Part shown: positions 1 through 64,000 of the stretch, in pieces
Layout: every line of letters starts with the position of its first letter
Numbering within the stretch: the stretch's first letter is position 1
Assembly: GCA_031291675.1 (NCBI GenBank)
Contig: JARLIO010000022.1
Span: 1-64,000 of the forward strand
Length of the DNA: 64,000 nucleotides
Direction: 5' to 3'
Source: Azospirillaceae bacterium
Lineage (GTDB): Bacteria; Pseudomonadota; Alphaproteobacteria; Azospirillales; Azospirillaceae
The notes under the pieces: generated by a model
Databases searched by the model: none
What the model was told of the DNA's origin: nothing
The model's input: the letters and a program-made list of their open reading frames with translations, nothing else
Program-made: the position numbers and the translations under genes

Positions 1-2
1 AG

Positions 3-209
3 GCCAAGGTTCTGCGACGCAAGCTGATCGGCTATTACGGCTACTTCGGCCTGCGTCACTGCCTCCCGGCGCTCAACCACATCAAGTGGCACGTCGGGCG
101 ACTGTGGGTCATGGCACTGCGCCGGCGAAGTCAAAAGCATTACCTCTGGTGGAGCAGCGTTGTTCGCCGTCCGTGGTTCAACTCGCTTCCTGATCCCACA
201 CTTCGGTAA
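3..209 (+). CDS. ltrA: Group II intron reverse transcriptase/maturase, C-terminal fragment
   Basis: Reading in frame from base 3 to the stop at 207-209 gives 68 residues typical of the end of group II intron maturases. There is a KLIGYYGYFGL stretch (family pattern LRGHYQYYG), then a hydrophobic and tryptophan-rich part, then LRRRSQKHYLWW (family pattern LNRRSQ...W), ending in a proline-rich LPDPTLR. This is the X/thumb maturase region that binds intron RNA; reverse transcriptase and any endonuclease motifs would lie upstream. Domain V follows 17 bases after the stop, the normal arrangement when the protein is encoded in domain IV. Whether the full protein is intact cannot be seen. Confidence 0.75.
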   Translation, partial: AKVLRRKLIGYYGYFGLRHCLPALNHIKWHVGRLWVMALRRRSQKHYLWWSSVVRRPWFNSLPDPTLR

Positions 210-226
210 TGAACGTCGAAACCTGG

Positions 227-298
227 GGGCCGGATGCCTTAATTGGGCACGTCCGGTCCTGGGAGGGGGGCGGCCAGCAATGGCTGTCCCTACCTCAC
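227..298 (+). ncRNA. Group II intron domains V and VI and 3' splice end
   Basis: Domain V is at 227-259. A lower stem GGGCCGGA (227-234) pairs with TCCGGTCC (252-259), there is a two-base CG bulge (250-251), and an upper stem TGCC/GGCA closes a short loop. Domain VI follows at 267-290: GGGGCGGCCA pairs with TGGCTGTCCC, with two G-U pairs and a GCAA tetraloop. The tail TACCTCAC (291-298) carries the likely branch A at 292. The catalytic triad at the base of domain V, normally AGC, reads GGC here. The opposite strand has changed to C, so pairing is kept. This is seen directly; whether the ribozyme is active is unknown. Confidence 0.75.
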
Positions 299-300
299 CC

Positions 301-338
301 GGCAGCCCGCGGGCCGACAGCCAAAATGAGAACGGCTG
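301..338 (-). repeat. 38-bp terminal piece of an interspersed repeat (inverted copy of 58039-58076)
   Basis: The reverse complement of these 38 bases is identical to 58039-58076, the left end of a 165-bp element with terminal inverted repeats. The match stops at 338, which is the element's outer end. It also stops at 300, next to the inferred 3' end of the group II intron. The rest of this copy should therefore lie on the far side of the intron, outside the window. Confidence 0.8.
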
Positions 339-570
339 GTGGTCGCCAACAGGGGCCGCGTTCCAGCTTGATTGCACGGCGGATTCGCGGGCATTGTCAG
401 CTATCGCGGCGCGAGGCGGAGGGCAGAGCCGCGGCGCCGCCCGGACGCTGCGGCGGATCATCGACCGAATAAACCGGTGGCGTGCGTTGCCAGAACCATA
501 AAATCTTTCTATTCTGCGATGGATTCAAGAAGCTTGCGGCGTGATTCCCGCAGAAACAAGGACGTGTCCC
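339..570. other. Non-coding stretch between the intron/repeat and gltA
   Basis: No protein-coding signal was recognised between the repeat end and gltA. The only supported content is a promoter candidate for gltA near its right end and the gltA ribosome binding site AAGGA shortly before the ATG at 571. Confidence 0.5.
487..515 (+). promoter_or_regulatory. Candidate sigma-70 promoter of gltA
   Basis: TTGCCA at 487-492 and TATTCT at 510-515 are separated by exactly 17 bases, a good match to a housekeeping promoter. The spacer is AT-rich compared with its surroundings. It lies about 55 bases before the gltA start, which fits a short leader. No experimental support is available. Confidence 0.45.
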
Positions 571-1911
571 ATGAGTGAAACAACGTCTGCAACGGCTGGC
601 AACCCGGCGCCTTCGGCCGCCAAAACCGTAACCCTGACCGACAACAGCACCGGTAAGACCTACACGTTCCCCGTGCTGGAGGGTACGGTCGGCCCTCGCG
701 TGATCGATATCCGCAAGCTTTACGCCGAGACCGGGTATTTCACCTACGACCCGGGTTTCACCTCGACGGGTAGCTGTCAATCGCAGATCACGTTCATTGA
801 TGGGGACGAAGGCGTCCTGCTGCATCGTGGCTATGCGATCGAGGATCTGGCCGAGCGGTGTGATTTTCCCGAGGTCGCCTATCTGCTGCTCTACGGGGAA
901 TTGCCGACCCGCGAACAGTTGACGAAATTTGAAACCACCATCACGCGCCACACCATGGTGCATGAGCAGTTGAGTTCGTTGTTCCGCGGTTTCCGGCGTG
1001 ACGCCCATCCGATGGCGGTGATGTGCGGCGTGCTCGGGGCGATGTCGGCCTTCTATCATGACAGCACCGATATCGATGACCCGACGCAGCGGATGATCGC
1101 CTCGCATCGCCTGGTAGCGAAGATCCCGACAATTGCGGCGATGGCCTACAAATATTCCGTTGGCCAACCCTTCGTCTATCCGCGCAACGATCTCGATTAT
1201 GCGGCCAATTTCCTCAGCATGTGTTTCGCGGTGCCTTGCGAGCGTTACCAACCGAACCCGATCGTGGCCAAGGCGATGGATCGCATTCTGATCCTGCACG
1301 CCGACCACGAACAGAACGCCTCGACCTCCACGGTGCGCTTGGCAGGGTCCTCGGGGGCCAATCCCTTCGCCTGCATCGCCGCCGGTATCGCCTCGCTCTG
1401 GGGACCGGCGCATGGCGGCGCCAACGAAGCGGTCCTGAAGATGCTGACGGAAATCGGCAAACCGGAACGTATTCCGGAATTCGTCCGCCGCGCCAAGGAC
1501 AGGAATGACCCCTTCCGTCTCATGGGCTTTGGTCACCGGGTCTACAAGAACTTCGATCCGCGGGCGCAGGTGATGCGCAAGACCTGCCATGAAGTCCTTG
1601 GCGAATTGGGGATCGAGGATGAACCGCTCCTTAATATCGCGATGGAGTTGGAGCGTATTGCGCTGTCCGATGACTATTTTATCGAAAAGAAGCTCTATCC
1701 CAATGTCGATTTCTATTCGGGCATCATTCTGAAAGCGATCGGCTTCCCGACGACGATGTTTACGGTGCTGTTCGCCGTGGCGCGCACTGTCGGCTGGATC
1801 GCTCAATGGAAAGAGATGATCGAAGACCCGAGCCAGAAGATCGGCCGTCCGCGGCAGCTCTACACCGGTGAGCCGCGCCGCGTCTTTGTGTCGCTCGAGA
1901 AACGTGGCTGA
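571..1911 (+). CDS. gltA: Citrate synthase
   Basis: This is a type I/hexameric-style citrate synthase of 446 residues. It condenses acetyl-CoA and oxaloacetate to citrate at the entry of the TCA cycle in the cytoplasm. The catalytic signatures are visible: [10 protein letters not shown] around residue 243, PAHGGAN with His 281, and [13 protein letters not shown] with His 322. The N-terminal region of about 60 residues is the small beta domain of the NADH-sensitive Gram-negative type. The ATG at 571 is chosen over an in-frame GTG at 541 because AAGGAC lies just before it and the protein then starts with MSETTS. It is transcribed alone, with a promoter candidate upstream and a strong hairpin just after the stop. 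Confidence 0.97.
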
Positions 1912-1934
1912 CCGGTCGTCGCATCATTTTGGCA

Positions 1935-1959
1935 CGAGCGGATCCGATGGATCCGCTCG
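1935..1959 (+). terminator. Hairpin after gltA
   Basis: CGAGCGGATCC at 1935-1945 pairs perfectly with GGATCCGCTCG at 1949-1959 around a three-base loop, 23 bases after the gltA stop. There is no clear T run after it, so it may act as a stabilising 3' hairpin or a weak terminator. Confidence 0.55.
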
Positions 1960-2014
1960 CAAGCCTCCTGTTGTCATTCTGTCGGCCCGGCACGCTCCGC
2001 CGCTGCCTGCGCCC

Positions 2015-2131
2015 GTGAACGACAACAAGGCGCCGTTGCGTTATCGCCTGAGGCGGTTGGCAAGGATGGTCGCCATGCTCGGGGGTGCCGTGCTGCTGGC
2101 CGTCCTGATTCCCTGGCTACTGCGGGGCTGA
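2015..2131 (+). CDS. Possible small single-pass membrane protein
   Basis: An open frame starting at a GTG gives 38 residues. A basic N-terminal half (YRLRRLARM) is followed by a hydrophobic segment, VAMLGGAVLLAVLIPWLL, that would form one membrane helix. There is no convincing ribosome binding site, and no family was recognised. It lies between gltA and the convergent gloA, so it could be a small inner-membrane protein or simply an open frame. Confidence 0.25.
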   Translation: MNDNKAPLRYRLRRLARMVAMLGGAVLLAVLIPWLLRG

Positions 2132-2152
2132 GCGAACGCCGCTGTTGTGCGG

Positions 2153-2563
2153 TCAGGCCTTCTCGATCAGTTCGATCTTGTAGCCGTCGGGATCCTCGAT
2201 GAACGCGATCACCGTCGACCCGTGTTTCATCGGGCCCGGCGGGCGCGTGATCTTGGCGCCCGCCGCGGCGAGAGCCTCACAGGTCTTGTAGATGCCCGGG
2301 ACGCCGATCGCCACATGGCCAAACCCGGTGCCGAGGGCATAGGGTTCGCTCTGATCCCAATTGTGGGTCAGTTCCAGGACAGCCGTCTCGGCCTCGGTGC
2401 CATAGCCGACGAAGGCAAGGGTAAAACGGCCGCTGTCAAAGTCGGTCCGCCGCAGCAGTTTCATGCCCAGCAGACGGGTGTAGAAGTCGACACTTTTGTC
2501 GAGGTCCAGCACCCGGATCATGGTGTGCAGCATGCGGAAGCCGGACGCGGGTGAATCGGTCAT
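2153..2563 (-). CDS. gloA: Lactoylglutathione lyase (glyoxalase I)
   Basis: The 136-residue protein has the vicinal oxygen chelate fold pattern of glyoxalase I. It isomerises the hemithioacetal of methylglyoxal and glutathione to S-lactoylglutathione. Visible family features are MLHTMIRVLDLDKSVDFYT at the N-terminus (metal His in HTMIRV), the middle ELTHNWD metal ligand motif, GFGHVAIGV with another metal His, and FIEDPDGYKIELIE near the end with the last Glu ligand. The start at 2563 is supported by AGGAA six bases upstream; longer in-frame starts have no such site. It stands alone, convergent to gltA. Confidence 0.93.
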   Translation of the reverse strand: MTDSPASGFRMLHTMIRVLDLDKSVDFYTRLLGMKLLRRTDFDSGRFTLAFVGYGTEAETAVLELTHNWDQSEPYALGTGFGHVAIGVPGIYKTCEALAAAGAKITRPPGPMKHGSTVIAFIEDPDGYKIELIEKA

Positions 2564-2764
2564 CGCTGGTTCCTGCGGTTGGGGGGCGAAGGGACGGGAC
2601 CCTTGTCGCGGCAGGCCCGTTCCTGTCCCGGTGATCAAGCGCGTCATGATCTGGCTCGCCGCCGGTCCCGTCAAGACACGAGAACCGCAGCGACGCCGGG
2701 ATCACCAATTATTCACAAGGTCGCCGACGCTCCGCGACGCGTCGACCGCATCGCGGATCGACGA

Positions 2765-4207
2765 TCAGTCGTCGGAATAGGGATTCTTGCCTTTGCGCGG
2801 CAGGATCCGGATCGGCGTTCCCTCAAGTCCGAAATTATCCCGCAGGCCGTGCGTCAGATAGCGCAGATAGCTTTCGGGCAGAGCAACGGGCTTGTTGATC
2901 CAGATGGCAAAGGTCGGCGGTCGGGCCTTGACCTGGGTCATATAGCGCAAACGGACCCGGCGGCCCTCGATCAGCGGCGGCGGGTGCGACGCTGCGGCAT
3001 CGGCCAGCCAGCGGTTGAGCTGTGCCGTCGGGACGCGACGGTTCCAGGTATCATAGATGCTGAGAACCGCATCAAGCAGATCATCGAGCTTCTGTTGTTT
3101 CAGGGCCGAAATCGTGACCGTGGGCAGGCCACGGACCTGAGGCAGCGAGGTCTCAAGCCGGTCGCGGAGATGCCCCAGAGCGGCGGCGCGGTCGGTGACG
3201 GCATCCCATTTGTTGACGGCGATGACCAGGGCGCGGCCTTCGTCGATGACGAGCCGGGCGATTGTGAGATCCTGCTTGTCGAGGATGGCCTCGGCATCCA
3301 TCACCAGGACCACGACCTGGGCCATGCGGATCACGCGCAGCGCATCGGAAACGGCCAGCTTTTCCAGCTTGTCGTCGATCCGGGCCCGGCGCCGCAGTCC
3401 GGCGGTATCGACCAATCGGATCGGCCGCCCGCGATATTCCCATTCGACAGAAATGGCATCGCGGGTCATTCCGGCTTCGGGTCCGGTCAGCACCCGCTCT
3501 TCGCCGACCAGCGCGTTGAGCAGCGTCGATTTCCCGACATTGGGACGACCCACGATCGCGAGCTGGATCAGGCGGCCGGCATCGTCCTGAGGCAGATCGG
3601 TGCGGTCGCCGAACGGCACCGCGGCGTCGTCCTCGTCGGCCGCTGCCCGGTCGTGGCCTGACGGGTCGGCGTCTTCCGGATCGTCCTCGACGGCCATTTC
3701 GGCCTTTTCCGCGCGCGCCTGGAATGGCGCCAGGGCATCGAACAGATCGCCCAGGCCCTCGCCATGCTCGGCGGAAATCGCCACGGCCGCGCCCAGGCCG
3801 AGCTCGTAGACCTCCAGCAGTCCCTGTGCGGCGACGCGGCCTTCGACCTTGTTGGCGACCAGGACCACCGGGGTCTTGCCTTTGCGGATCCAGGCTGCGA
3901 AATGCTGGTCGAGCGGGGTGATCCCCGCCCGGGCATCGACGACCAGCAGGACGACGTCAGCCCGGTCGATCGCCCGTTCGGTCTGGCGCCGCATCCGGGC
4001 CTCAAGGCTGTCGTCAGTGACATCCTCGAGACCGGCGGTGTCGACCACGATCAGGTCAAGGTCGCCGAGATGTCCCGGCGCCGATCGCCAGTCCCGGGTC
4101 ACCCCGGGCGTGTCGTCGACCAGCGCCAGCCGCTTGCCGGCCAAGCGGTTGAACAGGGTCGATTTGCCGACATTGGGTCGGCCGACAATCGCAACGGTCA
4201 AAGGCAT
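2765..4207 (-). CDS. der: Ribosome biogenesis GTPase Der (EngA)
   Basis: The 480-residue protein has two consecutive GTPase domains, each with its own P-loop GRPNVGKST, one at about residues 8-16 and the second near 217, followed by a C-terminal KH-like domain. Der helps mature the 50S ribosomal subunit. DTPG/DTAG switch motifs and NKxD motifs (NKVE, NKWD) can be read in both halves. An acidic linker rich in Glu and Asp separates the domains. It is the last gene of a minus-strand group with bamB and the YfgM-like gene, an order also known in other proteobacteria. The start at [12 protein letters not shown] fits the family. Confidence 0.95.
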
Positions 4208-4256
4208 CTTCGTTCCCCCGTGCGCCCCACGGCGCGCGGGCCACCGTGTTGACGCG

Positions 4257-5585
4257 TCAACGATAGGCGACCAACGTGCCGCCGTCCGTGACAACGTACA
4301 AGGTGCCATTTGCAATTACCGGCGCCAGACTGGCGCCGTCCGGCAGGTCATGCTTCTCGATAATGGTGCCGGTCTGCGCATCGACGCCGATCAACTGCCC
4401 CGTCGAACTGACCAGCCACAATTTCCCGGAACCCAGCACCGGCCCGGCCCAGGTGATCGGATCGGTCTTGTCGTCGGGATTTTCCCAGCGATCCAGCGCG
4501 GAAACCCAGCGCACCCGTCCCGCCTGCCGCGTCAATGCCACGAGGTGCTGATCATTATCAAGCATGAAAACGAAATCGCCGGCCAACCACGGCGTTTCAA
4601 TCCCGCCAAGTTCCTGGTCCCAGACGCGCGAGCCGCCGCGTTCATCAATTGCGACGAGATGGCCGGAATGGCTGACCGCAATGACCAGACCGTGATCGAT
4701 CACCGGCATGCTGACATCGGCGAGGTTCGCCAAAGCACCGACTCGGCGAACGACCGTCAGATTGTCAGACCAGACGACGCGGCCGTTCTCGACGCGCAAG
4801 CCGAAAATCTCGCCGGAGCTGTAGGGAACCACAACGACGCCATCCGCCACCGCCGGGCTGGTGGTGTTCAGCAACCCCGCTGACTCCAGAATGCCGTTGT
4901 GTGTCCAGATCGTGGTGCCGTCGGAGGCTTGCAGGGCGAACAGCTGGTTGTCGACCGTCACCACGAAGACACGACCATCGGCCACCGTTGCGCCGGCACG
5001 GATCGGGGCGGAAAGATTGTGGCGCCACCCCTCCTTGCCCGTTGCCGGATCGAGCGTCAGCACGTCGCCGTAACCTGAGGTCACGAACAGCTTGCCATCG
5101 GCGAAGGCGACGCCACCGCCGAAACCATCGCCGCTGTCATCGTCCGGCAGGACATTGGTTTCCCAAAGCCGCTCGCCATTCTTGGCATCAAAGGCGCTGA
5201 CGGTGAATTCGGAATCCATCGTGTAGACCCGACCCTCGGCAATCACCGGTCGCGCCATCAGGCGGCGGCGCGACGTGGTGCCGGTGCCGAAGCTCGCGTG
5301 CCACAGCTCGGTGGTCGCGCCGGCGACCAGTTGCTGCATGCTGTGATCGGGATAGCCACCGGGCTGCGGCCACATTTCGTTGGCGGTCGCGGTTGGCAGG
5401 GTCACCGGCACATCGACCACGTGAGGATCGGGCTGGAGCGTCTGGTCCGTCAGCAGCACGGAAACCCGTTTGCCGGGCAGGGGCGGCGTCTTGGTGCTGC
5501 TGAACCAATCTTCGATCCCGCAACCGGAAAGCACCATGCCGGCGACCACCAGGAGTGCGAGGGAACGTGCAGAGAGACGGGTCAT
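4257..5585 (-). CDS. bamB: Outer membrane protein assembly factor BamB
   Basis: A 442-residue lipoprotein of the BAM complex that helps insert beta-barrel proteins into the outer membrane. The N-terminus is a lipoprotein signal with lipobox LSGC (Cys at about 22). The rest is a PQQ-type beta-propeller built of blades with repeated patterns such as [38 protein letters not shown] and [18 protein letters not shown]. Its position next to der and a YfgM-type gene is the classic bamB setting. Its ATG overlaps the stop of the upstream gene by four bases (ATGA), so the two are probably translationally coupled. Confidence 0.93.
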
Positions 5586-6226
5586 TTGGCCTCGGCATAC
5601 AGGTCGGCAAGCTCGCCGGCACGGCGGCGCAGCGAAGGCGGGGTGCCGGGATCATCCTGAAGCGATTTCAGGATCGTTCGCGCCTTGTCATAGTCTTTGG
5701 CACGCACCGCGGCGATCGCCGCTAACTCCCGCGCGGTGTAGCGCCACGGATTGGTATCCGCCATCAGCGGCAGCAATTCAACGTTCAGCATCGCCGGATC
5801 GGTATCGTCAACCCGGGCCAGAACCGCCAACAGCGTTCCAAGATCGCGATAAAGATCCGAAGCATGGGTGTCGTCGGCAACCTGACGATAGATCGCCGCG
5901 GCGCCGGCACGATCGCCCGCCTTGGCCTTCGCCGCGCCTTCATAGAGGCGTGCCAGCAGGGCCTGATCGCCCCCCTTCGCCGCGACCGCAGCCAGTGCCG
6001 TTTCGGCGGCCTTCGCGTCGCTGCTCGACTGAGCCAGCGCAGTGGCCAGCGCCGCGGTCGTTTCGGTCGCCTGGCGCGCCCGCCAATTGTGCCAGAACTG
6101 GAAACCAACCGCCCCGAGAATGATCAGGACGACGGCCAGAACGGCGACCGAACCATAGCGTTGCCAGAGCTTGTGATACTGCTCGCGGCGCACATCTTCT
6201 TCGACTTCGCGCAAAAAATCGGTCAT
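5582..6226 (-). CDS. YfgM-like TPR membrane protein
   Basis: This 214-residue protein starts MTDFLREVEEDVRREQYHKLW, the usual opening of YfgM/DUF2133 proteins. One transmembrane helix follows (about residues 26-45), then an alpha-helical periplasmic region with tetratricopeptide-like helices rich in Ala. YfgM-type proteins are ancillary to the SecYEG translocon and periplasmic chaperones and are found upstream of bamB. The four-base overlap with bamB supports one operon with der. Confidence 0.85.
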   Translation of the reverse strand: MTDFLREVEEDVRREQYHKLWQRYGSVAVLAVVLIILGAVGFQFWHNWRARQATETTAALATALAQSSSDAKAAETALAAVAAKGGDQALLARLYEGAAKAKAGDRAGAAAIYRQVADDTHASDLYRDLGTLLAVLARVDDTDPAMLNVELLPLMADTNPWRYTARELAAIAAVRAKDYDKARTILKSLQDDPGTPPSLRRRAGELADLYAEAK

Positions 6227-6414
6227 TTAAGATCCGAGTCTGATCGGTCGCAACCGATCGGCCCTTCAGGGGACTTTGGAAACCAGACCGGGCGGATAGC
6301 AGACGCCCGCGTGCGGGTCAAGGCATGACAGCGGCACAGGCCCGATAAAGCGACAGGTGACGCCGGAATCGTCGCGTGGCCCCCCGTGCCGGCCGTGAGG
6401 GATCTCCGGGGTAT

Positions 6415-6435
6415 GCCGGCGCCGTCACCGCCGGC
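6415..6435 (-). terminator. Possible hairpin downstream of the response regulator gene
   Basis: GCCGGCG at 6415-6421 and CGCCGGC at 6429-6435 form a perfect seven-base stem with a seven-base loop, 37 bases beyond the stop at 6472. There is no T run, so a terminator role is only suggested. Confidence 0.3.
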
Positions 6436-6471
6436 CGGCTCAGGCGGCACGATCGCGGTGATGGGCGACGG

Positions 6472-7125
6472 TCAATTCCGCCCGATCTCACTGGCGGCGA
6501 TCACCGCCTGGGTCCGATTCTTGACGCCGAGCGATTTGAAAATCGCGGTCACATGAATTTTGACGGTTCCTTCGGACAAGCCCAACTCGTAGGCGATCTG
6601 TTTGTTGGACTTGCCCTCGCGCAGGCGGTTCAACACTTCGAGCTGACGATGGGTCAGCACCTGCGCCACGGTTCGCCCGGAATCGGAGCCCGGGGTGGCC
6701 GCCGCGGGCGCGGCCCCCTCCGGGGCATGGAGCGCCCCCGGCGGCACATAGATACCCCCGGACAGGATCAGACCGAGAGCACTGATCATGATCTTGACGC
6801 TGGAGGATTTGGGAATATAGCCGAAGGCACCGTGATCCAGTGCCGCGCGAATATCGGATTGGCTCTCCGACGCCGAAATCACCACGACGGGCGCCGCGCC
6901 GGCGAGGGCGACCACATGACGCAATCCAGAGAAGCCCGGCCAACCTGGCATCTGAAGATCCAGCAGGACGAGATCAAACGCCGCGGGTTCGCTCAGGTCA
7001 ACGACGACCTCGTCGAAGGTGCTGGCCTCGGTGAAGACGGGCGCATCGCCAAAGGTCTCCAGCAGCCGCCGCAGACCTTCCCGGAACAACAGGTGATCGT
7101 CGCCGATCAATATCCGCATTGCCAT
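6472..7125 (-). CDS. NarL/FixJ-family response regulator
   Basis: A 217-residue two-domain regulator. The receiver domain occupies about residues 1-125, with the acidic pair in IGDDH, phosphoacceptor Asp 56 in LVLLDLQMPG, and a Ser/Lys C-terminal end (SASES, PKSSS). After a linker rich in Ala, Gly and Pro, a LuxR-type helix-turn-helix lies at about 152-215 (LTHRQLEVLNRLREGKSNKQ, then IAYELGLSEGTVKIH). It is a DNA-binding output protein. No histidine kinase is adjacent, so it is an orphan here and its signal is unknown. The start at MAMRILIGDDH gives the normal receiver start; MRIL two codons later is possible. Confidence 0.88.
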   Translation of the reverse strand: MAMRILIGDDHLLFREGLRRLLETFGDAPVFTEASTFDEVVVDLSEPAAFDLVLLDLQMPGWPGFSGLRHVVALAGAAPVVVISASESQSDIRAALDHGAFGYIPKSSSVKIMISALGLILSGGIYVPPGALHAPEGAAPAAATPGSDSGRTVAQVLTHRQLEVLNRLREGKSNKQIAYELGLSEGTVKIHVTAIFKSLGVKNRTQAVIAASEIGRN

Positions 7126-7631
7126 TTTGTCGCTTTCCGCCGGAGGATGCTGACTTCGGACATCGCTCCGGCTCGATTGCCGTACCTGCGATTTCGCATC
7201 AGGCTGGCTTGTGCATCCGGTAGCACAGAAACTCGGACCAAGCAAAGTCATGTATCGCAAGGGGGTCGATGTCACACTTGTGCCGCCGCAGAAAGCGAGA
7301 CCCGAGTTAAAACCTCACCCGGGGCATCTCGTGATAGACCGCGGCGGGTGAAAAAGGGAGATTTCGCTCTGGCCTCTGCTCGGGGAGCGTTCCTTTGCCA
7401 CGGTGCCTGGCGTGGGCTGCCAGCCGAGGCAAAGACATATTATTACGATCCAACGGATCGTTATTGCCCGGAGATCAGGATGGCGGCCCATTCAACTGGC
7501 AGGATACCGCCGTTGCGCTTTGCGGCCGGCTCTCTTCGAAAACGACAGTCCCGTTTTCTGGCGCGGCTCGTGCGCATGGCGCGGACTTGCCGGTTTTTGC
7601 GGCCAGCATCGAGATCGGGTGTCCACGACGC
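7126..7631. other. 506-bp gene-free region between the response regulator and moaC
   Basis: No supported coding region was found here. It should hold the promoter of the response regulator gene (minus strand) and the end of the trpGDC-moaC transcript. It contains a perfect 7+7 palindrome at 7445-7461 in a locally AT-rich patch. In several related genomes moaC is followed by moeA and lexA; neither is present here. Confidence 0.5.
7445..7461. promoter_or_regulatory. Palindromic operator-like site
   Basis: ACGATCC and GGATCGT flank a three-base AAC centre, making a 17-bp perfect dyad. The symmetry extends outwards with one mismatch into ATT/TAT. The size and symmetry suit a dimeric regulator. 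It lies 320 bases upstream of the response regulator start, so its target gene is not clear. Confidence 0.3.
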
Positions 7632-8108
7632 TCAGACCGCCGTGAACGTCCCGGACTTGCCGCCGCTTTTGTGGACCAGCCGGATGTCGGTGATGGTCAT
7701 GCCACGATCAAGCGCCTTGCACATGTCATAGACCGTGAGCGCGGCCACGGAAGCCGCCGTCATTGCCTCCATTTCGACGCCGGTCCGACCGGTGACTTTG
7801 CAGGTCGCCTCGATCTCGACCGCATTGCCGGCGGGGTCGCAGACAAGGTCGACGCTGACCGAGTCAAGGCCGAGCGGATGACAAAGCGGGATCAGGTCTG
7901 CGGTCCGCTTCGCGGCCATGATCCCCGCCAGGCGGGCTACCGCCAGCACGTCGCCTTTGCCAACAGCGCCGGACTGGATGGCGGCGAGGGTCGCCGGTGC
8001 CATCCGAATGCGGCCGCGGACGATAGCGACGCGCAGCGTAACCGCCTTGGCCGAAACGTCGACCATGATGGCCCGGCCCTGTGCGTCAAAATGGCTGAAA
8101 CCATTCAC
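7632..8108 (-). CDS. moaC: Cyclic pyranopterin monophosphate synthase MoaC
   Basis: The 158-residue protein matches MoaC, which with MoaA converts GTP to cyclic pyranopterin monophosphate in molybdenum cofactor synthesis. Family patterns seen include an N-terminal [27 protein letters not shown] (with the conserved His), [21 protein letters not shown] and the C-terminal [10 protein letters not shown]. The start codon overlaps the trpC stop by four bases, so moaC is the last gene of the trpGDC-moaC transcript, a common alphaproteobacterial arrangement. Confidence 0.95.
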
Positions 8109-8920
8109 GGCCGGGTGCTCACGGGATCGCCTGCGCCCGCGAGAAACGCCTGCGTCGCCGCGGTGACGTCGTGCTGGCCGATCAATGATTCGCCGACGAG
8201 GAAGCAGCGCGCGCCGGTCCCGGCCAGCCGATCACGATCCGCACGATCGCGAATACCGCTTTCGGTCACCAGCAAACGGCCGGCCGGGGCCCGCGCCGCC
8301 AGTTTCACGGTTGTATCAAGATCGACCGTCAAGGTCTTGAGATTACGATTATTAATACCAATCAGCTCAGACTTGATCTCAACGGCGCGCGCCATTTCGT
8401 CGGCATCGTGGACCTCGAGCAGGACCGCCATGCCCCGGCTGCCCGCCGCGTCGGAAAGCTCGCACGCCCGTGCGGTGTCCAGGGCGGCGACGATCAGCAG
8501 GATGCAGTCCGCGCCGAGCAGCCGGGCTTCATCGATCTGATACGGATCGAGCATGAAGTCCTTGCGCAGAACGGGTAAATCGCATGCGGCACGGGCCTGG
8601 ACAAGATCGGAGTCCGCCCCCTGGAAATAGGGCGTGTCGGTCAGGACCGAGAGACAGGTGGCGCCACCGGCGGCGTAGGCGCGCGCGAGTTGCGGTGGAT
8701 CAAAGTTCGCCCGGATCACCCCGCGTGACGGCGACGCCCGCTTGATTTCCGCAATCAGACCAAAACCGGTTGCCGCGGCGCGGCGCAGCGCTCCGGCAAA
8801 ATCGCGGGGGGGCGGCGCGTCGAGCAGGCGGGCGGCCAGTTCGCGCGGTGGCAGCCGGGTCTTGCAGTCTGCAATATGAAGGCGCTTGGCATCGCAGATG
8901 CGGCTGAGGGTATCGGCCAT
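8105..8920 (-). CDS. trpC: Indole-3-glycerol phosphate synthase
   Basis: This 271-residue TIM-barrel enzyme closes the indole ring from CdRP in tryptophan synthesis. Characteristic motifs are [10 protein letters not shown] (substrate-binding Lys), [12 protein letters not shown] with its catalytic Lys, [10 protein letters not shown] and the phosphate-binding VTESGI. The start [13 protein letters not shown] is the usual N-terminus. There are 55 bases between the trpD stop and this start, and moaC overlaps the 3' end. It is a stand-alone TrpC without a fused TrpF. Confidence 0.95.
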
Positions 8921-8975
8921 CGTCACAGAACATTCGTTGCTGCGGCATTCGCTGCCGGGTTTCGTGAGGCTGCGG

Positions 8976-10007
8976 TCAAATCCGCTCATTGGTGATCTCG
9001 ACCAGCCGCTCCAGCACGCCCTGGGCGCTGCCATTGTCGATGACATGGCGGGCCCAGGCGATCCCTTCCGGCAGGGTCGCGACCTTGTCGGCGACCACCA
9101 GGGCACCCGCGGCATTCAACAGGACGATGTCGCGATAGGCCCCCTGGGAGCCCGACAGCAGAGCACGCAGGGCTTCGGCATTGGTCCGGGCGTCGCCGCC
9201 CTTCAAAGCGGCTGGCGGGTGAATCTTCAGCCCGACCTCGAGCGGGTCGATCTCGAACCGGGTCACGACCCCGTCGCGCAGCGCGGCGACCGCCGAGGGG
9301 CCGGTGACGGTCAACTCATCGAGGCCATCGGAACCATGGACGACCCAGGCCGCGACAGTGCCGAGGCGCGCCAGAGCATGAGCCAGCGGTTCGATCCAGG
9401 CGACGTCGTAGACGCCCATCAACTGGCGTTTGGCCAAGGCCGGGTTGGTCAGCGGGCCGATGATGTTGAACAGGGTGCGGGTGCCGAGCTCCGAGCGTAC
9501 CGCGGCGACGTTGCGCATGGCGCTGTGATGGCGCGGCGCCATCAGGAAGCAGATATCGGCCTCCCACAACGCCTTGCGCACCAGGGCCAGATCACAGTCG
9601 ATATTGACGCCCAAAGCCGCCAGCACATCGGCAGCACCGGAGCGGGACGACACCGCGCGGTTGCCATGTTTGGCGACCGGCACGCCGCAGGCCGCAACGA
9701 CCAGAGCGGTCGCCGTGGAAATGTTATAGGTGCCCGCCGCATCGCCACCGGTGCCGCAGGTGTCGATCGTGCCTTCCGGACCGTCGATGTGGGCGGCCTT
9801 GGCACGCAGCACCCGGCTGGCGCCGGTGATCTCGTCGATGGTTTCGCCGCGGACCCGAAGGGCCATCAGGAACGCGCCGATCTGCGCCGGAGTGCCGTTT
9901 CCTGACATGATGATTTCGAACGCCTGCGACGCCTCGGCCTCGGTCAGCCGGTGCCCGGCAGCGACCAGACCGAGCAATGTCTTCAGGTCCGCCATATCGC
10001 CATTCAT
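8976..10007 (-). CDS. trpD: Anthranilate phosphoribosyltransferase
   Basis: The 343-residue enzyme transfers phosphoribosyl from PRPP to anthranilate. The glycine-rich PRPP loop [15 protein letters not shown], the [21 protein letters not shown] anthranilate and phosphate region, and the NIIGPLTNP motif are all present. The start ATG overlaps the trpG stop by four bases (10004-10007), which suggests coupling of the two anthranilate-handling proteins. An ATG four codons later is an alternative start. Confidence 0.95.
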
Positions 10008-10594
10008 GCTGCCCGCCGTTCCGGTACCGCGACACGAAGAAAATTACCCAGCAAGGCGTGACCGTGTTCCGACGCGATGCTTTCCGGATGAAACTGGACG
10101 CCGAAGATCGGCAACGCGCGATGGCGCAGCCCCATGATCAGACCATCCTCCGACTCGGCGGTGATTTCGAGATCGGGCGGAAACCCGTCGCGGTCGACGA
10201 TCAGCGAGTGGTAGCGCGTCGCCTGGAATGGCGTGGGAATGTCCTGGAAGATGCCGGTGCCACTGTGGTTGATGCGGCTGATTTTGCCGTGCATGCAGGC
10301 GGGGGCGCGGACGACCCGGCCGCCGAAGGCCTGGCCGATGGCCTGATGGCCCAGGCAGACGCCCAGCAACGGAATCCGGCGCTCCGCCGCGGCCGTGATC
10401 AGCGGCAGGCAAATCCCGGCGCGATCGGGATCGCAGGGCCCCGGCGACAGCACGATCCCCGTGGGGGCCAGCGACCACACGCCAGCGAGATCCAACGCAT
10501 CATTGCGTCGAACCACCGTCTCGGCGCCCAATTCGCCAAGATAGTGCACCAGGTTATAGGTGAAGCTGTCGTAGTTATCGATCAGGAGCAACAT
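10004..10594 (-). CDS. trpG: Anthranilate synthase component II (glutamine amidotransferase)
   Basis: A 196-residue class I amidotransferase that feeds ammonia to TrpE. The catalytic triad is visible: the nucleophile Cys in [15 protein letters not shown] and the His-Glu pair in FHPESIAS. The oxyanion strand [12 protein letters not shown] is also present. The start [21 protein letters not shown] is the classic TrpG/PabA start and has AGGAG just before it. It heads the trpG-trpD-trpC-moaC transcript; its partner trpE is on the same strand but separated by two genes of opposite orientation. Confidence 0.95.
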
Positions 10595-10834
10595 GAGCCG
10601 ACCCAGGGAAAGGCGAAGACAGGTCAGCCTAATCGTCGCCTTGCCGATTTTCCAGCACGACCAACGCTGTGGTCCTGACATTCGGACAAAATTCGGCGAT
10701 CCGGGACCGATTCTTGCGCCGCCGCCCGAAAAATGCAACATCGGTCGCGGTGCCACGACGGCGTCGCACAGTAAGATCACGCCACCGGGTCCGGATCGGC
10801 TGCCGGACCCGCGAAACGACGGTCGCGGAGACGC

Positions 10835-12064
10835 ATGGCGTCTGACAAGCTTCGGGAAAAGATGAACGGCCGATCCAAACCAACGAAACAACGCCGCCGC
10901 GCCGGCTCGTCGCGGTCCCGATCAATGGTGCCGTCGTGGCTGCGCCACCCGCTGCTGATCGGATTGTTGGCGACCCTGGCGGTCTTTGCCGCCGGCGCCG
11001 GCGCCGGCCGCATTGTCGGGCTGCTCCGGCACGACAGGTCGGCCGCTCCACAGGCCCGGACGGGCAAGGCTGAGGGATCGGCAGCAGATATCGCGTTGGC
11101 GCCCGCGGTGCCAGGCACCGATCATGCGACGCCATCAAGCGGCGTCGTGCCGGCGCCGGTAATCACAAGTCCACCGGCGGTGGCATCTACGCCGGAGCGT
11201 GCCATCGTTGTCCCGGGGCTGGTTGCCAGAGACGCCCCGACGACCGAGCACGGCGAGCCCGGACCTGCCGCGGCCCCGGTGTCCCCGCCGGTCGAAACAG
11301 CGATGCTGGCACCACCCCATCTGCCCGCGGCGCCATCGGGTGCGCCGCTGTGGCAACGCAACGCCATCCCGTTCGCGGCACCGCCGGACCATCCGATGAT
11401 CTGCATCGTGATCGACGATGCCGGGCTGGACCGGCGGCGTACGACGCGCGTGCTTGATCTGCCGGGTCCCTTGACGATCTCGTTCATGGCCTACGCCCAG
11501 GATCTGGCCGGCCAGGCCTGGGAGGCCCGTCGGCACGGTCATGAACTGTTCCTGCATGTGCCGATGGAACCGGTTGGTCATGCCGACCCCGGCCCCAATG
11601 CCCTGCTGACGAATTTGAGCCAGGACGAGGTGCTGCGCCGGCTGCGCCTGGACCTTGCCGCCTATGACGGCTATGTCGGCGTCAATAACCATATGGGGAG
11701 CCGGTTCACGGCGGATCCCGCGGGGATGGCGACGGTGCTGGGGGAACTGGGGCGCCGCGGTCTGGTGTTCCTGGATTCCCGGACAGGCCCGCATACCGCC
11801 TCGACCGCGCTGGCGCCGCGGTTCCATGTGCCTTTGCTGGATCGTGACATCTTTCTCGACAATGACGAGAGCGAGGCCGCGGTGCTGCGCATGTTGAAAC
11901 AGACCGAGGAGGTCGCGCGCCGCAATGGGCGGGCCATCGCGATCGGCCATCCCCATGACGGCACGACCGCAGCCTTGGCGCAATGGTTGCCAACGCTCGC
12001 CGCAAAGGGATTTGTTCAGGTTCCGATCAGCGCTATTGTCAGGAAGCAGTATCCCGGCGGCTGA
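10835..12064 (+). CDS. Divergent polysaccharide deacetylase family protein (YibQ/DUF610)
   Basis: A 409-residue membrane-anchored protein. A basic N-terminus (residues 1-30) is followed by one transmembrane helix at about 33-55 and a long Ala/Pro-rich linker to about residue 185. Then comes a NodB-like barrel of the divergent deacetylase family: [44 protein letters not shown] and LDSRTG. The function of this family is not well defined; it often lies near cell envelope genes. The start has GGAG five bases upstream. Here it stands between trpG and trpE on the opposite strand, with a metal-binding protein gene behind it. Confidence 0.85.
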
Positions 12065-12126
12065 CGGATGCGGCCCGGGATCGGGACAGAGGCACGGCGG
12101 TCAAGGCTGCGCGAAAGGAAGACGCG

Positions 12127-12330
12127 ATGAGCGAAAGCTATAAAGTCAACGGCATGACCTGTGACGGTTGCGCCCGATCGGTATCGAAGGCGCTGATCGC
12201 CCGATTGCCCGATGTCCAGGTCACCGTCGACCTGGCCCGGGGGACGGTGACCCTTGAGGGTGAGGGCGACCCGGCGATCGTCAAGGCGGCGGTCGAGGGT
12301 GCCGGCTTCGACTTCGCCGGCCAGGCCTGA
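12127..12330 (+). CDS. Small heavy-metal-associated domain protein (CopZ-like)
   Basis: The 67-residue protein is a single HMA fold with the metal-binding motif GMTCDGCARSV (two cysteines spaced CxxC) and the beta-strand pattern VTVDLARGTVTLEG. Such proteins carry copper or related soft metals and hand them to P-type ATPases. No transporter or copper regulator is nearby, so the partner is unknown. AAGGAAG upstream supports the ATG at 12127. It is followed by a strong terminator. Confidence 0.85.
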   Translation: MSESYKVNGMTCDGCARSVSKALIARLPDVQVTVDLARGTVTLEGEGDPAIVKAAVEGAGFDFAGQA

Positions 12331-12342
12331 CACAGGCCGGTT

Positions 12343-12388
12343 GGGTGCGGACATTGCCGGGACGGGCAATGTCCGCACCCCCGTTTTT
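12343..12388 (+). terminator. Rho-independent terminator between the HMA gene and trpE
   Basis: A perfect 16-base stem (12343-12358 with 12365-12380) and a six-base loop are followed by CCGTTTTT. It ends the plus-strand HMA transcript. It overlaps the last base of the convergent trpE stop codon. Confidence 0.9.
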
Positions 12389-13896
12389 CAGCCGTGGCGG
12401 GCGGCGAAGATCACCGCCTCCTCGGCGGCACGGATCAGGGCCCGGGATTTGTTGACCGATTCCTGATATTCGGCGTCAGGATCGCTGTCGGCGACGACGC
12501 CGCCACCCGCCTGGACGTGCATGACGCCATCCTTGATGACCGCGGTGCGCAACGCGATGCAGGTATCCATCGTGCCGTTGGCGCCGAGATAGCCGACACA
12601 GCCGCCATAGACGCCGCGCCGAGTGGTTTCCAGCTCGTCGATGATCTGCATCGCCCGGACCTTCGGCGCGCCCGACACGGTGCCCGCGGGGAAGCCGGCG
12701 ATCAGCGCGTCGAGCGCGTCGAAACGGGGGTCAAGTTCGCCCTCGACGTTGGAAACGATATGCATCACATGCGAATAATACTCGATCACCATCTTTTCGG
12801 TGACGGTCACGGTTCCGATCCGGGCGACCCGACCGACATCATTGCGGCCCAGATCGAGGAGCATCAGATGTTCCGCCAACTCCTTGGGGTCGGCCAGCAG
12901 GTCGGCGGCCAGATCACGGTCCTCCTGGGCGGTGGCGCCGCGGCGGCGCGTCCCGGCGATCGGGCGGATCGTGACCTTGCCATCGCGCACCCGCACCAGG
13001 ATCTCGGGGCTCGATCCGACAATCGTCAGATCGCCGAAATCGAGATAGAGCAGGAACGGTGACGGGTTGAGCCGGCGCAGCGCGCGATAAAGCGCGAAGG
13101 GCGGCAAGGCGAAGGGCAGCGAGAAGCGCTGCGACGGCACGACCTGAAAGATGTCGCCGGCGCGGATATAGTCCTTGGCCCGCTCGACAATGTCCCGATA
13201 GCCCTCGCGCGTGGTGTTGGACACCGGCTCCGGCAGGCTGGTGATCTCGGTGGCGCGGGCGCGGCGGACCGGCAGGCCGCGATCAAGGTCGGACAGGATA
13301 TCGGAAAGCCGTTCGCGGGCCTGGGCATAGGCGGCATCGGCGTCGACACCGGGGACCGGCCGCACCGGGGTCACGACGGTGACGGTCTGATCAATGCCGT
13401 CGAACACTGCCATGATGGTCGGGCGCATCAGAATGGCGTCAGGGATCTTCAGCGTGTCCGGCGGGGAGGCCGGCAGATGTTCCATCAGCCGGACCATGTC
13501 GTAGCCGAGATAGCCGAACAACCCGGCCGCCATCGGCGGCAGACTGGCCGGCAGATCGATCGCGCTTTCGAGCACCAGCGCCCGCAGCGCCTCCAGCGGC
13601 GGCTGGTCACAGGCCGTGAACGCCGCCTCGTCGTACCGGGCTTGCCGATTGATTTCGGCGCGGCCGTCGCAACAGCGCCACAGCAGGTCGGGTTTCAGCC
13701 CGATCACCGAATAGCGGCCGCGGATCGATCCCCCGGTCACGGATTCAAGCAGAAAGCTGTAACGGCGGCCGTCGCCAAGCTTCAGCATCGCCGAGACCGG
13801 TGTTTCCAGGTCGGTAACGAGACGGGTCCACACCACCTGAGGTTGGCCGGAACGATAGGCGTGGCGGAAGCTGTCGATGTCGGGCTCGAAGGTCAC
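12388..13896 (-). CDS. trpE: Anthranilate synthase component I
   Basis: This is the chorismate-binding large subunit, about 502 residues from the chosen GTG. It makes anthranilate from chorismate with ammonia from TrpG. The feedback-tryptophan pocket motif LLES (SFLLESVTGG) is near the N-terminus. Chorismate-binding motifs follow: PIAGTRRRG, ELAEHLMLLDLGRNDVGRVA, FPAGTVSGAPKVRAM, and GCVGYLGANGTMDTCIALRT. An ATG at 13911 is five codons upstream. The GTG at 13896 (VTFEPDIDSF) is preferred because GGGAG sits seven bases before it. A perfect hairpin at 13919-13946 lies just upstream. Confidence 0.95.
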   Translation of the reverse strand: MTFEPDIDSFRHAYRSGQPQVVWTRLVTDLETPVSAMLKLGDGRRYSFLLESVTGGSIRGRYSVIGLKPDLLWRCCDGRAEINRQARYDEAAFTACDQPPLEALRALVLESAIDLPASLPPMAAGLFGYLGYDMVRLMEHLPASPPDTLKIPDAILMRPTIMAVFDGIDQTVTVVTPVRPVPGVDADAAYAQARERLSDILSDLDRGLPVRRARATEITSLPEPVSNTTREGYRDIVERAKDYIRAGDIFQVVPSQRFSLPFALPPFALYRALRRLNPSPFLLYLDFGDLTIVGSSPEILVRVRDGKVTIRPIAGTRRRGATAQEDRDLAADLLADPKELAEHLMLLDLGRNDVGRVARIGTVTVTEKMVIEYYSHVMHIVSNVEGELDPRFDALDALIAGFPAGTVSGAPKVRAMQIIDELETTRRGVYGGCVGYLGANGTMDTCIALRTAVIKDGVMHVQAGGGVVADSDPDAEYQESVNKSRALIRAAEEAVIFAARHG

Positions 13897-13918
13897 GGCG
13901 GGGACTCCCATCGCCAGG

Positions 13919-13946
13919 CCCAGGCGGCCGGGTTTGGCCGCCTGGG
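13919..13946 (-). promoter_or_regulatory. Hairpin in the leader just before trpE
   Basis: CCCAGGCGGCC and GGCCGCCTGGG form a perfect 11-bp stem around a six-base loop. On the minus strand it sits between the ppiD stop and the trpE start, ending about eight bases before the upstream ATG. It could be a terminator of ppiD, although it has no T run, or a structure affecting trpE translation. Confidence 0.4.
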
Positions 13947-13995
13947 CTGTTTGTGCCGAGGAACCGGTTCCCGCAAGGTCGGGGATCCGGCGCCC

Positions 13996-15891
13996 TCAGT
14001 GATAGAGGCTGTCGATCGCCGACTGGTCGACGGTCACGCCAAAATGCCGGTTCAATGCTGCGGTGTATTGTGACAACAGATCATCGCCAATGTCACGCGA
14101 CAGGCGTGTGCGGATATCCTCGAACTGGGTATCGGATGCTGTCGGTGCTGCCGCTGGTACGACCGAGACCACGCGCGCGACGATCCGCGTGTCGGCGTCG
14201 GCCGTGGCCGCATCGTCGCTCACGACCTCGCCAACCTTGGCCTTGAACACTGCGGCAATCAGGCTCGCCGGAAGCGCGGTCGAATCGGTGCGGGCCAGGG
14301 GCTCGGTCGTCGACGATTCGGCGCCGGGTGCGATCTCGGTGATCGTCGCCAGCGGTGCGCCGGACTTCAACTTTTCCGCGACCTGTTTGACCTGATCGGC
14401 CAAGGCGGCATGGCGCCGCTCGTTCTGCCAGGCCGCGACGACCTGATCACGGACGATCTCAAGCGGCTTGACCGCAGCCGGGGTCACATCGTCGACCTGA
14501 ACCAGGCCGTAGCCCCCCGACGGCAGGTCGATGGTGCTGCTGCGGCCACCCTTGTCCAGCGAAAAGGCCGTCTGCAGCAGGGTCTTGGTATCGGCGAGCG
14601 CGTCGACGGCTTTGCCGTCCGGCTGTTTGCCCTCGGCATCGGTCGCCGGGATCTTGATCACCGCGAGGCCGAATTTCGCGGCCAACTCGTCGATCGTGGC
14701 CCCGCCGGCCAGGGCGTCCTGTACCGAATTGGCGATCTTGTCGACGGCATCGGCGGCGTGATCCTTGCGCAGACCCGCCACCAACTCGTCCCGCACCATG
14801 TCGAGCGACCGGTTGCCGGCCGGCAGGGTGCCGGTGGCCTCGATGACATGCCAGCCCAGCTCGGTCTTGACCGGCTCGCTGACACTGCCGATCGCCAGGT
14901 CGAACACCGGCGCCTGAAGTTCGGGCAGCAGTTCGTTGCGCGCGGCTTCCATCTTGATCGGCTCGACCTTTGCGGCCTCGGCGGCCTGGGTCAGCGTCTG
15001 GCCGGTTTTGACAGCCGCGGCGATCTGTCGCGCGGTCGCCTCGTCCGGCACCACGACCTGGGTAATCTGGCGCTTTTCGGGAATCTGGAATTCCTCGATG
15101 CGGCTGTCATAGGCGGCCTTGATCTCGTCGTCGGTGACGGTCTGGTGCGGGGCCAACGCATCGGTGGTCAGCAACCCGATGGTCAGGGCCCGGTATTCCG
15201 GCGCGGTGAACGGGGCCGCGTGGTCGTGATAATAGGTCTCGATCGCCGCGGCATCCGGCACGCCCGGATCGGGCTGCGCCGCGGCCTTCAAGACCACCTT
15301 GTCGACGCTGCGACGCTCGCCATCATGCTGGTACAGGGCATCGGCCAGGGCCTTGGGCACCAGATCCCCGCCGGCACTGACCGCACCGACCACCATGCCC
15401 CGGGCCTGATCGCGGCGGATGGCGTCGGTATAGAAGCTCTCGCTGAGGCTGTTGGCGCGCAGCACCTCGCCGAATTTCTGGGGATCGAACACGCCCTGGG
15501 CATTGTGGAATACCTTCTGGCGATGGATCTCGTCGATCACCTGCTGATCGCCGACGGCGATGCCGACCTCGGCGGCGGCCTCATCGGTCAAAAGGCCGTT
15601 GACCAGACCATTGAGTGCCATCGACACGACACCCATCGCGCGCGCCTGCTCGGTGTCGAAGGTCGGGCCCATGAACTGGCGGAAACGGTCGACCTGCTGG
15701 CGGAACGCCTGGTCGAGCTGTGAGCGGGTGATCTCGGCGCCGCCGACCGTCGCAACCGCATCCGAATGGCGGGAGCGAACCACGTCGCCAATGCCCCAGA
15801 CGCCGAAGCTCAGCAGCAGCACGACGAAAAGGATCTTCACGACCCACGAGTTTGCGGCGCTGCGCATGACTTGAAGCATGGACGATACCAT
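13996..15891 (-). CDS. ppiD: Peptidyl-prolyl isomerase PpiD/SurA-like, membrane-anchored
   Basis: A 631-residue SurA_N_3/parvulin-type periplasmic folding protein. The N-terminus has one membrane helix (KILFVVLLLSFGVWGIGDVV, about residues 20-40). It is followed by the helical chaperone region (ITRSQLDQAFRQQVDRF...). A parvulin domain is near residues 250-360, with EIKAAYDSRIEEFQIPEKRQ leading into it, and a long C-terminal chaperone part follows. PpiD assists proteins leaving SecYEG. It is divergent from tpiA. The start at MVSSMLQVMRSAANSW is the best; MLQVM four codons later is possible. trpE follows 99 bases downstream. Confidence 0.9.
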   Translation of the reverse strand: MVSSMLQVMRSAANSWVVKILFVVLLLSFGVWGIGDVVRSRHSDAVATVGGAEITRSQLDQAFRQQVDRFRQFMGPTFDTEQARAMGVVSMALNGLVNGLLTDEAAAEVGIAVGDQQVIDEIHRQKVFHNAQGVFDPQKFGEVLRANSLSESFYTDAIRRDQARGMVVGAVSAGGDLVPKALADALYQHDGERRSVDKVVLKAAAQPDPGVPDAAAIETYYHDHAAPFTAPEYRALTIGLLTTDALAPHQTVTDDEIKAAYDSRIEEFQIPEKRQITQVVVPDEATARQIAAAVKTGQTLTQAAEAAKVEPIKMEAARNELLPELQAPVFDLAIGSVSEPVKTELGWHVIEATGTLPAGNRSLDMVRDELVAGLRKDHAADAVDKIANSVQDALAGGATIDELAAKFGLAVIKIPATDAEGKQPDGKAVDALADTKTLLQTAFSLDKGGRSSTIDLPSGGYGLVQVDDVTPAAVKPLEIVRDQVVAAWQNERRHAALADQVKQVAEKLKSGAPLATITEIAPGAESSTTEPLARTDSTALPASLIAAVFKAKVGEVVSDDAATADADTRIVARVVSVVPAAAPTASDTQFEDIRTRLSRDIGDDLLSQYTAALNRHFGVTVDQSAIDSLYH

Positions 15892-16216
15892 CTTTTCTGG
15901 AGCACCATCCCGGCGGCCGGCAAACGGGCCACAGCGGGAATGGGCGCGACCGCCGACCCGCAAGGAGCGCGGGGAGGGGCCAGGGCAGGGACAACGACAG
16001 CAACAACAACAGCCACGAGGCATGCGGAACCGCCGCCGCCCAGGGGCCGAAAAGCGGCCGGCATCATAGGGGCAGCACGGAAACAGGGCAACAGCCGAAA
16101 TTTCGACCGGATCTTGCCCCGGCAGGAATGGCTTCCCGCGACCAAGCTTGCTAAACAGGTGCCTCGATGGCGAAAACATAACCCCACTTGTTCGCCATAT
16201 CGGGAGCACAATAATC
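15892..16216. other. 325-bp divergent intergenic region between ppiD and tpiA
   Basis: This region should carry the promoters of both genes. A run of CAA/CAG-type triplets at about 15989-16013 is the only compositional oddity; no gene was recognised. Confidence 0.45.
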
Positions 16217-16972
16217 ATGGTTTTGCGACGCAAACTGATCGCAGGCAACTGGAAGATGAACGGCCTTTACGCCGATGGCATGGCGTTGGCACAGGAGCTG
16301 GTCGGCCGGATCACCGCCGCCGGCCCGGTCGGGTTTGACCTGCTGGTCTGTCCGCCGGCGACCCTGCTGTACCCGGTGGGCCAGGTGTTGGCGGGTCATC
16401 CGATCGCGCTGGGCGGTCAGGACTGCCATGCCGCGGAAAAAGGCGCCCACACCGGGGACCTCAGCGCGCCGATGCTGACCGATCTCGGGGCGCGCTACGT
16501 CATCGTCGGGCATTCGGAACGGCGCTATGACCATGGCGAGACCGATGGCGACATTGCGGCGAAAGTTGCCGCGGCCCATGCCGCCGGCCTGGTCGCGGTG
16601 GTCTGTGTCGGGGAGACGCTGGCCCAACGGGAAAGCGGTGCCGCCCTGACCGTGGTCGCCGACCAGATCGCCGGCTCGATTCCCGCCGGCTCGACATCCC
16701 ATAATCTGGTGGTTGCCTATGAGCCGGTCTGGGCGATCGGCACCGGGCGCACCGCCCAGGTTGCCGATGTCGCCGAGATGCATGCCCACATCCGCACTGT
16801 ACTGGCGGCCAAGGTTCCTGACCCGGAAAAAGTCCAGATTCTCTATGGCGGCTCGGTGAAACCCGCCAATGCCGCATCGCTGATGGCGATCGCGGATGTC
16901 GATGGCGCCCTGGTTGGCGGCGCCAGCCTCGTTGCCGGCGATTTTTGGGCGATTGCCGAAAGTTGCCGCTAG
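16217..16972 (+). CDS. tpiA: Triosephosphate isomerase
   Basis: The 251-residue TIM barrel interconverts dihydroxyacetone phosphate and glyceraldehyde 3-phosphate. Key residues can be read: the substrate-binding Asn 11 and Lys 13 in AGNWKMNG, the catalytic His in VGHSERR, the catalytic Glu in [12 protein letters not shown], and the phosphate-binding GGSVKPANA. The ATG at 16217 gives the normal N-terminus and has GGGAG about ten bases upstream. It is followed by secG, as in many proteobacteria. Confidence 0.96.
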
Positions 16973-17008
16973 CATCGGCGACGGCGTCTGCGGTAAGAAA
17001 CTGTGCGT

Positions 17009-17042
17009 GCGCCGCGGTCCCGGGAAATCGGGACCGTGGCGC
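17009..17042 (+). terminator. Hairpin between tpiA and secG
   Basis: Fourteen-base arms (17009-17022 and 17029-17042) pair with one G-U and a six-base loop, 37 bases after tpiA. With no T run, it is either a weak terminator or a transcript-stabilising hairpin. Confidence 0.4.
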
Positions 17043-17126
17043 GTGGTGTTGGGTGGCCGCCCTGCGGTGGCGGCCCGCGCCAATCCGGAAATAATGTCGC
17101 GTTGTTGTGAAGGCTGATCGGGAACG

Positions 17127-17462
17127 ATGGAAACGGTGGTGCTTGTCGTGCACTTGCTGATCGCGCTGGCGTTGATCGGTGTCGTGCTGGTGCAGAAATC
17201 CGAAGGCGGCGGCCTGGGCATGGGTGGCGGCTCGACGATGGGCGGGTTGATGTCGGTGCGGGGCACCGGAAACCTGCTGACCCGGACGACGGCCATTCTG
17301 GCGGCGGTGTTCATGGTCACGAGCCTGTCCCTGGCGATCATGGCCGGAAGTCACGGCAAGCCGCAGTCGCTGATCGATACCAGTGCACCGGTCGAGCAAC
17401 CCGCGGCCCAACCGGCTTCTCCTCCGCCTCCGTCGGTGCCGGCCGTCCCGGTGGCCAAGTAG
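17127..17462 (+). CDS. secG: Preprotein translocase subunit SecG
   Basis: A 111-residue inner membrane protein with two transmembrane helices (about residues 3-20 and 52-73). They are separated by the conserved cytoplasmic loop VLVQKSEGGGLGMGGGSTMGG. The C-terminal tail is Pro/Ala-rich and probably disordered. SecG stimulates SecYEG-dependent protein export. A strong terminator follows immediately. Confidence 0.92.
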   Translation: METVVLVVHLLIALALIGVVLVQKSEGGGLGMGGGSTMGGLMSVRGTGNLLTRTTAILAAVFMVTSLSLAIMAGSHGKPQSLIDTSAPVEQPAAQPASPPPPSVPAVPVAK

Positions 17463-17479
17463 CCGGTCTGGTCCGGCAT

Positions 17480-17508
17480 CGGCGTGCCGCGGCACGCCGG
17501 TTTTTTTT
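17480..17508 (+). terminator. Rho-independent terminator of secG
   Basis: CGGCGTGCC (17480-17488) and GGCACGCCG (17491-17499) form a nine-base stem, followed by a run of eight T. It lies 18 bases after the secG stop. Confidence 0.9.
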
Positions 17509-17513
17509 GTTAA

Positions 17514-19292
<1,779 letters not shown>

Positions 19293-19351
19293 CGGGTCCG
19301 GCGGGTCGCCAGCGCGCTGATCCGCCGGCACCATGATGGAGTTGCACCGCG

Positions 19352-20191
19352 ATGACTGCCCCCGTTTCTGTCGCGATCGGCGATCTGATCCTCGGCAATG
19401 ATCGGCCGTTGGTGCTGATTGCCGGGCCCTGTGCCTTGGAAAGTCGCCAGCACGCGCTGGAGGTGAGCCAGGCATTGGTCGAGATCACCGGGAAGCTGGG
19501 TCTCGGTCTGATCTACAAGACCTCGTTCGACAAGGCCAACCGGACCGCGCTGTCCTCCGAGCGCGGGATCGGCCTGGAAGCCGCATTGCCGATCCTGGCC
19601 GAGGTTCGGGCCACGCGGGGCATCCCGGTTCTGACCGATGTCCATACCGAGGCGCAGTGCGCCCTGGTGGCCGAGGCGGTGGACGTGCTGCAGATCCCCG
19701 CGTTCCTGTGCCGGCAGACCGATCTGCTGCTGGCCGCGGCGGCAACCGGTCGGGCCGTCAATGTCAAGAAGGGCCAGTTCCTCGCGCCCTGGGACATGGC
19801 CAATGTCGCGGCCAAGCTCGCCAGCACCGGCAATCATCGCATTCTGTTGTGTGAGCGCGGCACCAGCTTCGGCTACAACACACTGGTTTCCGATTTCCGC
19901 AGTTTGCCGATCATGGCTGAAACCGGCTATCCGGTGGTGTTCGATGCCACTCATTCGGTGCAGCAACCGGGCGGGCGGGGCACCAGTTCCGGGGGGCAGC
20001 GGGAATTTGTCGCGGTGCTGGCGCGCGCCGCCGTCGCTGTCGGCGTCGCTGCGGTCTTTATCGAAACCCATCCTGACCCCGATCGGGCACCGAGCGACGG
20101 ACCCAACATGCTCGCCCTGCGGGATCTGCCGTTTGTCCTGGAACGATTGGTCGCGTTTGACCGGCTGGCTAAATCGGGCCTGCCGTCGTAG
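19352..20191 (+). CDS. kdsA: 3-deoxy-8-phosphooctulonate synthase (KDO-8-P synthase)
   Basis: The 279-residue enzyme condenses phosphoenolpyruvate and arabinose 5-phosphate on the way to Kdo for lipopolysaccharide. Motifs [62 protein letters not shown] and [12 protein letters not shown] match the family. It lies 59 bases after pyrG and upstream of eno, probably in one transcript with pyrG. Confidence 0.96.
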
Positions 20192-20345
20192 TCAGGCGGC
20201 CGTGATGGGCCTGAGCCGGCAATACCGGCGACGCCCACCGGGGCCGCGCCGTCATGGCCCCGATCGCAACGCGCCCCGGCGCGGGGGAGCCTTGAAACAC
20301 TACGGTCGCGGTTCCTGACCGTGGATGTCAGAAGTCTGAGCCTGA

Positions 20346-21671
<1,326 letters not shown>

Positions 21672-22027
21672 CACCAGTCTGCGGCGCGCTTGACGCATCG
21701 CGGATCAAGGGGTGGTTGGTTTGACATAAGTTCACGCGATCGGCCTTGATGGATCGCGCGTTATCGCCCCGCCTGCCGTGCACCGCATTGGTGCGCAGCA
21801 GGTCGGTGCGGCCAGGGGCAGGGGGGTGCAACCGCAAGGTTGTGCTCCTTTGCTGCTTTCGGCGCCTGTCTTCGCCGCTGCGGATCGGCGGCATTTTCGC
21901 CATTCTGGGCTTTGTCGGCGTGACAAAGTCGTGCAGCACAGGTCCGTTTGTGACGGTTGTGAGCCAGCCGGCGGCGACCGCGTCTTTTTGTTTGACCCGG
22001 TGTAAGCAGTTGTGATTCCCTCTGTTC
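21672..22027. other. 356-bp gap between eno and ftsB, with stacked hairpins
   Basis: No protein gene is supported. The stretch contains an inverted repeat CGCGATC/GATCGCG at 21735-21758, a GCACC/GGTGC hairpin at 21780-21794, and an eight-base stem with a GCAA tetraloop at 21826-21845. These could be terminator and leader structures or a small RNA; none could be assigned to a family. Confidence 0.4.
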
Positions 22028-22417
22028 ATGATGTTGATCGGAACATTTCGGCATTTCTTGGTGTATGGCGGCCGCCTGGTCTTGGTGCCAGTGATCGGTG
22101 CCTGTGTGGTTGGCTATTTTGCTTATCACGCGATCCAGGGTGACCGGGGCCTGATCGCGCTGGGCCATGTGCAAAACCAGATCGACCAGGCGAAGGCGGT
22201 GCTGGCGCAAGTGCGCGGCGAACGCGAGCGGCTGGAGAACGAGACGTCGCTACTGCGCCCCGATCATCTTGATGGCGATATGCTGGATGAGCGCGCCCGC
22301 GCCGTGCTGAACTACAGCCACCCCGATGATCTGGTCTTGATGTACAAGGCAAACCCCGACGGCAGCGCGGCGTCCGCGGATCGTGCCGCGCCGGCGCTCC
22401 TGCCCAACAAGAAGTGA
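22028..22417 (+). CDS. ftsB: FtsB/DivIC-type septum formation initiator
   Basis: A 129-residue bitopic membrane protein. A short cytoplasmic N-terminus and one transmembrane helix (about residues 15-35) are followed by a coiled-coil periplasmic segment, with heptads through HVQNQIDQAKAVLAQVRGERERLENETSLL. A conserved-type stretch LDERARAVLNYSHPDDLV follows, and then a disordered tail. Such proteins bridge FtsL and FtsQ in the divisome. The position between eno and pdhA is usual in alphaproteobacteria. The second ATG at 22031 may be the real start. Confidence 0.85.
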   Translation: MMLIGTFRHFLVYGGRLVLVPVIGACVVGYFAYHAIQGDRGLIALGHVQNQIDQAKAVLAQVRGERERLENETSLLRPDHLDGDMLDERARAVLNYSHPDDLVLMYKANPDGSAASADRAAPALLPNKK

Positions 22418-22428
22418 TTTCAAAGGGA

Positions 22429-22447
22429 TTAACCAGATTTTGGTTAA
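22429..22447. promoter_or_regulatory. Palindrome upstream of the pyruvate dehydrogenase operon
   Basis: TTAACCA and TGGTTAA are perfect inverted seven-base arms separated by GATTT. It is AT-rich, lies 11 bases after the ftsB stop and about 130 bases before the pdhA start. It may be an operator for pdh genes or a 3' hairpin of ftsB; no T run supports termination. Confidence 0.35.
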
Positions 22448-22577
22448 CACGAAATAGCCCATACAATCCAATAAGTTAGCGAAGCTCCCTTGCAAAGTTC
22501 GAAGCACTGGTCTAGCTCTAGCAGGGTGGCCGGTGCCGTTGCGCGTCGGGCCCTAACCCACCGAAAGGGAGGACATA

Positions 22578-23588
22578 TTGGCTATCGCTAAGCGCCGGAC
22601 CAAAACGGAGGCCGAGCCCGCTCCACTGCCATCCGCGGACGAATTGCTGACATACTACAAACGCATGTTGTTGATTCGGCGGTTTGAGGAGAAGGCCGGG
22701 CAGTTGTATGGGATGGGGCTGGTCGGCGGGTTCTGCCACCTCTATATCGGCCAGGAAGCCGTCGTTGTCGGGATCCAGGCCGCTCAGATCGCTGTCGATA
22801 GCGTGATCACCAGCTATCGCGATCATGGCCATATGCTGGCCTGCGGCATGGACCCCAAAGGGGTCATGGCGGAACTGACCGGTCGGCGCGGCGGCTATTC
22901 CCGCGGCAAGGGCGGTTCGATGCACATGTTCAGCCAGGAGAAACATTTCTTCGGCGGCCACGGCATCGTCGGGGCGCAGGTTCCGTTGGGCACCGGGCTG
23001 GCCTTCGGCCACCGCTACCGCAAGGATGGCGGCGTCTGTGTCTGCTATCTGGGGGATGGCGCGGTCAATCAGGGCCAGGTCTATGAGAGCTTCAACATGG
23101 CAGCGCTGTGGAAGCTGCCGGTTATCTATGTGATCGAGAACAACAAATACGCGATGGGAACCGCCCAGGAACGGTCCAGCGCGGGCGAATTGTCCCAGCG
23201 CGGTCAAGCCTATGGCATTCCCGGGTCGGCGGTTGACGGCATGAACGTGCTGTCGGTTCATGAGGCTGCGGAAGAGGCCCTGGCCCATGCCCGCGACGGC
23301 AACGGTCCCGTGATCCTGGAAATGAAGACCTATCGCTATCGTGGCCACTCGATGTCCGATCCGGCCAAGTATCGGACGAAGGAGGAGGTCAACAAGATGC
23401 GTCAGGAACAGGATCCGATTGATAATTTAAAGAAATTGATCCTGGAGCGCGGCCTGGCCGACGAGGAGCTTTTCAAGACAATCGACCGGGACGTCAAAGC
23501 CGTGGTCACCGAGGCGACGGAGTTTGCACAGCAGAGCCCGGAGCCGGATCCATCGGAACTGTGGACCGACATTCTGCTGGACGCCTGA
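22578..23588 (+). CDS. pdhA: Pyruvate dehydrogenase E1 component, alpha subunit
   Basis: The 336-residue thiamine diphosphate-binding alpha chain of a heterotetrameric E1. It shows LIRRFEEKAGQLYGMGLVGG, IVGAQVPLGTGLAFGH, the ThDP motif GDGAVNQGQVYESFNMA ending in NN (VIENNKYAMGT), and the phosphorylation-loop-like YRYRGHSMSDPAKYR. The start is TTG at 22578, supported by AGGGAGGA five bases upstream; no in-frame ATG or GTG is as well placed. E1 decarboxylates pyruvate and reductively acetylates the lipoyl groups of E2. It is the first gene of pdhA-pdhB-pdhC-lpdA. Confidence 0.95.
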   Translation: MAIAKRRTKTEAEPAPLPSADELLTYYKRMLLIRRFEEKAGQLYGMGLVGGFCHLYIGQEAVVVGIQAAQIAVDSVITSYRDHGHMLACGMDPKGVMAELTGRRGGYSRGKGGSMHMFSQEKHFFGGHGIVGAQVPLGTGLAFGHRYRKDGGVCVCYLGDGAVNQGQVYESFNMAALWKLPVIYVIENNKYAMGTAQERSSAGELSQRGQAYGIPGSAVDGMNVLSVHEAAEEALAHARDGNGPVILEMKTYRYRGHSMSDPAKYRTKEEVNKMRQEQDPIDNLKKLILERGLADEELFKTIDRDVKAVVTEATEFAQQSPEPDPSELWTDILLDA

Positions 23589-23619
23589 TCACTTCCTTCG
23601 ACCGGCGATGACGAGGCAC

Positions 23620-23642
23620 CCCCGCAAACAGGATTTGCGGGG
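23620..23642 (+). other. Hairpin inside the pdh operon (pdhA-pdhB)
   Basis: CCCCGCAAA and TTTGCGGGG form a perfect nine-base stem with a five-base loop, 32 bases after pdhA in a 143-base gap. There is no T run. It may set relative amounts of E1 alpha and the downstream subunits. Confidence 0.45.
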
Positions 23643-23731
23643 CGCCGGGGCGGCCCAAGCCGACACCGGCAGCACGCCCCCGTCGCTGGCAATGACCTGC
23701 AAAGGTCAACGAGATTCCCGGAGAGGATGTC

Positions 23732-25102
23732 ATGCCCATCGATATTCTGATGCCGGCATTGTCGCCGACAATGACCGAAGGCAAACTGGCCAAATGGCTC
23801 AAGCACGAGGGCGACACCGTCAAGGCTGGTGACGTGGTCGCGGAGATTGAGACCGACAAGGCGACCATGGAGGTCGAGGCCGTCGACGAGGGAACCGTGG
23901 CGGCAATTCTGGTGCCCGAAGGCACCGAAGGCGTCGCGGTCAATACGGTCATCGCCCGCCTGACCGGCGAAGGCGAGGTGGCCGGGACCGCGGCAGCGCC
24001 GGCGGTCACGGTGGCGCCCGTGGCCGCACCGATCGCGGCGACGGCTCCGGCGCCGGTCGCGATGGTCGCGGACCCGACGCCGCCGCCGGCCAGCGACGAG
24101 GACCGGTTCTTCGCCAAGACGGTCAAAGTGACGGTTCGCGAGGCGTTACGCGATGCGATGGCCGAGGAAATGCGACGTGACCCGTCGGTTTTCCTGATGG
24201 GCGAAGAGGTCGCGCAGTATCAGGGTGCCTACAAGGTCAGCCAGGGGCTGTTGCAGGAATTCGGCCCGGACCGGGTCATCGATACCCCGATCACGGAGTA
24301 TGGCTTCACCGGCCTGGGTGTCGGCGCCGCGTTCCAAGGGCTGCGCCCGATCATCGAATTCATGACCTTCAATTTCGCCCTCCAGGCGATTGACCACATC
24401 ATCAATTCGGCTGCCAAGACCCGCTACATGTCGGGTGGCCAGATGGCCGCGCCGATCGTGTTCCGCGGTCCCAACGGCCCCGCCTCGCGGGTCGCCGCGC
24501 AGCATTCGCAATGTTTCGCGAGCTGGTACGCCCATGTTCCCGGGCTGAAGGTCGTCGCGCCCTACAGCGCGGCGGATGCCAAGGGCCTGCTGAAATCGGC
24601 GATCCGCGATCCCAACCCGGTGATCTTCCTCGAAAACGAGATGCTGTACGGCCACACGTTCGACGTTCCGGAAGACCCGGACTTCATCGTGCCGATCGGG
24701 CGGGCCAAGGTGGTGCGTGCCGGGACCGACGTGACAATCGTCGGCTTCTCATTGGTGGTTGGTCACGCGCTGAAGGCCGCGGAGTTGCTGGCCGCGCAGG
24801 GGATCAGCGCCGAGGTGATCGATCTGCGGACCATTCGCCCCCTGGACACCGCGACCATCGTCGCCAGCATCCGCAAGACCAATCGCCTGGTCACGGTGGA
24901 GGAGGGCTGGCCGTTTGCCGGCATCGGTTCCGAACTGGCCGCGGTCGCGATGGAACAGGCGTTCGATGACCTCGACGCGCCGGTGGTTCGGGTCCATGGC
25001 GCCGACACGCCGATGCCTTATGCCGCAAACCTGGAAAAGCTGGCACTGCCGACGCCCGATCACATCGTCGAGGCCGCCAAATCGGTTTGCTACCGCAAAT
25101 GA
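23732..25102 (+). CDS. pdhB: Pyruvate dehydrogenase E1 component, beta subunit with N-terminal lipoyl domain
   Basis: The 456-residue protein is a fusion. A biotinyl/lipoyl domain (residues 1-80, lipoyl-lysine Lys 43 in [11 protein letters not shown]) is followed by an Ala/Pro linker to about 125 and a transketolase-like E1 beta domain ([57 protein letters not shown]). The C-terminal transketolase domain ends with [13 protein letters not shown]. Lipoyl-bearing E1 beta chains are known in alphaproteobacteria. The lipoyl part is almost the same as that of pdhC, also at DNA level. The start has GGAGAGG upstream. Confidence 0.95.
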
Positions 25103-25162
25103 CCGGGATTGACCGGTCCTGTCGCCACGGCGGCGGGCCGGGAACCTGCGTCCAGGGGGATT

Positions 25163-26491
25163 ATGATGCCGATTGAAATTCTGATGCCCGCATTGTCGCC
25201 GACAATGACCGAGGGCACGCTGAGCAAATGGCTTAAGAAGGAAGGCGACGCGATCAAGTCCGGTGACGCGATCGCCGAAATCGAAACCGACAAGGCGACG
25301 ATGGAGGTCGAGGCCACCGACGACGGCAGCCTGGGCAAGATCCTGGTGGCCGAGGGCACGGCCGGGGTCGCGGTCAATCAACCGATCGCGCTGCTGTTGG
25401 CCGAAGGTGAATCCGCCGAGGCCCTGAATCGGCCCATCGCGGTGGCAACCCCGGTACCGGCCGCCGCGGGCGTGGCACCCGCCGCAGCACCGGTGGCCGT
25501 CGCCGCGGTCGCGGCACCGGCGGTCGTCGCCCCGACCACGGGGCGGGTGTATGCCAGCCCGCTGGCCCGGCGCATCGCCGCGAGCAACGGGCTCGATCTG
25601 GCGACGATCGTGGGCAGTGGTCCGCGGGGCCGGATCGTCAAGCATGATGTCGAGCTCGCCTTGACGGCGCCGCGACCGGCGGCGAAGGTGGAAACGCTTG
25701 CCGCGGTCGCAGCACCCGTGGCCGCCGCGGTTGTCGCCGCGGCACCGCCAGCGGCGGTCAAGGCCGCAGCCGGCATTGACGCCCGCAGCTTCTCGGACAA
25801 GGTCGGCCTGCGTTATACCGCGGTTGCCAACAGCGGCATGCGCAAGACCATCGCCCGCCGCCTCAGCGAGGCCAAGCAGACCATCCCGCATTTCTATTTG
25901 ACGATTGATTGTCAACTGGATGCCTTGCTGAAGGTCCGCGCTGACCTCAACAGTCGCAGCGATGCCTACAAGCTGTCGGTCAACGACTTCGTCATCCGCG
26001 CCGCCGCTCTGGCGCTGCGCAAGGTTCCCGCGGCCAATGCGGCGTGGAGCGATGACGCAATCCTGCTCTATGACCAGGTCGATGTCTCGGTCGCGGTCGC
26101 GACCCCGGCCGGGCTGATCACGCCGATCATCAAGAATACCGACCACAAGGGCCTGGCTTCGATCTCGTCGGAGATGAAGGAACTTGCCAAGCGGGCCCGT
26201 GACGGCAAGCTGAAGCCCGAGGAATTCCAGGGCGGTACCTTCTCGATTTCGAATCTGGGCATGTTCGGTGTCCGCGAATTTGCCGCGATCATCAATCCGC
26301 CGCAAGGCTGCATCCTGGCTGTTGGTGCCGGCGAACAGCGCCCCGTGGTCAAGGAAGGCGCCCTGGCCGTTGCCACGGTGATGAGCTGCACCTTGTCGGT
26401 TGATCATCGTGTCGTCGATGGCGCGGTCGGCGCCGAATTTCTGGCGGCATTCAAGAAGCTGGTCGAAGACCCGCTGACGATGTTGCTGTGA
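25163..26491 (+). CDS. pdhC: Dihydrolipoamide acetyltransferase (pyruvate dehydrogenase E2)
   Basis: The 442-residue E2 core enzyme transfers acetyl from dihydrolipoamide to CoA. Domain order: lipoyl domain (1-80, Lys 44 in [11 protein letters not shown]), Ala/Pro linker, peripheral subunit-binding domain at about 130-165 ([16 protein letters not shown]...[12 protein letters not shown]), a second Ala/Val-rich linker, and the catalytic CAT domain ([20 protein letters not shown] to the end) with the active-site [20 protein letters not shown] precedes the double ATG; 25166 is an equally possible start. Confidence 0.96.
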
Positions 26492-26507
26492 GGAAGGGAC
26501 AAGGCTG

Positions 26508-27908
26508 ATGGCCGATACGACTTTCGATCTCATCATTCTCGGTGCCGGACCGGGCGGCTATGTCGCAGCGATCCGCGCCGCGCAGCTCGGTCTCAAAACC
26601 GCGATTGTCGAGCGTGAGCATCTGGGGGGGATCTGTCTCAATTGGGGCTGCATTCCGACCAAGGCGTTGCTGCGCTCCGCCGATATCTTCGCCACGATGA
26701 AGCATCTCGGTGATTTTGGCCTGGGCGCCAAGGACATCACGTTCGATCTCGACAAGATCGTTCAACGTTCGCGCAAGGTCGCCAACCAACTGGCGGGCGG
26801 CGTCAAGCATCTGTTGAAGAAGAACAAGGTGACGGTGTTCGACGGCCGTGGCAGCCTGCTCGGCAAGGGCCGGCTGAAGGTTGAAAAGGACGGCCAGCCC
26901 ACGATTGAGCTGACGGGACCGCATATCATCATCGCCACCGGGGCCCGGCCCCGGGTGCTGCCGGGGCTCGAACCCGATGGCCGGCTGATCTGGACGTCGC
27001 GCGAGGCCATGGTGCCCACCATGATGCCCAAGAGCCTGCTGGTCGTCGGCTCCGGCGCGATTGGCATCGAATTCGCCAGCTTCTATCGCACGCTGGGGGC
27101 CGAGGTCACCGTGGTCGAGGTGCTGGATCGGATCCTGCCGGTCGAAGACGCCGAGATCTCGGGCCTGGCGCAGAAGGCCTTTGAAAAGCAGGGGATGAAG
27201 ATCCTGCCTGCGACCACCGTCAAGGCGCTGAAGAAGAATGCCGACAGCGTCACCGCGACGCTGGAGAGCGGGGGCAAGACCCAGGAGCTGACCGTCGACC
27301 GGGTGATCCTGGCCGTTGGCATTGTCGGTAACACCGAGGGGATCGGCCTGGAGAACACCAAGGTCCGGGTTGACCGAACCCATATCCTGGTCGATTCCTA
27401 TCTTCAGACCGACGAACCCGGGGTCTACGCGATCGGCGACATCGTCGGGGCGCCGTGGCTGGCGCACAAGGCCAGCCATGAGGGCGTGATCTGCGTCGAA
27501 AAGATCGCCGGGCTCAAGGATGTCCATCCGCTGAACGTCCTGACGATTCCGGGGTGCACCTATTGCACGCCGCAGATCGCCAGTGTCGGCCTCACCGAGG
27601 CCAAGGCCCGTGAAAACGGCCGTGAGGTCAAGGTCGGCCGCTTCCCGTTCATTGGCAACGGCAAGGCGATCGCGCTGGGTGAACCGGAAGGGCTGGTCAA
27701 GACGGTGTTCGATGCCAAGACCGGCGAGCTGCTCGGCGCCCATATGATCGGCGCCGAGGTCACCGAGTTGATCCAGGGCTATGGTGTTGCCAAGACCCTG
27801 GAAACGACCGAACAGGACCTGATGCATGCCGTGTTCCCGCATCCGACCTTGTCGGAAATGATGCACGAATCCGTCCTTGACGCCTTTGGTCGGGCGATAC
27901 ACTTCTGA
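26508..27908 (+). CDS. lpdA: Dihydrolipoyl dehydrogenase (E3)
   Basis: This 466-residue FAD flavoprotein reoxidises dihydrolipoamide with NAD. The FAD dinucleotide fold GAGPGGYVAAIRAAQLG is at 12-28, and the redox disulfide is Cys 43/Cys 48 in GGICLNWGCIPTKALL. The NAD-binding fold VVGSGAIGIEFASFY is near 180. A FAD-contacting YAIGDIVGAPWLAHKA motif and the C-terminal catalytic His-Glu (HPTLSEMMHE) follow. It begins 16 bases after pdhC. A long palindromic hairpin follows it. Confidence 0.96.
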   Translation: MADTTFDLIILGAGPGGYVAAIRAAQLGLKTAIVEREHLGGICLNWGCIPTKALLRSADIFATMKHLGDFGLGAKDITFDLDKIVQRSRKVANQLAGGVKHLLKKNKVTVFDGRGSLLGKGRLKVEKDGQPTIELTGPHIIIATGARPRVLPGLEPDGRLIWTSREAMVPTMMPKSLLVVGSGAIGIEFASFYRTLGAEVTVVEVLDRILPVEDAEISGLAQKAFEKQGMKILPATTVKALKKNADSVTATLESGGKTQELTVDRVILAVGIVGNTEGIGLENTKVRVDRTHILVDSYLQTDEPGVYAIGDIVGAPWLAHKASHEGVICVEKIAGLKDVHPLNVLTIPGCTYCTPQIASVGLTEAKARENGREVKVGRFPFIGNGKAIALGEPEGLVKTVFDAKTGELLGAHMIGAEVTELIQGYGVAKTLETTEQDLMHAVFPHPTLSEMMHESVLDAFGRAIHF

Positions 27909-27914
27909 TATGGC

Positions 27915-27953
27915 GCCACGGGCCGGCACCGGCCGCCGCTGCCGGCCCGTGGC
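27915..27953 (+). terminator. 14-bp perfect hairpin after lpdA
   Basis: GCCACGGGCCGGCA (27915-27928) and TGCCGGCCCGTGGC (27940-27953) are exact inverted repeats with an 11-base loop, seven bases beyond the lpdA stop. The sequence after it is TCTTGTCGCTTTG, only mildly T-rich. It probably ends or protects the pdh transcript before lipA. Confidence 0.6.
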
Positions 27954-27992
27954 TCTTGTCGCTTTGTGACCGCCCGCAGAAAGTTCTGTCTC

Positions 27993-28943
27993 ATGGAACC
28001 CATCGAAGCCCCGCGTCCCCGGCACCCGGAAAAGGCCCACCGGCCCGACAATCCGGTCAGTCGCAAACCGGACTGGATCCGGGTCAAGGCGCCAACCTCG
28101 CCGGAATATGCCGAGACCCGTGCTCTGATGCGGGGATTGAAGCTGCATACGGTTTGTGAAGAGGCATCCTGCCCCAATATCGGGGAATGCTGGAAGCACA
28201 AGCACGCAACCTTCATGATTCTGGGGGCGATCTGCACCCGGGCTTGCGCCTTTTGTAACGTCGCCACGGGAAAGCCGTTGCCGGTCGATCCGCTGGAGCC
28301 ACAGCATATCGCCGAGGCCGTCGCCAAAATGGGCCTGGCCCATGTCGTGATCACCTCGGTCGACCGGGATGATCTTGAAGATGGCGGCGCGGATCAGTTT
28401 GTGCGGACGATCGCGGCGATCCGCGCCGGCTCGCCCACGACCACGATCGAAATCCTGACCCCCGATTTCATGAAGAAGCCGGGCATGGTCGACCGGGTCG
28501 TCGCGGCGCAGCCGGACGTCTTTAACCATAATCTTGAGACGGTGCCGCGGCTATATCCGACGATCCGCCCCGGGGCCCGCTATTTCACCTCGCTGGCGCT
28601 CTTGTCCCGGGTCAAGGAAAATGACCCGTCGCGGTTCACGAAATCCGGTCTGATGGTGGGCTTGGGCGAGACCAAGGAGGAAATCTTGCAGGTCATGGAC
28701 GATCTGCGTGCCGCCGGGGTTGATTTCCTGACGATCGGGCAATATTTGCAGCCGACGGTCAAGCACGCCGCTGTCGACCGTTTCGTTCCACCCGATGAGT
28801 TCGAAAGCTATGCGCGGCACGCCAGGGCCAAGGGGTTCCTGATGGTGTCGGCATCGCCCCTGACCCGGTCGAGCTATTTCGCCGGTGACGATTTCGTCAA
28901 ACTGCGCGCCGCGCGTCAGCTGCAAATGTCTGCCGCGGGCTGA
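27993..28943 (+). CDS. lipA: Lipoyl synthase
   Basis: The 316-residue radical SAM enzyme inserts two sulfurs into protein-bound octanoyl groups to make lipoyl cofactors, needed by the pdhB and pdhC lipoyl domains next door. Both iron-sulfur sites are visible: the auxiliary cluster cysteines in [12 protein letters not shown] and the radical [11 protein letters not shown]. Motif [11 protein letters not shown] near the start is typical of alphaproteobacteria. The ATG at 27993 is preferred to a GTG at 27966 because it gives the usual N-terminus, although its ribosome binding site is weak. Confidence 0.95.
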
Positions 28944-28957
28944 GAGCTTATTGCACA

Positions 28958-29422
28958 ATGCCGACCCACGCCGAAAAGCGGTTGCTGCCCTACACCCCAG
29001 ACCAGATGTACGCGCTGGTCGCTGATATTGAGAAATATCCGGAATTCCTGCCGTGGTGCCTCGCCGCGCGGATTCGGCGCCGCGAAGAGAACAATATTGT
29101 TGCCGACCTGATCATCGGCTTCAAGATGGTGCGGGAGCGCTTCACCTCGAAGGTAATTCTGGGTGACCATCGGATCGACGTGTCCTACACCGAGGGACCG
29201 TTTCAATACCTTAACAATCACTGGATCTTTGACCCGGCGCCCGAAGGGTGTCGGGTCGATTTTTTCGTGGATTTCGAGTTCCGCTCCAAGATTCTTCAGA
29301 AAATCATGGGCGTTCTGTTTGGCGAGGCCGTGCGGCGCATGGTGGCCGCCTTTGAAGGCCGGGCGCTCGCCCTCTACGGACCGTCAAAGATCATAAATCC
29401 CGAAGCCCGTACGGTCGGATAA
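28958..29422 (+). CDS. Coq10/RatA-type START-like (polyketide cyclase) protein
   Basis: A 154-residue SRPBCC-fold protein. The opening AEKRLLPYTPDQMYALVADIEKYPEFLPW is the diagnostic signature, followed by TSKVILGDHRIDVSYTEGPF and a C-terminal helix (MVAAFEGRALALYG). Members are homologues of mitochondrial Coq10, a ubiquinone-binding protein, and of E. coli RatA. The ubiquinone role is the likelier one in alphaproteobacteria. It begins 14 bases after lipA. In many relatives cinA is close by; here it is about 8.2 kb away. Confidence 0.9.
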   Translation: MPTHAEKRLLPYTPDQMYALVADIEKYPEFLPWCLAARIRRREENNIVADLIIGFKMVRERFTSKVILGDHRIDVSYTEGPFQYLNNHWIFDPAPEGCRVDFFVDFEFRSKILQKIMGVLFGEAVRRMVAAFEGRALALYGPSKIINPEARTVG

Positions 29423-29433
29423 GCAACCGGCGA

Positions 29434-30378
29434 TCAGACCGCCACGGCATCGGATCGGTGGGTCACTGTCTGATCGTTTCCGGCGATACAATTGCGGCCG
29501 GCGGCCTTGGCCCGATAGAGCTGTTGATCGGCCAGGGTGAGCAGTGTCGACGGCGTGCTGGCGATCGTGCACCGGACTGTGGCAACCCCGAGGCTGATCG
29601 TCAGATAGGGAACGACCGGGGATCGCTTGTGCGGAATAGCCAGGGCCGCGATCGCCTGCTGCAGCTTCCTGGCAACGACCATCGCGCCCGCCGTGTCGGT
29701 GTTTGGCAAGATGCAGGCGAATTCCTCACCGCCATAGCGTGCTCCCAGATCGGTGGAGCGTTCGATCGCCCCCAGAATGGCGTGGCCAATGCTCCACAGG
29801 CCGTAATCGCCGGCCGGGTGGCCATAGGTGTCGTTGAACGATTTGAAATGATCGACGTCGGCCATGACCAATGACAGCAAGCCGTTGCTCCGGACCAGCC
29901 GATGGTACGCGGTGCGCAAGGTATCGTCGAAATGGCGCCGGTTGGCCAGACCGGTCAGCCCATCGGTCGTCGCCAGGCGGGTCAACTGATCGCGTGCGCG
30001 CTTCAGTTCGATATGATTGCGCACCCGGGCCCTCAGCACCGGGGGGCTGATCGGCTTGGTGATATAATCCATCGCCCCGAGTTCGAAGCCACGGAGCTCG
30101 GCGGTGACGTCGGCTTGAGCGGTGACGAAGATCACCGGGATGTCGGCGGTATCGTTGCGCTGCTTCAATCGGGCGCAGACATCATAACCGTCCTGTGTCG
30201 GCATCATGACATCAAGCAGGATCAGGTCGGGAAGCAATGTCTCGGCCAGGGCCAGGGCGTGGTCGCCATCGGTGGCAAACACGACGTCATAGTCGTCGTC
30301 CAGCACCTCGGCCAGAATTTCGATGTTCGAGGGTTCGTCATCGACGACCAGGATCAGCGGTTCCCGATCACGATTCAT
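29434..30378 (-). CDS. Response regulator with GGDEF output (diguanylate cyclase)
   Basis: The 314-residue protein has a receiver domain (about 8-125, Asp 56 in LILLDVMMPTQDG, Lys in YITKPIS) and a GGDEF domain (about 135-300). The active-site loop is intact as GGEEF at 216-220. The product-inhibition I-site RSTD lies at 207-210, five residues before it. It should make cyclic di-GMP from GTP when phosphorylated. Its ATG overlaps the end of the hybrid kinase gene by 11 bases, so it is very likely the phosphorylation target of that kinase. The end is 11 bases from the convergent coq10-like gene. Confidence 0.92.
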   Translation of the reverse strand: MNRDREPLILVVDDEPSNIEILAEVLDDDYDVVFATDGDHALALAETLLPDLILLDVMMPTQDGYDVCARLKQRNDTADIPVIFVTAQADVTAELRGFELGAMDYITKPISPPVLRARVRNHIELKRARDQLTRLATTDGLTGLANRRHFDDTLRTAYHRLVRSNGLLSLVMADVDHFKSFNDTYGHPAGDYGLWSIGHAILGAIERSTDLGARYGGEEFACILPNTDTAGAMVVARKLQQAIAALAIPHKRSPVVPYLTISLGVATVRCTIASTPSTLLTLADQQLYRAKAAGRNCIAGNDQTVTHRSDAVAV

Positions 30379-33300
30379 TGATTTCCCTCCGGGCCAGCGT
30401 TTCCGATATGGGATCGAGCAGTTGGCGCGCCCTGACGAAATCAAGGCGATCGATCGCCACCGCCATCTCCGCCAGGCCATCGTCGAAACCATGTCCCGAC
30501 AAGGCCGAGCGGAACAGCGGAAAGCGTTTGCGAACCGCCAGGCGGTTGCCATTCAGCATCGCGTCCAGTTCGATCGCCAATGCCTTGACCGCGGCAATGT
30601 CCAGGGATTCTGGCGATGCCGCGGCGACGACATCGCGATCCGGCGCGGCCGCGACGATGGTCCGGGCCGCGGCGACGGCCGGCACCAATTGGAATTCAAG
30701 GCGATCGATCAGAGTAAAGATCTCATCGCGCCGGTCCTGGGCAAAACCATATTCCAGGTCGCCGGCGGCATCGGCAAGGTCGCGGACCTCCAGCGTGGCG
30801 GCAACCCCTTTCAGCGTGTGCACCAGGTGTCGGGCATCGATCAGGGCGCCGCAACGGACCATTGTGCGCAGATCGGCGGTCGTAGTGTCGAACTTGCTAC
30901 CGAAATCGATAATGAGCTTGCGCAACAGCCGTCGATTGCCATTGACCCGCAGGAGTGCTGCCGCGATGCCGAATGGCGGCAGGTCGTCGGGAAGCGGCTC
31001 TTCCGCGAAAGACACCGGCGATCCGGCCGGATCCGGGCGCCGGGTCGCCGTCGCTTGGCGCGGCCGGATCCAGGCATTGAGCGTGGTGATCAGCAGCGTG
31101 GCGTCAATCGGCTTCGAGATATGGTCGCTCATTCCCGCGTCCAGACACCGGTTCCGTTCCTCGTCCATCGCATGCGCGGTCAGGGCAATGATCGGCGGGC
31201 AGGCCTCGCCGAGTTGGCGGCGGATCTGCCGTGTCGCCTCAATGCCGTCCATTTCCGGCATCTGCACGTCCATCAGCACCACATCATAAGCCGTCGGCTG
31301 GCGCAAGACGGCCTCGACGGCGCGCCGACCATTGGCGGCGACGTCAACCGTCACGCCGAATCCGACCAGGAGTTCATGGGCCACCTGCTGGTTGATTTCA
31401 TTGTCCTCGACCAGCAGGACGTGGGCCCCCGCGACCAGATTCGCCGGGCGGCCGGCCACCGCGGCAACGGCGACCCCGGCACCCGGGGTGGCGTTGCCGC
31501 AAACCGCAATCAGTGTATCAAACAGCATCGAGGCGCCGACGGGCTTTAGCAGACAGGCGTGAATGCCCAGCGGCTGGAGCCGCGCCATCACCTCGTCGCA
31601 GGCGTGAGCCGTGACCATCACCACGGTCGGGGTCGCGTCGATCCGGGGATTTTGACGAATGCGGCGCGCCGTCTCAACGCCATCCATCCCCGGCATTTGC
31701 CAGTCCATCAAGACCAGCCCGAACGGCTCCTGGTTGGCGGAGGCCCGTTCGAGCCGATCGATGGCTTCGGCGCCGCTGGCTGCGACCGTGACCGGAACCG
31801 ACCAGGCGCTCAGCGTTTCATGCAAAATCGTGCGGGAGGTTTCATTGTCGTCGACGACCAGCACGCGGATGTCCCGACACGGGGTCGGCAGCGTCATGGC
31901 CGGCAGGTCTGGCGCCGGTGGCAGGGCAAAACCGACCTCGAAGGTAAAGGTGCTGCCCACGCCGAACCGGCTGTCCACGGTGATCGATCCGCCCATCAGC
32001 GTCGCGAGGCGTTTGCTGATGGCCAGACCAAGCCCGGTACCACCAAAACGGCGGGTCGTCGACATGTCGGCCTGGGTGAAGGAGGTGAACAAGGTGGCGC
32101 GTTGATCGTCATTCATGCCGATGCCGGTATCGCGGACCGAAAAGCGCAGCGCCGGCCCCGCGCGTTCGGCTTCAATGCGCTGTACCGAAACCACCACCTC
32201 GCCGGAATCGGTGAATTTGACGGCGTTGCTGACCAGATTCATCAGAATCTGTCCCAGCCGCAGCGGGTCGCCGACCAGGGTGCGGGGGACGTCCGGAGCG
32301 ACAGCAAACAGCAGCTCCAGGTTCTTTTCGGCGGCGCGCAAGGCATTGACGTTCGAGATCTCTTCGAGAACCGTTTCGAGATTGAATTCAATGCTCTCAA
32401 GAGCCATCTGGCCGGCCTCGATCTTCGAGAAATCGAGAACGTCGTTGAGAATCGTAAGCAGCGATCGGGCCGACCCGTAAATCTTGCTGACATAGTCGCG
32501 ATATTTGCCCGCCGGTGCGCCCCGAAGCGCCAGTTGCGACAGCCCGATGATCGCATTCATCGGTGTCCGGATCTCGTGGCTCATATTGGCCAGGAACATT
32601 GACTTTGCCGTGGTCGAAGCCTCCGCCATGTCCCTGGCATCGCGCAGTGCGATCTCGCGGCGATCGGCCTCGATCGCGGTGCGATGAAAAATGTGCAGGG
32701 CGGCGGCCATGCGGCCAATTTCGTCACGCCCCGGTGGCGGCAGTTCGATACCGAATTGGCCATCGGCGATCGCCAGCATGCCGTCGCGCAGCGCGGCCAG
32801 ACGTCCGGCAATCTGGCGACCGACATAGAGCCAGATGATCAGGGCGGAAAAACCAAGACTGGCGATGACCACGGCCAGAAGGCGGATAATGCTGGTCTGG
32901 CGAACGGCCGCCGCTTCGGCGCTGCTGTCGTTGACCCGTTGGCTTTCGACCTCGACGATATCGTCCACCGCGGCGACGAGACGGCGCGAAATCGCCGAAC
33001 TTTCGTCGAACAATCTTGCCGCTTCATCAAAATCGGCCAACTCGCGCTGACGCAGCGCCAGGACACCGTCGCCGGCGGTCGTCGCGATACGCAACTGGGC
33101 GACGACCTCCAGGGTCGCGTCCATGGTTCCAGAAATCTGCGTGACGGCCTGGTCGAGTTCGGCAAGGGAGCGCACCGCCGAGGTTGCCGCGAGGCGAAGC
33201 TGGGCGTCATTTGGCGCCAGCGATCCGATCAGGAGCTGATCATAGACGTGGGCGAAGGCTACTTCCAGATGCACCAGGGAATCGAGCTCGACGACCCCGC

Positions 33301-33934
33301 GCATGGTGGCGCTGAGATCCCCGGTCATGGCAGTCCCGGGCGCATCGCTCTTCGGCGTACCGACATCAGGGTCCGCGGTGGCGGCGCTTTTTGACAGCTC
33401 AGCCTTCAGACGCACCGAATCGGAGACCAGCGCCCGCTGACGCGGGCGGGTCGTCTGCTGGAACAACAGGTTCGTCCGCAACAGCTTGTCGAGAACGTCC
33501 CGCTTCTCCGAGGCCGTGTTCAGCCGGTGCAGGACGACATGATCGAGCAGGGACAGGTTTGCTTTCAACTCACCGATCAGGTCGACGACGCGGTCCAGGG
33601 GGTGAGACCCGATGCCGCGAAGCCCGCCAATCGTTTGATCGAGGTCGTCCTCGGCGCGGCGAAGTTCCTGCGACCGCTGCTCATAGGCGTCAAGCGTCGC
33701 GATCACCGAGATTGGCTGCATCGAGGCGGTGATTTTTTCGACCTGACGGGCCAATTTGAGCGAACCGGTCATCGCCGGTGTTTGACGCTGCGTAATCTCG
33801 GCAAGCAGTCCACTCATTTCCAGCAGGGCGTGCATCGCGGTTCCCGCCGCGATGACGACGAACACGCTGATCGCAAGGAACGCCAGCAACAGACTGCTGC
33901 GGATACCGATCGCGGGTCCGGTGCGGCGGATCAT
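30368..33934 (-). CDS. Hybrid sensor histidine kinase with two receivers and Hpt (TorS/EvgS-like)
   Basis: A protein of 1188 residues from the chosen start. Domains in order: transmembrane helix 1 (about 14-35), an all-helical periplasmic sensor region of roughly 310 residues, helix 2 (about 348-370), HAMP (about 371-425), and HisKA with His 453 in ANMSHEIRTPMNA. HATPase follows (N-box [23 protein letters not shown]). Next come receiver 1 (Asp 744), receiver 2 (Asp 889) and an Hpt domain with His 1039 (HTLKG). A helical tail ends the protein. The ATG at 33934 starts one base after the stop of the upstream binding-protein gene. Longer starts at 33964 and 34021 are possible. Confidence 0.93.
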   Translation of the reverse strand: MIRRTGPAIGIRSSLLLAFLAISVFVVIAAGTAMHALLEMSGLLAEITQRQTPAMTGSLKLARQVEKITASMQPISVIATLDAYEQRSQELRRAEDDLDQTIGGLRGIGSHPLDRVVDLIGELKANLSLLDHVVLHRLNTASEKRDVLDKLLRTNLLFQQTTRPRQRALVSDSVRLKAELSKSAATADPDVGTPKSDAPGTAMTGDLSATMRGVVELDSLVHLEVAFAHVYDQLLIGSLAPNDAQLRLAATSAVRSLAELDQAVTQISGTMDATLEVVAQLRIATTAGDGVLALRQRELADFDEAARLFDESSAISRRLVAAVDDIVEVESQRVNDSSAEAAAVRQTSIIRLLAVVIASLGFSALIIWLYVGRQIAGRLAALRDGMLAIADGQFGIELPPPGRDEIGRMAAALHIFHRTAIEADRREIALRDARDMAEASTTAKSMFLANMSHEIRTPMNAIIGLSQLALRGAPAGKYRDYVSKIYGSARSLLTILNDVLDFSKIEAGQMALESIEFNLETVLEEISNVNALRAAEKNLELLFAVAPDVPRTLVGDPLRLGQILMNLVSNAVKFTDSGEVVVSVQRIEAERAGPALRFSVRDTGIGMNDDQRATLFTSFTQADMSTTRRFGGTGLGLAISKRLATLMGGSITVDSRFGVGSTFTFEVGFALPPAPDLPAMTLPTPCRDIRVLVVDDNETSRTILHETLSAWSVPVTVAASGAEAIDRLERASANQEPFGLVLMDWQMPGMDGVETARRIRQNPRIDATPTVVMVTAHACDEVMARLQPLGIHACLLKPVGASMLFDTLIAVCGNATPGAGVAVAAVAGRPANLVAGAHVLLVEDNEINQQVAHELLVGFGVTVDVAANGRRAVEAVLRQPTAYDVVLMDVQMPEMDGIEATRQIRRQLGEACPPIIALTAHAMDEERNRCLDAGMSDHISKPIDATLLITTLNAWIRPRQATATRRPDPAGSPVSFAEEPLPDDLPPFGIAAALLRVNGNRRLLRKLIIDFGSKFDTTTADLRTMVRCGALIDARHLVHTLKGVAATLEVRDLADAAGDLEYGFAQDRRDEIFTLIDRLEFQLVPAVAAARTIVAAAPDRDVVAAASPESLDIAAVKALAIELDAMLNGNRLAVRKRFPLFRSALSGHGFDDGLAEMAVAIDRLDFVRARQLLDPISETLARREINES

Positions 33935-33935
33935 T

Positions 33936-35075
33936 TCAACGGCTTTCAAGTTCTGCCCTGCCATCGTGCCAGCGGTACCATAACCAGCTTCCCGCGGGTC
34001 CAAGAATGTCACCTTTTTCATCGAATCCGACCATTCCGATCACTGTCGGTATCGGTGAACCGCGCAATGCAGCGGCAACGGGTGTTGGCTCGAAGCTTCG
34101 CGCCCGTCGAACGGCCTCGGCCCAGGCCTCAACCGCGGCATAGGTTTGCAAGGCCGTCATCGTCATGGTCTCATGGCGCGTCCGCGCCGCGACCAGGGCC
34201 GGGGTGGCTGCGGGTCCGTGCAAGACATCGGGGCCCATCGTGAACATCAGGCCTTCCGCCGCCGCACCGGCGGTCTGCACGAGATCACCAGGATAAAGGG
34301 AGTCGCCGCCGAGAACCTGAATGTGGAGCCCGGCAGCACCGATCTCCCGCAGCAACAGGCCGATATCGAGGGAATAACCGCTGAGATAAAGCACCTCGAT
34401 CCGATTGTCCGCGAGCGCGCGCACCATGTCGCTGTAGGCCGCGGCGTTGGGCGCAAAGCCGCCGTTGAGGATGATCGGGACGTTCCGGTCGGTCAGGCCA
34501 TGGCGCACGGTATCGGCCAGGCCGCGGGCATAGACGGAACCGTCATCAAGAACCGCGATCCTGCCGGTCGCCCAGCGGCTCGCGATCCGGTCAACCGCGG
34601 TCATGCCCTGGCGATCATCGCGGCCGATCATGCGGAACACCGTGCGAATACCGAGCTCGGTCAGCCGGGGATTGGTGGCGGTTGGCGAGATCTGGAGAAT
34701 GTTGGCCCGGGCATAAATCGGGGCCGCGCGAAGGGAGGCCTCGGAACAGTAATGCCCGACCACCAGCTTTGGATGGTCGGCGACGGCCCGGTCGGCCGCG
34801 GCTTCCGCCTCTTCGGGATCACACCCGTCATCAATGACAACCAAGTTCAGATATTGTCCCAGAAGGCCGCCCCGCGCGTTGATCGCGTCGACAGCGAGTT
34901 GCATCCCGGTTTCGGAGGTGGCACCGTCCGTCACCATCGAACCGGATAGCGGGACCACGATGTTCACGGTGATTGCCGCCAAAGTGTCGGTCGCCGCGAG
35001 AACGGCCAGGCACCAACCCGCCAGGCACCGGGCTGCCAGAACCGCCGTCATCACCATCGTTCGGGCAAAAATCAT
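33936..35075 (-). CDS. Periplasmic Leu/Ile/Val-type substrate-binding protein, copy 1
   Basis: The 379-residue protein has a signal peptide (about 1-34, cleavage near TLA-AIT) and a type I periplasmic binding fold: VNIVVPLSGSMVTDGATSET, QLAVDAINARGGLLGQ, VVGHYCSEASLRAAPIYA, ISPTATNPRLTELGIRTVFR and GRDDRQG. It is one of three paralogues in tandem and the one next to the hybrid kinase. No ABC permease or ATPase gene is nearby, so a sensory role for the kinase is likelier than transport. GGAG lies nine bases before the start. The stop is one base from the kinase start codon. Confidence 0.88.
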   Translation of the reverse strand: MIFARTMVMTAVLAARCLAGWCLAVLAATDTLAAITVNIVVPLSGSMVTDGATSETGMQLAVDAINARGGLLGQYLNLVVIDDGCDPEEAEAAADRAVADHPKLVVGHYCSEASLRAAPIYARANILQISPTATNPRLTELGIRTVFRMIGRDDRQGMTAVDRIASRWATGRIAVLDDGSVYARGLADTVRHGLTDRNVPIILNGGFAPNAAAYSDMVRALADNRIEVLYLSGYSLDIGLLLREIGAAGLHIQVLGGDSLYPGDLVQTAGAAAEGLMFTMGPDVLHGPAATPALVAARTRHETMTMTALQTYAAVEAWAEAVRRARSFEPTPVAAALRGSPIPTVIGMVGFDEKGDILGPAGSWLWYRWHDGRAELESR

Positions 35076-35174
35076 GCGACAAACTCCGGGAAAGATTATC
35101 GCAAATTTTAGCTAATGTTACCATCACCGTGTCGTGCGCAAGTCGGGGGCGGAGAGTAGGGGGCCGGGTAACCG

Positions 35175-36302
35175 TTACCGCAGGGTGAGCCCGGCGACGC
35201 CATCATGCCAGCGATACCAGACCCAGGCAGCGACGGGGCCAATGATGTCGCCCTTGGCGTCGAAAGACACCGGGCCAATGACCGACGGAATCGGCGGCCC
35301 GCGCAGTGCCGCCGCGACCGTGGCCGTCTCGAAGCTTTGCGCCCGTTTCACCGCCTCGCTCCACACCGCGATCGCGGCATAGCTCTGCAGCGTCCGGCGT
35401 TCCACGGTCACGCCCCGCTGCCTGGCTGCCGCCAGGACGGGTGCGGCGATCGCGTCGTCCGTTGTGTCAGGCATGTAGGTGAACATCAGCCCCTCGAGCG
35501 CCACGCCGGCAACGTCGACAAGCTCATGCTCGTTCAGGATGTCACCGCCGACCACCTGGATCGACAAGCCTGCGGCAGCAATCTCGTGGATCAGCAGGCC
35601 GATATCCATGGAATAGCCACTGGCATAGAGGACATCGATGCCTTGCTCCTTGAGGGCATGGACGATGGGATCATAGTTGGTCGCGTTGGGAGCATAGCCG
35701 CTGGTCAACGCGACCGGAATGCCTCGTTGCGCCAACCCACCGCGGACAATGTCGGCGAGGCCCTGGCCGTAGACCGAGCCATCGTCGATGATCGCGATGT
35801 GCCGTTGCGGCCATTGGCGGGCAATCAGCGTTACCGCGGCGTCGCCCTGGCGGTCATCGCGGCCGATCATGCGGAATACCGTCGTGATCCCCATCTCGGT
35901 AAGCCTCGGGTTGGTCGAATTCGGTGCAATCTGAATCACCCCGGCCTGGGCGTAAAGCGGTGCGGCGCGGATCGAACTCGCCGAGCAGAAACTGCCGATA
36001 ACGACTTGAGGGTGATCGGCAAGCACCCGTTCGGCTGCGGCTTCCGCTTGTTGTTCGTCACAGCCATCGTCCGCCGTGACCAGACGCAATTTTTGTCCGA
36101 GCAAACCGCCATCGGCGTTAATCGTGTCGACGGCCAACAATACGCCTTGCAGATAAGCGGCGGTGCCTGTGTCCAGTCCCGATAAGGGTGCAACAACGGC
36201 AACCGTGACGTCGGCCCTGGCGGGATGCGCCGCTGCCACCAGCCCCAGGCAGCCACAGAGCAGCGCGACGGTCAATGTAACCGTTTTCATTGCCTTGATC
36301 AT
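35175..36302 (-). CDS. Periplasmic Leu/Ile/Val-type substrate-binding protein, copy 2
   Basis: The 375-residue paralogue has a signal peptide (MIKAMKTVTLTVALLCGCLG, cleavage near ARA-DVT). It has the same fold and landmark strings as copy 1: VVAPLSG, INADGGLLGQKLRLV, CDEQQAEAAAERVLADHPQV, SFCSASSIRAAPLYAQAGV, MITGRDDRQG-type turn (read as MIGRDDRQG) and the C-terminal GPVSFDAKGDIIGP...WYRWHDG. GGAGG five bases before the ATG at 36302 fixes the start. The 99-base gap to copy 1 holds a short GATAAT-containing stretch that may be a promoter. Confidence 0.88.
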   Translation of the reverse strand: MIKAMKTVTLTVALLCGCLGLVAAAHPARADVTVAVVAPLSGLDTGTAAYLQGVLLAVDTINADGGLLGQKLRLVTADDGCDEQQAEAAAERVLADHPQVVIGSFCSASSIRAAPLYAQAGVIQIAPNSTNPRLTEMGITTVFRMIGRDDRQGDAAVTLIARQWPQRHIAIIDDGSVYGQGLADIVRGGLAQRGIPVALTSGYAPNATNYDPIVHALKEQGIDVLYASGYSMDIGLLIHEIAAAGLSIQVVGGDILNEHELVDVAGVALEGLMFTYMPDTTDDAIAAPVLAAARQRGVTVERRTLQSYAAIAVWSEAVKRAQSFETATVAAALRGPPIPSVIGPVSFDAKGDIIGPVAAWVWYRWHDGVAGLTLR

Positions 36303-36320
36303 GCGATCCTCCATCTGGAG

Positions 36321-36349
36321 TTTATCGCAGAAACAATATTCCATATCAA
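36321..36349 (-). promoter_or_regulatory. Candidate promoter of binding-protein copy 2
   Basis: On the minus strand, TTGATA (36349-36344) and GATAAA (36326-36321) are 17 bases apart. This would give a very short leader beginning just before the GGAGG ribosome binding site. The string GCGATAA is shared with the region upstream of copy 1. Confidence 0.3.
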
Positions 36350-36467
36350 GACGACGTATCGGGCCTTTTCGGAACGACCTGAAAAGGTCGACGATTGTTT
36401 TCGTGCCGCGTCCTACGGTAGATCAACCGTCGGTCATTGCTGGCCGCGGCGGCAGCGCGCGTTCCTG

Positions 36468-37601
36468 TCAGCGCGGGGTCCCGGGCGCCGTGGTGCCCTG
36501 ATGCCAGCGATACCAGATCCAATCGCTCAGCGGGCCGACAATGTCGCCCTTGGCATCGAAGGACACGGGCCCGAGAATCGTGTCGAGCGGGGCGCCGCGC
36601 AGCGTGGCAGCGACCACGGGCGCGGCAAAGCTCCCGGAACGCTTCACCGCTTCCGCCCAGACCTGAAGCGCGGCGTAGGTCAGCAATGTCCGGCGCTCGA
36701 GATGCTCCCCGTGGCTTTTTGCGGCTGACAGCATCGGCTGGGCCGACGGCATGCGCATCGGATCCGGTGGATAGGTGAACAACAAGCCCTCGGTTGCCGA
36801 ACCGGCGACGTCCTGGAGGTCGCTGACATTCAGCGTATCGGGGCCGAGCACCTGCACGGTCAGTGCCGCCGCGGCGATCTCCCGAAGGATCAAACCAACA
36901 TCGAGGGCATGGCCGGCGGCATAGAGCACCTCGACATGCTGCTTCCTCAAGGTCTGGATCACCGGATCGTAGTTCAGAGCATTCGGCGTGAAGTGCCCGT
37001 CGACAACGGGCGCAATGCCGCGTTTGCGGAGTTGGTCGCGGACAATATCGGCCAAGCCCCGGCTGTAGGCTGCGCCATCGTCAAAGATGGCGATTCGCCG
37101 TTGCGACCAGTGCTGTGCCAGGGCGCGTGCCGCGGTGAGGCCTTGCCGGTCGTCGCGCCCGACCATCCGGAACACCGTCGAAACGCCCATTTCGGTCAGG
37201 TGCGGGCTGGTCGCCGTGGGCGATATCGCGATAACGCCGGCCCGCGCATAAACGGTTGCCGCACGAATGGCGCCTTCGGAACAGAAATGCCCGATGATAA
37301 CAAGTGGTTGATCCGCCAACGCCTGCTCCGCCGCGACCTCGGCCTGGTCCGGATCGCATGCGTCATCGACGACAGTCATTCTCAACTGCCTGCCGAGCAG
37401 GCCGCCGGCATCGTTGATGGCCTCGACCGCCAGACGCATCCCGGTCTCATAGCCGGAACTGCCCCCGATCATGGCGCCCGACAACGGCGCCACGATCGTC
37501 ACGGTCACGTCACCGGCCTTGGCCTCGATCGGCGGCACCATCGCCAGAGCGAAGATGGCCAGTGCCGCTGTCGCGCAAATTCCGCCCCTCGCAGCGACCA
37601 T
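36468..37601 (-). CDS. Periplasmic Leu/Ile/Val-type substrate-binding protein, copy 3
   Basis: The 377-residue paralogue has a signal peptide (about 1-29, ending IEAKAGD) and the shared pattern: VTIVAPLSGAMIGG, AINDAGGLLGRQLRMTVVDD, CDPDQAEVAAEQALADQPLV, GHFCSEGAIRAATVYARAG, VFRMVGRDDRQGLTAARAL and SFDAKGDIVGPLSDWIWYRW. GGGAGG five bases before the ATG supports the start. It is probably the first gene of the minus-strand island. The ligand cannot be named: members of this fold bind amino acids, amides and small carboxylates. Confidence 0.88.
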   Translation of the reverse strand: MVAARGGICATAALAIFALAMVPPIEAKAGDVTVTIVAPLSGAMIGGSSGYETGMRLAVEAINDAGGLLGRQLRMTVVDDACDPDQAEVAAEQALADQPLVIIGHFCSEGAIRAATVYARAGVIAISPTATSPHLTEMGVSTVFRMVGRDDRQGLTAARALAQHWSQRRIAIFDDGAAYSRGLADIVRDQLRKRGIAPVVDGHFTPNALNYDPVIQTLRKQHVEVLYAAGHALDVGLILREIAAAALTVQVLGPDTLNVSDLQDVAGSATEGLLFTYPPDPMRMPSAQPMLSAAKSHGEHLERRTLLTYAALQVWAEAVKRSGSFAAPVVAATLRGAPLDTILGPVSFDAKGDIVGPLSDWIWYRWHQGTTAPGTPR

Positions 37602-37664
37602 GATTGCCTCCCGGCTGAGCCCGCGGTTGATCCGCAGCGCTGGCGCTGCTGCTGGTTGGGGGGG

Positions 37665-38150
37665 TCACCCGGCCGCCAACAGCATGTCGAGCGCGATGCG
37701 CACGGCGGCGGCGCGGACCGCACCACGGTCGCCGCTCAGATTATGACGGCGGGTCAGGGTCGAACCGTTGCGCCGCGCCGTCGCAAACCAGACCAGTCCG
37801 ACCGGCTTTTCGGCGCTGCCGCCGCCCGGGCCGGCGATGCCGGTGATCGCGACCGCAAGATCGGCGCCGGAATGCCGGATCGCGCCCTGGGCCATCGCGG
37901 CGGCCGTCTCGGCACTGACCGCGCCGTAGCGGCCGAGGCGCTCGGGCACCACGTCCAACATGTCAATCTTCGATTGGTTGGAATAGGTTACGAAGCCACG
38001 TTCAACGACATCTGAAGATCCCGGGATCGCGGTCAACAGTGCGGCGACCAGACCACCGGTACAGGATTCTGCGGTTGCCAGGGTCGTCCCAGCGGCACGG
38101 CAGTACTCCAGCAATGCTTCAGCCTGCTCACGTAAATCATTGGTAAACAT
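37665..38150 (-). CDS. pncC: CinA C-terminal domain protein (nicotinamide-nucleotide amidohydrolase PncC)
   Basis: The 161-residue stand-alone CinA/PncC domain deamidates nicotinamide mononucleotide in NAD recycling. Motifs TTLATAESCTGGLVAALLT, VVERGFVTYSNQSK, VSAETAAAMAQGA and AITGIAGPGGGSAEKPVGLVW are diagnostic. The start MFTNDLREQAEALL follows a gap of only five bases from the ispDF stop, so it is likely co-transcribed with ispDF. Confidence 0.93.
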   Translation of the reverse strand: MFTNDLREQAEALLEYCRAAGTTLATAESCTGGLVAALLTAIPGSSDVVERGFVTYSNQSKIDMLDVVPERLGRYGAVSAETAAAMAQGAIRHSGADLAVAITGIAGPGGGSAEKPVGLVWFATARRNGSTLTRRHNLSGDRGAVRAAAVRIALDMLLAAG

Positions 38151-38155
38151 GGTTT

Positions 38156-39454
38156 TTATCCGGGAAGTCGAATCGTCGCTGTGGCCTGGGCCGCGATGCC
38201 TTCCTCGCGACCGGTGAAACCGAGCCGTTCGGTCGTGGTACCCTTGACACTGACCCGGTCGGCAGCGATGCCCAGCAGTTCCGCGAGGCGCGTGATCATC
38301 GCGGGACGGTGCGGTCCGACTTTGGGCCGTTCGCAAATGATCGTCACGTCGACATGGGCAATAAGGCCGCCGCGTGCCGTGACGCGTTGCACCGCGTGGC
38401 GCAGGAACAGGGCGCTGTCCGCACCGCGCCATTGCGGGTCACTGGGTGGAAAATGACTGCCGATGTCGCCCTCGGCGAGCGCACCCAGGATCGCGTCGGT
38501 CAGCGCGTGCAGCGCGACGTCGGCATCCGAGTGGCCATCAAGCCGCGCCGAATGCGGCACGCTGACGCCGCACAGAACGACGTGGTCGCCCGGGGCGAAA
38601 CGGTGAACGTCAAAGCCCTGGCCGGTACGGATATCGGGGAGGGCGGCCGCCAGGATGGCGGCACAGCGCGGCAGGTCTTCGGACATCGTGATCTTCAGGT
38701 TGTCGGGATTGCTGCGAACCACGGCGATCGGCAGGCCGGCCCGTTCGGCGAGGGCGGCGTCGTCGGTCAGCGCGGCGTCGGCGAACTGGCGGTGCGCCGC
38801 AAGGATCTCGGCAAACCGGAATCCCTGAGGAGTCGCGGCGCGCCACAGATCGGTGCGGTCGACGGTTTCGCGGCACAGGCCCCCGGGGGCGCGCTTGACG
38901 GTGTCGGTGATCGGGATCGCGGCCAGCGCGGCCGGAACCTCGGCCAGTTTCGCGATCACGGCGGAAATCGTCGCGGCATCGACCAGGGGCCGGGCCGCAT
39001 CGTGGATCAGGACCAGCCGCGGCGGTGGCGCATCCAGCGCCTCCAGACCACAGTGAACCGACTCCTGCCGGGTCACGCCACCGGTCACCGGCGGCAGCAA
39101 GGCAAAGCCGGCGACGGCCTCATCATAAAGCGCCCGATCCTCGGCCCGGATCACCACGATGACGCGGTCGACCGCCGGGTGGCTCAGGAAGGTACGAACC
39201 GTATGGCGCAGCACCGGTTGCCCCAGCAGCGTCTGATATTGCTTGGGGCATTCACCGCCGAAACGGCTGCCGCTGCCGCCCGCGACGATGACGGCCGCGC
39301 AATCGGCGCCGACGACAGCGGTCGGCACGTCGTGTGGCGCAATCTGGCCGGAAGGTGCGGTCGGCAGCGAATGCGGCGACGGCTCGGCCGGCCTGACGGT
39401 GGAAACATCGAAATTCAAGGTGCTTGACCTGTCTGAAGCGGGGCCTACTGTCAC
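38156..39454 (-). CDS. ispDF: Bifunctional IspD/IspF isoprenoid synthesis enzyme
   Basis: A 432-residue fusion for two non-consecutive steps of the MEP pathway. The N-terminal cytidylyltransferase (about 55-270) has [15 protein letters not shown] with [12 protein letters not shown] and later [13 protein letters not shown]. The C-terminal cyclodiphosphate synthase (about 275-430) has [13 protein letters not shown] with metal ligands and [21 protein letters not shown]. The fusion is common in alphaproteobacteria. The GTG start at 39454 leaves about 50 poorly conserved residues before the first domain; no ATG exists in between, so the true start is uncertain. Confidence 0.94.
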
Positions 39455-39673
39455 GAATGCAGATTACAGTGTCGACGCGGTCGCGCCAAGGGACCGTCGT
39501 CGGCGACGGTGTTTCCGGGCGGGACCAATGATGGATAGTCCCACCCCATGGGCATCAGCCAAAACACGCGACCGCGAGCCGATTCGGCGGCGAGCGGGTG
39601 TCGCGACGCAGGCTCCGGGAGCCCGGAAACCCTGCCGTCCCAAACAACAGGCGGGTCTGAAGGACGGTTCACG

Positions 39674-40504
39674 ATGTACAACCTTTTGCCGAGCCTTGCG
39701 GCATTGGCCGGGCTGGTTCCCGCGGTTCTGGTTGGGCTGTTGATGCCGGCCGGTCGTGCGCCGCTACGGCCCGATCGGCGGGTCTGGGGCGCGCTGGCGC
39801 TGGGAATCGCGGCGCCGATGCTGTGGACGGCGATCCAGGTGGCGGGGACCTGGCGCACCGGGCTATCGACAGCGCTGTGGGCCAGCATCGCCGCGTGCAT
39901 GGCGCTGTTCACGCTGCTGGCAGGATGGCGAGCCCCGGTCTGGCGCCTGGCGCCGCTGTTCCTGCCCTATATGGCCGTCATGGCGGTTCTGGCGACGATC
40001 ACGGCCGAGAGCCCCGATCCGCGGCTGGGCCGGGTCGCGCCAAGTTTCTGGATCGACAGCCATATTGTCGTTTCGGTGACCACCTACGGTTTGTTGACCC
40101 TCGCCGCGATTGCCGCTCTGGCCGGTTTTCTCCAGGATCGCGCCCTGAAAGCCAAACGGCCGACCGCGCTGACCCGGGCCCTGCCGCCGGTGGCGGAGAG
40201 CGAGCGGTTGCAGGTCTTCCTGCTGACCGCATCCGAGTTTGTGCTGGGCGTGGGCGTGCTCACCGGCGTGACCGTGCTCTATTTTGAACGCGGGACCCTG
40301 CTGCGGCTCGACCACAAGATCCTGCTGTCGAGCCTCGCCTTCGTCTTGATCGGCTGCCTCCTGATTGCGCATCGTGCCACGGGCGTCGGCGGTCGGACGG
40401 TGGCACGGTTGGTCCTGGTTGCCTATCTCTTGATCACCCTTGCCTATCCGGGCGTCAAATTCGTGACCGACATCGTGCTGTCCCGGCCGGTGGCGTTCGA
40501 CTAG
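39674..40504 (+). CDS. CcsA/YpjD-like cytochrome c assembly membrane protein
   Basis: The 276-residue protein has about eight hydrophobic helices. Family features include WIDSHIVVSVTTYGLLTLAAIAALAG (His in a helix, a possible haem ligand), a basic cytoplasmic loop (DRALKAKRPTALTRAL), and a final LDHKILLSSLAFVLIG with His. CcsA/HemX/YpjD proteins take part in haem handling or cytochrome c maturation; the exact role of this subgroup is not settled. AAGGAC precedes the ATG. It is divergent from ispDF. Confidence 0.85.
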   Translation: MYNLLPSLAALAGLVPAVLVGLLMPAGRAPLRPDRRVWGALALGIAAPMLWTAIQVAGTWRTGLSTALWASIAACMALFTLLAGWRAPVWRLAPLFLPYMAVMAVLATITAESPDPRLGRVAPSFWIDSHIVVSVTTYGLLTLAAIAALAGFLQDRALKAKRPTALTRALPPVAESERLQVFLLTASEFVLGVGVLTGVTVLYFERGTLLRLDHKILLSSLAFVLIGCLLIAHRATGVGGRTVARLVLVAYLLITLAYPGVKFVTDIVLSRPVAFD

Positions 40505-40568
40505 GTGCGGCGTCAAACCCATGCCCGGCGCGTCAAAATCGGGATCACGCCTAGGTATGGCATGACAT

Positions 40569-40597
40569 TCGGCCCGGCGGGCCGACCTTGCGTTTTT
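40569..40597 (+). terminator. Possible terminator between the CcsA-like gene and dusB
   Basis: TCGGCC (40569-40574) and GGCCGA (40580-40585) form a short GC-rich stem, with five T at 40593-40597. The spacing between stem and T run is larger than usual. Confidence 0.4.
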
Positions 40598-40637
40598 CGC
40601 ATTTGCAAAGCATGACGGTTATGGTAATGTGCACAAA

Positions 40638-41717
40638 ATGAAAGCACATTCAAATTCCGCCCAAATTGCGGGCGACGCCAGCCCGACCGGAACTTTGGTG
40701 TCCGAGTTGTGCGCCGCGCCGTTGTTGCTGCCGGCCATAGCGATCGGTCCGGTCACCGTGCTTGACCCGGTGATCCTGGCGCCAATGTCCGGCGTCACCG
40801 ACCTGCCGTTCCGGCGCCTGGTCAAGCAATTCGGCGCCGGGCTGGTCGTGTCGGAAATGATTGCCAGTCAGGCGATGATCCGCGCATCCCGGCAATCGCT
40901 GAAAATGTCGGAATCCTGTGCCGAGGACTTTCCGTTGTCGGTCCAGTTGGCCGGCTGCGAACCTGCGGTGATGGCCGAGGCTGCCCGTCTCAATCAGGAT
41001 CGGGGCGCCGCCATCATCGATATCAATTTCGGCTGTCCGGTCAAGAAGGTCGTGAATGGCCATGCCGGTTCGTCGCTGATGCGCGATGAGAGTCTTGCGG
41101 GACGGATCCTTGAGGCAACGGTGAAAGCGGTGTCGCTGCCGGTCACCTTGAAGATGCGGCTGGGGTGGGACGATGCCAATCGCAACGCCGCGTCCCTGGC
41201 CCGGATCGCTGAGGACTGCGGCATCCGACTGATCACGGTCCATGGACGGACCCGGTGCCAGTTTTACAACGGAACCGCCGACTGGGCGGCAATCCGTCCG
41301 GTCAAACAGGCGGTCTCGATTCCGGTGATCGCCAACGGCGATATCGTCAGCCTGGACGATGCGCGGGCCTGTCTTGCCGCCTCCGGCGCCGATGGTGTCA
41401 TGATCGGCCGCGGCACCTATGGCCGGCCGTGGTTCCTGGCCCAGGTCATCCACTATCTGCGCACCGGCGCGGTGTTGCCGCCGCCACCCCTGGAACAGCA
41501 ATTGGCGGTGGTCGTCGATCATTTTGACGCGATGCTGGATCACTATGGCCGCGATGCCGGGATCCGGATCGCGCGCAAACATGTTTCTTGGTATTCCAAG
41601 GGTCTGCCCGGCTCTGCGGAGTTTCGGGCGGAAGTCAACCACTGTGCCGAGCCGGACGAAGTCCGTCGGCGTATCGTCGAATTCTACAGCCCCGTTATTG
41701 ACAGGATGGCAGCCTGA
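40638..41717 (+). CDS. dusB: tRNA-dihydrouridine synthase (NifR3/DusB family)
   Basis: The 359-residue flavoenzyme reduces uridines in tRNA. Motifs [24 protein letters not shown]-type [20 protein letters not shown] (catalytic Cys), [28 protein letters not shown] and [12 protein letters not shown] match NifR3. About 35 extra residues precede the conserved barrel. An upstream GTG at 40629 is also possible. Its stop TGA overlaps the ATG of ntrB, so it heads the ntrBC operon, as nifR3 does in Rhodobacter, Azospirillum and Rhizobium. Confidence 0.94.
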
Positions 41718-42859
41718 TGGTGCGTGTCGCGACTTCGACCCTGCGGCGGCCCTCGGGGTCGACAATCGATGCATTGGGTGTTCTCAATGCGTTACCGGAT
41801 TCTGTTGTTGTCGTGGATAAGGATCGCGAGATCCGCTTCGTCAATCATCAGGCGCTGGAGTTTTTCGAGATCGGGGCAACGGCGCTGATCGGGACCCCGT
41901 TTGCCGAGCAGATTCCGCGCGACAGCCAGATCTTCGCCCTGATCGATCAGGTGGAACGTGACGGCAGCACCATCTGTCAGGACGGGATCGTCATCGAAAC
42001 GCCACGGATTGGCAGCCACGTGGTCACCGTCCAGGTCGGGCCGATGGGCGACCTGCCGAACCTGATCCTGGTGATGTTCCACGAACGCTCGCTGGCCCGC
42101 CTGATTGAGAGCCAGATGATCCACCGTAACGCGGCGCGCTCGGTCACCGCGATGGCGGCGATGCTGGCCCACGAGGTCAAGAACCCGCTGTCGGGGATCC
42201 GCGGCGCGGCCCAGTTGCTGGAACAGAATGCCTCGACAGAGGACCAGGTGCTGACGCGCCTGATCTGCGATGAAACCGATCGGATCGTCGCTCTGGTCGA
42301 TCGCATGGAAGTGTTCTCCGACAAACGCCCACTGGAGCTGAGCGCGGTCAATATCCACCTGGTGCTGGAACACGCCCGGAAGGTCGCGCAAACCGGGTTC
42401 GGCCGTCATGTCCGGTTCGTCGAACATTACGACCCGTCATTGCCTGCGGTTCGTGGCAATCGCGATCAGTTGATCCAGGTCTTTCTCAACCTGATCAAGA
42501 ATGCCGTCGAGGCGGTGCCGGAACAGGGCGGGGAGATCGTCCTGGTGACCTCTTATCAGCATGGCATGCGCATGGCGATACCGGGCCGCGACGGTCGCTC
42601 CCACCTGCCGCTGCTGGTTTCAATCCAGGACAATGGCGATGGCATCCCCGAGGATTTGCGGCCGCATTTATTCGATCCCTTTGTGACGACCAAGCTGAAT
42701 GGAAGCGGTCTGGGTCTTGCATTGGTCGCGAAAATCATCGGCGACCACGGCGGTGCCATCGATTTCGAGAGCCAGCCGCGCCGAACAATTTTCAAGGTGT
42801 CGCTGCCGATGTACCCGGACTCCGAGCTGTCCGCCCAAGAGATCGCCAGGGGGGCCTGA
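41717..42859 (+). CDS. ntrB: Nitrogen regulation histidine kinase NtrB
   Basis: A 380-residue soluble kinase/phosphatase that controls NtrC and answers to PII. It has an N-terminal PAS domain (about 18-125, LNALPDSVVVVDKDREIRFV), HisKA with the phosphorylated His in LAHEVKNPLSGIRGAAQLLE (His about 152), and HATPase with N-box VFLNLIKNAVEAV, DNGDGIPE and GSGLGLALV. There is no membrane helix. It overlaps dusB by one base and lies five bases before ntrC. Confidence 0.95.
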   Translation: MVRVATSTLRRPSGSTIDALGVLNALPDSVVVVDKDREIRFVNHQALEFFEIGATALIGTPFAEQIPRDSQIFALIDQVERDGSTICQDGIVIETPRIGSHVVTVQVGPMGDLPNLILVMFHERSLARLIESQMIHRNAARSVTAMAAMLAHEVKNPLSGIRGAAQLLEQNASTEDQVLTRLICDETDRIVALVDRMEVFSDKRPLELSAVNIHLVLEHARKVAQTGFGRHVRFVEHYDPSLPAVRGNRDQLIQVFLNLIKNAVEAVPEQGGEIVLVTSYQHGMRMAIPGRDGRSHLPLLVSIQDNGDGIPEDLRPHLFDPFVTTKLNGSGLGLALVAKIIGDHGGAIDFESQPRRTIFKVSLPMYPDSELSAQEIARGA

Positions 42860-42864
42860 CCTGA

Positions 42865-44307
42865 ATGCCCTCAACGATTTTGGTGGCGGATGATGATCGC
42901 GCCATTCGCACCGTTCTGACTCAAGCCCTGATCCGCCTTGGTCATGATGTTCGCACCACCGGCAACGCGGCCACGCTGTGGCGCTGGGTCAGTGACGGCC
43001 AGGGCGATCTGGTGATCACCGACGTCGTCATGCCGGACGAGAATGGTCTCGACCTGTTGCCGCGGATGAAGAAAATCCGGCCGGATTTGCGCATCATTGT
43101 CATGAGTGCGCAGAACACCCTGATGACGGCGCTGAAGGCGGCGGAACGCGGCGCCTTCGAGTATCTACCCAAGCCGTTTGACCTGAAGGAGCTGATCAGT
43201 GTCGTCGAGCGGGCGCTGTCGGCGCCGCACGCCGCGCCGCCGTCGCCGGTCGACAGTGGCGATGGCGACGACCAGTTGCCGCTGATCGGACGTTCACCGG
43301 CGATGCAGGAGATCTACCGGGTGCTGGCCCGGTTGATGGCGACCGACCTGACGGTGATGATCGTTGGCGAATCGGGCACCGGCAAGGAGTTGGTGGCCCG
43401 CGCGCTGCACGATTACGGCAAGCGGCGTGCCGGGCCGTTCGTGGCCATCAACATGGCGGCGATCCCGCGCGAGCTGATCGAGTCGGAATTGTTCGGCCAC
43501 GAAAAGGGTGCCTTTACCGGCGCAACCACCCGGTCTTCGGGGCGCTTTGAGCAGGCGCAGGGCGGGACCCTGTTTCTCGATGAGATCGGGGACATGCCGC
43601 TCGAGGCGCAGACGCGGCTGCTGCGTGTGCTCCAGGAAGGCGAATACACCACCGTCGGTGGCCGTCAGGCGATCAAGACCGATGTCCGCATTGTCGCGGC
43701 AACGCATCGCGATCTGCGCCAGATGATCCGCCAGGGGCTGTTTCGCGAGGATTTGTTCTATCGGCTGAACGTCGTGCCGATCCGCTTGCCTCCGCTGCGC
43801 GAACGAACCGAGGATGTGCCGGCCCTTGTTCGCCATTTTCTCAATATGACCGCGGCGCAGGGATTGCCCACGAAATCGATCGATGGGCCGGCGATGGATC
43901 GCCTGAAGCATTATCGCTGGCCGGGCAATGTCCGCGAGCTCGAGAACCTGGTGCGGCGCCTTGCGGCGCTGTATTCGCAGGAGGTCATCGGGATCGACGT
44001 CATCGAGCAGGAATTGGCAGAAAGTCCCAACTCGGCACCCCCGACTGAAGAACATCACAATGAAGGTCTGAGTGCCGCGGTGGAACGACATCTCAAGGAT
44101 TATTTTGCGGCTCACGACGACAGCATTCCAGCCTCCGGGCTGTATGATCGCGTGCTGCGCGAGGTTGAACGGCCGCTGATTTCGCTGTCGCTCTCGGCGA
44201 CGCGGGGGAATCAGATCAAAGCGGCCCAACTGCTCGGGCTCAATCGGAATACTTTGCGAAAAAAAATCCGCGAGCTGGATATCCAAGTCGTGCGAGGGCT
44301 AAAATAG
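42865..44307 (+). CDS. ntrC: Nitrogen regulation response regulator NtrC
   Basis: The 480-residue sigma-54 activator. The receiver domain (1-120) has Asp 53 in [13 protein letters not shown]. The AAA+ domain (about 140-375) has Walker [15 protein letters not shown], an intact sigma-54 contact loop GAFTGA at about 215-220, and Walker [13 protein letters not shown] Fis-type helix-turn-helix (about 435-480) includes [21 protein letters not shown]. When nitrogen is limiting it should activate assimilation genes. It is 67 bases upstream of ntrY. Confidence 0.96.
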
Positions 44308-44373
44308 CGTGGCGTTGAGGCCACAATCTGTGGCAGAACGGCCCCAATCACGGGAAGCCCGAAACCAATCGCT

Positions 44374-46647
44374 ATGACCATCGAGACTGATGATACGGCT
44401 TCAACCCTCTGGCGCCAAATCCTGAAATGGGCCAGCCGGGTGGGACTCGCCAATAAGGCGGCCGTGGCCCTGACGGTCGCGGCGATCTGTTCGGGTGTTG
44501 CGACATACGGTGCCCTGACCGCCAACCGGCCCTTGGGGGACGATCCGGCGACGGTCAGTCTGTTGCTCAACCTTGATCTGATCTTTCTGCTGCTGCTGGG
44601 CGTCGTCATCGCCCGACGCATCGTTGCGTTGTGGAGCGAACGGCGGCGCGGGCGCGCCGGTTCCCGGCTGCAACTGCGTCTTGTGGCGGTCTTCAGCGTG
44701 ATCGCTGTGACCCCGGCGATCCTGGTCGCGGTTTTTTCCGCCGTATTCTTTTATCTGGGGGTGCAGAGCTGGTTCAGCGACCGGGTCCGCACCGCGATCA
44801 ACGAGTCATTGCAGGTCGCCGAGGCCTATTTGCACGAGCACCAGCAGGTGATCCGGGCCGACGCCCTGGCGATGGCGAATGACCTCAATCATGCGGCCCC
44901 CTATCTGATTGGCAATCCAGCCCGGTTCAACGATCTGGTCGAAACGCAGGCGGCGTTGCGTTCGCTGTCCGAGGCCATCGTCATCGACAGCCATCACAAT
45001 GTTCTGGCGCGGTCCGGCCTGACCTTTTCGCTGGAATTTGAAACCATTCCCGAATTCGCGTTGGCGCAGGCGCGAACCGGCGAGGTTGCGGTTCTGGTCA
45101 ATGACAAGGACGACCGGGTTCGCGCCCTGGTCAAGCTCGATGGGTTTTCCGATACCTATCTGTTCGTCGGCCGAATGGTCGAATCGCGGGTCCTGACCTA
45201 TATGGAATCGGCCCACGGCGCGGCTCAGGCCTATTCGGAGCTGGAGACGCGGCGCTCAAGTCTGCAGATCACTTTTACCCTGATTTTTGTCGTCGTGGCC
45301 CTGCTGCTGCTGCTGACCGCGGTGTGGATCGGCCTCAATTTTGCCACCGCGCTGGTCGAGCCGATCCGCAACCTGATTGCCGCGGCCGAACATGTCCGCG
45401 CCGGCGATCTCGCCGCCCGGGTGCCGATCCACGGTGACGGTGATGAGCTTGACAGTCTGGCGCGCGCCTTCAACCGGATGACCAGCCAGTTGCAGAGCCA
45501 GCGGACCGAGTTGATCGACACCAATCGCCAACTCGATCAACGCCGGCGTTTCACGGAAGCCGTCCTGGCCGGCGTATCGGCCGGCGTGTTGGGGCTGAAT
45601 GCCGACGGGGTGATCTATCTTGCCAATCTGAGCGCGGCACCATTGCTCGGCGTCGGCAGTCCCGGTGATCTGATCGACCGGCCCCTGATCGAGGTTGTGC
45701 CGGAAATGCATGATCTGCTGGATCAGGTGCAGCGGCGGGCAGGGCGCCTGGCCGAAGGTCAGATCAACCTGAAGCGGCCTGAGTTGCCGATCCAGACCCT
45801 GTTCGTCCGCGTCGCCGCTGACAGCAGCGGCAACGAGAATCGTGGCTTTGTCGTGACCGTCGACGATATCTCCGAGCTGTTGTCCGCCCAACGCAAGGCG
45901 GCTTGGGCCGACATCGCGCGGCGCATCGCCCACGAAATCAAGAACCCGCTGACGCCGATCCAGTTGTCCGCGGAACGGCTGCGGCGCCGGTTCCTGAAAG
46001 AGATCACCAGCGATCCCGAGACGTTTCGCATGTGCACCGATACCATCTCGCGCCAGGTTGAGGATATCGGACGCATGGTCGACGAGTTTTCGGCCTTCGC
46101 GCGCATGCCGACGCCGGTGATGAAGCTCCATAATCTTAACGACTTGTGCCGTCAGGGCATTTTTCTGCAAAGCAGTGCGCACGCCAATATCCGCTTCGTT
46201 CCCGAACTGCCGCCCGGGCCCGTGCTGCTGCCGTGCGACGCCCGGCAGATGTCGCAGGCCCTGACGAACCTGTTGCAGAATGCGGTGGATGCGATCGAGG
46301 GCCGCACGCCGGCGGAAGGGGAGATCCTGCCGCCCGGTGAGATCCATGTTGCGGTCGCGGTTGGCGAAGACAGTGTCACCGTCGCCGTCGCCGACAATGG
46401 CCGCGGACTGCCGAACGATGATCGTGAGCGGTTGACCGAACCCTATGTCACGACCCGAGCCAAAGGAACCGGCCTCGGGCTGGCAATCGTCAAGAAAATC
46501 ATGGAGGACCATGGCGGAACGCTGGTGTTGGCCGACCGGGAAGGCGGCGGCGCCTGCATCTGTCTCGTGGTTCCCCGTTCCCAGGATCTGTTGTCGGACC
46601 AGACGGCAACCGGGCACCAGCAAAAGCAGATAAACCATGGCACATGA
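44374..46647 (+). CDS. ntrY: Nitrogen regulation histidine kinase NtrY
   Basis: A 757-residue membrane kinase. Three or four hydrophobic helices occur in the N-terminal 350 residues (about 25-47, 65-85, 104-128, 300-325). They are followed by HAMP ([20 protein letters not shown]), a PAS domain (about 395-500), HisKA with the His in [20 protein letters not shown], and HATPase with [21 protein letters not shown] and GTGLGLAIV. NtrY works with NtrX in nitrogen and redox/envelope control in alphaproteobacteria. The last 11 bases overlap ntrX, indicating coupled synthesis. Confidence 0.95.
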
Positions 46648-48043
46648 CATCCTGATCGTTGATGACGAAGCTGATATCCGGATGCTGATCGCCGGCATCC
46701 TGGAGGATGAAGGCATGAAAACCCGCGAAGCGGCCAATTCGGATCAGGCGCTGGCGGCCGTCATGGCGCGAAGGCCCAGTCTGGTGATCCTTGACATCTG
46801 GCTGCAAGGCAGCCGGCTTGACGGGTTGCAGATCCTTGAGGCGCTGAAGCGCGATCATCCCGGCGTTCCCGTGGTGATGATCAGTGGTCATGGCACCGTG
46901 GAAACCGCCGTCGCCGCGCTCAAGCACGGCGCCTATGATTTCATTGAAAAGCCATTCAAGACCGACCGCCTGCTGTTGCTGGTCGACCGGGCCATCGAAG
47001 CGGCACGGTTGAAGCGCGAGGTCGAGGAATTGCGCCTGCGCGCCGGCGGCCAAGCCGAGTTGGTGGGCCGCTCCAGCGTCGTCAATCACATCCGCCAGGC
47101 CATCGAACGCGTCGCTCCGACCGGCAGCCGGGTCATGATCACCGGCCCGGCGGGCAGCGGCAAGGAAGTGGTGGCGCGTCTGGTCCATAGCCGATCGCGC
47201 CGTGCCGACGGTCCGTTCGTGGCCCTGAATTGCGCGACGATGCGTCCGGATCGGCTCGAAGTCGAGGTTTTCGGTACCGAGCACGGCGTCGACGGCGGTC
47301 CGCGCAAGGTCGGCACGTTCGAACAGGCCCATGGCGGCACGCTGTTCCTCGACGAAGTCGCCGACATGCCACTGGAAACCCAGGGCAAAATCGTTCGGGT
47401 CCTGCAGGAGCAGACCTTCGAACGGGTCGGTGGCGGTGCGCGGGTCGAAGTGGATGTCCGGGTCATCGCCGCCAGCAATCGCGACCTGGCCGCGGAGATC
47501 GAGGCCGGGAAGTTTCGCCAGGATCTGTTCTACCGCCTCAATGTCGTGCCGTTGCGGGTTCCGCCGCTGTCGGAGCGCCGCGAGGATATTCCCCTGCTGG
47601 CCAAACATTTCATGCAGCGCTCGTCCGAGGCTTCGGGTTTGCCGGCGCGCGAATTTGGCGAGGATGCCCTGGCCGCGCTGCAGGCCTATGACTGGCCGGG
47701 CAATGTTCGGCAACTGCGCAATGTCGTCGACTGGCTGCTGATCATGACGACGACGGATGTCCGCGAACCCATCCGTGCCGATATGCTGCCGCCGGAAATC
47801 GGGGCGATCACCCCCACAGTGTTGAAATGGGACAAGGGCGGCGAGATCATGGGGCTGCCGCTGCGCGATGCCCGTGAGGTGTTCGAACGGGAATATCTGC
47901 TGGCCCAGGTGACCCGGTTCGGCGGGAATATTTCGCGAACGGCGTCGTTCGTCGGAATGGAGCGCTCGGCGCTGCATCGCAAGTTGAAAAGCCTGGGTGT
48001 TCACGGCACGGACAAGGCGCCGCAGAAGTCCGCCATCGACTGA
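46637..48043 (+). CDS. ntrX: Nitrogen regulation response regulator NtrX
   Basis: The 468-residue protein has a receiver (Asp 53 in [15 protein letters not shown]), an AAA+ domain with Walker [14 protein letters not shown] and Walker [12 protein letters not shown], and a C-terminal Fis-type DNA-binding helix-turn-helix ([20 protein letters not shown]). The usual GAFTGA loop is replaced by a shorter stretch reading [16 protein letters not shown], so it may not contact sigma-54 in the normal way. Its gene overlaps ntrY by 11 bases. Confidence 0.94.
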
Positions 48044-48246
48044 TTGGAGGGGATCGGTCCCGCGCGGTGCGGCAGGGGTAACCCAGACTTGCAGAAAATA
48101 CTCTTTGAAAATTCGGTGATTGTGGCTTCGGTTCTTGTTGTGGTGGATGTTGGTTGAGGAACGTGCCGGTGACGGTAACGACCACGATGCCGGCCTCCGA
48201 TCGTCCCCCGGACTGTCCGGGCTCAATCATAAGGCAGAGATCAACG

Positions 48247-49131
48247 ATGGCTCGTCTCGCATACGTCAATGGACGCTTTGTTCCGCACAATCAGGCCTTT
48301 GTCCATATTGAGGATCGTGGCTTTCAGTTTGCCGACGCGGTGTACGAAGTCATCGTGGTGATCGATGGCCATCTGATCGACGAAATCGGGCATCTCGACC
48401 GTCTCGAACGCTCGTTGGCGGAGCTCAGGATTGCCGCCCCGGTATCGCGGCGCGTCCTGGCCATCCTGCTGCGCGAACTGGTGAGCCGCAACGGCGTCGC
48501 CTTGGGGACGGTCTATCTGCAAATCAGCCGCGGCGTGGCACCCCGGGACTTCCACTTCCCGGTCGGGGTCAAGAGTTCGCTGGTGATCACGACGACCCGG
48601 GTCAATCAGCGTTTCACCAGTCCGGAAAAGCTGGAGGCGGGCGTCAGTGTCATCACGATCCCCGACATCCGCTGGCTGCGCCGCGACATCAAAACGGTCA
48701 ATCTGCTGGCGCAGGTTCTGGGCAAGCAGCAGGCCGGAGAACAGGGTGCGGCCGAAGCTTGGCAGGTCGACGGTGACGGTTTCGTCACCGAGGGTTGCTC
48801 ATCGAACGCCTGGATCGTGACGCGCGACGGCGTCCTGGTCACGCGTCAAGCGACCAATTTGATTCTTAACGGTGTGACCCGGCTGTCGCTGATCCGGCTC
48901 GCGGCCGCCCAGGGTATTCCTTTTGAGGCCCGGCCGTTCACCGTCAACGAGGCCTATCAGGCCCGGGAGGCGTTCCTGTCCAGCGCCAGCACCTTCGTGC
49001 TGCCGATCACCGCGATCGATGGTCATCCGGTCGACGGTGGCAAGCCCGGGCCGCTGTGCCGGGCGCTGCGCCAGAGCTACCTGGACTATGCGGTGAAGGA
49101 GGGCCGTTCTGCCCTGACGGTCGCGGTGTGA
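48247..49131 (+). CDS. dat: D-amino acid aminotransferase (class IV, PLP)
   Basis: A 294-residue fold-type IV transaminase. It opens with ARLAYVNGRFVPHNQAFVHI and EDRGFQFADAVYEV, has the PLP-binding Lys in RRDIKTVNLLAQVLGKQQ and a phosphate-binding EGCSSNAWIV, and ends ITAIDGHPVDGGKPGP. The most likely reaction is D-alanine with 2-oxoglutarate, supplying D-glutamate or D-alanine for the wall; branched-chain or lyase activities of the family are alternatives. It lies between ntrX and hfq, a position seen in Rhodospirillaceae. About 200 bases upstream are gene-free. Confidence 0.87.
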   Translation: MARLAYVNGRFVPHNQAFVHIEDRGFQFADAVYEVIVVIDGHLIDEIGHLDRLERSLAELRIAAPVSRRVLAILLRELVSRNGVALGTVYLQISRGVAPRDFHFPVGVKSSLVITTTRVNQRFTSPEKLEAGVSVITIPDIRWLRRDIKTVNLLAQVLGKQQAGEQGAAEAWQVDGDGFVTEGCSSNAWIVTRDGVLVTRQATNLILNGVTRLSLIRLAAAQGIPFEARPFTVNEAYQAREAFLSSASTFVLPITAIDGHPVDGGKPGPLCRALRQSYLDYAVKEGRSALTVAV

Positions 49132-49793
49132 CGGTGCCTCGCGCCTTGCCCCGCGCCATCCTGTTCGATTGGGATAACACCCTGGCGGATAACTGGCGCT
49201 GTGTTGTCGCCGCTTTCAACGCGGCGCTGGCCGATGCCGGGCTGCCGACCTGGACAGAGGCGGAAGTCCGGATCCGGGCGCGGAAATCACTGCGCGACAG
49301 CTTTCCCGGCCTGTTCGGCGATCGCTGGGAGCACGCGCGCGATATCTTTTACGCCGCGTTCGCCCGCGATCACATCGAGCACCTGCGGCCGATGCCGGGC
49401 GCCGCCGCAGCCTTGGCGGCGTGCGCCGCACAGAACCTCTATCTGGCAATCGTCAGCAACAAAAGCGGTGAATTTCTGCGTCAGGAGGTTGCCGCATTGG
49501 GCTGGTCGGGGCATTTCAGCCGGGTCATTGGCGCCGGCGACGCCGCGCGCGACAAACCGGCGCGCGATGCCGTCGATCTGGCCCTGGAGTCCTCGGGCGT
49601 GACAGCAGGCGAGCAAGTCTGGTTTGTCGGCGATGCTGACATTGACATGCATTGTGCTCACGCCACCGGCTGCGTTCCTGTCCTGATCGGCATCGCCGAT
49701 GACAGCTTTCGCACCGCACCACCTCTGCATTGTTTCGACAGCTGTGCAGCGTTTGGTGACTTGGTGTCGCGCCTCGCCATCCCTATATCATGA
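49128..49793 (+). CDS. HAD-family hydrolase (phosphatase)
   Basis: A 221-residue haloacid dehalogenase-like enzyme. Motif I is FDWDNTLADNW (nucleophile Asp and acid/base Asp), motif II VSNKSGEFL, motif III the Lys in AARDKPARDAVDLAL, and motif IV FVGDADIDMHCA. The cap is an inserted helical domain (about 25-90), placing it with the phosphoglycolate phosphatase-like group. The substrate is not known. The start is taken as the GTG at 49128 that overlaps the dat stop; a GTG two codons later is possible. Confidence 0.87.
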   Translation: MTVPRALPRAILFDWDNTLADNWRCVVAAFNAALADAGLPTWTEAEVRIRARKSLRDSFPGLFGDRWEHARDIFYAAFARDHIEHLRPMPGAAAALAACAAQNLYLAIVSNKSGEFLRQEVAALGWSGHFSRVIGAGDAARDKPARDAVDLALESSGVTAGEQVWFVGDADIDMHCAHATGCVPVLIGIADDSFRTAPPLHCFDSCAAFGDLVSRLAIPIS

Positions 49794-49891
49794 AACCGTT
49801 ACACCTGAACCGGGCACGCTAACTGTTTGACCGTAAAGGCCGGGCTCTTCAAGTGAGAGCCCCAAGAACCATGCAACAAGGGGCGACTTCA

Positions 49892-50140
49892 ATGTCCGAA
49901 AAAACTCAGAACGTACAGGACGTCTTTCTTAACCACGTCCGCAAGAACAAGACGCCCGTGACGGTGTTTTTGGTAAATGGTGTGAAGTTACAAGGAATCA
50001 TTACGTGGTTCGACAACTTCTCCGTTTTGCTGCGCCGCGATGCGCATTCTCAACTGGTATATAAGCATGCGATTTCGACCGTGATGCCGGCGCATCCGAT
50101 CCAGTTGTTCGAGCCGCCCAAGGAGGGTGACAACGATTGA
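49892..50140 (+). CDS. hfq: RNA chaperone Hfq
   Basis: The 82-residue Sm-like protein forms hexamers that pair small RNAs with mRNAs. Sm1 motif [39 protein letters not shown] and Sm2 motif [13 protein letters not shown] are intact. The short acidic tail is typical of alphaproteobacteria. AAGGGG precedes the ATG at 49892. hflX follows with overlap, as in most proteobacteria. Confidence 0.97.
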
Positions 50141-51608
50141 TCCCATCGTGACAACCAATAATCCGGGCGAGACTCCGGCCGATCGTTCGAGCGATTATTC
50201 GGCCGGGTCGGTCACAGCCCGATCAGGGCGGGCGATCGTGATCTCGCCGGTATTGCCGGCGGCTCGCGTCGACCGCGGCGAAGAGCGCGCCGCCGGACGT
50301 CCGGCGCGTGGTGCCGCGGTGTCGAGCCGGACGCCCCAGGCCCGACTGAGCGAGGCGGTTGGTCTGGCCGCAGCGATCAACCTTGAGGTCATCCACGGGG
50401 AAGTGATCCGGGTCAACCGCCCCCAATCGGGAACCCTGTTCGGCAGCGGTTTCATCGACCATATCAAGTCGCTCCTGGAAGAGGCTGAGGCGACCACAGC
50501 GGTGACCCTGGTGATCATCGATCATCCGCTGTCGCCGGTGCAGCAACGCAATCTGGAACAGGCGTGGCAGGCCAAGGTCATCGACCGGACGGGCTTGATT
50601 CTGGAGATCTTCGGCGAGCGTGCCCGGACCCGTGAAGGCCAGCTCCAGGTTGAATTGGCGGCGTTGACCTACCAACGTTCCCGCCTGGTGCGCTCCTGGA
50701 CCCATTTGGAGCGGCAGCGTGGTGGCTTCGGCTTCCTCGGTGGTCCCGGCGAAAGCCAGTTGGAAATGGATCGCCGCCTGATCGACGACCGGATCATCAA
50801 GCTGAAACGCGAACTGGACGATGTGCGCCGGACCCGCGACCTTCATCGCAAGGCGCGGGAACGGGTGCCTTATCCAGTCGTGGCGCTGGTTGGCTATACC
50901 AATGCCGGCAAATCCACCTTGTTCAACCGGTTGGCCGGCGCCTCGGTGTTTGCCAAGGATCTGCTGTTTGCCACCCTGGACCCGACAATGCGAGCCGTCA
51001 CCCTGCCGTCCGGGCACAAAGTGATCCTCTCGGACACGGTCGGGTTCATTTCGGATCTGCCGACCGATCTGATCGCCGCGTTCCGGGCGACGCTGGAAGA
51101 GGTTCAGGCGGCGGATATCATTCTCCATGTCCGCGATCTGGCCCACCCCGATAGCGAGGCGCAGAAGGCCGACGTAGCCCGGGTGTTGCGCGATCTGGAT
51201 ATCGACCCGGACACCGATGCGCGGATGATCGAGGTCCTCAACAAGATCGACCTGATCGAGCCCGAGGCGCGGGCGGCTGTCTTGGTCCAGGCCGGGCACA
51301 GCGAGACCCAGGTCGCGATTTCGGCAGCGACCGGGGAGGGGTTCGATCGCCTGTGCGCTCTGCTCGATCGCGTTATGACCGTCGATCGGCAGTTGGTCGA
51401 GCTGTTGTTGAGCCCCGGTGACGGCGCGGCCATGGCCTGGTTGTATGGTCATGCCGAAGTGGTCGGCCGCCATGACGACGACGCTGGAAACCACGTCCAG
51501 GTTTCGATTGAACCGGTTGCTCTGGCACGGTTCGAACACCGGTACCCTTACCACGCCACCCCGCTCCAACCGTCGACCGTGCCGTCGGTTGGACCGAGCG
51601 AGGGTTAA
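50127..51608 (+). CDS. hflX: GTPase HflX
   Basis: A 493-residue ribosome-associated GTPase, in its family a ribosome-splitting factor after heat stress. The N-terminal domain (about 75-190) has the family pattern [14 protein letters not shown] coiled linker with [15 protein letters not shown] leads to the G domain (about 250-420: [30 protein letters not shown]). The first 70 residues are variable. The start is unclear. AAGGAGG at 50120-50126 touches the GTG at 50127, is nine bases from an in-frame ATT at 50136, and is 21 from a GTG at 50148. The reading frame overlaps hfq. Confidence 0.93.
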
Positions 51609-51623
51609 GCCACCTTCGTTGCT

Positions 51624-51651
51624 TCGGGGAGGGGGCCTGCGACCTCCCCGA
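51624..51651. terminator. Bidirectional hairpin between hflX and the chemoreceptor gene
   Basis: TCGGGGAGG (51624-51632) and CCTCCCCGA (51643-51651) form a nine-base stem with a ten-base loop between two convergent genes. Only a short TTT follows on the plus strand. Confidence 0.55.
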
Positions 51652-51701
51652 TTTGCGGTGCTGGTCAGTGGCCGCGGCAGGCAACAGACCTTTTGGAATT
51701 C

Positions 51702-53711
51702 CTATCCCTTCTGGACATCCTCCAGGAAAGACTGCACGGAGGTGCGCAGAATGACGCATTGCCCGGCCAGGTCGCTGGTGGCCCGGAGCATGTCTTCGGC
51801 GGCGTGGCCGGTCCGGCCGGCGGCGTCGGATACGCCGCCGATATGACCGGTGACGTTCCGGGTGCCGACGGCGGCCTGTTGGACGTTGCGGGCGATCTCC
51901 TGCGTCGCGACGCCTTGCTGTTCGATCGCCGCCGCAATCGATGACGAGATTGCCTCGATCTGGGCGATGATGTTGCCGATATTGGCAACCGCGTGAACCG
52001 AATTTGCGGTTGCCGTCTGTACGGTCGTGATCTGTTGCGCGATCTCGCGGGTCGCCTGTTCGGTTTGGTTCGCCAGAATTTTGACTTCCGAGGCGACCAC
52101 GGCGAATCCTTTTCCTGCCGTGCCGGCGCGTGCGGCCTCGATTGTCGCGTTGAGCGCCAAAAGATTGGTTTGCGCGGCGATCCCCTGAATCAGCCCGATC
52201 ACCGTGCCGATTTTCTGGGTGGCATCGGACAATCCCTTCACTGTGTGATTGATCTGGTCGACTTCGAGGACCGCGGATTGGGCAACCTCTGCGGATTTGG
52301 TGACCTGGTGGGCGATTTCCTGGATCGATGACGACAGTTGCTCGGACGCCGACGCCACGGTCTGGACGTTGGCCGATGCCTGTTGTGCCGCAGATGCCAC
52401 CGCAATCGCCATACCCGACGCCTCGCGGGCGGTTTCGGTCAGGTCGCCAGCCGTGGTCTGCAAGTGGCTCGTCGCTGTGGCCACGACATTAAGGACACCG
52501 GTCGCGATCTCGTCGAAATTGGCTGCCAGGACCTGAATGTGATGGGCGCGCGCTGCTTTCCCGGCCTGCTGCGTTTCCTGTTCGCCGGCCAGTCGGTCGG
52601 CCTCGATCATCGCCGTTCGGAAAAGCTCGAGTGATTTCGCCATGGTCCCCAGTTCATCGCCCCGGTCCAGACCCGGAACCGCAATGTTGCGCTCACCGGC
52701 GGTCAGTCGCTTCATGATTTCGGCAAGGACCAGAATCGGCCGCGAGATGCCCTGTCCGACGGTCAGGGCGATGACGGCGCTGGCGGCCATCGCGAGCGCC
52801 GTGAAAAGAAGTGTCAGGCGTTGGCTCATGGCGCTGGTGGCGGTTGTCGTTTTTTCGATCCGGGCCTCGTCAGCGATCGTCGAATCCTTGATCGCCTGGA
52901 CCTCTCGCGAAATGATGGCAACCAGTTCCGGCATGTCGACGCCGGTGATCGTACCGATCTGGTCATTGACCGTGGCGAGATTGGTAAAATCGTCGCCGTA
53001 ATGGTTGAACGAGTCCCGGGCCGCCTCGAGCCGGGTCTTGACCGCGGCGCGATCCAGCAGCATCGAGAACACCGACTTCGCCATCGTGAATTCGCGCGTT
53101 GTCGCCTGGCCCGCGGCATGATCGTGACGCAGGATCATTTCGTTGCTGTGAAGGCGGATCAACAGCAGCCGCTGCGCGAGACTGGCATAGAGTGCCACCG
53201 AATCCGACGAGGCGGCGGCGGCGAGGTCGGAGATTTTCTTATCGAGGGCGTCGGCGTTCGGACCGAAATCGTCGTGGATCAGGGTGTTCTGGCGGACCGT
53301 CAATTCTACCAGTCGATCGAAACTCACACGGTAGGCTTCGATCGCGCGCCCTCCCTCCTCAAAATTCCGGCGGCGCTCCGGATCGCCGCTATGGCCCAGA
53401 CCCTGGGCGATCAAAGTGCGCAGTCTGTCGCCGGTTTGGTGGACCGCATCAACCTGCGCGTCCAGGCCCTGGCCAAGATAGTCCCGGATCTGGCGTTGCA
53501 GATCGGTTGCCGACTTGTCCAGATCATAGGCGATGGCGGCCTCGGCGACGCGCCCGGCAAAGGTCGCCACCTCCTGCCGGCTCTTGACGGAGACCCGATA
53601 GGACGTCGCCGCGACCACGAGGAAAATGACGATGATCAAGCCAAATCCCAGCGTAATTTTGGTTCTGATCGACCAACGCTTCGGCCGCAGTCTGGAAAAT
53701 ATCGTCGCCAA
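51702..53711 (-). CDS. Methyl-accepting chemotaxis protein
   Basis: A 669-residue chemoreceptor. A first membrane helix (about 18-40) is followed by an all-helical periplasmic sensor of about 260 residues that looks like a helical-bundle or helical bimodular domain. A second helix lies at about 300-322, then HAMP (RPILVLAEIMKRLTAGERNI). The long cytoplasmic signalling hairpin has the tip sequence GIAAQTNLLALNATIEAARAG. The start is a TTG at 53711 with GGAGG five bases upstream; no nearby ATG fits. It lies 108 bases downstream of the polyol operon on the same strand. Confidence 0.93.
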   Translation of the reverse strand: MATIFSRLRPKRWSIRTKITLGFGLIIVIFLVVAATSYRVSVKSRQEVATFAGRVAEAAIAYDLDKSATDLQRQIRDYLGQGLDAQVDAVHQTGDRLRTLIAQGLGHSGDPERRRNFEEGGRAIEAYRVSFDRLVELTVRQNTLIHDDFGPNADALDKKISDLAAAASSDSVALYASLAQRLLLIRLHSNEMILRHDHAAGQATTREFTMAKSVFSMLLDRAAVKTRLEAARDSFNHYGDDFTNLATVNDQIGTITGVDMPELVAIISREVQAIKDSTIADEARIEKTTTATSAMSQRLTLLFTALAMAASAVIALTVGQGISRPILVLAEIMKRLTAGERNIAVPGLDRGDELGTMAKSLELFRTAMIEADRLAGEQETQQAGKAARAHHIQVLAANFDEIATGVLNVVATATSHLQTTAGDLTETAREASGMAIAVASAAQQASANVQTVASASEQLSSSIQEIAHQVTKSAEVAQSAVLEVDQINHTVKGLSDATQKIGTVIGLIQGIAAQTNLLALNATIEAARAGTAGKGFAVVASEVKILANQTEQATREIAQQITTVQTATANSVHAVANIGNIIAQIEAISSSIAAAIEQQGVATQEIARNVQQAAVGTRNVTGHIGGVSDAAGRTGHAAEDMLRATSDLAGQCVILRTSVQSFLEDVQKG

Positions 53712-53750
53712 TTCGACCTCCGGGGAGATGTTGGGCCGTGGGATCCGGGC

Positions 53751-53782
53751 CTGTGAGATCACGGGGCTGTGAGATCGCGGGG
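53751..53782. repeat. Tandem 16-bp repeat upstream of the chemoreceptor gene
   Basis: CTGTGAGATCACGGGG (53751-53766) is followed at once by CTGTGAGATCGCGGGG (53767-53782), differing at one base. It sits 40 bases before the chemoreceptor start codon, inside the 108-base gap after the epimerase gene, so it may be a regulator binding array. Confidence 0.7.
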
Positions 53783-53819
53783 CGGGGAAACCCGCGTGCA
53801 TCCGCGCCGTGGTATGGGG

Positions 53820-54713
53820 TTACCGTTTCTCGTGCGGGTCGGGATCGATCAATCCACCCTGCTGCATCTGCCGAAGGATCCATTGTCGCGCCTGGGCGAT
53901 TTTTATGACCGGTTCGGCTGCGTTTTCGGTCCACATCTCGATCAGAAACGGACCGCGATAGCCCAGCGCGGCCAGGGTCGCGAAACAGCCGGCGAAATCG
54001 ACACAGCCCTCACCGAAGGACACGTCGCGGAATTTCCCGGGAAAATCGGGCGTGACCTTCAGGGTGTCTTTCAGGTGGATCGCGACGATCCTGGTGATGC
54101 CGTCCCGCAACTCCGCCTGGACATCGTTGCCCCAGGCCGTCAAATTGCCGAGATCGGGATAAACGCAGAAAAACGGTGAGCGGATGATGTCGTCATATTC
54201 CCGCCAGGATGCGATCGAGTTGATGAACGCGGTATCCATGATCTCGACAGCCAACATGACCTGGACTTTGGCGGCTTCGTCGACAGCCCAGCGCAGACCT
54301 TCGATGAAACGGGTCTTTGTTCCTTCATCGCTGGGTTCATAATACGTGTCATAGCCAGCCAGCTGGATCGTCCGTAAGCCCAGATCGACCGACAGGTCGA
54401 TCGCTCGGTGGATGATGTCGCGAGCACGGGCGCGCAGCGCGGGGTCGTGGCTTCCGAACGGAAAGCGCCGGTGTGCCGATAGGCACATGCTGGGCACGGT
54501 GAGGCCCTGATCGCGGACGGCGGCGCAGAAATCCGTCCGCTGTGCTCGCGACCAGGTCAGCCGAGCCAGCCGTTCGTCACTTTCGTCGATCGACATTTCG
54601 ACGAAATCAAACTCCAGGGCCTTCGCCAGGGCCAGGCGGGACGGCCAGCTCAGGTTTTTCGGCAACGCCTTTTCGTAAATTCCGAGTGGATTTTGCAGCG
54701 GTCGGTTGTTCAT
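53820..54713 (-). CDS. ulaE: L-ribulose/L-xylulose 5-phosphate 3-epimerase (UlaE/SgbU-like)
   Basis: The 297-residue TIM-barrel epimerase belongs to the UlaE/SgbU family, which turns L-xylulose 5-phosphate into L-ribulose 5-phosphate. It opens with LGIYEKALPKNLSW and LEFDFVEMSIDESDERLARL and contains PSMCLSAHRRFPFGS, TIQLAGYDTYYE, AVEIMDTAFINSI, VYPDLGNLTAWG (metal ligand region) and FLIEMWTE. Length and motifs are normal. It is the last enzyme gene of the cluster, 28 bases from the LyxK-like kinase gene. Confidence 0.9.
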   Translation of the reverse strand: MNNRPLQNPLGIYEKALPKNLSWPSRLALAKALEFDFVEMSIDESDERLARLTWSRAQRTDFCAAVRDQGLTVPSMCLSAHRRFPFGSHDPALRARARDIIHRAIDLSVDLGLRTIQLAGYDTYYEPSDEGTKTRFIEGLRWAVDEAAKVQVMLAVEIMDTAFINSIASWREYDDIIRSPFFCVYPDLGNLTAWGNDVQAELRDGITRIVAIHLKDTLKVTPDFPGKFRDVSFGEGCVDFAGCFATLAALGYRGPFLIEMWTENAAEPVIKIAQARQWILRQMQQGGLIDPDPHEKR

Positions 54714-54741
54714 GGCGGCGGTCTCCGGGGCGTTGTCGCGC

Positions 54742-56226
54742 TCACAATCCGGCGGGTAACGTGTTCAGGGTCTCGGCCAATCGCCGATAGGCCGCATATT
54801 TCCGGCGGTAGTAGGGGGCGGCCCTGACGTCCGGCTCAACCCGTGATCCGACCGGGCACATCGCTTCCATCGCCTGGGGGAACGTGGCGTAAAGCCCGGA
54901 GCCCACGGCGGCCGCGATCGATGCGCCGAGGCAACCCGATTCCTTGACGTGCAGGACCTCGACCGGCATCTCGCTGATATCGGCGACCATCTGCATCCAG
55001 ACCTTCGAGCGGGCCGGTCCCCCGGTCAGCCGCAGGATCTTGTCGCGTCCCGACAAGGCCAGGATGCGCTCCAGATGGACATGCTGGGAAAAGCAAATCC
55101 CCTCGTAGACCGCCCGAACCACCTCGGCCAGCCCGTGGGCGTTGGCGAGGCCGTAGAACCCCGCGGACAAATTGTCGCCAAGATTGGACGAGAACAGGTA
55201 GGGCAGGAATTGGATCGCGCCATCGCCCGGGGGCAGGGCTTCGATCATGGCTTCGCAGCGCTGATAAGGATCCGCGCTGTCGCCCATGAAGGTGTGAACG
55301 AACCACTCCAAATTCCCGGCCGACGTCGGGCTGCCCTCGTGAACAAAGTATTTGCCGGGAATGCAGTACCGTCCCCAGATATAGGGGTGTTCAGCCGGTT
55401 GAATCCGATCGGTGGTCCAGGTCACGATGGTCCAGGTGCCCATCACCACATTGATCGCACGCGGATCGGACAGCCCGGCGCAGACTGCGGCCGAGACCAC
55501 ATCGAAAAACCCGCCATAAACCGGCGTTCCCGCCCTCAGGCCGGTTTCCGCGGCCGCCTGCCGCGTGATTCCCGACAGGCTTTGTTGGGACCCGATGACC
55601 GGCGGCAGGCATTCCGCCATCTCACCGATGCCAAACAGCGAAAGCAATGCCGGGTCATAGGAACCCTTCTCGACATTGTAGAGGTTGCTGCCGGAAATAT
55701 TGGTGATCTCGGCGGCAAACTCCCCGGTGAATTTGTAGCGGATCCAGTCATGAGCCATCAGAATGTGGCGGGTACGCCGGTAGGAGTCCGGCTCGTTTGC
55801 CTTCAACCATGCCAGCAGCGATACGGGGTGACCGGACCAGAGTTGCTGGTAGCCGAACGGATAGGCCTCCGCCGCTATGCCATCGGCCTTCCAGGAACGA
55901 ACGATTGGAAGCGCGCGGTTGTCCGAAGAAATGATGCCGTTGCGGACGGGTTCACCCTGTTCGTCGACCAGATACAATCCCTTGCCGTGGGCCGAGAAGC
56001 TGACGCCGGCAATGTCCGCGGGCAGAACGGCGCTATCCGCCAACAGTTTGCGGATCGTGGCGCAAACCGTGCGCCACATCGCATTCATGTCGCGCTCGCA
56101 CCAGCCGAGATGCTCGACGATTGCAAGATCGGTCAGTGCCACGACCGCGCGTTCATGACCGTTTTCGTCATAAAGTCCGCTCTTGATGACGGTGCCGCCG
56201 ATATCGATTCCAAGAAAATAGGGCAT
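54742..56226 (-). CDS. lyxK: L-xylulokinase-like FGGY carbohydrate kinase
   Basis: A 494-residue sugar kinase. It starts YFLGIDIGGTVIKSGLYDENG (phosphate 1 motif) and continues with GVSFSAHGKGLYLVDEQG, WSGHPVSLLAWLKANEP, GGFFDVVSAAVCAGL and the C-terminal LRLTGGPARSKVWMQMVADI. The pattern follows E. coli LyxK closely through most of its length, including SNLYNVEKGSYDP and HEGSPTSAGNLEWF. It should phosphorylate L-xylulose or a similar ketose. The start at 56226 gives the standard N-terminus. Confidence 0.88.
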   Translation of the reverse strand: MPYFLGIDIGGTVIKSGLYDENGHERAVVALTDLAIVEHLGWCERDMNAMWRTVCATIRKLLADSAVLPADIAGVSFSAHGKGLYLVDEQGEPVRNGIISSDNRALPIVRSWKADGIAAEAYPFGYQQLWSGHPVSLLAWLKANEPDSYRRTRHILMAHDWIRYKFTGEFAAEITNISGSNLYNVEKGSYDPALLSLFGIGEMAECLPPVIGSQQSLSGITRQAAAETGLRAGTPVYGGFFDVVSAAVCAGLSDPRAINVVMGTWTIVTWTTDRIQPAEHPYIWGRYCIPGKYFVHEGSPTSAGNLEWFVHTFMGDSADPYQRCEAMIEALPPGDGAIQFLPYLFSSNLGDNLSAGFYGLANAHGLAEVVRAVYEGICFSQHVHLERILALSGRDKILRLTGGPARSKVWMQMVADISEMPVEVLHVKESGCLGASIAAAVGSGLYATFPQAMEAMCPVGSRVEPDVRAAPYYRRKYAAYRRLAETLNTLPAGL

Positions 56227-56359
56227 GATTTCTTCTCTTTCCGGCCGTAATTCCACCCGGATGTTCGGGAAATGACATGACGAAAGACAAAGTGTTCGCG
56301 TCATCACCGCAACATGCATGGTGATTTGATGCGTCCCTATGTTGACAACGTGTCTTGCG

Positions 56360-57949
56360 TTACGACGCTTGTCGTAATGTTCGGTATTTTATCTGGTCAT
56401 TTGCCATTTCCCGGAAGATCGCGTATTTGGAATCATGGAAGGTGGCAGTATTTTCGCGGGGAATGGTGACGGAGGCATCGCCCGACATCCCGATCATCGC
56501 CAGCGGCAGCGATTTGAAATGGCCGCAGGCGGTGGCGCCCAGCATGGCGCTGCCCAGCAGCATCGCCTCGCTCTCGCTGATGATCTCGATCGGCATGCCG
56601 GTGATGTCGGCGAACTCTCGGACCCACAAGGGATTCTTGGCGCCACCGCCGCACAGGCGCACCCGGCGGATGGCAAAGCCATGGCTGTTCATGGTCTCGA
56701 TGATGTGGCGCGTGCCGTAGGCCACGGACTGCAACGCCGCCAGGTAACGGATCGCCAGGCTTTCCAGAGAGTCGTCGAGTTTGAGCCCACAGATCGAGCC
56801 GGTCAGGGTCGGGTCGGCCAACGGCGAACGATTGCCAAGATAATAGCCGAGCAGATGAAAATCCGCGGTTGGGAAACGCACGAGGGTCTCGATCTGCGCG
56901 ATCAACTCGTTGAGGCAGGTGTAGGCGGATACGTCCTGGCGTCGCATTTCGTCCTGGAGCCGGGGATAGGCCGCCGAGTCCCTGATGACAAAGTCGACCA
57001 GCGCACCGGCTGCGCTTTGTCCCCCTTCCGCCAGCCAGTAGCCGGGGATCATCGCGCCGTAATAGGGCCCCCAGATACCGGGAACGAAGTTGAGCGACCG
57101 GTTGGATGCCATATGGCACGCCGAGGTTCCGGCGATCACGGCCAGGGTTTCCTCCGGGGCGTCACCCAAAACGCCAAGGCCACCGGCATGAGCGTCAATC
57201 AGACCGGCCCCGACCACAACGCTCTGCGGCAAGCCCAATTCCGCGGCGGCCTGCACGCTCAGGGTCCCGATCGCCTCACCAGGATCCTTGATCTGGCTGC
57301 CGATCCGTTCACCCTGAAGCAGTTCGAACAGGCCGAGGCTGTCGAAGAACGACGGTGACCAACGTTTCTCATGATTGAGATACGTCCATTTGCAACTGGT
57401 CGTGCAGGAACTGCGGGTCATGCTGCCGGTCGCGCGGAACGTCAAGAAATCGGCGAGATCAAAGAAATGCGCGACACGCTGGTATTGATCGGGTCGATGG
57501 TTTTTCAGCCAGAGGATCTTGGGGATTTCCATTTCCGGACTGATCGCGCCACCGACATATTTCAGGACCTCGTGATTGCCCTGGTTGATCGCCAAGGCTT
57601 CATCGATGGCGCGATGATCCATCCACACCACGACGTTCCATTGATCCTCGTCACCCGGCGAAACCGATGTCGGTGCTCCGTGATCATCCAGGGCCACCAG
57701 GGAGCAGGTGGCATCGAAGCCAATGGCCCGGACATCGGAGGGATGAACGCCGGACTGTCTCATGATCGAGCGCACGGTCGCGCAAACCCCGGCCCAGATA
57801 TCTGCCGACGACTGCTCGGCGTACAGCGGACGGGGGCGATTGAGGCGGATCGGCGCGTCCGCCAGGGCGAACCGGGTCCCAGCCATATCAAAAAGGGCGG
57901 CCCGGACGCTTCCGGTTCCGACATCGACACCAATCGCATAGTCAGTCAT
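56360..57949 (-). CDS. Pentulose kinase, D-ribulokinase-like FGGY
   Basis: The 529-residue kinase is of the FGGY pentulose/ribulokinase group. Features are AIGVDVGTGSVRAALFDMAGT, IGFDATCSLVALDDHG, VVWMDHRAIDEA, GAGLIDAHAGGLGVLG, IAGTSACHMASN and VRLCGGGAKNPLWVREFADI. The TCSLV and MDHRA motifs point to D-ribulose-type kinases rather than L-arabinose-pathway AraB, but the substrate cannot be fixed. It is 133 bases upstream of the LyxK-like gene, so the cluster makes two different ketose kinases. Confidence 0.85.
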   Translation of the reverse strand: MTDYAIGVDVGTGSVRAALFDMAGTRFALADAPIRLNRPRPLYAEQSSADIWAGVCATVRSIMRQSGVHPSDVRAIGFDATCSLVALDDHGAPTSVSPGDEDQWNVVVWMDHRAIDEALAINQGNHEVLKYVGGAISPEMEIPKILWLKNHRPDQYQRVAHFFDLADFLTFRATGSMTRSSCTTSCKWTYLNHEKRWSPSFFDSLGLFELLQGERIGSQIKDPGEAIGTLSVQAAAELGLPQSVVVGAGLIDAHAGGLGVLGDAPEETLAVIAGTSACHMASNRSLNFVPGIWGPYYGAMIPGYWLAEGGQSAAGALVDFVIRDSAAYPRLQDEMRRQDVSAYTCLNELIAQIETLVRFPTADFHLLGYYLGNRSPLADPTLTGSICGLKLDDSLESLAIRYLAALQSVAYGTRHIIETMNSHGFAIRRVRLCGGGAKNPLWVREFADITGMPIEIISESEAMLLGSAMLGATACGHFKSLPLAMIGMSGDASVTIPRENTATFHDSKYAIFREMANDQIKYRTLRQAS

Positions 57950-58038
57950 GATCTCGGTCTCAATTATCCAGCGTTATGATCGCCGAGCCGGCGACGGTCA
58001 GGGGGCACCGCCGCCGGCTCCGGTTCGATCTCCCGGCC

Positions 58039-58203
58039 CAGCCGTTCTCATTTTGGCTGTCGGCCCGCGGGCTGCCGCCCGCACCCGCTCGCGGTGAACC
58101 CCGAATCCCTCTCTATTTTGACAAAAACAAAGGGGTCTGGGGCACGGCCCCCGTTGGGTTTGGGCGAAAGCCCAACGCTTCGTCGCCAAAATCAGAACCG
58201 CTG
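58039..58203. repeat. 165-bp element with terminal inverted repeats (MITE-like)
   Basis: The left end 58039-58057 and the right end 58185-58203 are inverted repeats matching at 17 of 19 bases. Inside are a GCCCGCGGGC palindrome near 58064, a GGGGC/GCCCC stem at 58139-58151 and a TTGGGC/GCCCAA stem with a GAAA loop at 58160-58175. The first 38 bases recur, inverted and exact, at 301-338. No coding region is apparent. It lies in the 287-base gap between the ribulokinase-like and dehydrogenase genes. It could be a non-autonomous transposable repeat or a structured intergenic element. Confidence 0.7.
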
Positions 58204-58236
58204 CTCCCGGCCCGTTCAGGTTGACCGTCGGCGTGG

Positions 58237-59307
58237 TCAGGGGTTCAGCAGAACCTTGACCGATTCCAGCTTTTCCGCCATGGCCATCGCCGCATCGAAA
58301 TCCTCCAGGGCGTACTGATGGGTTACGATGCCCTCGGCGGTCAGCTTGCCGCGCGAGAACAGGTCGATCGCCGTCTCGTAGGAGTAGGGGCCGAGATGCG
58401 ATCCCCGGATGTCCAGTTCCTTGCGGTCGCCGATCACCGACCAGTCGACGGTGGTCGGACCGGAGAACACGCTGAACTCGACAAAGCGGCCGAGCTTGCG
58501 GATCATTTCCAGGCCCTGGATGACGCCATTGGGGTGGCCGGTGGCCTCGATATAGACGTCGCAGCCATAGCCGCCGGTCAGATCGCGCACGATCTTGATC
58601 ACGTCGTCGCGTTTCGGATTCAAAGTGAGGGTGGCACCGAATTTCCGGGCCGTCGCCAGGCGGTCGTCATCCATGTCCAGCACGATGAATTTCCGGGGGG
58701 TCAGCAGGGGAATCACCTGGGCCATGCACAGGCCCAGAGGTCCGGCACCGGCCAGCACCACGACGTCGTCCAGGTCGATATCGGCCCGTCGCACGGTATG
58801 GATCGCACAAGCCATCGGTTCGATGATCGCAGCCTGCTCGTGACTGACGGAATCCGGGATCTTGTGGATGATGCAGGTCTTGGCGAATTTCATGTATTCG
58901 GCCATGCCGCCTTCGGCGATATGGGTCTGGAAGCCGAAGATGTTGTGGACTTCGCACATCCAATACTTCCCGGTTCGGCAGAACTTGCACCTGCCGCAGG
59001 GAACGATCTGCTCGGCAACCACGCGATCGCCGATCGCGACGTCGTGCAGCTCAGCGGCGCCTTCGCCCAGTTCGACGACATTGCCATAGAATTCATGGCC
59101 CGGAACCACCGGAACCTTGACCCAGGGAGAGCATCCGCCCCAGAACATGTCAGCGCCATGATAGGCCTTCACATCACCAGCGCAGATGCCACAGGTCTTG
59201 ACCTTGACGACGACCTCACCGGGTCCTGCCTTCGGCTTGGGGAACCGCGCATCGATCTTGTAATCCTTGGGGCCATGGCAAACGACCGCAGTCATTGTTT
59301 CAAACAT
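58237..59307 (-). CDS. Zinc-dependent polyol dehydrogenase (erythritol/threitol dehydrogenase-like)
   Basis: The 356-residue medium-chain dehydrogenase has the catalytic zinc region CGICAGDVKAYHG and PGHEF. The structural zinc cysteines are in CGRCKFCRTGKYWMC, and the Rossmann motif is LAGAGPLGLCMA with an acidic LDMDDDR (NAD preference). The N-terminus TAVVCHGPKDYK and FWGG string resemble enzymes called erythritol/L-threitol dehydrogenases, but in this kinase context a pentitol such as xylitol, arabinitol or ribitol is as likely. GGAG six bases before the ATG supports the start. Confidence 0.85.
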   Translation of the reverse strand: MFETMTAVVCHGPKDYKIDARFPKPKAGPGEVVVKVKTCGICAGDVKAYHGADMFWGGCSPWVKVPVVPGHEFYGNVVELGEGAAELHDVAIGDRVVAEQIVPCGRCKFCRTGKYWMCEVHNIFGFQTHIAEGGMAEYMKFAKTCIIHKIPDSVSHEQAAIIEPMACAIHTVRRADIDLDDVVVLAGAGPLGLCMAQVIPLLTPRKFIVLDMDDDRLATARKFGATLTLNPKRDDVIKIVRDLTGGYGCDVYIEATGHPNGVIQGLEMIRKLGRFVEFSVFSGPTTVDWSVIGDRKELDIRGSHLGPYSYETAIDLFSRGKLTAEGIVTHQYALEDFDAAMAMAEKLESVKVLLNP

Positions 59308-59341
59308 GTCTCACTCCATTCCAGATTTAGGGGGGGTATCG

Positions 59342-60340
59342 CTATTTTCTGTTCGGTTTGCGCAGGAAACCGAACAGAACGGCGATCAGCAGGATCACGC
59401 CCTTGACGATGCGTTGGCTGTAGGGTGACAGGCCAATCATGTTCAGGCTGTTGTTGAGCACGCCCAGAAGCAGCGCGCCGATCAGGGTGCCGAAAATATG
59501 TCCGCGACCGCCGGCGATGCTGGTGCCACCCAGCACCACGGCGGCAATCGCATCAAGCTCCATGCCGATCGCCGAATTCGGCTGGCCCGACAAGAGACGT
59601 GAGGTCTGGATGACGCCGGCGATTCCCGCGGTGACGCCGCTGATGGCATAGACCATCAATTTGATACGGCCGGTACGAATACCCGAAAGGATCGCGGCAT
59701 CCTCGTTGCCGCCCACCGCGTAGACATAGCGGCCGATCGGCAACCGGTTGAGGATGACATAGGCCACGGCGAAGACCGCCAGCATCATCAAGGTCGGGAT
59801 CGGGATGCCCAGAACATATTCACGGCCGAGATAACCGAAGACGCGGTCGATCGGGAGCGGGTAGCCGTTGGTGTATAACAGGCCCATGCCGCGCGGGATT
59901 TCCATCATCGCCAGGGTCACGATGATCGGCGGCAGGGCAAAACGGGCGATGAAGACGCCGCTGGTCAGCCCGACCAGCATCCCGGCGACCACCGCCAACG
60001 ACGAGGCCAGCCAGAACGGAAAGCCCATATTGGTGATCATGCCGGCCATCACGGTACTGCTGAGGGCCACGATCGCGCCCACCGACAAATCGATACCCCC
60101 GGTCAGGATGACAAAGGTCATACCGACCGCGATGATCGCGGTGATCGAGACCTGCCGGGTGATGTTCATCAGATTGTCGACCGTCAGGAAGTTCTCGTTC
60201 GAAAACGACGTGGCGACGACCAGGATCACCAACGCGATGAACGAAAAGAATTCCGGTCGGGCCACAATCGACTTGCCGATGTCGACGAAATCAATGTTCT
60301 TGATGTTTTTGTCAACGTGATGCGTTGCAGCCTCAACCAT
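59342..60340 (-). CDS. Ribose-type ABC transporter permease
   Basis: A 332-residue RbsC-family permease with about eight to ten hydrophobic segments. Family strings include TGGIDLSVGAIVALSSTVMAG, GLTSGVFIARFALPPIIVTLAMM and VLGGTSIAGGRGHIFGTLIGALLLGVLNN. It carries the sugar or polyol across the inner membrane. The start overlaps the ATPase gene by eight bases, so the two subunits are coupled. A charged N-terminal stretch of about 30 residues precedes the first helix. Confidence 0.92.
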   Translation of the reverse strand: MVEAATHHVDKNIKNIDFVDIGKSIVARPEFFSFIALVILVVATSFSNENFLTVDNLMNITRQVSITAIIAVGMTFVILTGGIDLSVGAIVALSSTVMAGMITNMGFPFWLASSLAVVAGMLVGLTSGVFIARFALPPIIVTLAMMEIPRGMGLLYTNGYPLPIDRVFGYLGREYVLGIPIPTLMMLAVFAVAYVILNRLPIGRYVYAVGGNEDAAILSGIRTGRIKLMVYAISGVTAGIAGVIQTSRLLSGQPNSAIGMELDAIAAVVLGGTSIAGGRGHIFGTLIGALLLGVLNNSLNMIGLSPYSQRIVKGVILLIAVLFGFLRKPNRK

Positions 60341-61826
60341 TTTCGCCTCCCGAGGCGTAGAGCATGATCTTTTCGGAATTGATGTCGGGGCCGGTCAGTT
60401 CGGCGCGTATCGAGCCGTAACGCATTACCAGGACGCGATCACAGACACCGATCACCTCGGGCAGGTCCGAGGAAATCACCACAATACCCAGGCCCTGTTC
60501 GGCAAGTTCCTGGAGCATGACGTAGATCTCGGCTTTGGCACCGACGTCGATGCCCCGGGTTGGTTCATCGAAGATCAACAACTGGCAGTCCGTGGCCAGC
60601 GATCGCGCGATGATCGCCTTCTGCTGATTGCCGCCGGAAAGCTCGGACACCGTCTTGAGATCCGACGTGGTCCGAATGCGCATCCGGTCAATGTACCGGC
60701 CGCTGGTTTCCCGTTCCTTGCGCGCCGAGACGAAACCGAACCGGTCCTTCACCCGCCCCAGCGAACTGATGACGATGTTGGAGCGGATCGAGAAGGGCAG
60801 GAACAGGCCGCTTTTCTTGCGGTCCTCGGGCAAATAGCCGATGCCGCTCGCCAAGGCCTCGTGCGGCGACCGGAGCGCGATCGGCTTGCCGTTCAGATAG
60901 ACCTCCTTTTCCTCCGTCGGGTCTTTGCCGATCAGGGCCAGGAAGCTTTCGGTCCGCCCGGCGCCGACCAGACCGGCCACACCCAGGATTTCGCCCTTGC
61001 GGATCTGGAACGATAGCCGGTCGGAACCGTGAAATTTGAGTTTGCGGACATCAAGCAACGGCGCGGCGTCGGTGACCGGCCTCCGGCGTTTTGGCGGAAA
61101 CGCCTGGGTAACCGAGCGACCGACCATTTTCGCGATCAGTTCATCCTGGTTGCAGGATCCAATCGGACCGGTGAACACGTGTGCGCCGTCGCGGAGTACC
61201 GAAACCGTGTCAGCGATCTGATAAATCTCGTCCAAATGGTGCGAGATGAAAAAACAGCCGACATCGCGCGATTTCAGCCGGTTGATGACCTCGAAAAGTT
61301 TTTCGACTTCCCGCGGCGTCAGGGTGGCCGTGGGCTCGTCGAGCACCAGATAGTCGCATTTGAAAATGGTCGCCTTGATGATCTCGACGGATTGCTGCTC
61401 GGCGACGGTGAGATCGGCAACGGCACGATCGAGGGGAAAATGAACGTTCAGGCTGTCCAGAGCCTCGCGCGCCTTGTGACGCATCGACCGCCGATCCAAC
61501 AGCCCCAGCGGGCTGCGAATTTCACGCCCCAGGAAGATGTTCTCATAAGCGTTCAAATAGGGAACCAGGCTGAATTCCTGGAAGATGATGTTGATGCCGA
61601 GCTTCTGCGATTCACGGGTATTGGTCGGCTGAACCGGTTTGGAATCGATCAGGATTTCACCGTCATCGGCCTTGTAAACGCCACTCAGCACCTTCATCAG
61701 GGTTGACTTCCCGGCGCCGTTCTCGCCCACCACGGCGTGAACCCGACCGCGCTCCAGCGTCAGCGAGATGTCGCTCAACGCCAGGACGCCCGGAAACCGT
61801 TTGGTGATGTGCTTCATTTCGAGCAT
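60333..61826 (-). CDS. Ribose-type ABC transporter ATP-binding protein
   Basis: The 497-residue double ATPase is of the RbsA type. The first nucleotide-binding domain has VVGENGAGKSTLMKVLSG and a signature region LTVAEQQSVEIIKAT with LVLDEPTATLT. The second has a typically altered Walker A (VAGLVGAGRTESFLAL), then VSELSGGNQQKAIIAR and LIFDEPTRGIDVG. The start at MLEMKHITKRFPGV is standard; longer open frame upstream has no family similarity. The permease gene overlaps its end. Confidence 0.93.
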   Translation of the reverse strand: MLEMKHITKRFPGVLALSDISLTLERGRVHAVVGENGAGKSTLMKVLSGVYKADDGEILIDSKPVQPTNTRESQKLGINIIFQEFSLVPYLNAYENIFLGREIRSPLGLLDRRSMRHKAREALDSLNVHFPLDRAVADLTVAEQQSVEIIKATIFKCDYLVLDEPTATLTPREVEKLFEVINRLKSRDVGCFFISHHLDEIYQIADTVSVLRDGAHVFTGPIGSCNQDELIAKMVGRSVTQAFPPKRRRPVTDAAPLLDVRKLKFHGSDRLSFQIRKGEILGVAGLVGAGRTESFLALIGKDPTEEKEVYLNGKPIALRSPHEALASGIGYLPEDRKKSGLFLPFSIRSNIVISSLGRVKDRFGFVSARKERETSGRYIDRMRIRTTSDLKTVSELSGGNQQKAIIARSLATDCQLLIFDEPTRGIDVGAKAEIYVMLQELAEQGLGIVVISSDLPEVIGVCDRVLVMRYGSIRAELTGPDINSEKIMLYASGGENG

Positions 61827-61930
61827 GTGGCAGATCCTTCGCGGATGCGCCGCCGCTGTTCGGCGGAAGATGCGAAACCATGCCCTGGGTGTCAGGCCCC
61901 GGGATGTCAGCAAAGGTCGCGTGGAACACG

Positions 61931-61984
61931 CTCCCCCGAAAACGAACCTAGTCTGGAGATGGCGAGGAACCGTAATCGGGGGAG
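61931..61984 (-). other. Inverted repeat between the binding-protein and ATPase genes
   Basis: CTCCCCCGA (61931-61939) and TCGGGGGAG (61976-61984) are perfect nine-base inverted arms with a 36-base loop, 26 bases after the binding-protein stop. Such structures often protect the abundant binding-protein mRNA and reduce read-through into transporter genes. Confidence 0.45.
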
Positions 61985-62009
61985 ACGGTATGTCCGGCGA
62001 ACCGGCAGC

Positions 62010-62927
62010 CTACCAGGCAAAGCCCTTGGCGTTGCTCTTGTCGACCAGCTTGACATCGACCGGAATCACCGGCGGAACGTTCGCGCCCATATACCGAGCC
62101 AGGGCAATCGCCAGGCCGATCCGCATCTGATCCCGGGGAAACTGTGCCGCGGTTGCCTTGAACGCACCACCGGCATCGATCGCCTTGACGGCCTCGGGGG
62201 CACCGTCGACGCTGGTCAGGACCACCTTCTTGCCCGATCCTTCGATAGCGGCCAGGACCCCCATCGCACCGCCGTCATTGACGCTGAAAATGCCCTTCAG
62301 ATTGGGATGCGCCTGCATCATGTTCTCGGCCACACCCACGGAAATGTCCCGCTCCTGGCGGCCGTTCTGGACGTCGACGAGCTTGACGTCGGGAGCCTTG
62401 GCCAGGGCGTCCTTGCAGCCACGCACCCGTTCGAGAATCGGAACGACGGCAATGCCGTCGAGAATGGCCACCTCGCCCGAACCGCCGATCTCCTTGACCA
62501 GGGCCTGACACGCCAGCACACCGGCATCATAGTTCTTGGAACCGACAAAGGCGTCGACGCCGGCCGCCTGGGCGTCGACCGACACCACGGTGACGCCCTT
62601 GCTCTTGGCGGCTTCGACGGCGCTGCGCACGCCCTCGGAATCGGTCGGATTGACGATCAGGATGTTCACGCCCTTTTGGATCATGTCCTCGATATCGCTG
62701 AGTTGCTTTGCGATATCATGACGGGCATCGGCAACGTAGACCTTGGTGTCCTTGCCAAACATTTGCGCGAAAGATGTGACTTCCTCGTTCATGACGATGA
62801 AATAGGGGTTGTTCATCTCCTGGAACGAAACGCCGATTTTGGGTGCTTCTTTTGCGATTGCAACGCCTGTAGACAGCGCAACGGTCAACGCCAGAGCGGA
62901 TACCGCAATCTTCATTTTGGCGGGCAT
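62010..62927 (-). CDS. Ribose-type periplasmic substrate-binding protein
   Basis: A 305-residue RbsB-like protein with a signal peptide (MPAKMKIAVSALALTVALST, cleavage near AIA-KEA). The binding fold begins with IGVSFQEMNNPYFIVMNEEV and continues through DMIQKGVNILIVNPTDSEGV, VVSVDAQAAGVDAFVGSKNY, AILDGIAVVPILERVRGC, GIFSVNDGGAMGVLAAI and SVDGAPEAVKAI. It captures the sugar or polyol for the permease and may also present it to the chemoreceptor. GGAGG seven bases before the ATG fixes the start. It is the first gene of the minus-strand operon. Confidence 0.93.
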   Translation of the reverse strand: MPAKMKIAVSALALTVALSTGVAIAKEAPKIGVSFQEMNNPYFIVMNEEVTSFAQMFGKDTKVYVADARHDIAKQLSDIEDMIQKGVNILIVNPTDSEGVRSAVEAAKSKGVTVVSVDAQAAGVDAFVGSKNYDAGVLACQALVKEIGGSGEVAILDGIAVVPILERVRGCKDALAKAPDVKLVDVQNGRQERDISVGVAENMMQAHPNLKGIFSVNDGGAMGVLAAIEGSGKKVVLTSVDGAPEAVKAIDAGGAFKATAAQFPRDQMRIGLAIALARYMGANVPPVIPVDVKLVDKSNAKGFAW

Positions 62928-63188
62928 GAGATTTCCTCCTGGATTATTTTTATATGCTACCGACAATTCAGTGATGTACCAAATCCAAGCCGGACCGCCC
63001 TAGTCTGTTTTCCCGATATTTCACGTACTTTTTCTACCCGGCGGGGGCGCTGGCCGGGATCGCCGGCGCGACCCACGCCGATCCGACGAAAAACGCGAAA
63101 GCGACGCCGCGGTCTACGTTCGGCGAGACCATTTGCCGTGTTCTTGATACTATCGCCAAAAAAGAACATACGGGGCGGAGCGCCAACC
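62928..63188. promoter_or_regulatory. Divergent control region of the polyol operon and the AraC-type gene
   Basis: This 261-base region between two divergent starts should hold both promoters. On the minus strand an AT-rich TATAAAAAT stretch lies near 62948-62956, close to the binding-protein start, but no good -35 partner was found. A GC-rich imperfect inverted repeat occurs near 63047-63070. No operator for the AraC-type regulator could be defined. Confidence 0.45.
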
Positions 63189-64000
63189 ATGTCGGACACA
63201 AAACCCTTCCTGGAGGTCGCGGAAAACTCGCCGGGAAACTCATTTCGGTTCATCCGCCACGGCATACCCTACCCGTTCGTGAACTGGCACTTTCATCCGG
63301 AATTTGAGATCCACCAGATCATCCGCACCAGCGGAAAGCTGTTCATCGGTGATTCGGTTCACAGCTTTCGTCCTGGCAGCCTGTTTCTGATCGGGCCCTA
63401 TACGCCGCACAACTTCGTCAGCAACGCCCCGATCGACACGGTGATTCCGGAACGCGATCTCGTGATTCAATTCAAGAAGGAGTGGATTGAGGCCAGCGCG
63501 ACTCTCCTGGCGGAGTTTCAAAACTTCCGGCCGCTGTTCGAGGACGCCATTTTCGGTGTGGAATATAATGGAACGACACTGCAAAACGTCTACAAACTGA
63601 TGAACAAGATTGATTCAGTTGACGTCGTCGAACGCCTGGTCTGCTTCATCAGGATACTCGACGCGATGCTTAAATGTCCGCAAAAAAACATCCTTGGGAC
63701 ATCCAGTTATTTTCTGGATACGCGAACAACATCGCTCCGTAAGTTCCATAACGTCGTCGATTATATTCACGGGCATATCGACGAAGATATTCCGATGGAA
63801 ATCGCTGCGCGATTGGTCAACATGTCGTACAAGACGTTTTCGCGATGGTTCTTGGAATGTACCGGAATTGGTTTCAGAAAATACGTCATAAAGATACGAA
63901 TACGAAAGTCGTGTGAATATTTATTTTCAACACAACGATCGATACAGGAAATATGTTTCATGGTCGGATTCAACAATGTGTCGAATTACAATCGACTATT
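63189..64000 (+). CDS. AraC-family transcriptional regulator (partial, runs off the window)
   Basis: An open frame from the ATG at 63189 continues to the window end without a stop (270 codons). The N-terminal cupin-like part (about 15-110) has WHFHPEFEIHQIIRTSGKLF, a PGSLFLIGPYTPHNFVS barrel motif and then a helical linker. The C-terminal part has a first helix-turn-helix (EIAARLVNMSYKTFSRWFLE), and FRKYVIKIRIRKSCEYL and IQEICFMVGFNNVSNYNRL begin the second. It is divergent from the polyol operon and probably its activator. The 3' half is clearly more AT-rich than its neighbours. Confidence 0.9.
   Translation, partial: MSDTKPFLEVAENSPGNSFRFIRHGIPYPFVNWHFHPEFEIHQIIRTSGKLFIGDSVHSFRPGSLFLIGPYTPHNFVSNAPIDTVIPERDLVIQFKKEWIEASATLLAEFQNFRPLFEDAIFGVEYNGTTLQNVYKLMNKIDSVDVVERLVCFIRILDAMLKCPQKNILGTSSYFLDTRTTSLRKFHNVVDYIHGHIDEDIPMEIAARLVNMSYKTFSRWFLECTGIGFRKYVIKIRIRKSCEYLFSTQRSIQEICFMVGFNNVSNYNRL

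Follow-up and report, generated by a model that had tools for sequence, protein, structure and literature searches.

The window analyzed here, 64,000 nucleotides in length, comprises positions 1-64000 of contig C74 of a 5.87 Mb draft genome in 99 contigs. Toward its right end, two genes are encoded on the minus strand, one for an FGGY kinase (56360-57949) and one for a zinc-dependent dehydrogenase (58237-59307), the operon neighbors that a sequence-only reading of this DNA had named. The dehydrogenase has 80 homologues, from other lineages, in a search of the genome contig collection. Between the two genes lies a 165-bp element (58039-58203, plus strand) whose ends, CAGCCGTTCTCATTTTGGC (58039-58057, plus strand) and CAGCGGTTCTGATTTTGGC (58185-58203, minus strand), match in inverse orientation at 17 of 19 bases, as that reading had noted. 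Among the 63,835 stretches of 165 nucleotides in the window, this is the only one to reach such a match. Perfect 9-bp direct repeats, CTCCCGGCC, abut the element on the left (58030-58038) and on the right (58204-58212) and make its boundaries exact, with CAG...CTG as the outermost bases. It carries no transposase gene, and its size falls below the approximately 600 bp expected of MITEs.

The element is a near-complete palindrome. Either strand is predicted to fold into a single long imperfect hairpin (z-scores of -4.3 for the plus strand and -5.7 for the minus strand), and none of 200 shuffled sequences was equally stable. The central hairpin (58107-58135, plus strand), defined from the folds of both 5' exons of the intron described below, is terminator-like but lacks a U tract. 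The stem with a GAAA tetraloop described earlier (GGGC-GAAA-GCCC) is indeed found within the right half.

One end of the element had also been reported to recur 57 kb away. The recurrence holds, as positions 320-338 match the repeat pattern at 19 of 19 bases, but this is not an isolated end. It is where a second MITE copy in the window terminates; the outer 39 bases of that copy remain (300-338, minus strand; MITE positions 39-1) and adjoin a group II intron, represented by its 3' part (1-299, plus strand; RF00029, 37.5 bits, E 7e-6, below the gathering score of 40). The intron part includes the C-terminal 68 amino acids of the intron-encoded protein (3-206, plus strand) and catalytic domains V/VI (225-298, plus strand). 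The target duplication of this second copy, GTGGTCGCC (339-347), has one mismatch to the duplication of a 5' half on contig C71. Contig C74 begins inside the intron and, going by the matching target duplication, continues on C71.

The element belongs to a high-copy MITE family

The sequence-only reading had offered a MITE as one interpretation, to be abandoned if no further copies turned up. A genome-wide search found many, and the number of copies, the precision of the ends and the 9-bp target duplications all back the MITE interpretation. There are nearly a hundred copies in this genome. When the 165 bases were used as a query, the best 40 of 129 candidates were all 90-100% identical and nearly all full-length, and the forty-first was the reverse strand of a copy already counted. 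A search with 23 bases of the right half as the pattern gave 86 dispersed sites in the genome versus 0 in a reversed control, and the terminal repeat, at up to 3 mismatches, has 168 genome-wide matches versus 16 in the control. A profile search of fetched stretches gave 101 MITE matches, 53 of them near full length, the halves of intron-split copies and the two parts of one broken copy being counted separately. Any two of the 53 are 77-97% identical, with a median of 91.5%. The window copy shares 97.6% identity with the family consensus, in which the terminal inverted repeats match at 18 of 19 bases.

The flanks of the 53 near-full copies carry the same mark as those of the window copy. A 9-bp direct repeat is exact in 29 and within one mismatch in 41, and the duplications of the remaining 12 have two or more mismatches. 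Flanks crossed between different copies gave no exact 9-bp repeat, and among the 53 copies there was no excess of duplications of 4-8 or 10-12 bp. No strong common motif was found among the target duplications. Such 9-bp duplications are the signature of a transposase that would cut its target with a 9-base stagger.

Using gene calls from a simple codon-usage script, we found that 59 of the 60 copies with enough flanking sequence are intergenic. Among the 60, spacers are divergent in 25 cases, tandem in 30 and convergent in 5, and both orientations occur. A bias for divergent spacers was considered and set aside, as it is not significant after allowing for spacer lengths (p 0.057).

A few loci depart from the family pattern. 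In L023/L189 (C42:65455-65514), L047 and L050, MITE copies end near position 61 or 111 and abut non-intron sequence, possibly reflecting other nested insertions or deletions. At L176 2957-3269 (C51:11456-11768) lies a 313-bp element with related terminal repeats and a different left interior, which holds a further inverted repeat; this element is either a second MITE type or the remnant of a parent element. As a whole, the MITE family is unexceptional but well proven, and its sequence is new as far as these searches go.

Distribution in relatives and the search for a parent transposase

Across 39 genomes, including this one, no full MITE copy was found in any of the 38 relatives, and pieces of 23-39 bases occurred in five. 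The family is lineage-specific. The terminal repeat reaches further: at one mismatch or fewer it is present in 5 of 82 genomes of the bacterial family, this one included. In two genomes of one sister genus (G005 and G081) most occurrences are at the ends of contigs, where a multi-copy element that interrupts assembly would be expected to turn up. Five places in G005 (L208, L213, L216, L219 and L222) share 141-188 bp at 96-100% identity; all start with the same 19-bp repeat, have an interior unlike that of the MITE and extend to contig ends. A sequence recognized by a transposase would be expected to occur in this way, as one 19-bp repeat joined to different interiors. A plasmid collection held no match to the MITE, and neither the DNA of the G005 element end nor its 32-amino-acid frame matched anything there. 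Viral contigs held four exact terminal-repeat matches, none of them paired.

The sequence-only reading had called for a transposase gene bounded by the same inverted repeats, and none was found in the draft genome. CAG ends together with 9-bp duplications are linked with IS4- and ISAs1-like families. DDE_Tnp_1 (PF01609) has 4 matches in this genome, none with the repeat at 4 mismatches or fewer. In the sister genus, the same domain was matched 10 times, in two of the three genomes, and none of these matches carries the repeat at that threshold; three of them have ISAs1-like proteins, as judged by reading. Terminal-repeat matches at up to 3 mismatches number 153 in the fetched stretches, and 150 of them fall within MITE matches. 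The other three are both ends of the 313-bp C51 variant and a lone repeat at C9:45616, which has no partner and near which inspection of the reading frames showed no transposase. We infer a parent transposase that may be absent from the draft assembly.

Alternative explanations for the repeated palindrome

Three other readings share features with the MITE interpretation. The element could be a structured RNA, such as a regulatory leader, riboswitch or small RNA, that is repeated by chance, and the sequence-only reading had likewise raised a mobilized intergenic RNA element. The stable fold on both strands and the presence of the GAAA-loop stem would fit an RNA, but a stable fold is also the direct result of the palindrome. 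Compensatory changes were absent from all 52 predicted pairs in an alignment of 28 copies. Against Rfam there was a single match, far below cut-off, and no family reached its threshold. Copies also lie in both orientations and in tandem, divergent and convergent spacers alike. We consider an RNA element very improbable and read the structure as a palindromic DNA element that has decayed since it inserted. The intergenic, palindromic and high-copy character of the family also recalls REP/BIME-type palindromes moved by a RAYT (HUH) transposase. To our knowledge, however, that kind of mobility leaves no target duplication, and the 9-bp duplication within one mismatch in 41 of 53 copies, along with the proper terminal inverted repeats, leaves this reading with next to no probability.

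A transcription terminator or attenuator between the dehydrogenase and kinase genes is a different matter, in that such a role could coexist with a MITE origin. A long hairpin occupies the 287-nt spacer between co-directional genes, and three terminator-like matches were found in 500 bp versus 0.4 expected. Only one of the three, however, is on the operon strand, where it is weak and lies at the edge of the element, the other two being on the opposite strand. The central hairpin has no U tract after it, and the spacer types of the copies do not differ clearly from the distribution of spacer bases. The earlier suggestion of an effect on read-through was not borne out by that one match on the operon strand. 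A terminator role in the operon is possible, though we regard it as unlikely.

A group II intron is nested in MITE copies

The intron at the start of the window is found elsewhere in this genome too. Typed from its ends alone, as its full length is not assembled, it has group II domains D1-D4 at its 5' ends elsewhere in the genome (RF02005, 71.8 bits versus a cut-off of 49) and domains V/VI at its 3' end, the latter at the sub-cut-off score given above. Of its protein, only the last 68 amino acids are assembled; these gave a GIIM match at E 0.19 and no NCBIfam match. This protein end matched nothing in plasmids or viral contigs, and its one match among solved structures was a chance match to a lectin. 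It has matches in 8 of 82 genomes of the bacterial family, this one included, those in the other genomes being 36-46% identical.

A genome search with positions 1-299 gave 14 matches. Thirteen are intron 3' ends, each located at the end of a contig, and the fourteenth is a 39-bp scar in the interior of contig C45. MITE sequence adjoins all 14. At the end of C44 (L139), the last 37 intron bases are tandemly repeated at the junction before the MITE begins. The scar (L042, C45:25501-25710, and L149) is a MITE copy with an intron 3' end, a truncated insertion. A pattern for the intron 5' end has 13 sites genome-wide, and recognizable MITE sequence precedes 12 of them, with the outer MITE end degraded in two; the thirteenth (L204) is preceded by a degraded resemblance only. 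Judged by these junctions, the number of MITE copies that harbor the intron, on either strand, is at least 13.

Only two sites, 5 nt (plus strand) and 8 nt (minus strand) past the central hairpin, account for the 12 recognizable 5' junctions; the hairpin is followed by TCTGG on the plus strand and ATTCGGG on the minus strand. Forward insertions have a one-base ambiguity, an extra G. In the window copy these landing sites correspond to the position after 58140 on the plus strand and that between 58100 and 58099 on the minus strand, and both are empty. Insertion just 3' of a terminator-like hairpin is a trait of group IIC introns, a class to which this intron may belong.

The halves of split MITE copies lie on different contigs because the intron was collapsed in assembly. 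By comparing the 13 5' halves with the 14 3' halves, we could re-pair seven copies through their 9-bp duplications (three exact and four with one mismatch, among them C71-C74), versus fewer than 0.1 pairs expected by chance by our own arithmetic. Three 3' junctions are odd in that they meet the MITE at positions 39, 39 and ~126, and C71-C74, in which ~22 MITE bases are missing on the 3' side, is the only one of them that could be paired. Four insertion sites per MITE had been entertained and were dropped, as all 12 recognizable 5' junctions lie at two sites; the odd 3' junctions are therefore better read as 3'-side deletions.

Discussion

We consider it highly probable that 58039-58203 is a non-autonomous MITE moved in trans, and that the central hairpin of its family later became a landing site for the intron. 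What the element requires in cis is probably the 19-bp terminal repeat, CAGC(C/G)GTT(C/G)TCATTTTGGC, and the transposase would be supplied in trans by an element that is absent or unassembled here. Each insertion would duplicate 9 bp of target, mobility and duplication both being legible in the DNA itself. By this route the MITE is likely to have reached close to a hundred sites, most of them intergenic, within the lineage, one copy presumably landing, without an intron, in the dehydrogenase-kinase spacer. A group II intron would later have taken the central hairpin as its landing site, inserting, as known intron biology suggests, by reverse splicing and reverse transcription.

A bolder proposition, whose chances we judge to be evenly balanced, is that the intron is a MITE specialist that uses the central palindrome as its target from either strand. 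Each transposition of the MITE would then make two new, mostly intergenic sites, the spread of the intron would depend on a DNA-transposing parasite, and some insertions would delete ~22-24 bp from the MITE on the 3' side.

The MITE family described here is lineage-specific, present in high copy and still flanked by intact target duplications. More unusual is the mobile intron, for which this MITE is nearly the sole residence, and the nesting of the two explains many contig breaks in the assembly. With many empty sites and 13 occupied ones on both strands, this is a natural, countable system for studying how group II introns settle on particular hairpins and how a mobile element provides habitat for another.

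The element resembles other bacterial MITEs, such as Correia elements, RUP and MITEAba12, in being short, non-coding, palindromic, high in copy number and intergenic, and in having terminal repeats and a target duplication. The combination of CAGC(C/G)GTT(C/G)TCATTTTGGC with a 9-bp duplication matched none of the named MITE families in the parts of the literature searched.

The nesting has partial parallels. The natural target of the RmInt1 group II intron of Sinorhizobium meliloti is the insertion sequence ISRm2011-2 (PMC5894124), so that there, too, an intron is at home in a multi-copy mobile element; the host of RmInt1 is an IS630-family insertion sequence, whereas the present intron is hosted by a non-coding MITE and enters it on both strands, beside one central hairpin. 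Group IIC introns are described as inserting after terminator hairpins or in attC sites (PMC4424553, PMC8919778). The present intron, which may or may not be of that class, likewise inserts a few bases 3' of a hairpin, but that hairpin comes from one repeated mobile element at all 14 of its 3' ends. Two of nine listed Pseudomonas putida group II introns are at REPs (PMC1525189) and resemble ours in sitting at an intergenic repeated palindrome, a minority situation there and that of nearly all copies here. The 'MITEtron' of Thiomargarita nelsonii is a MITE inside a group I intron (PMC4853749); it also nests a MITE and an intron, and the arrangement is reversed here, with group II introns inside MITEs. 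A term search of a MITE review (PMC10969869) gave no occurrence of 'intron', and we found no report, in the literature searched, of a group II intron with a MITE as its main target. The MITE adds a new family to a known kind of element, and its service as a near-exclusive home for a group II intron is a new form of nesting between introns and mobile elements.
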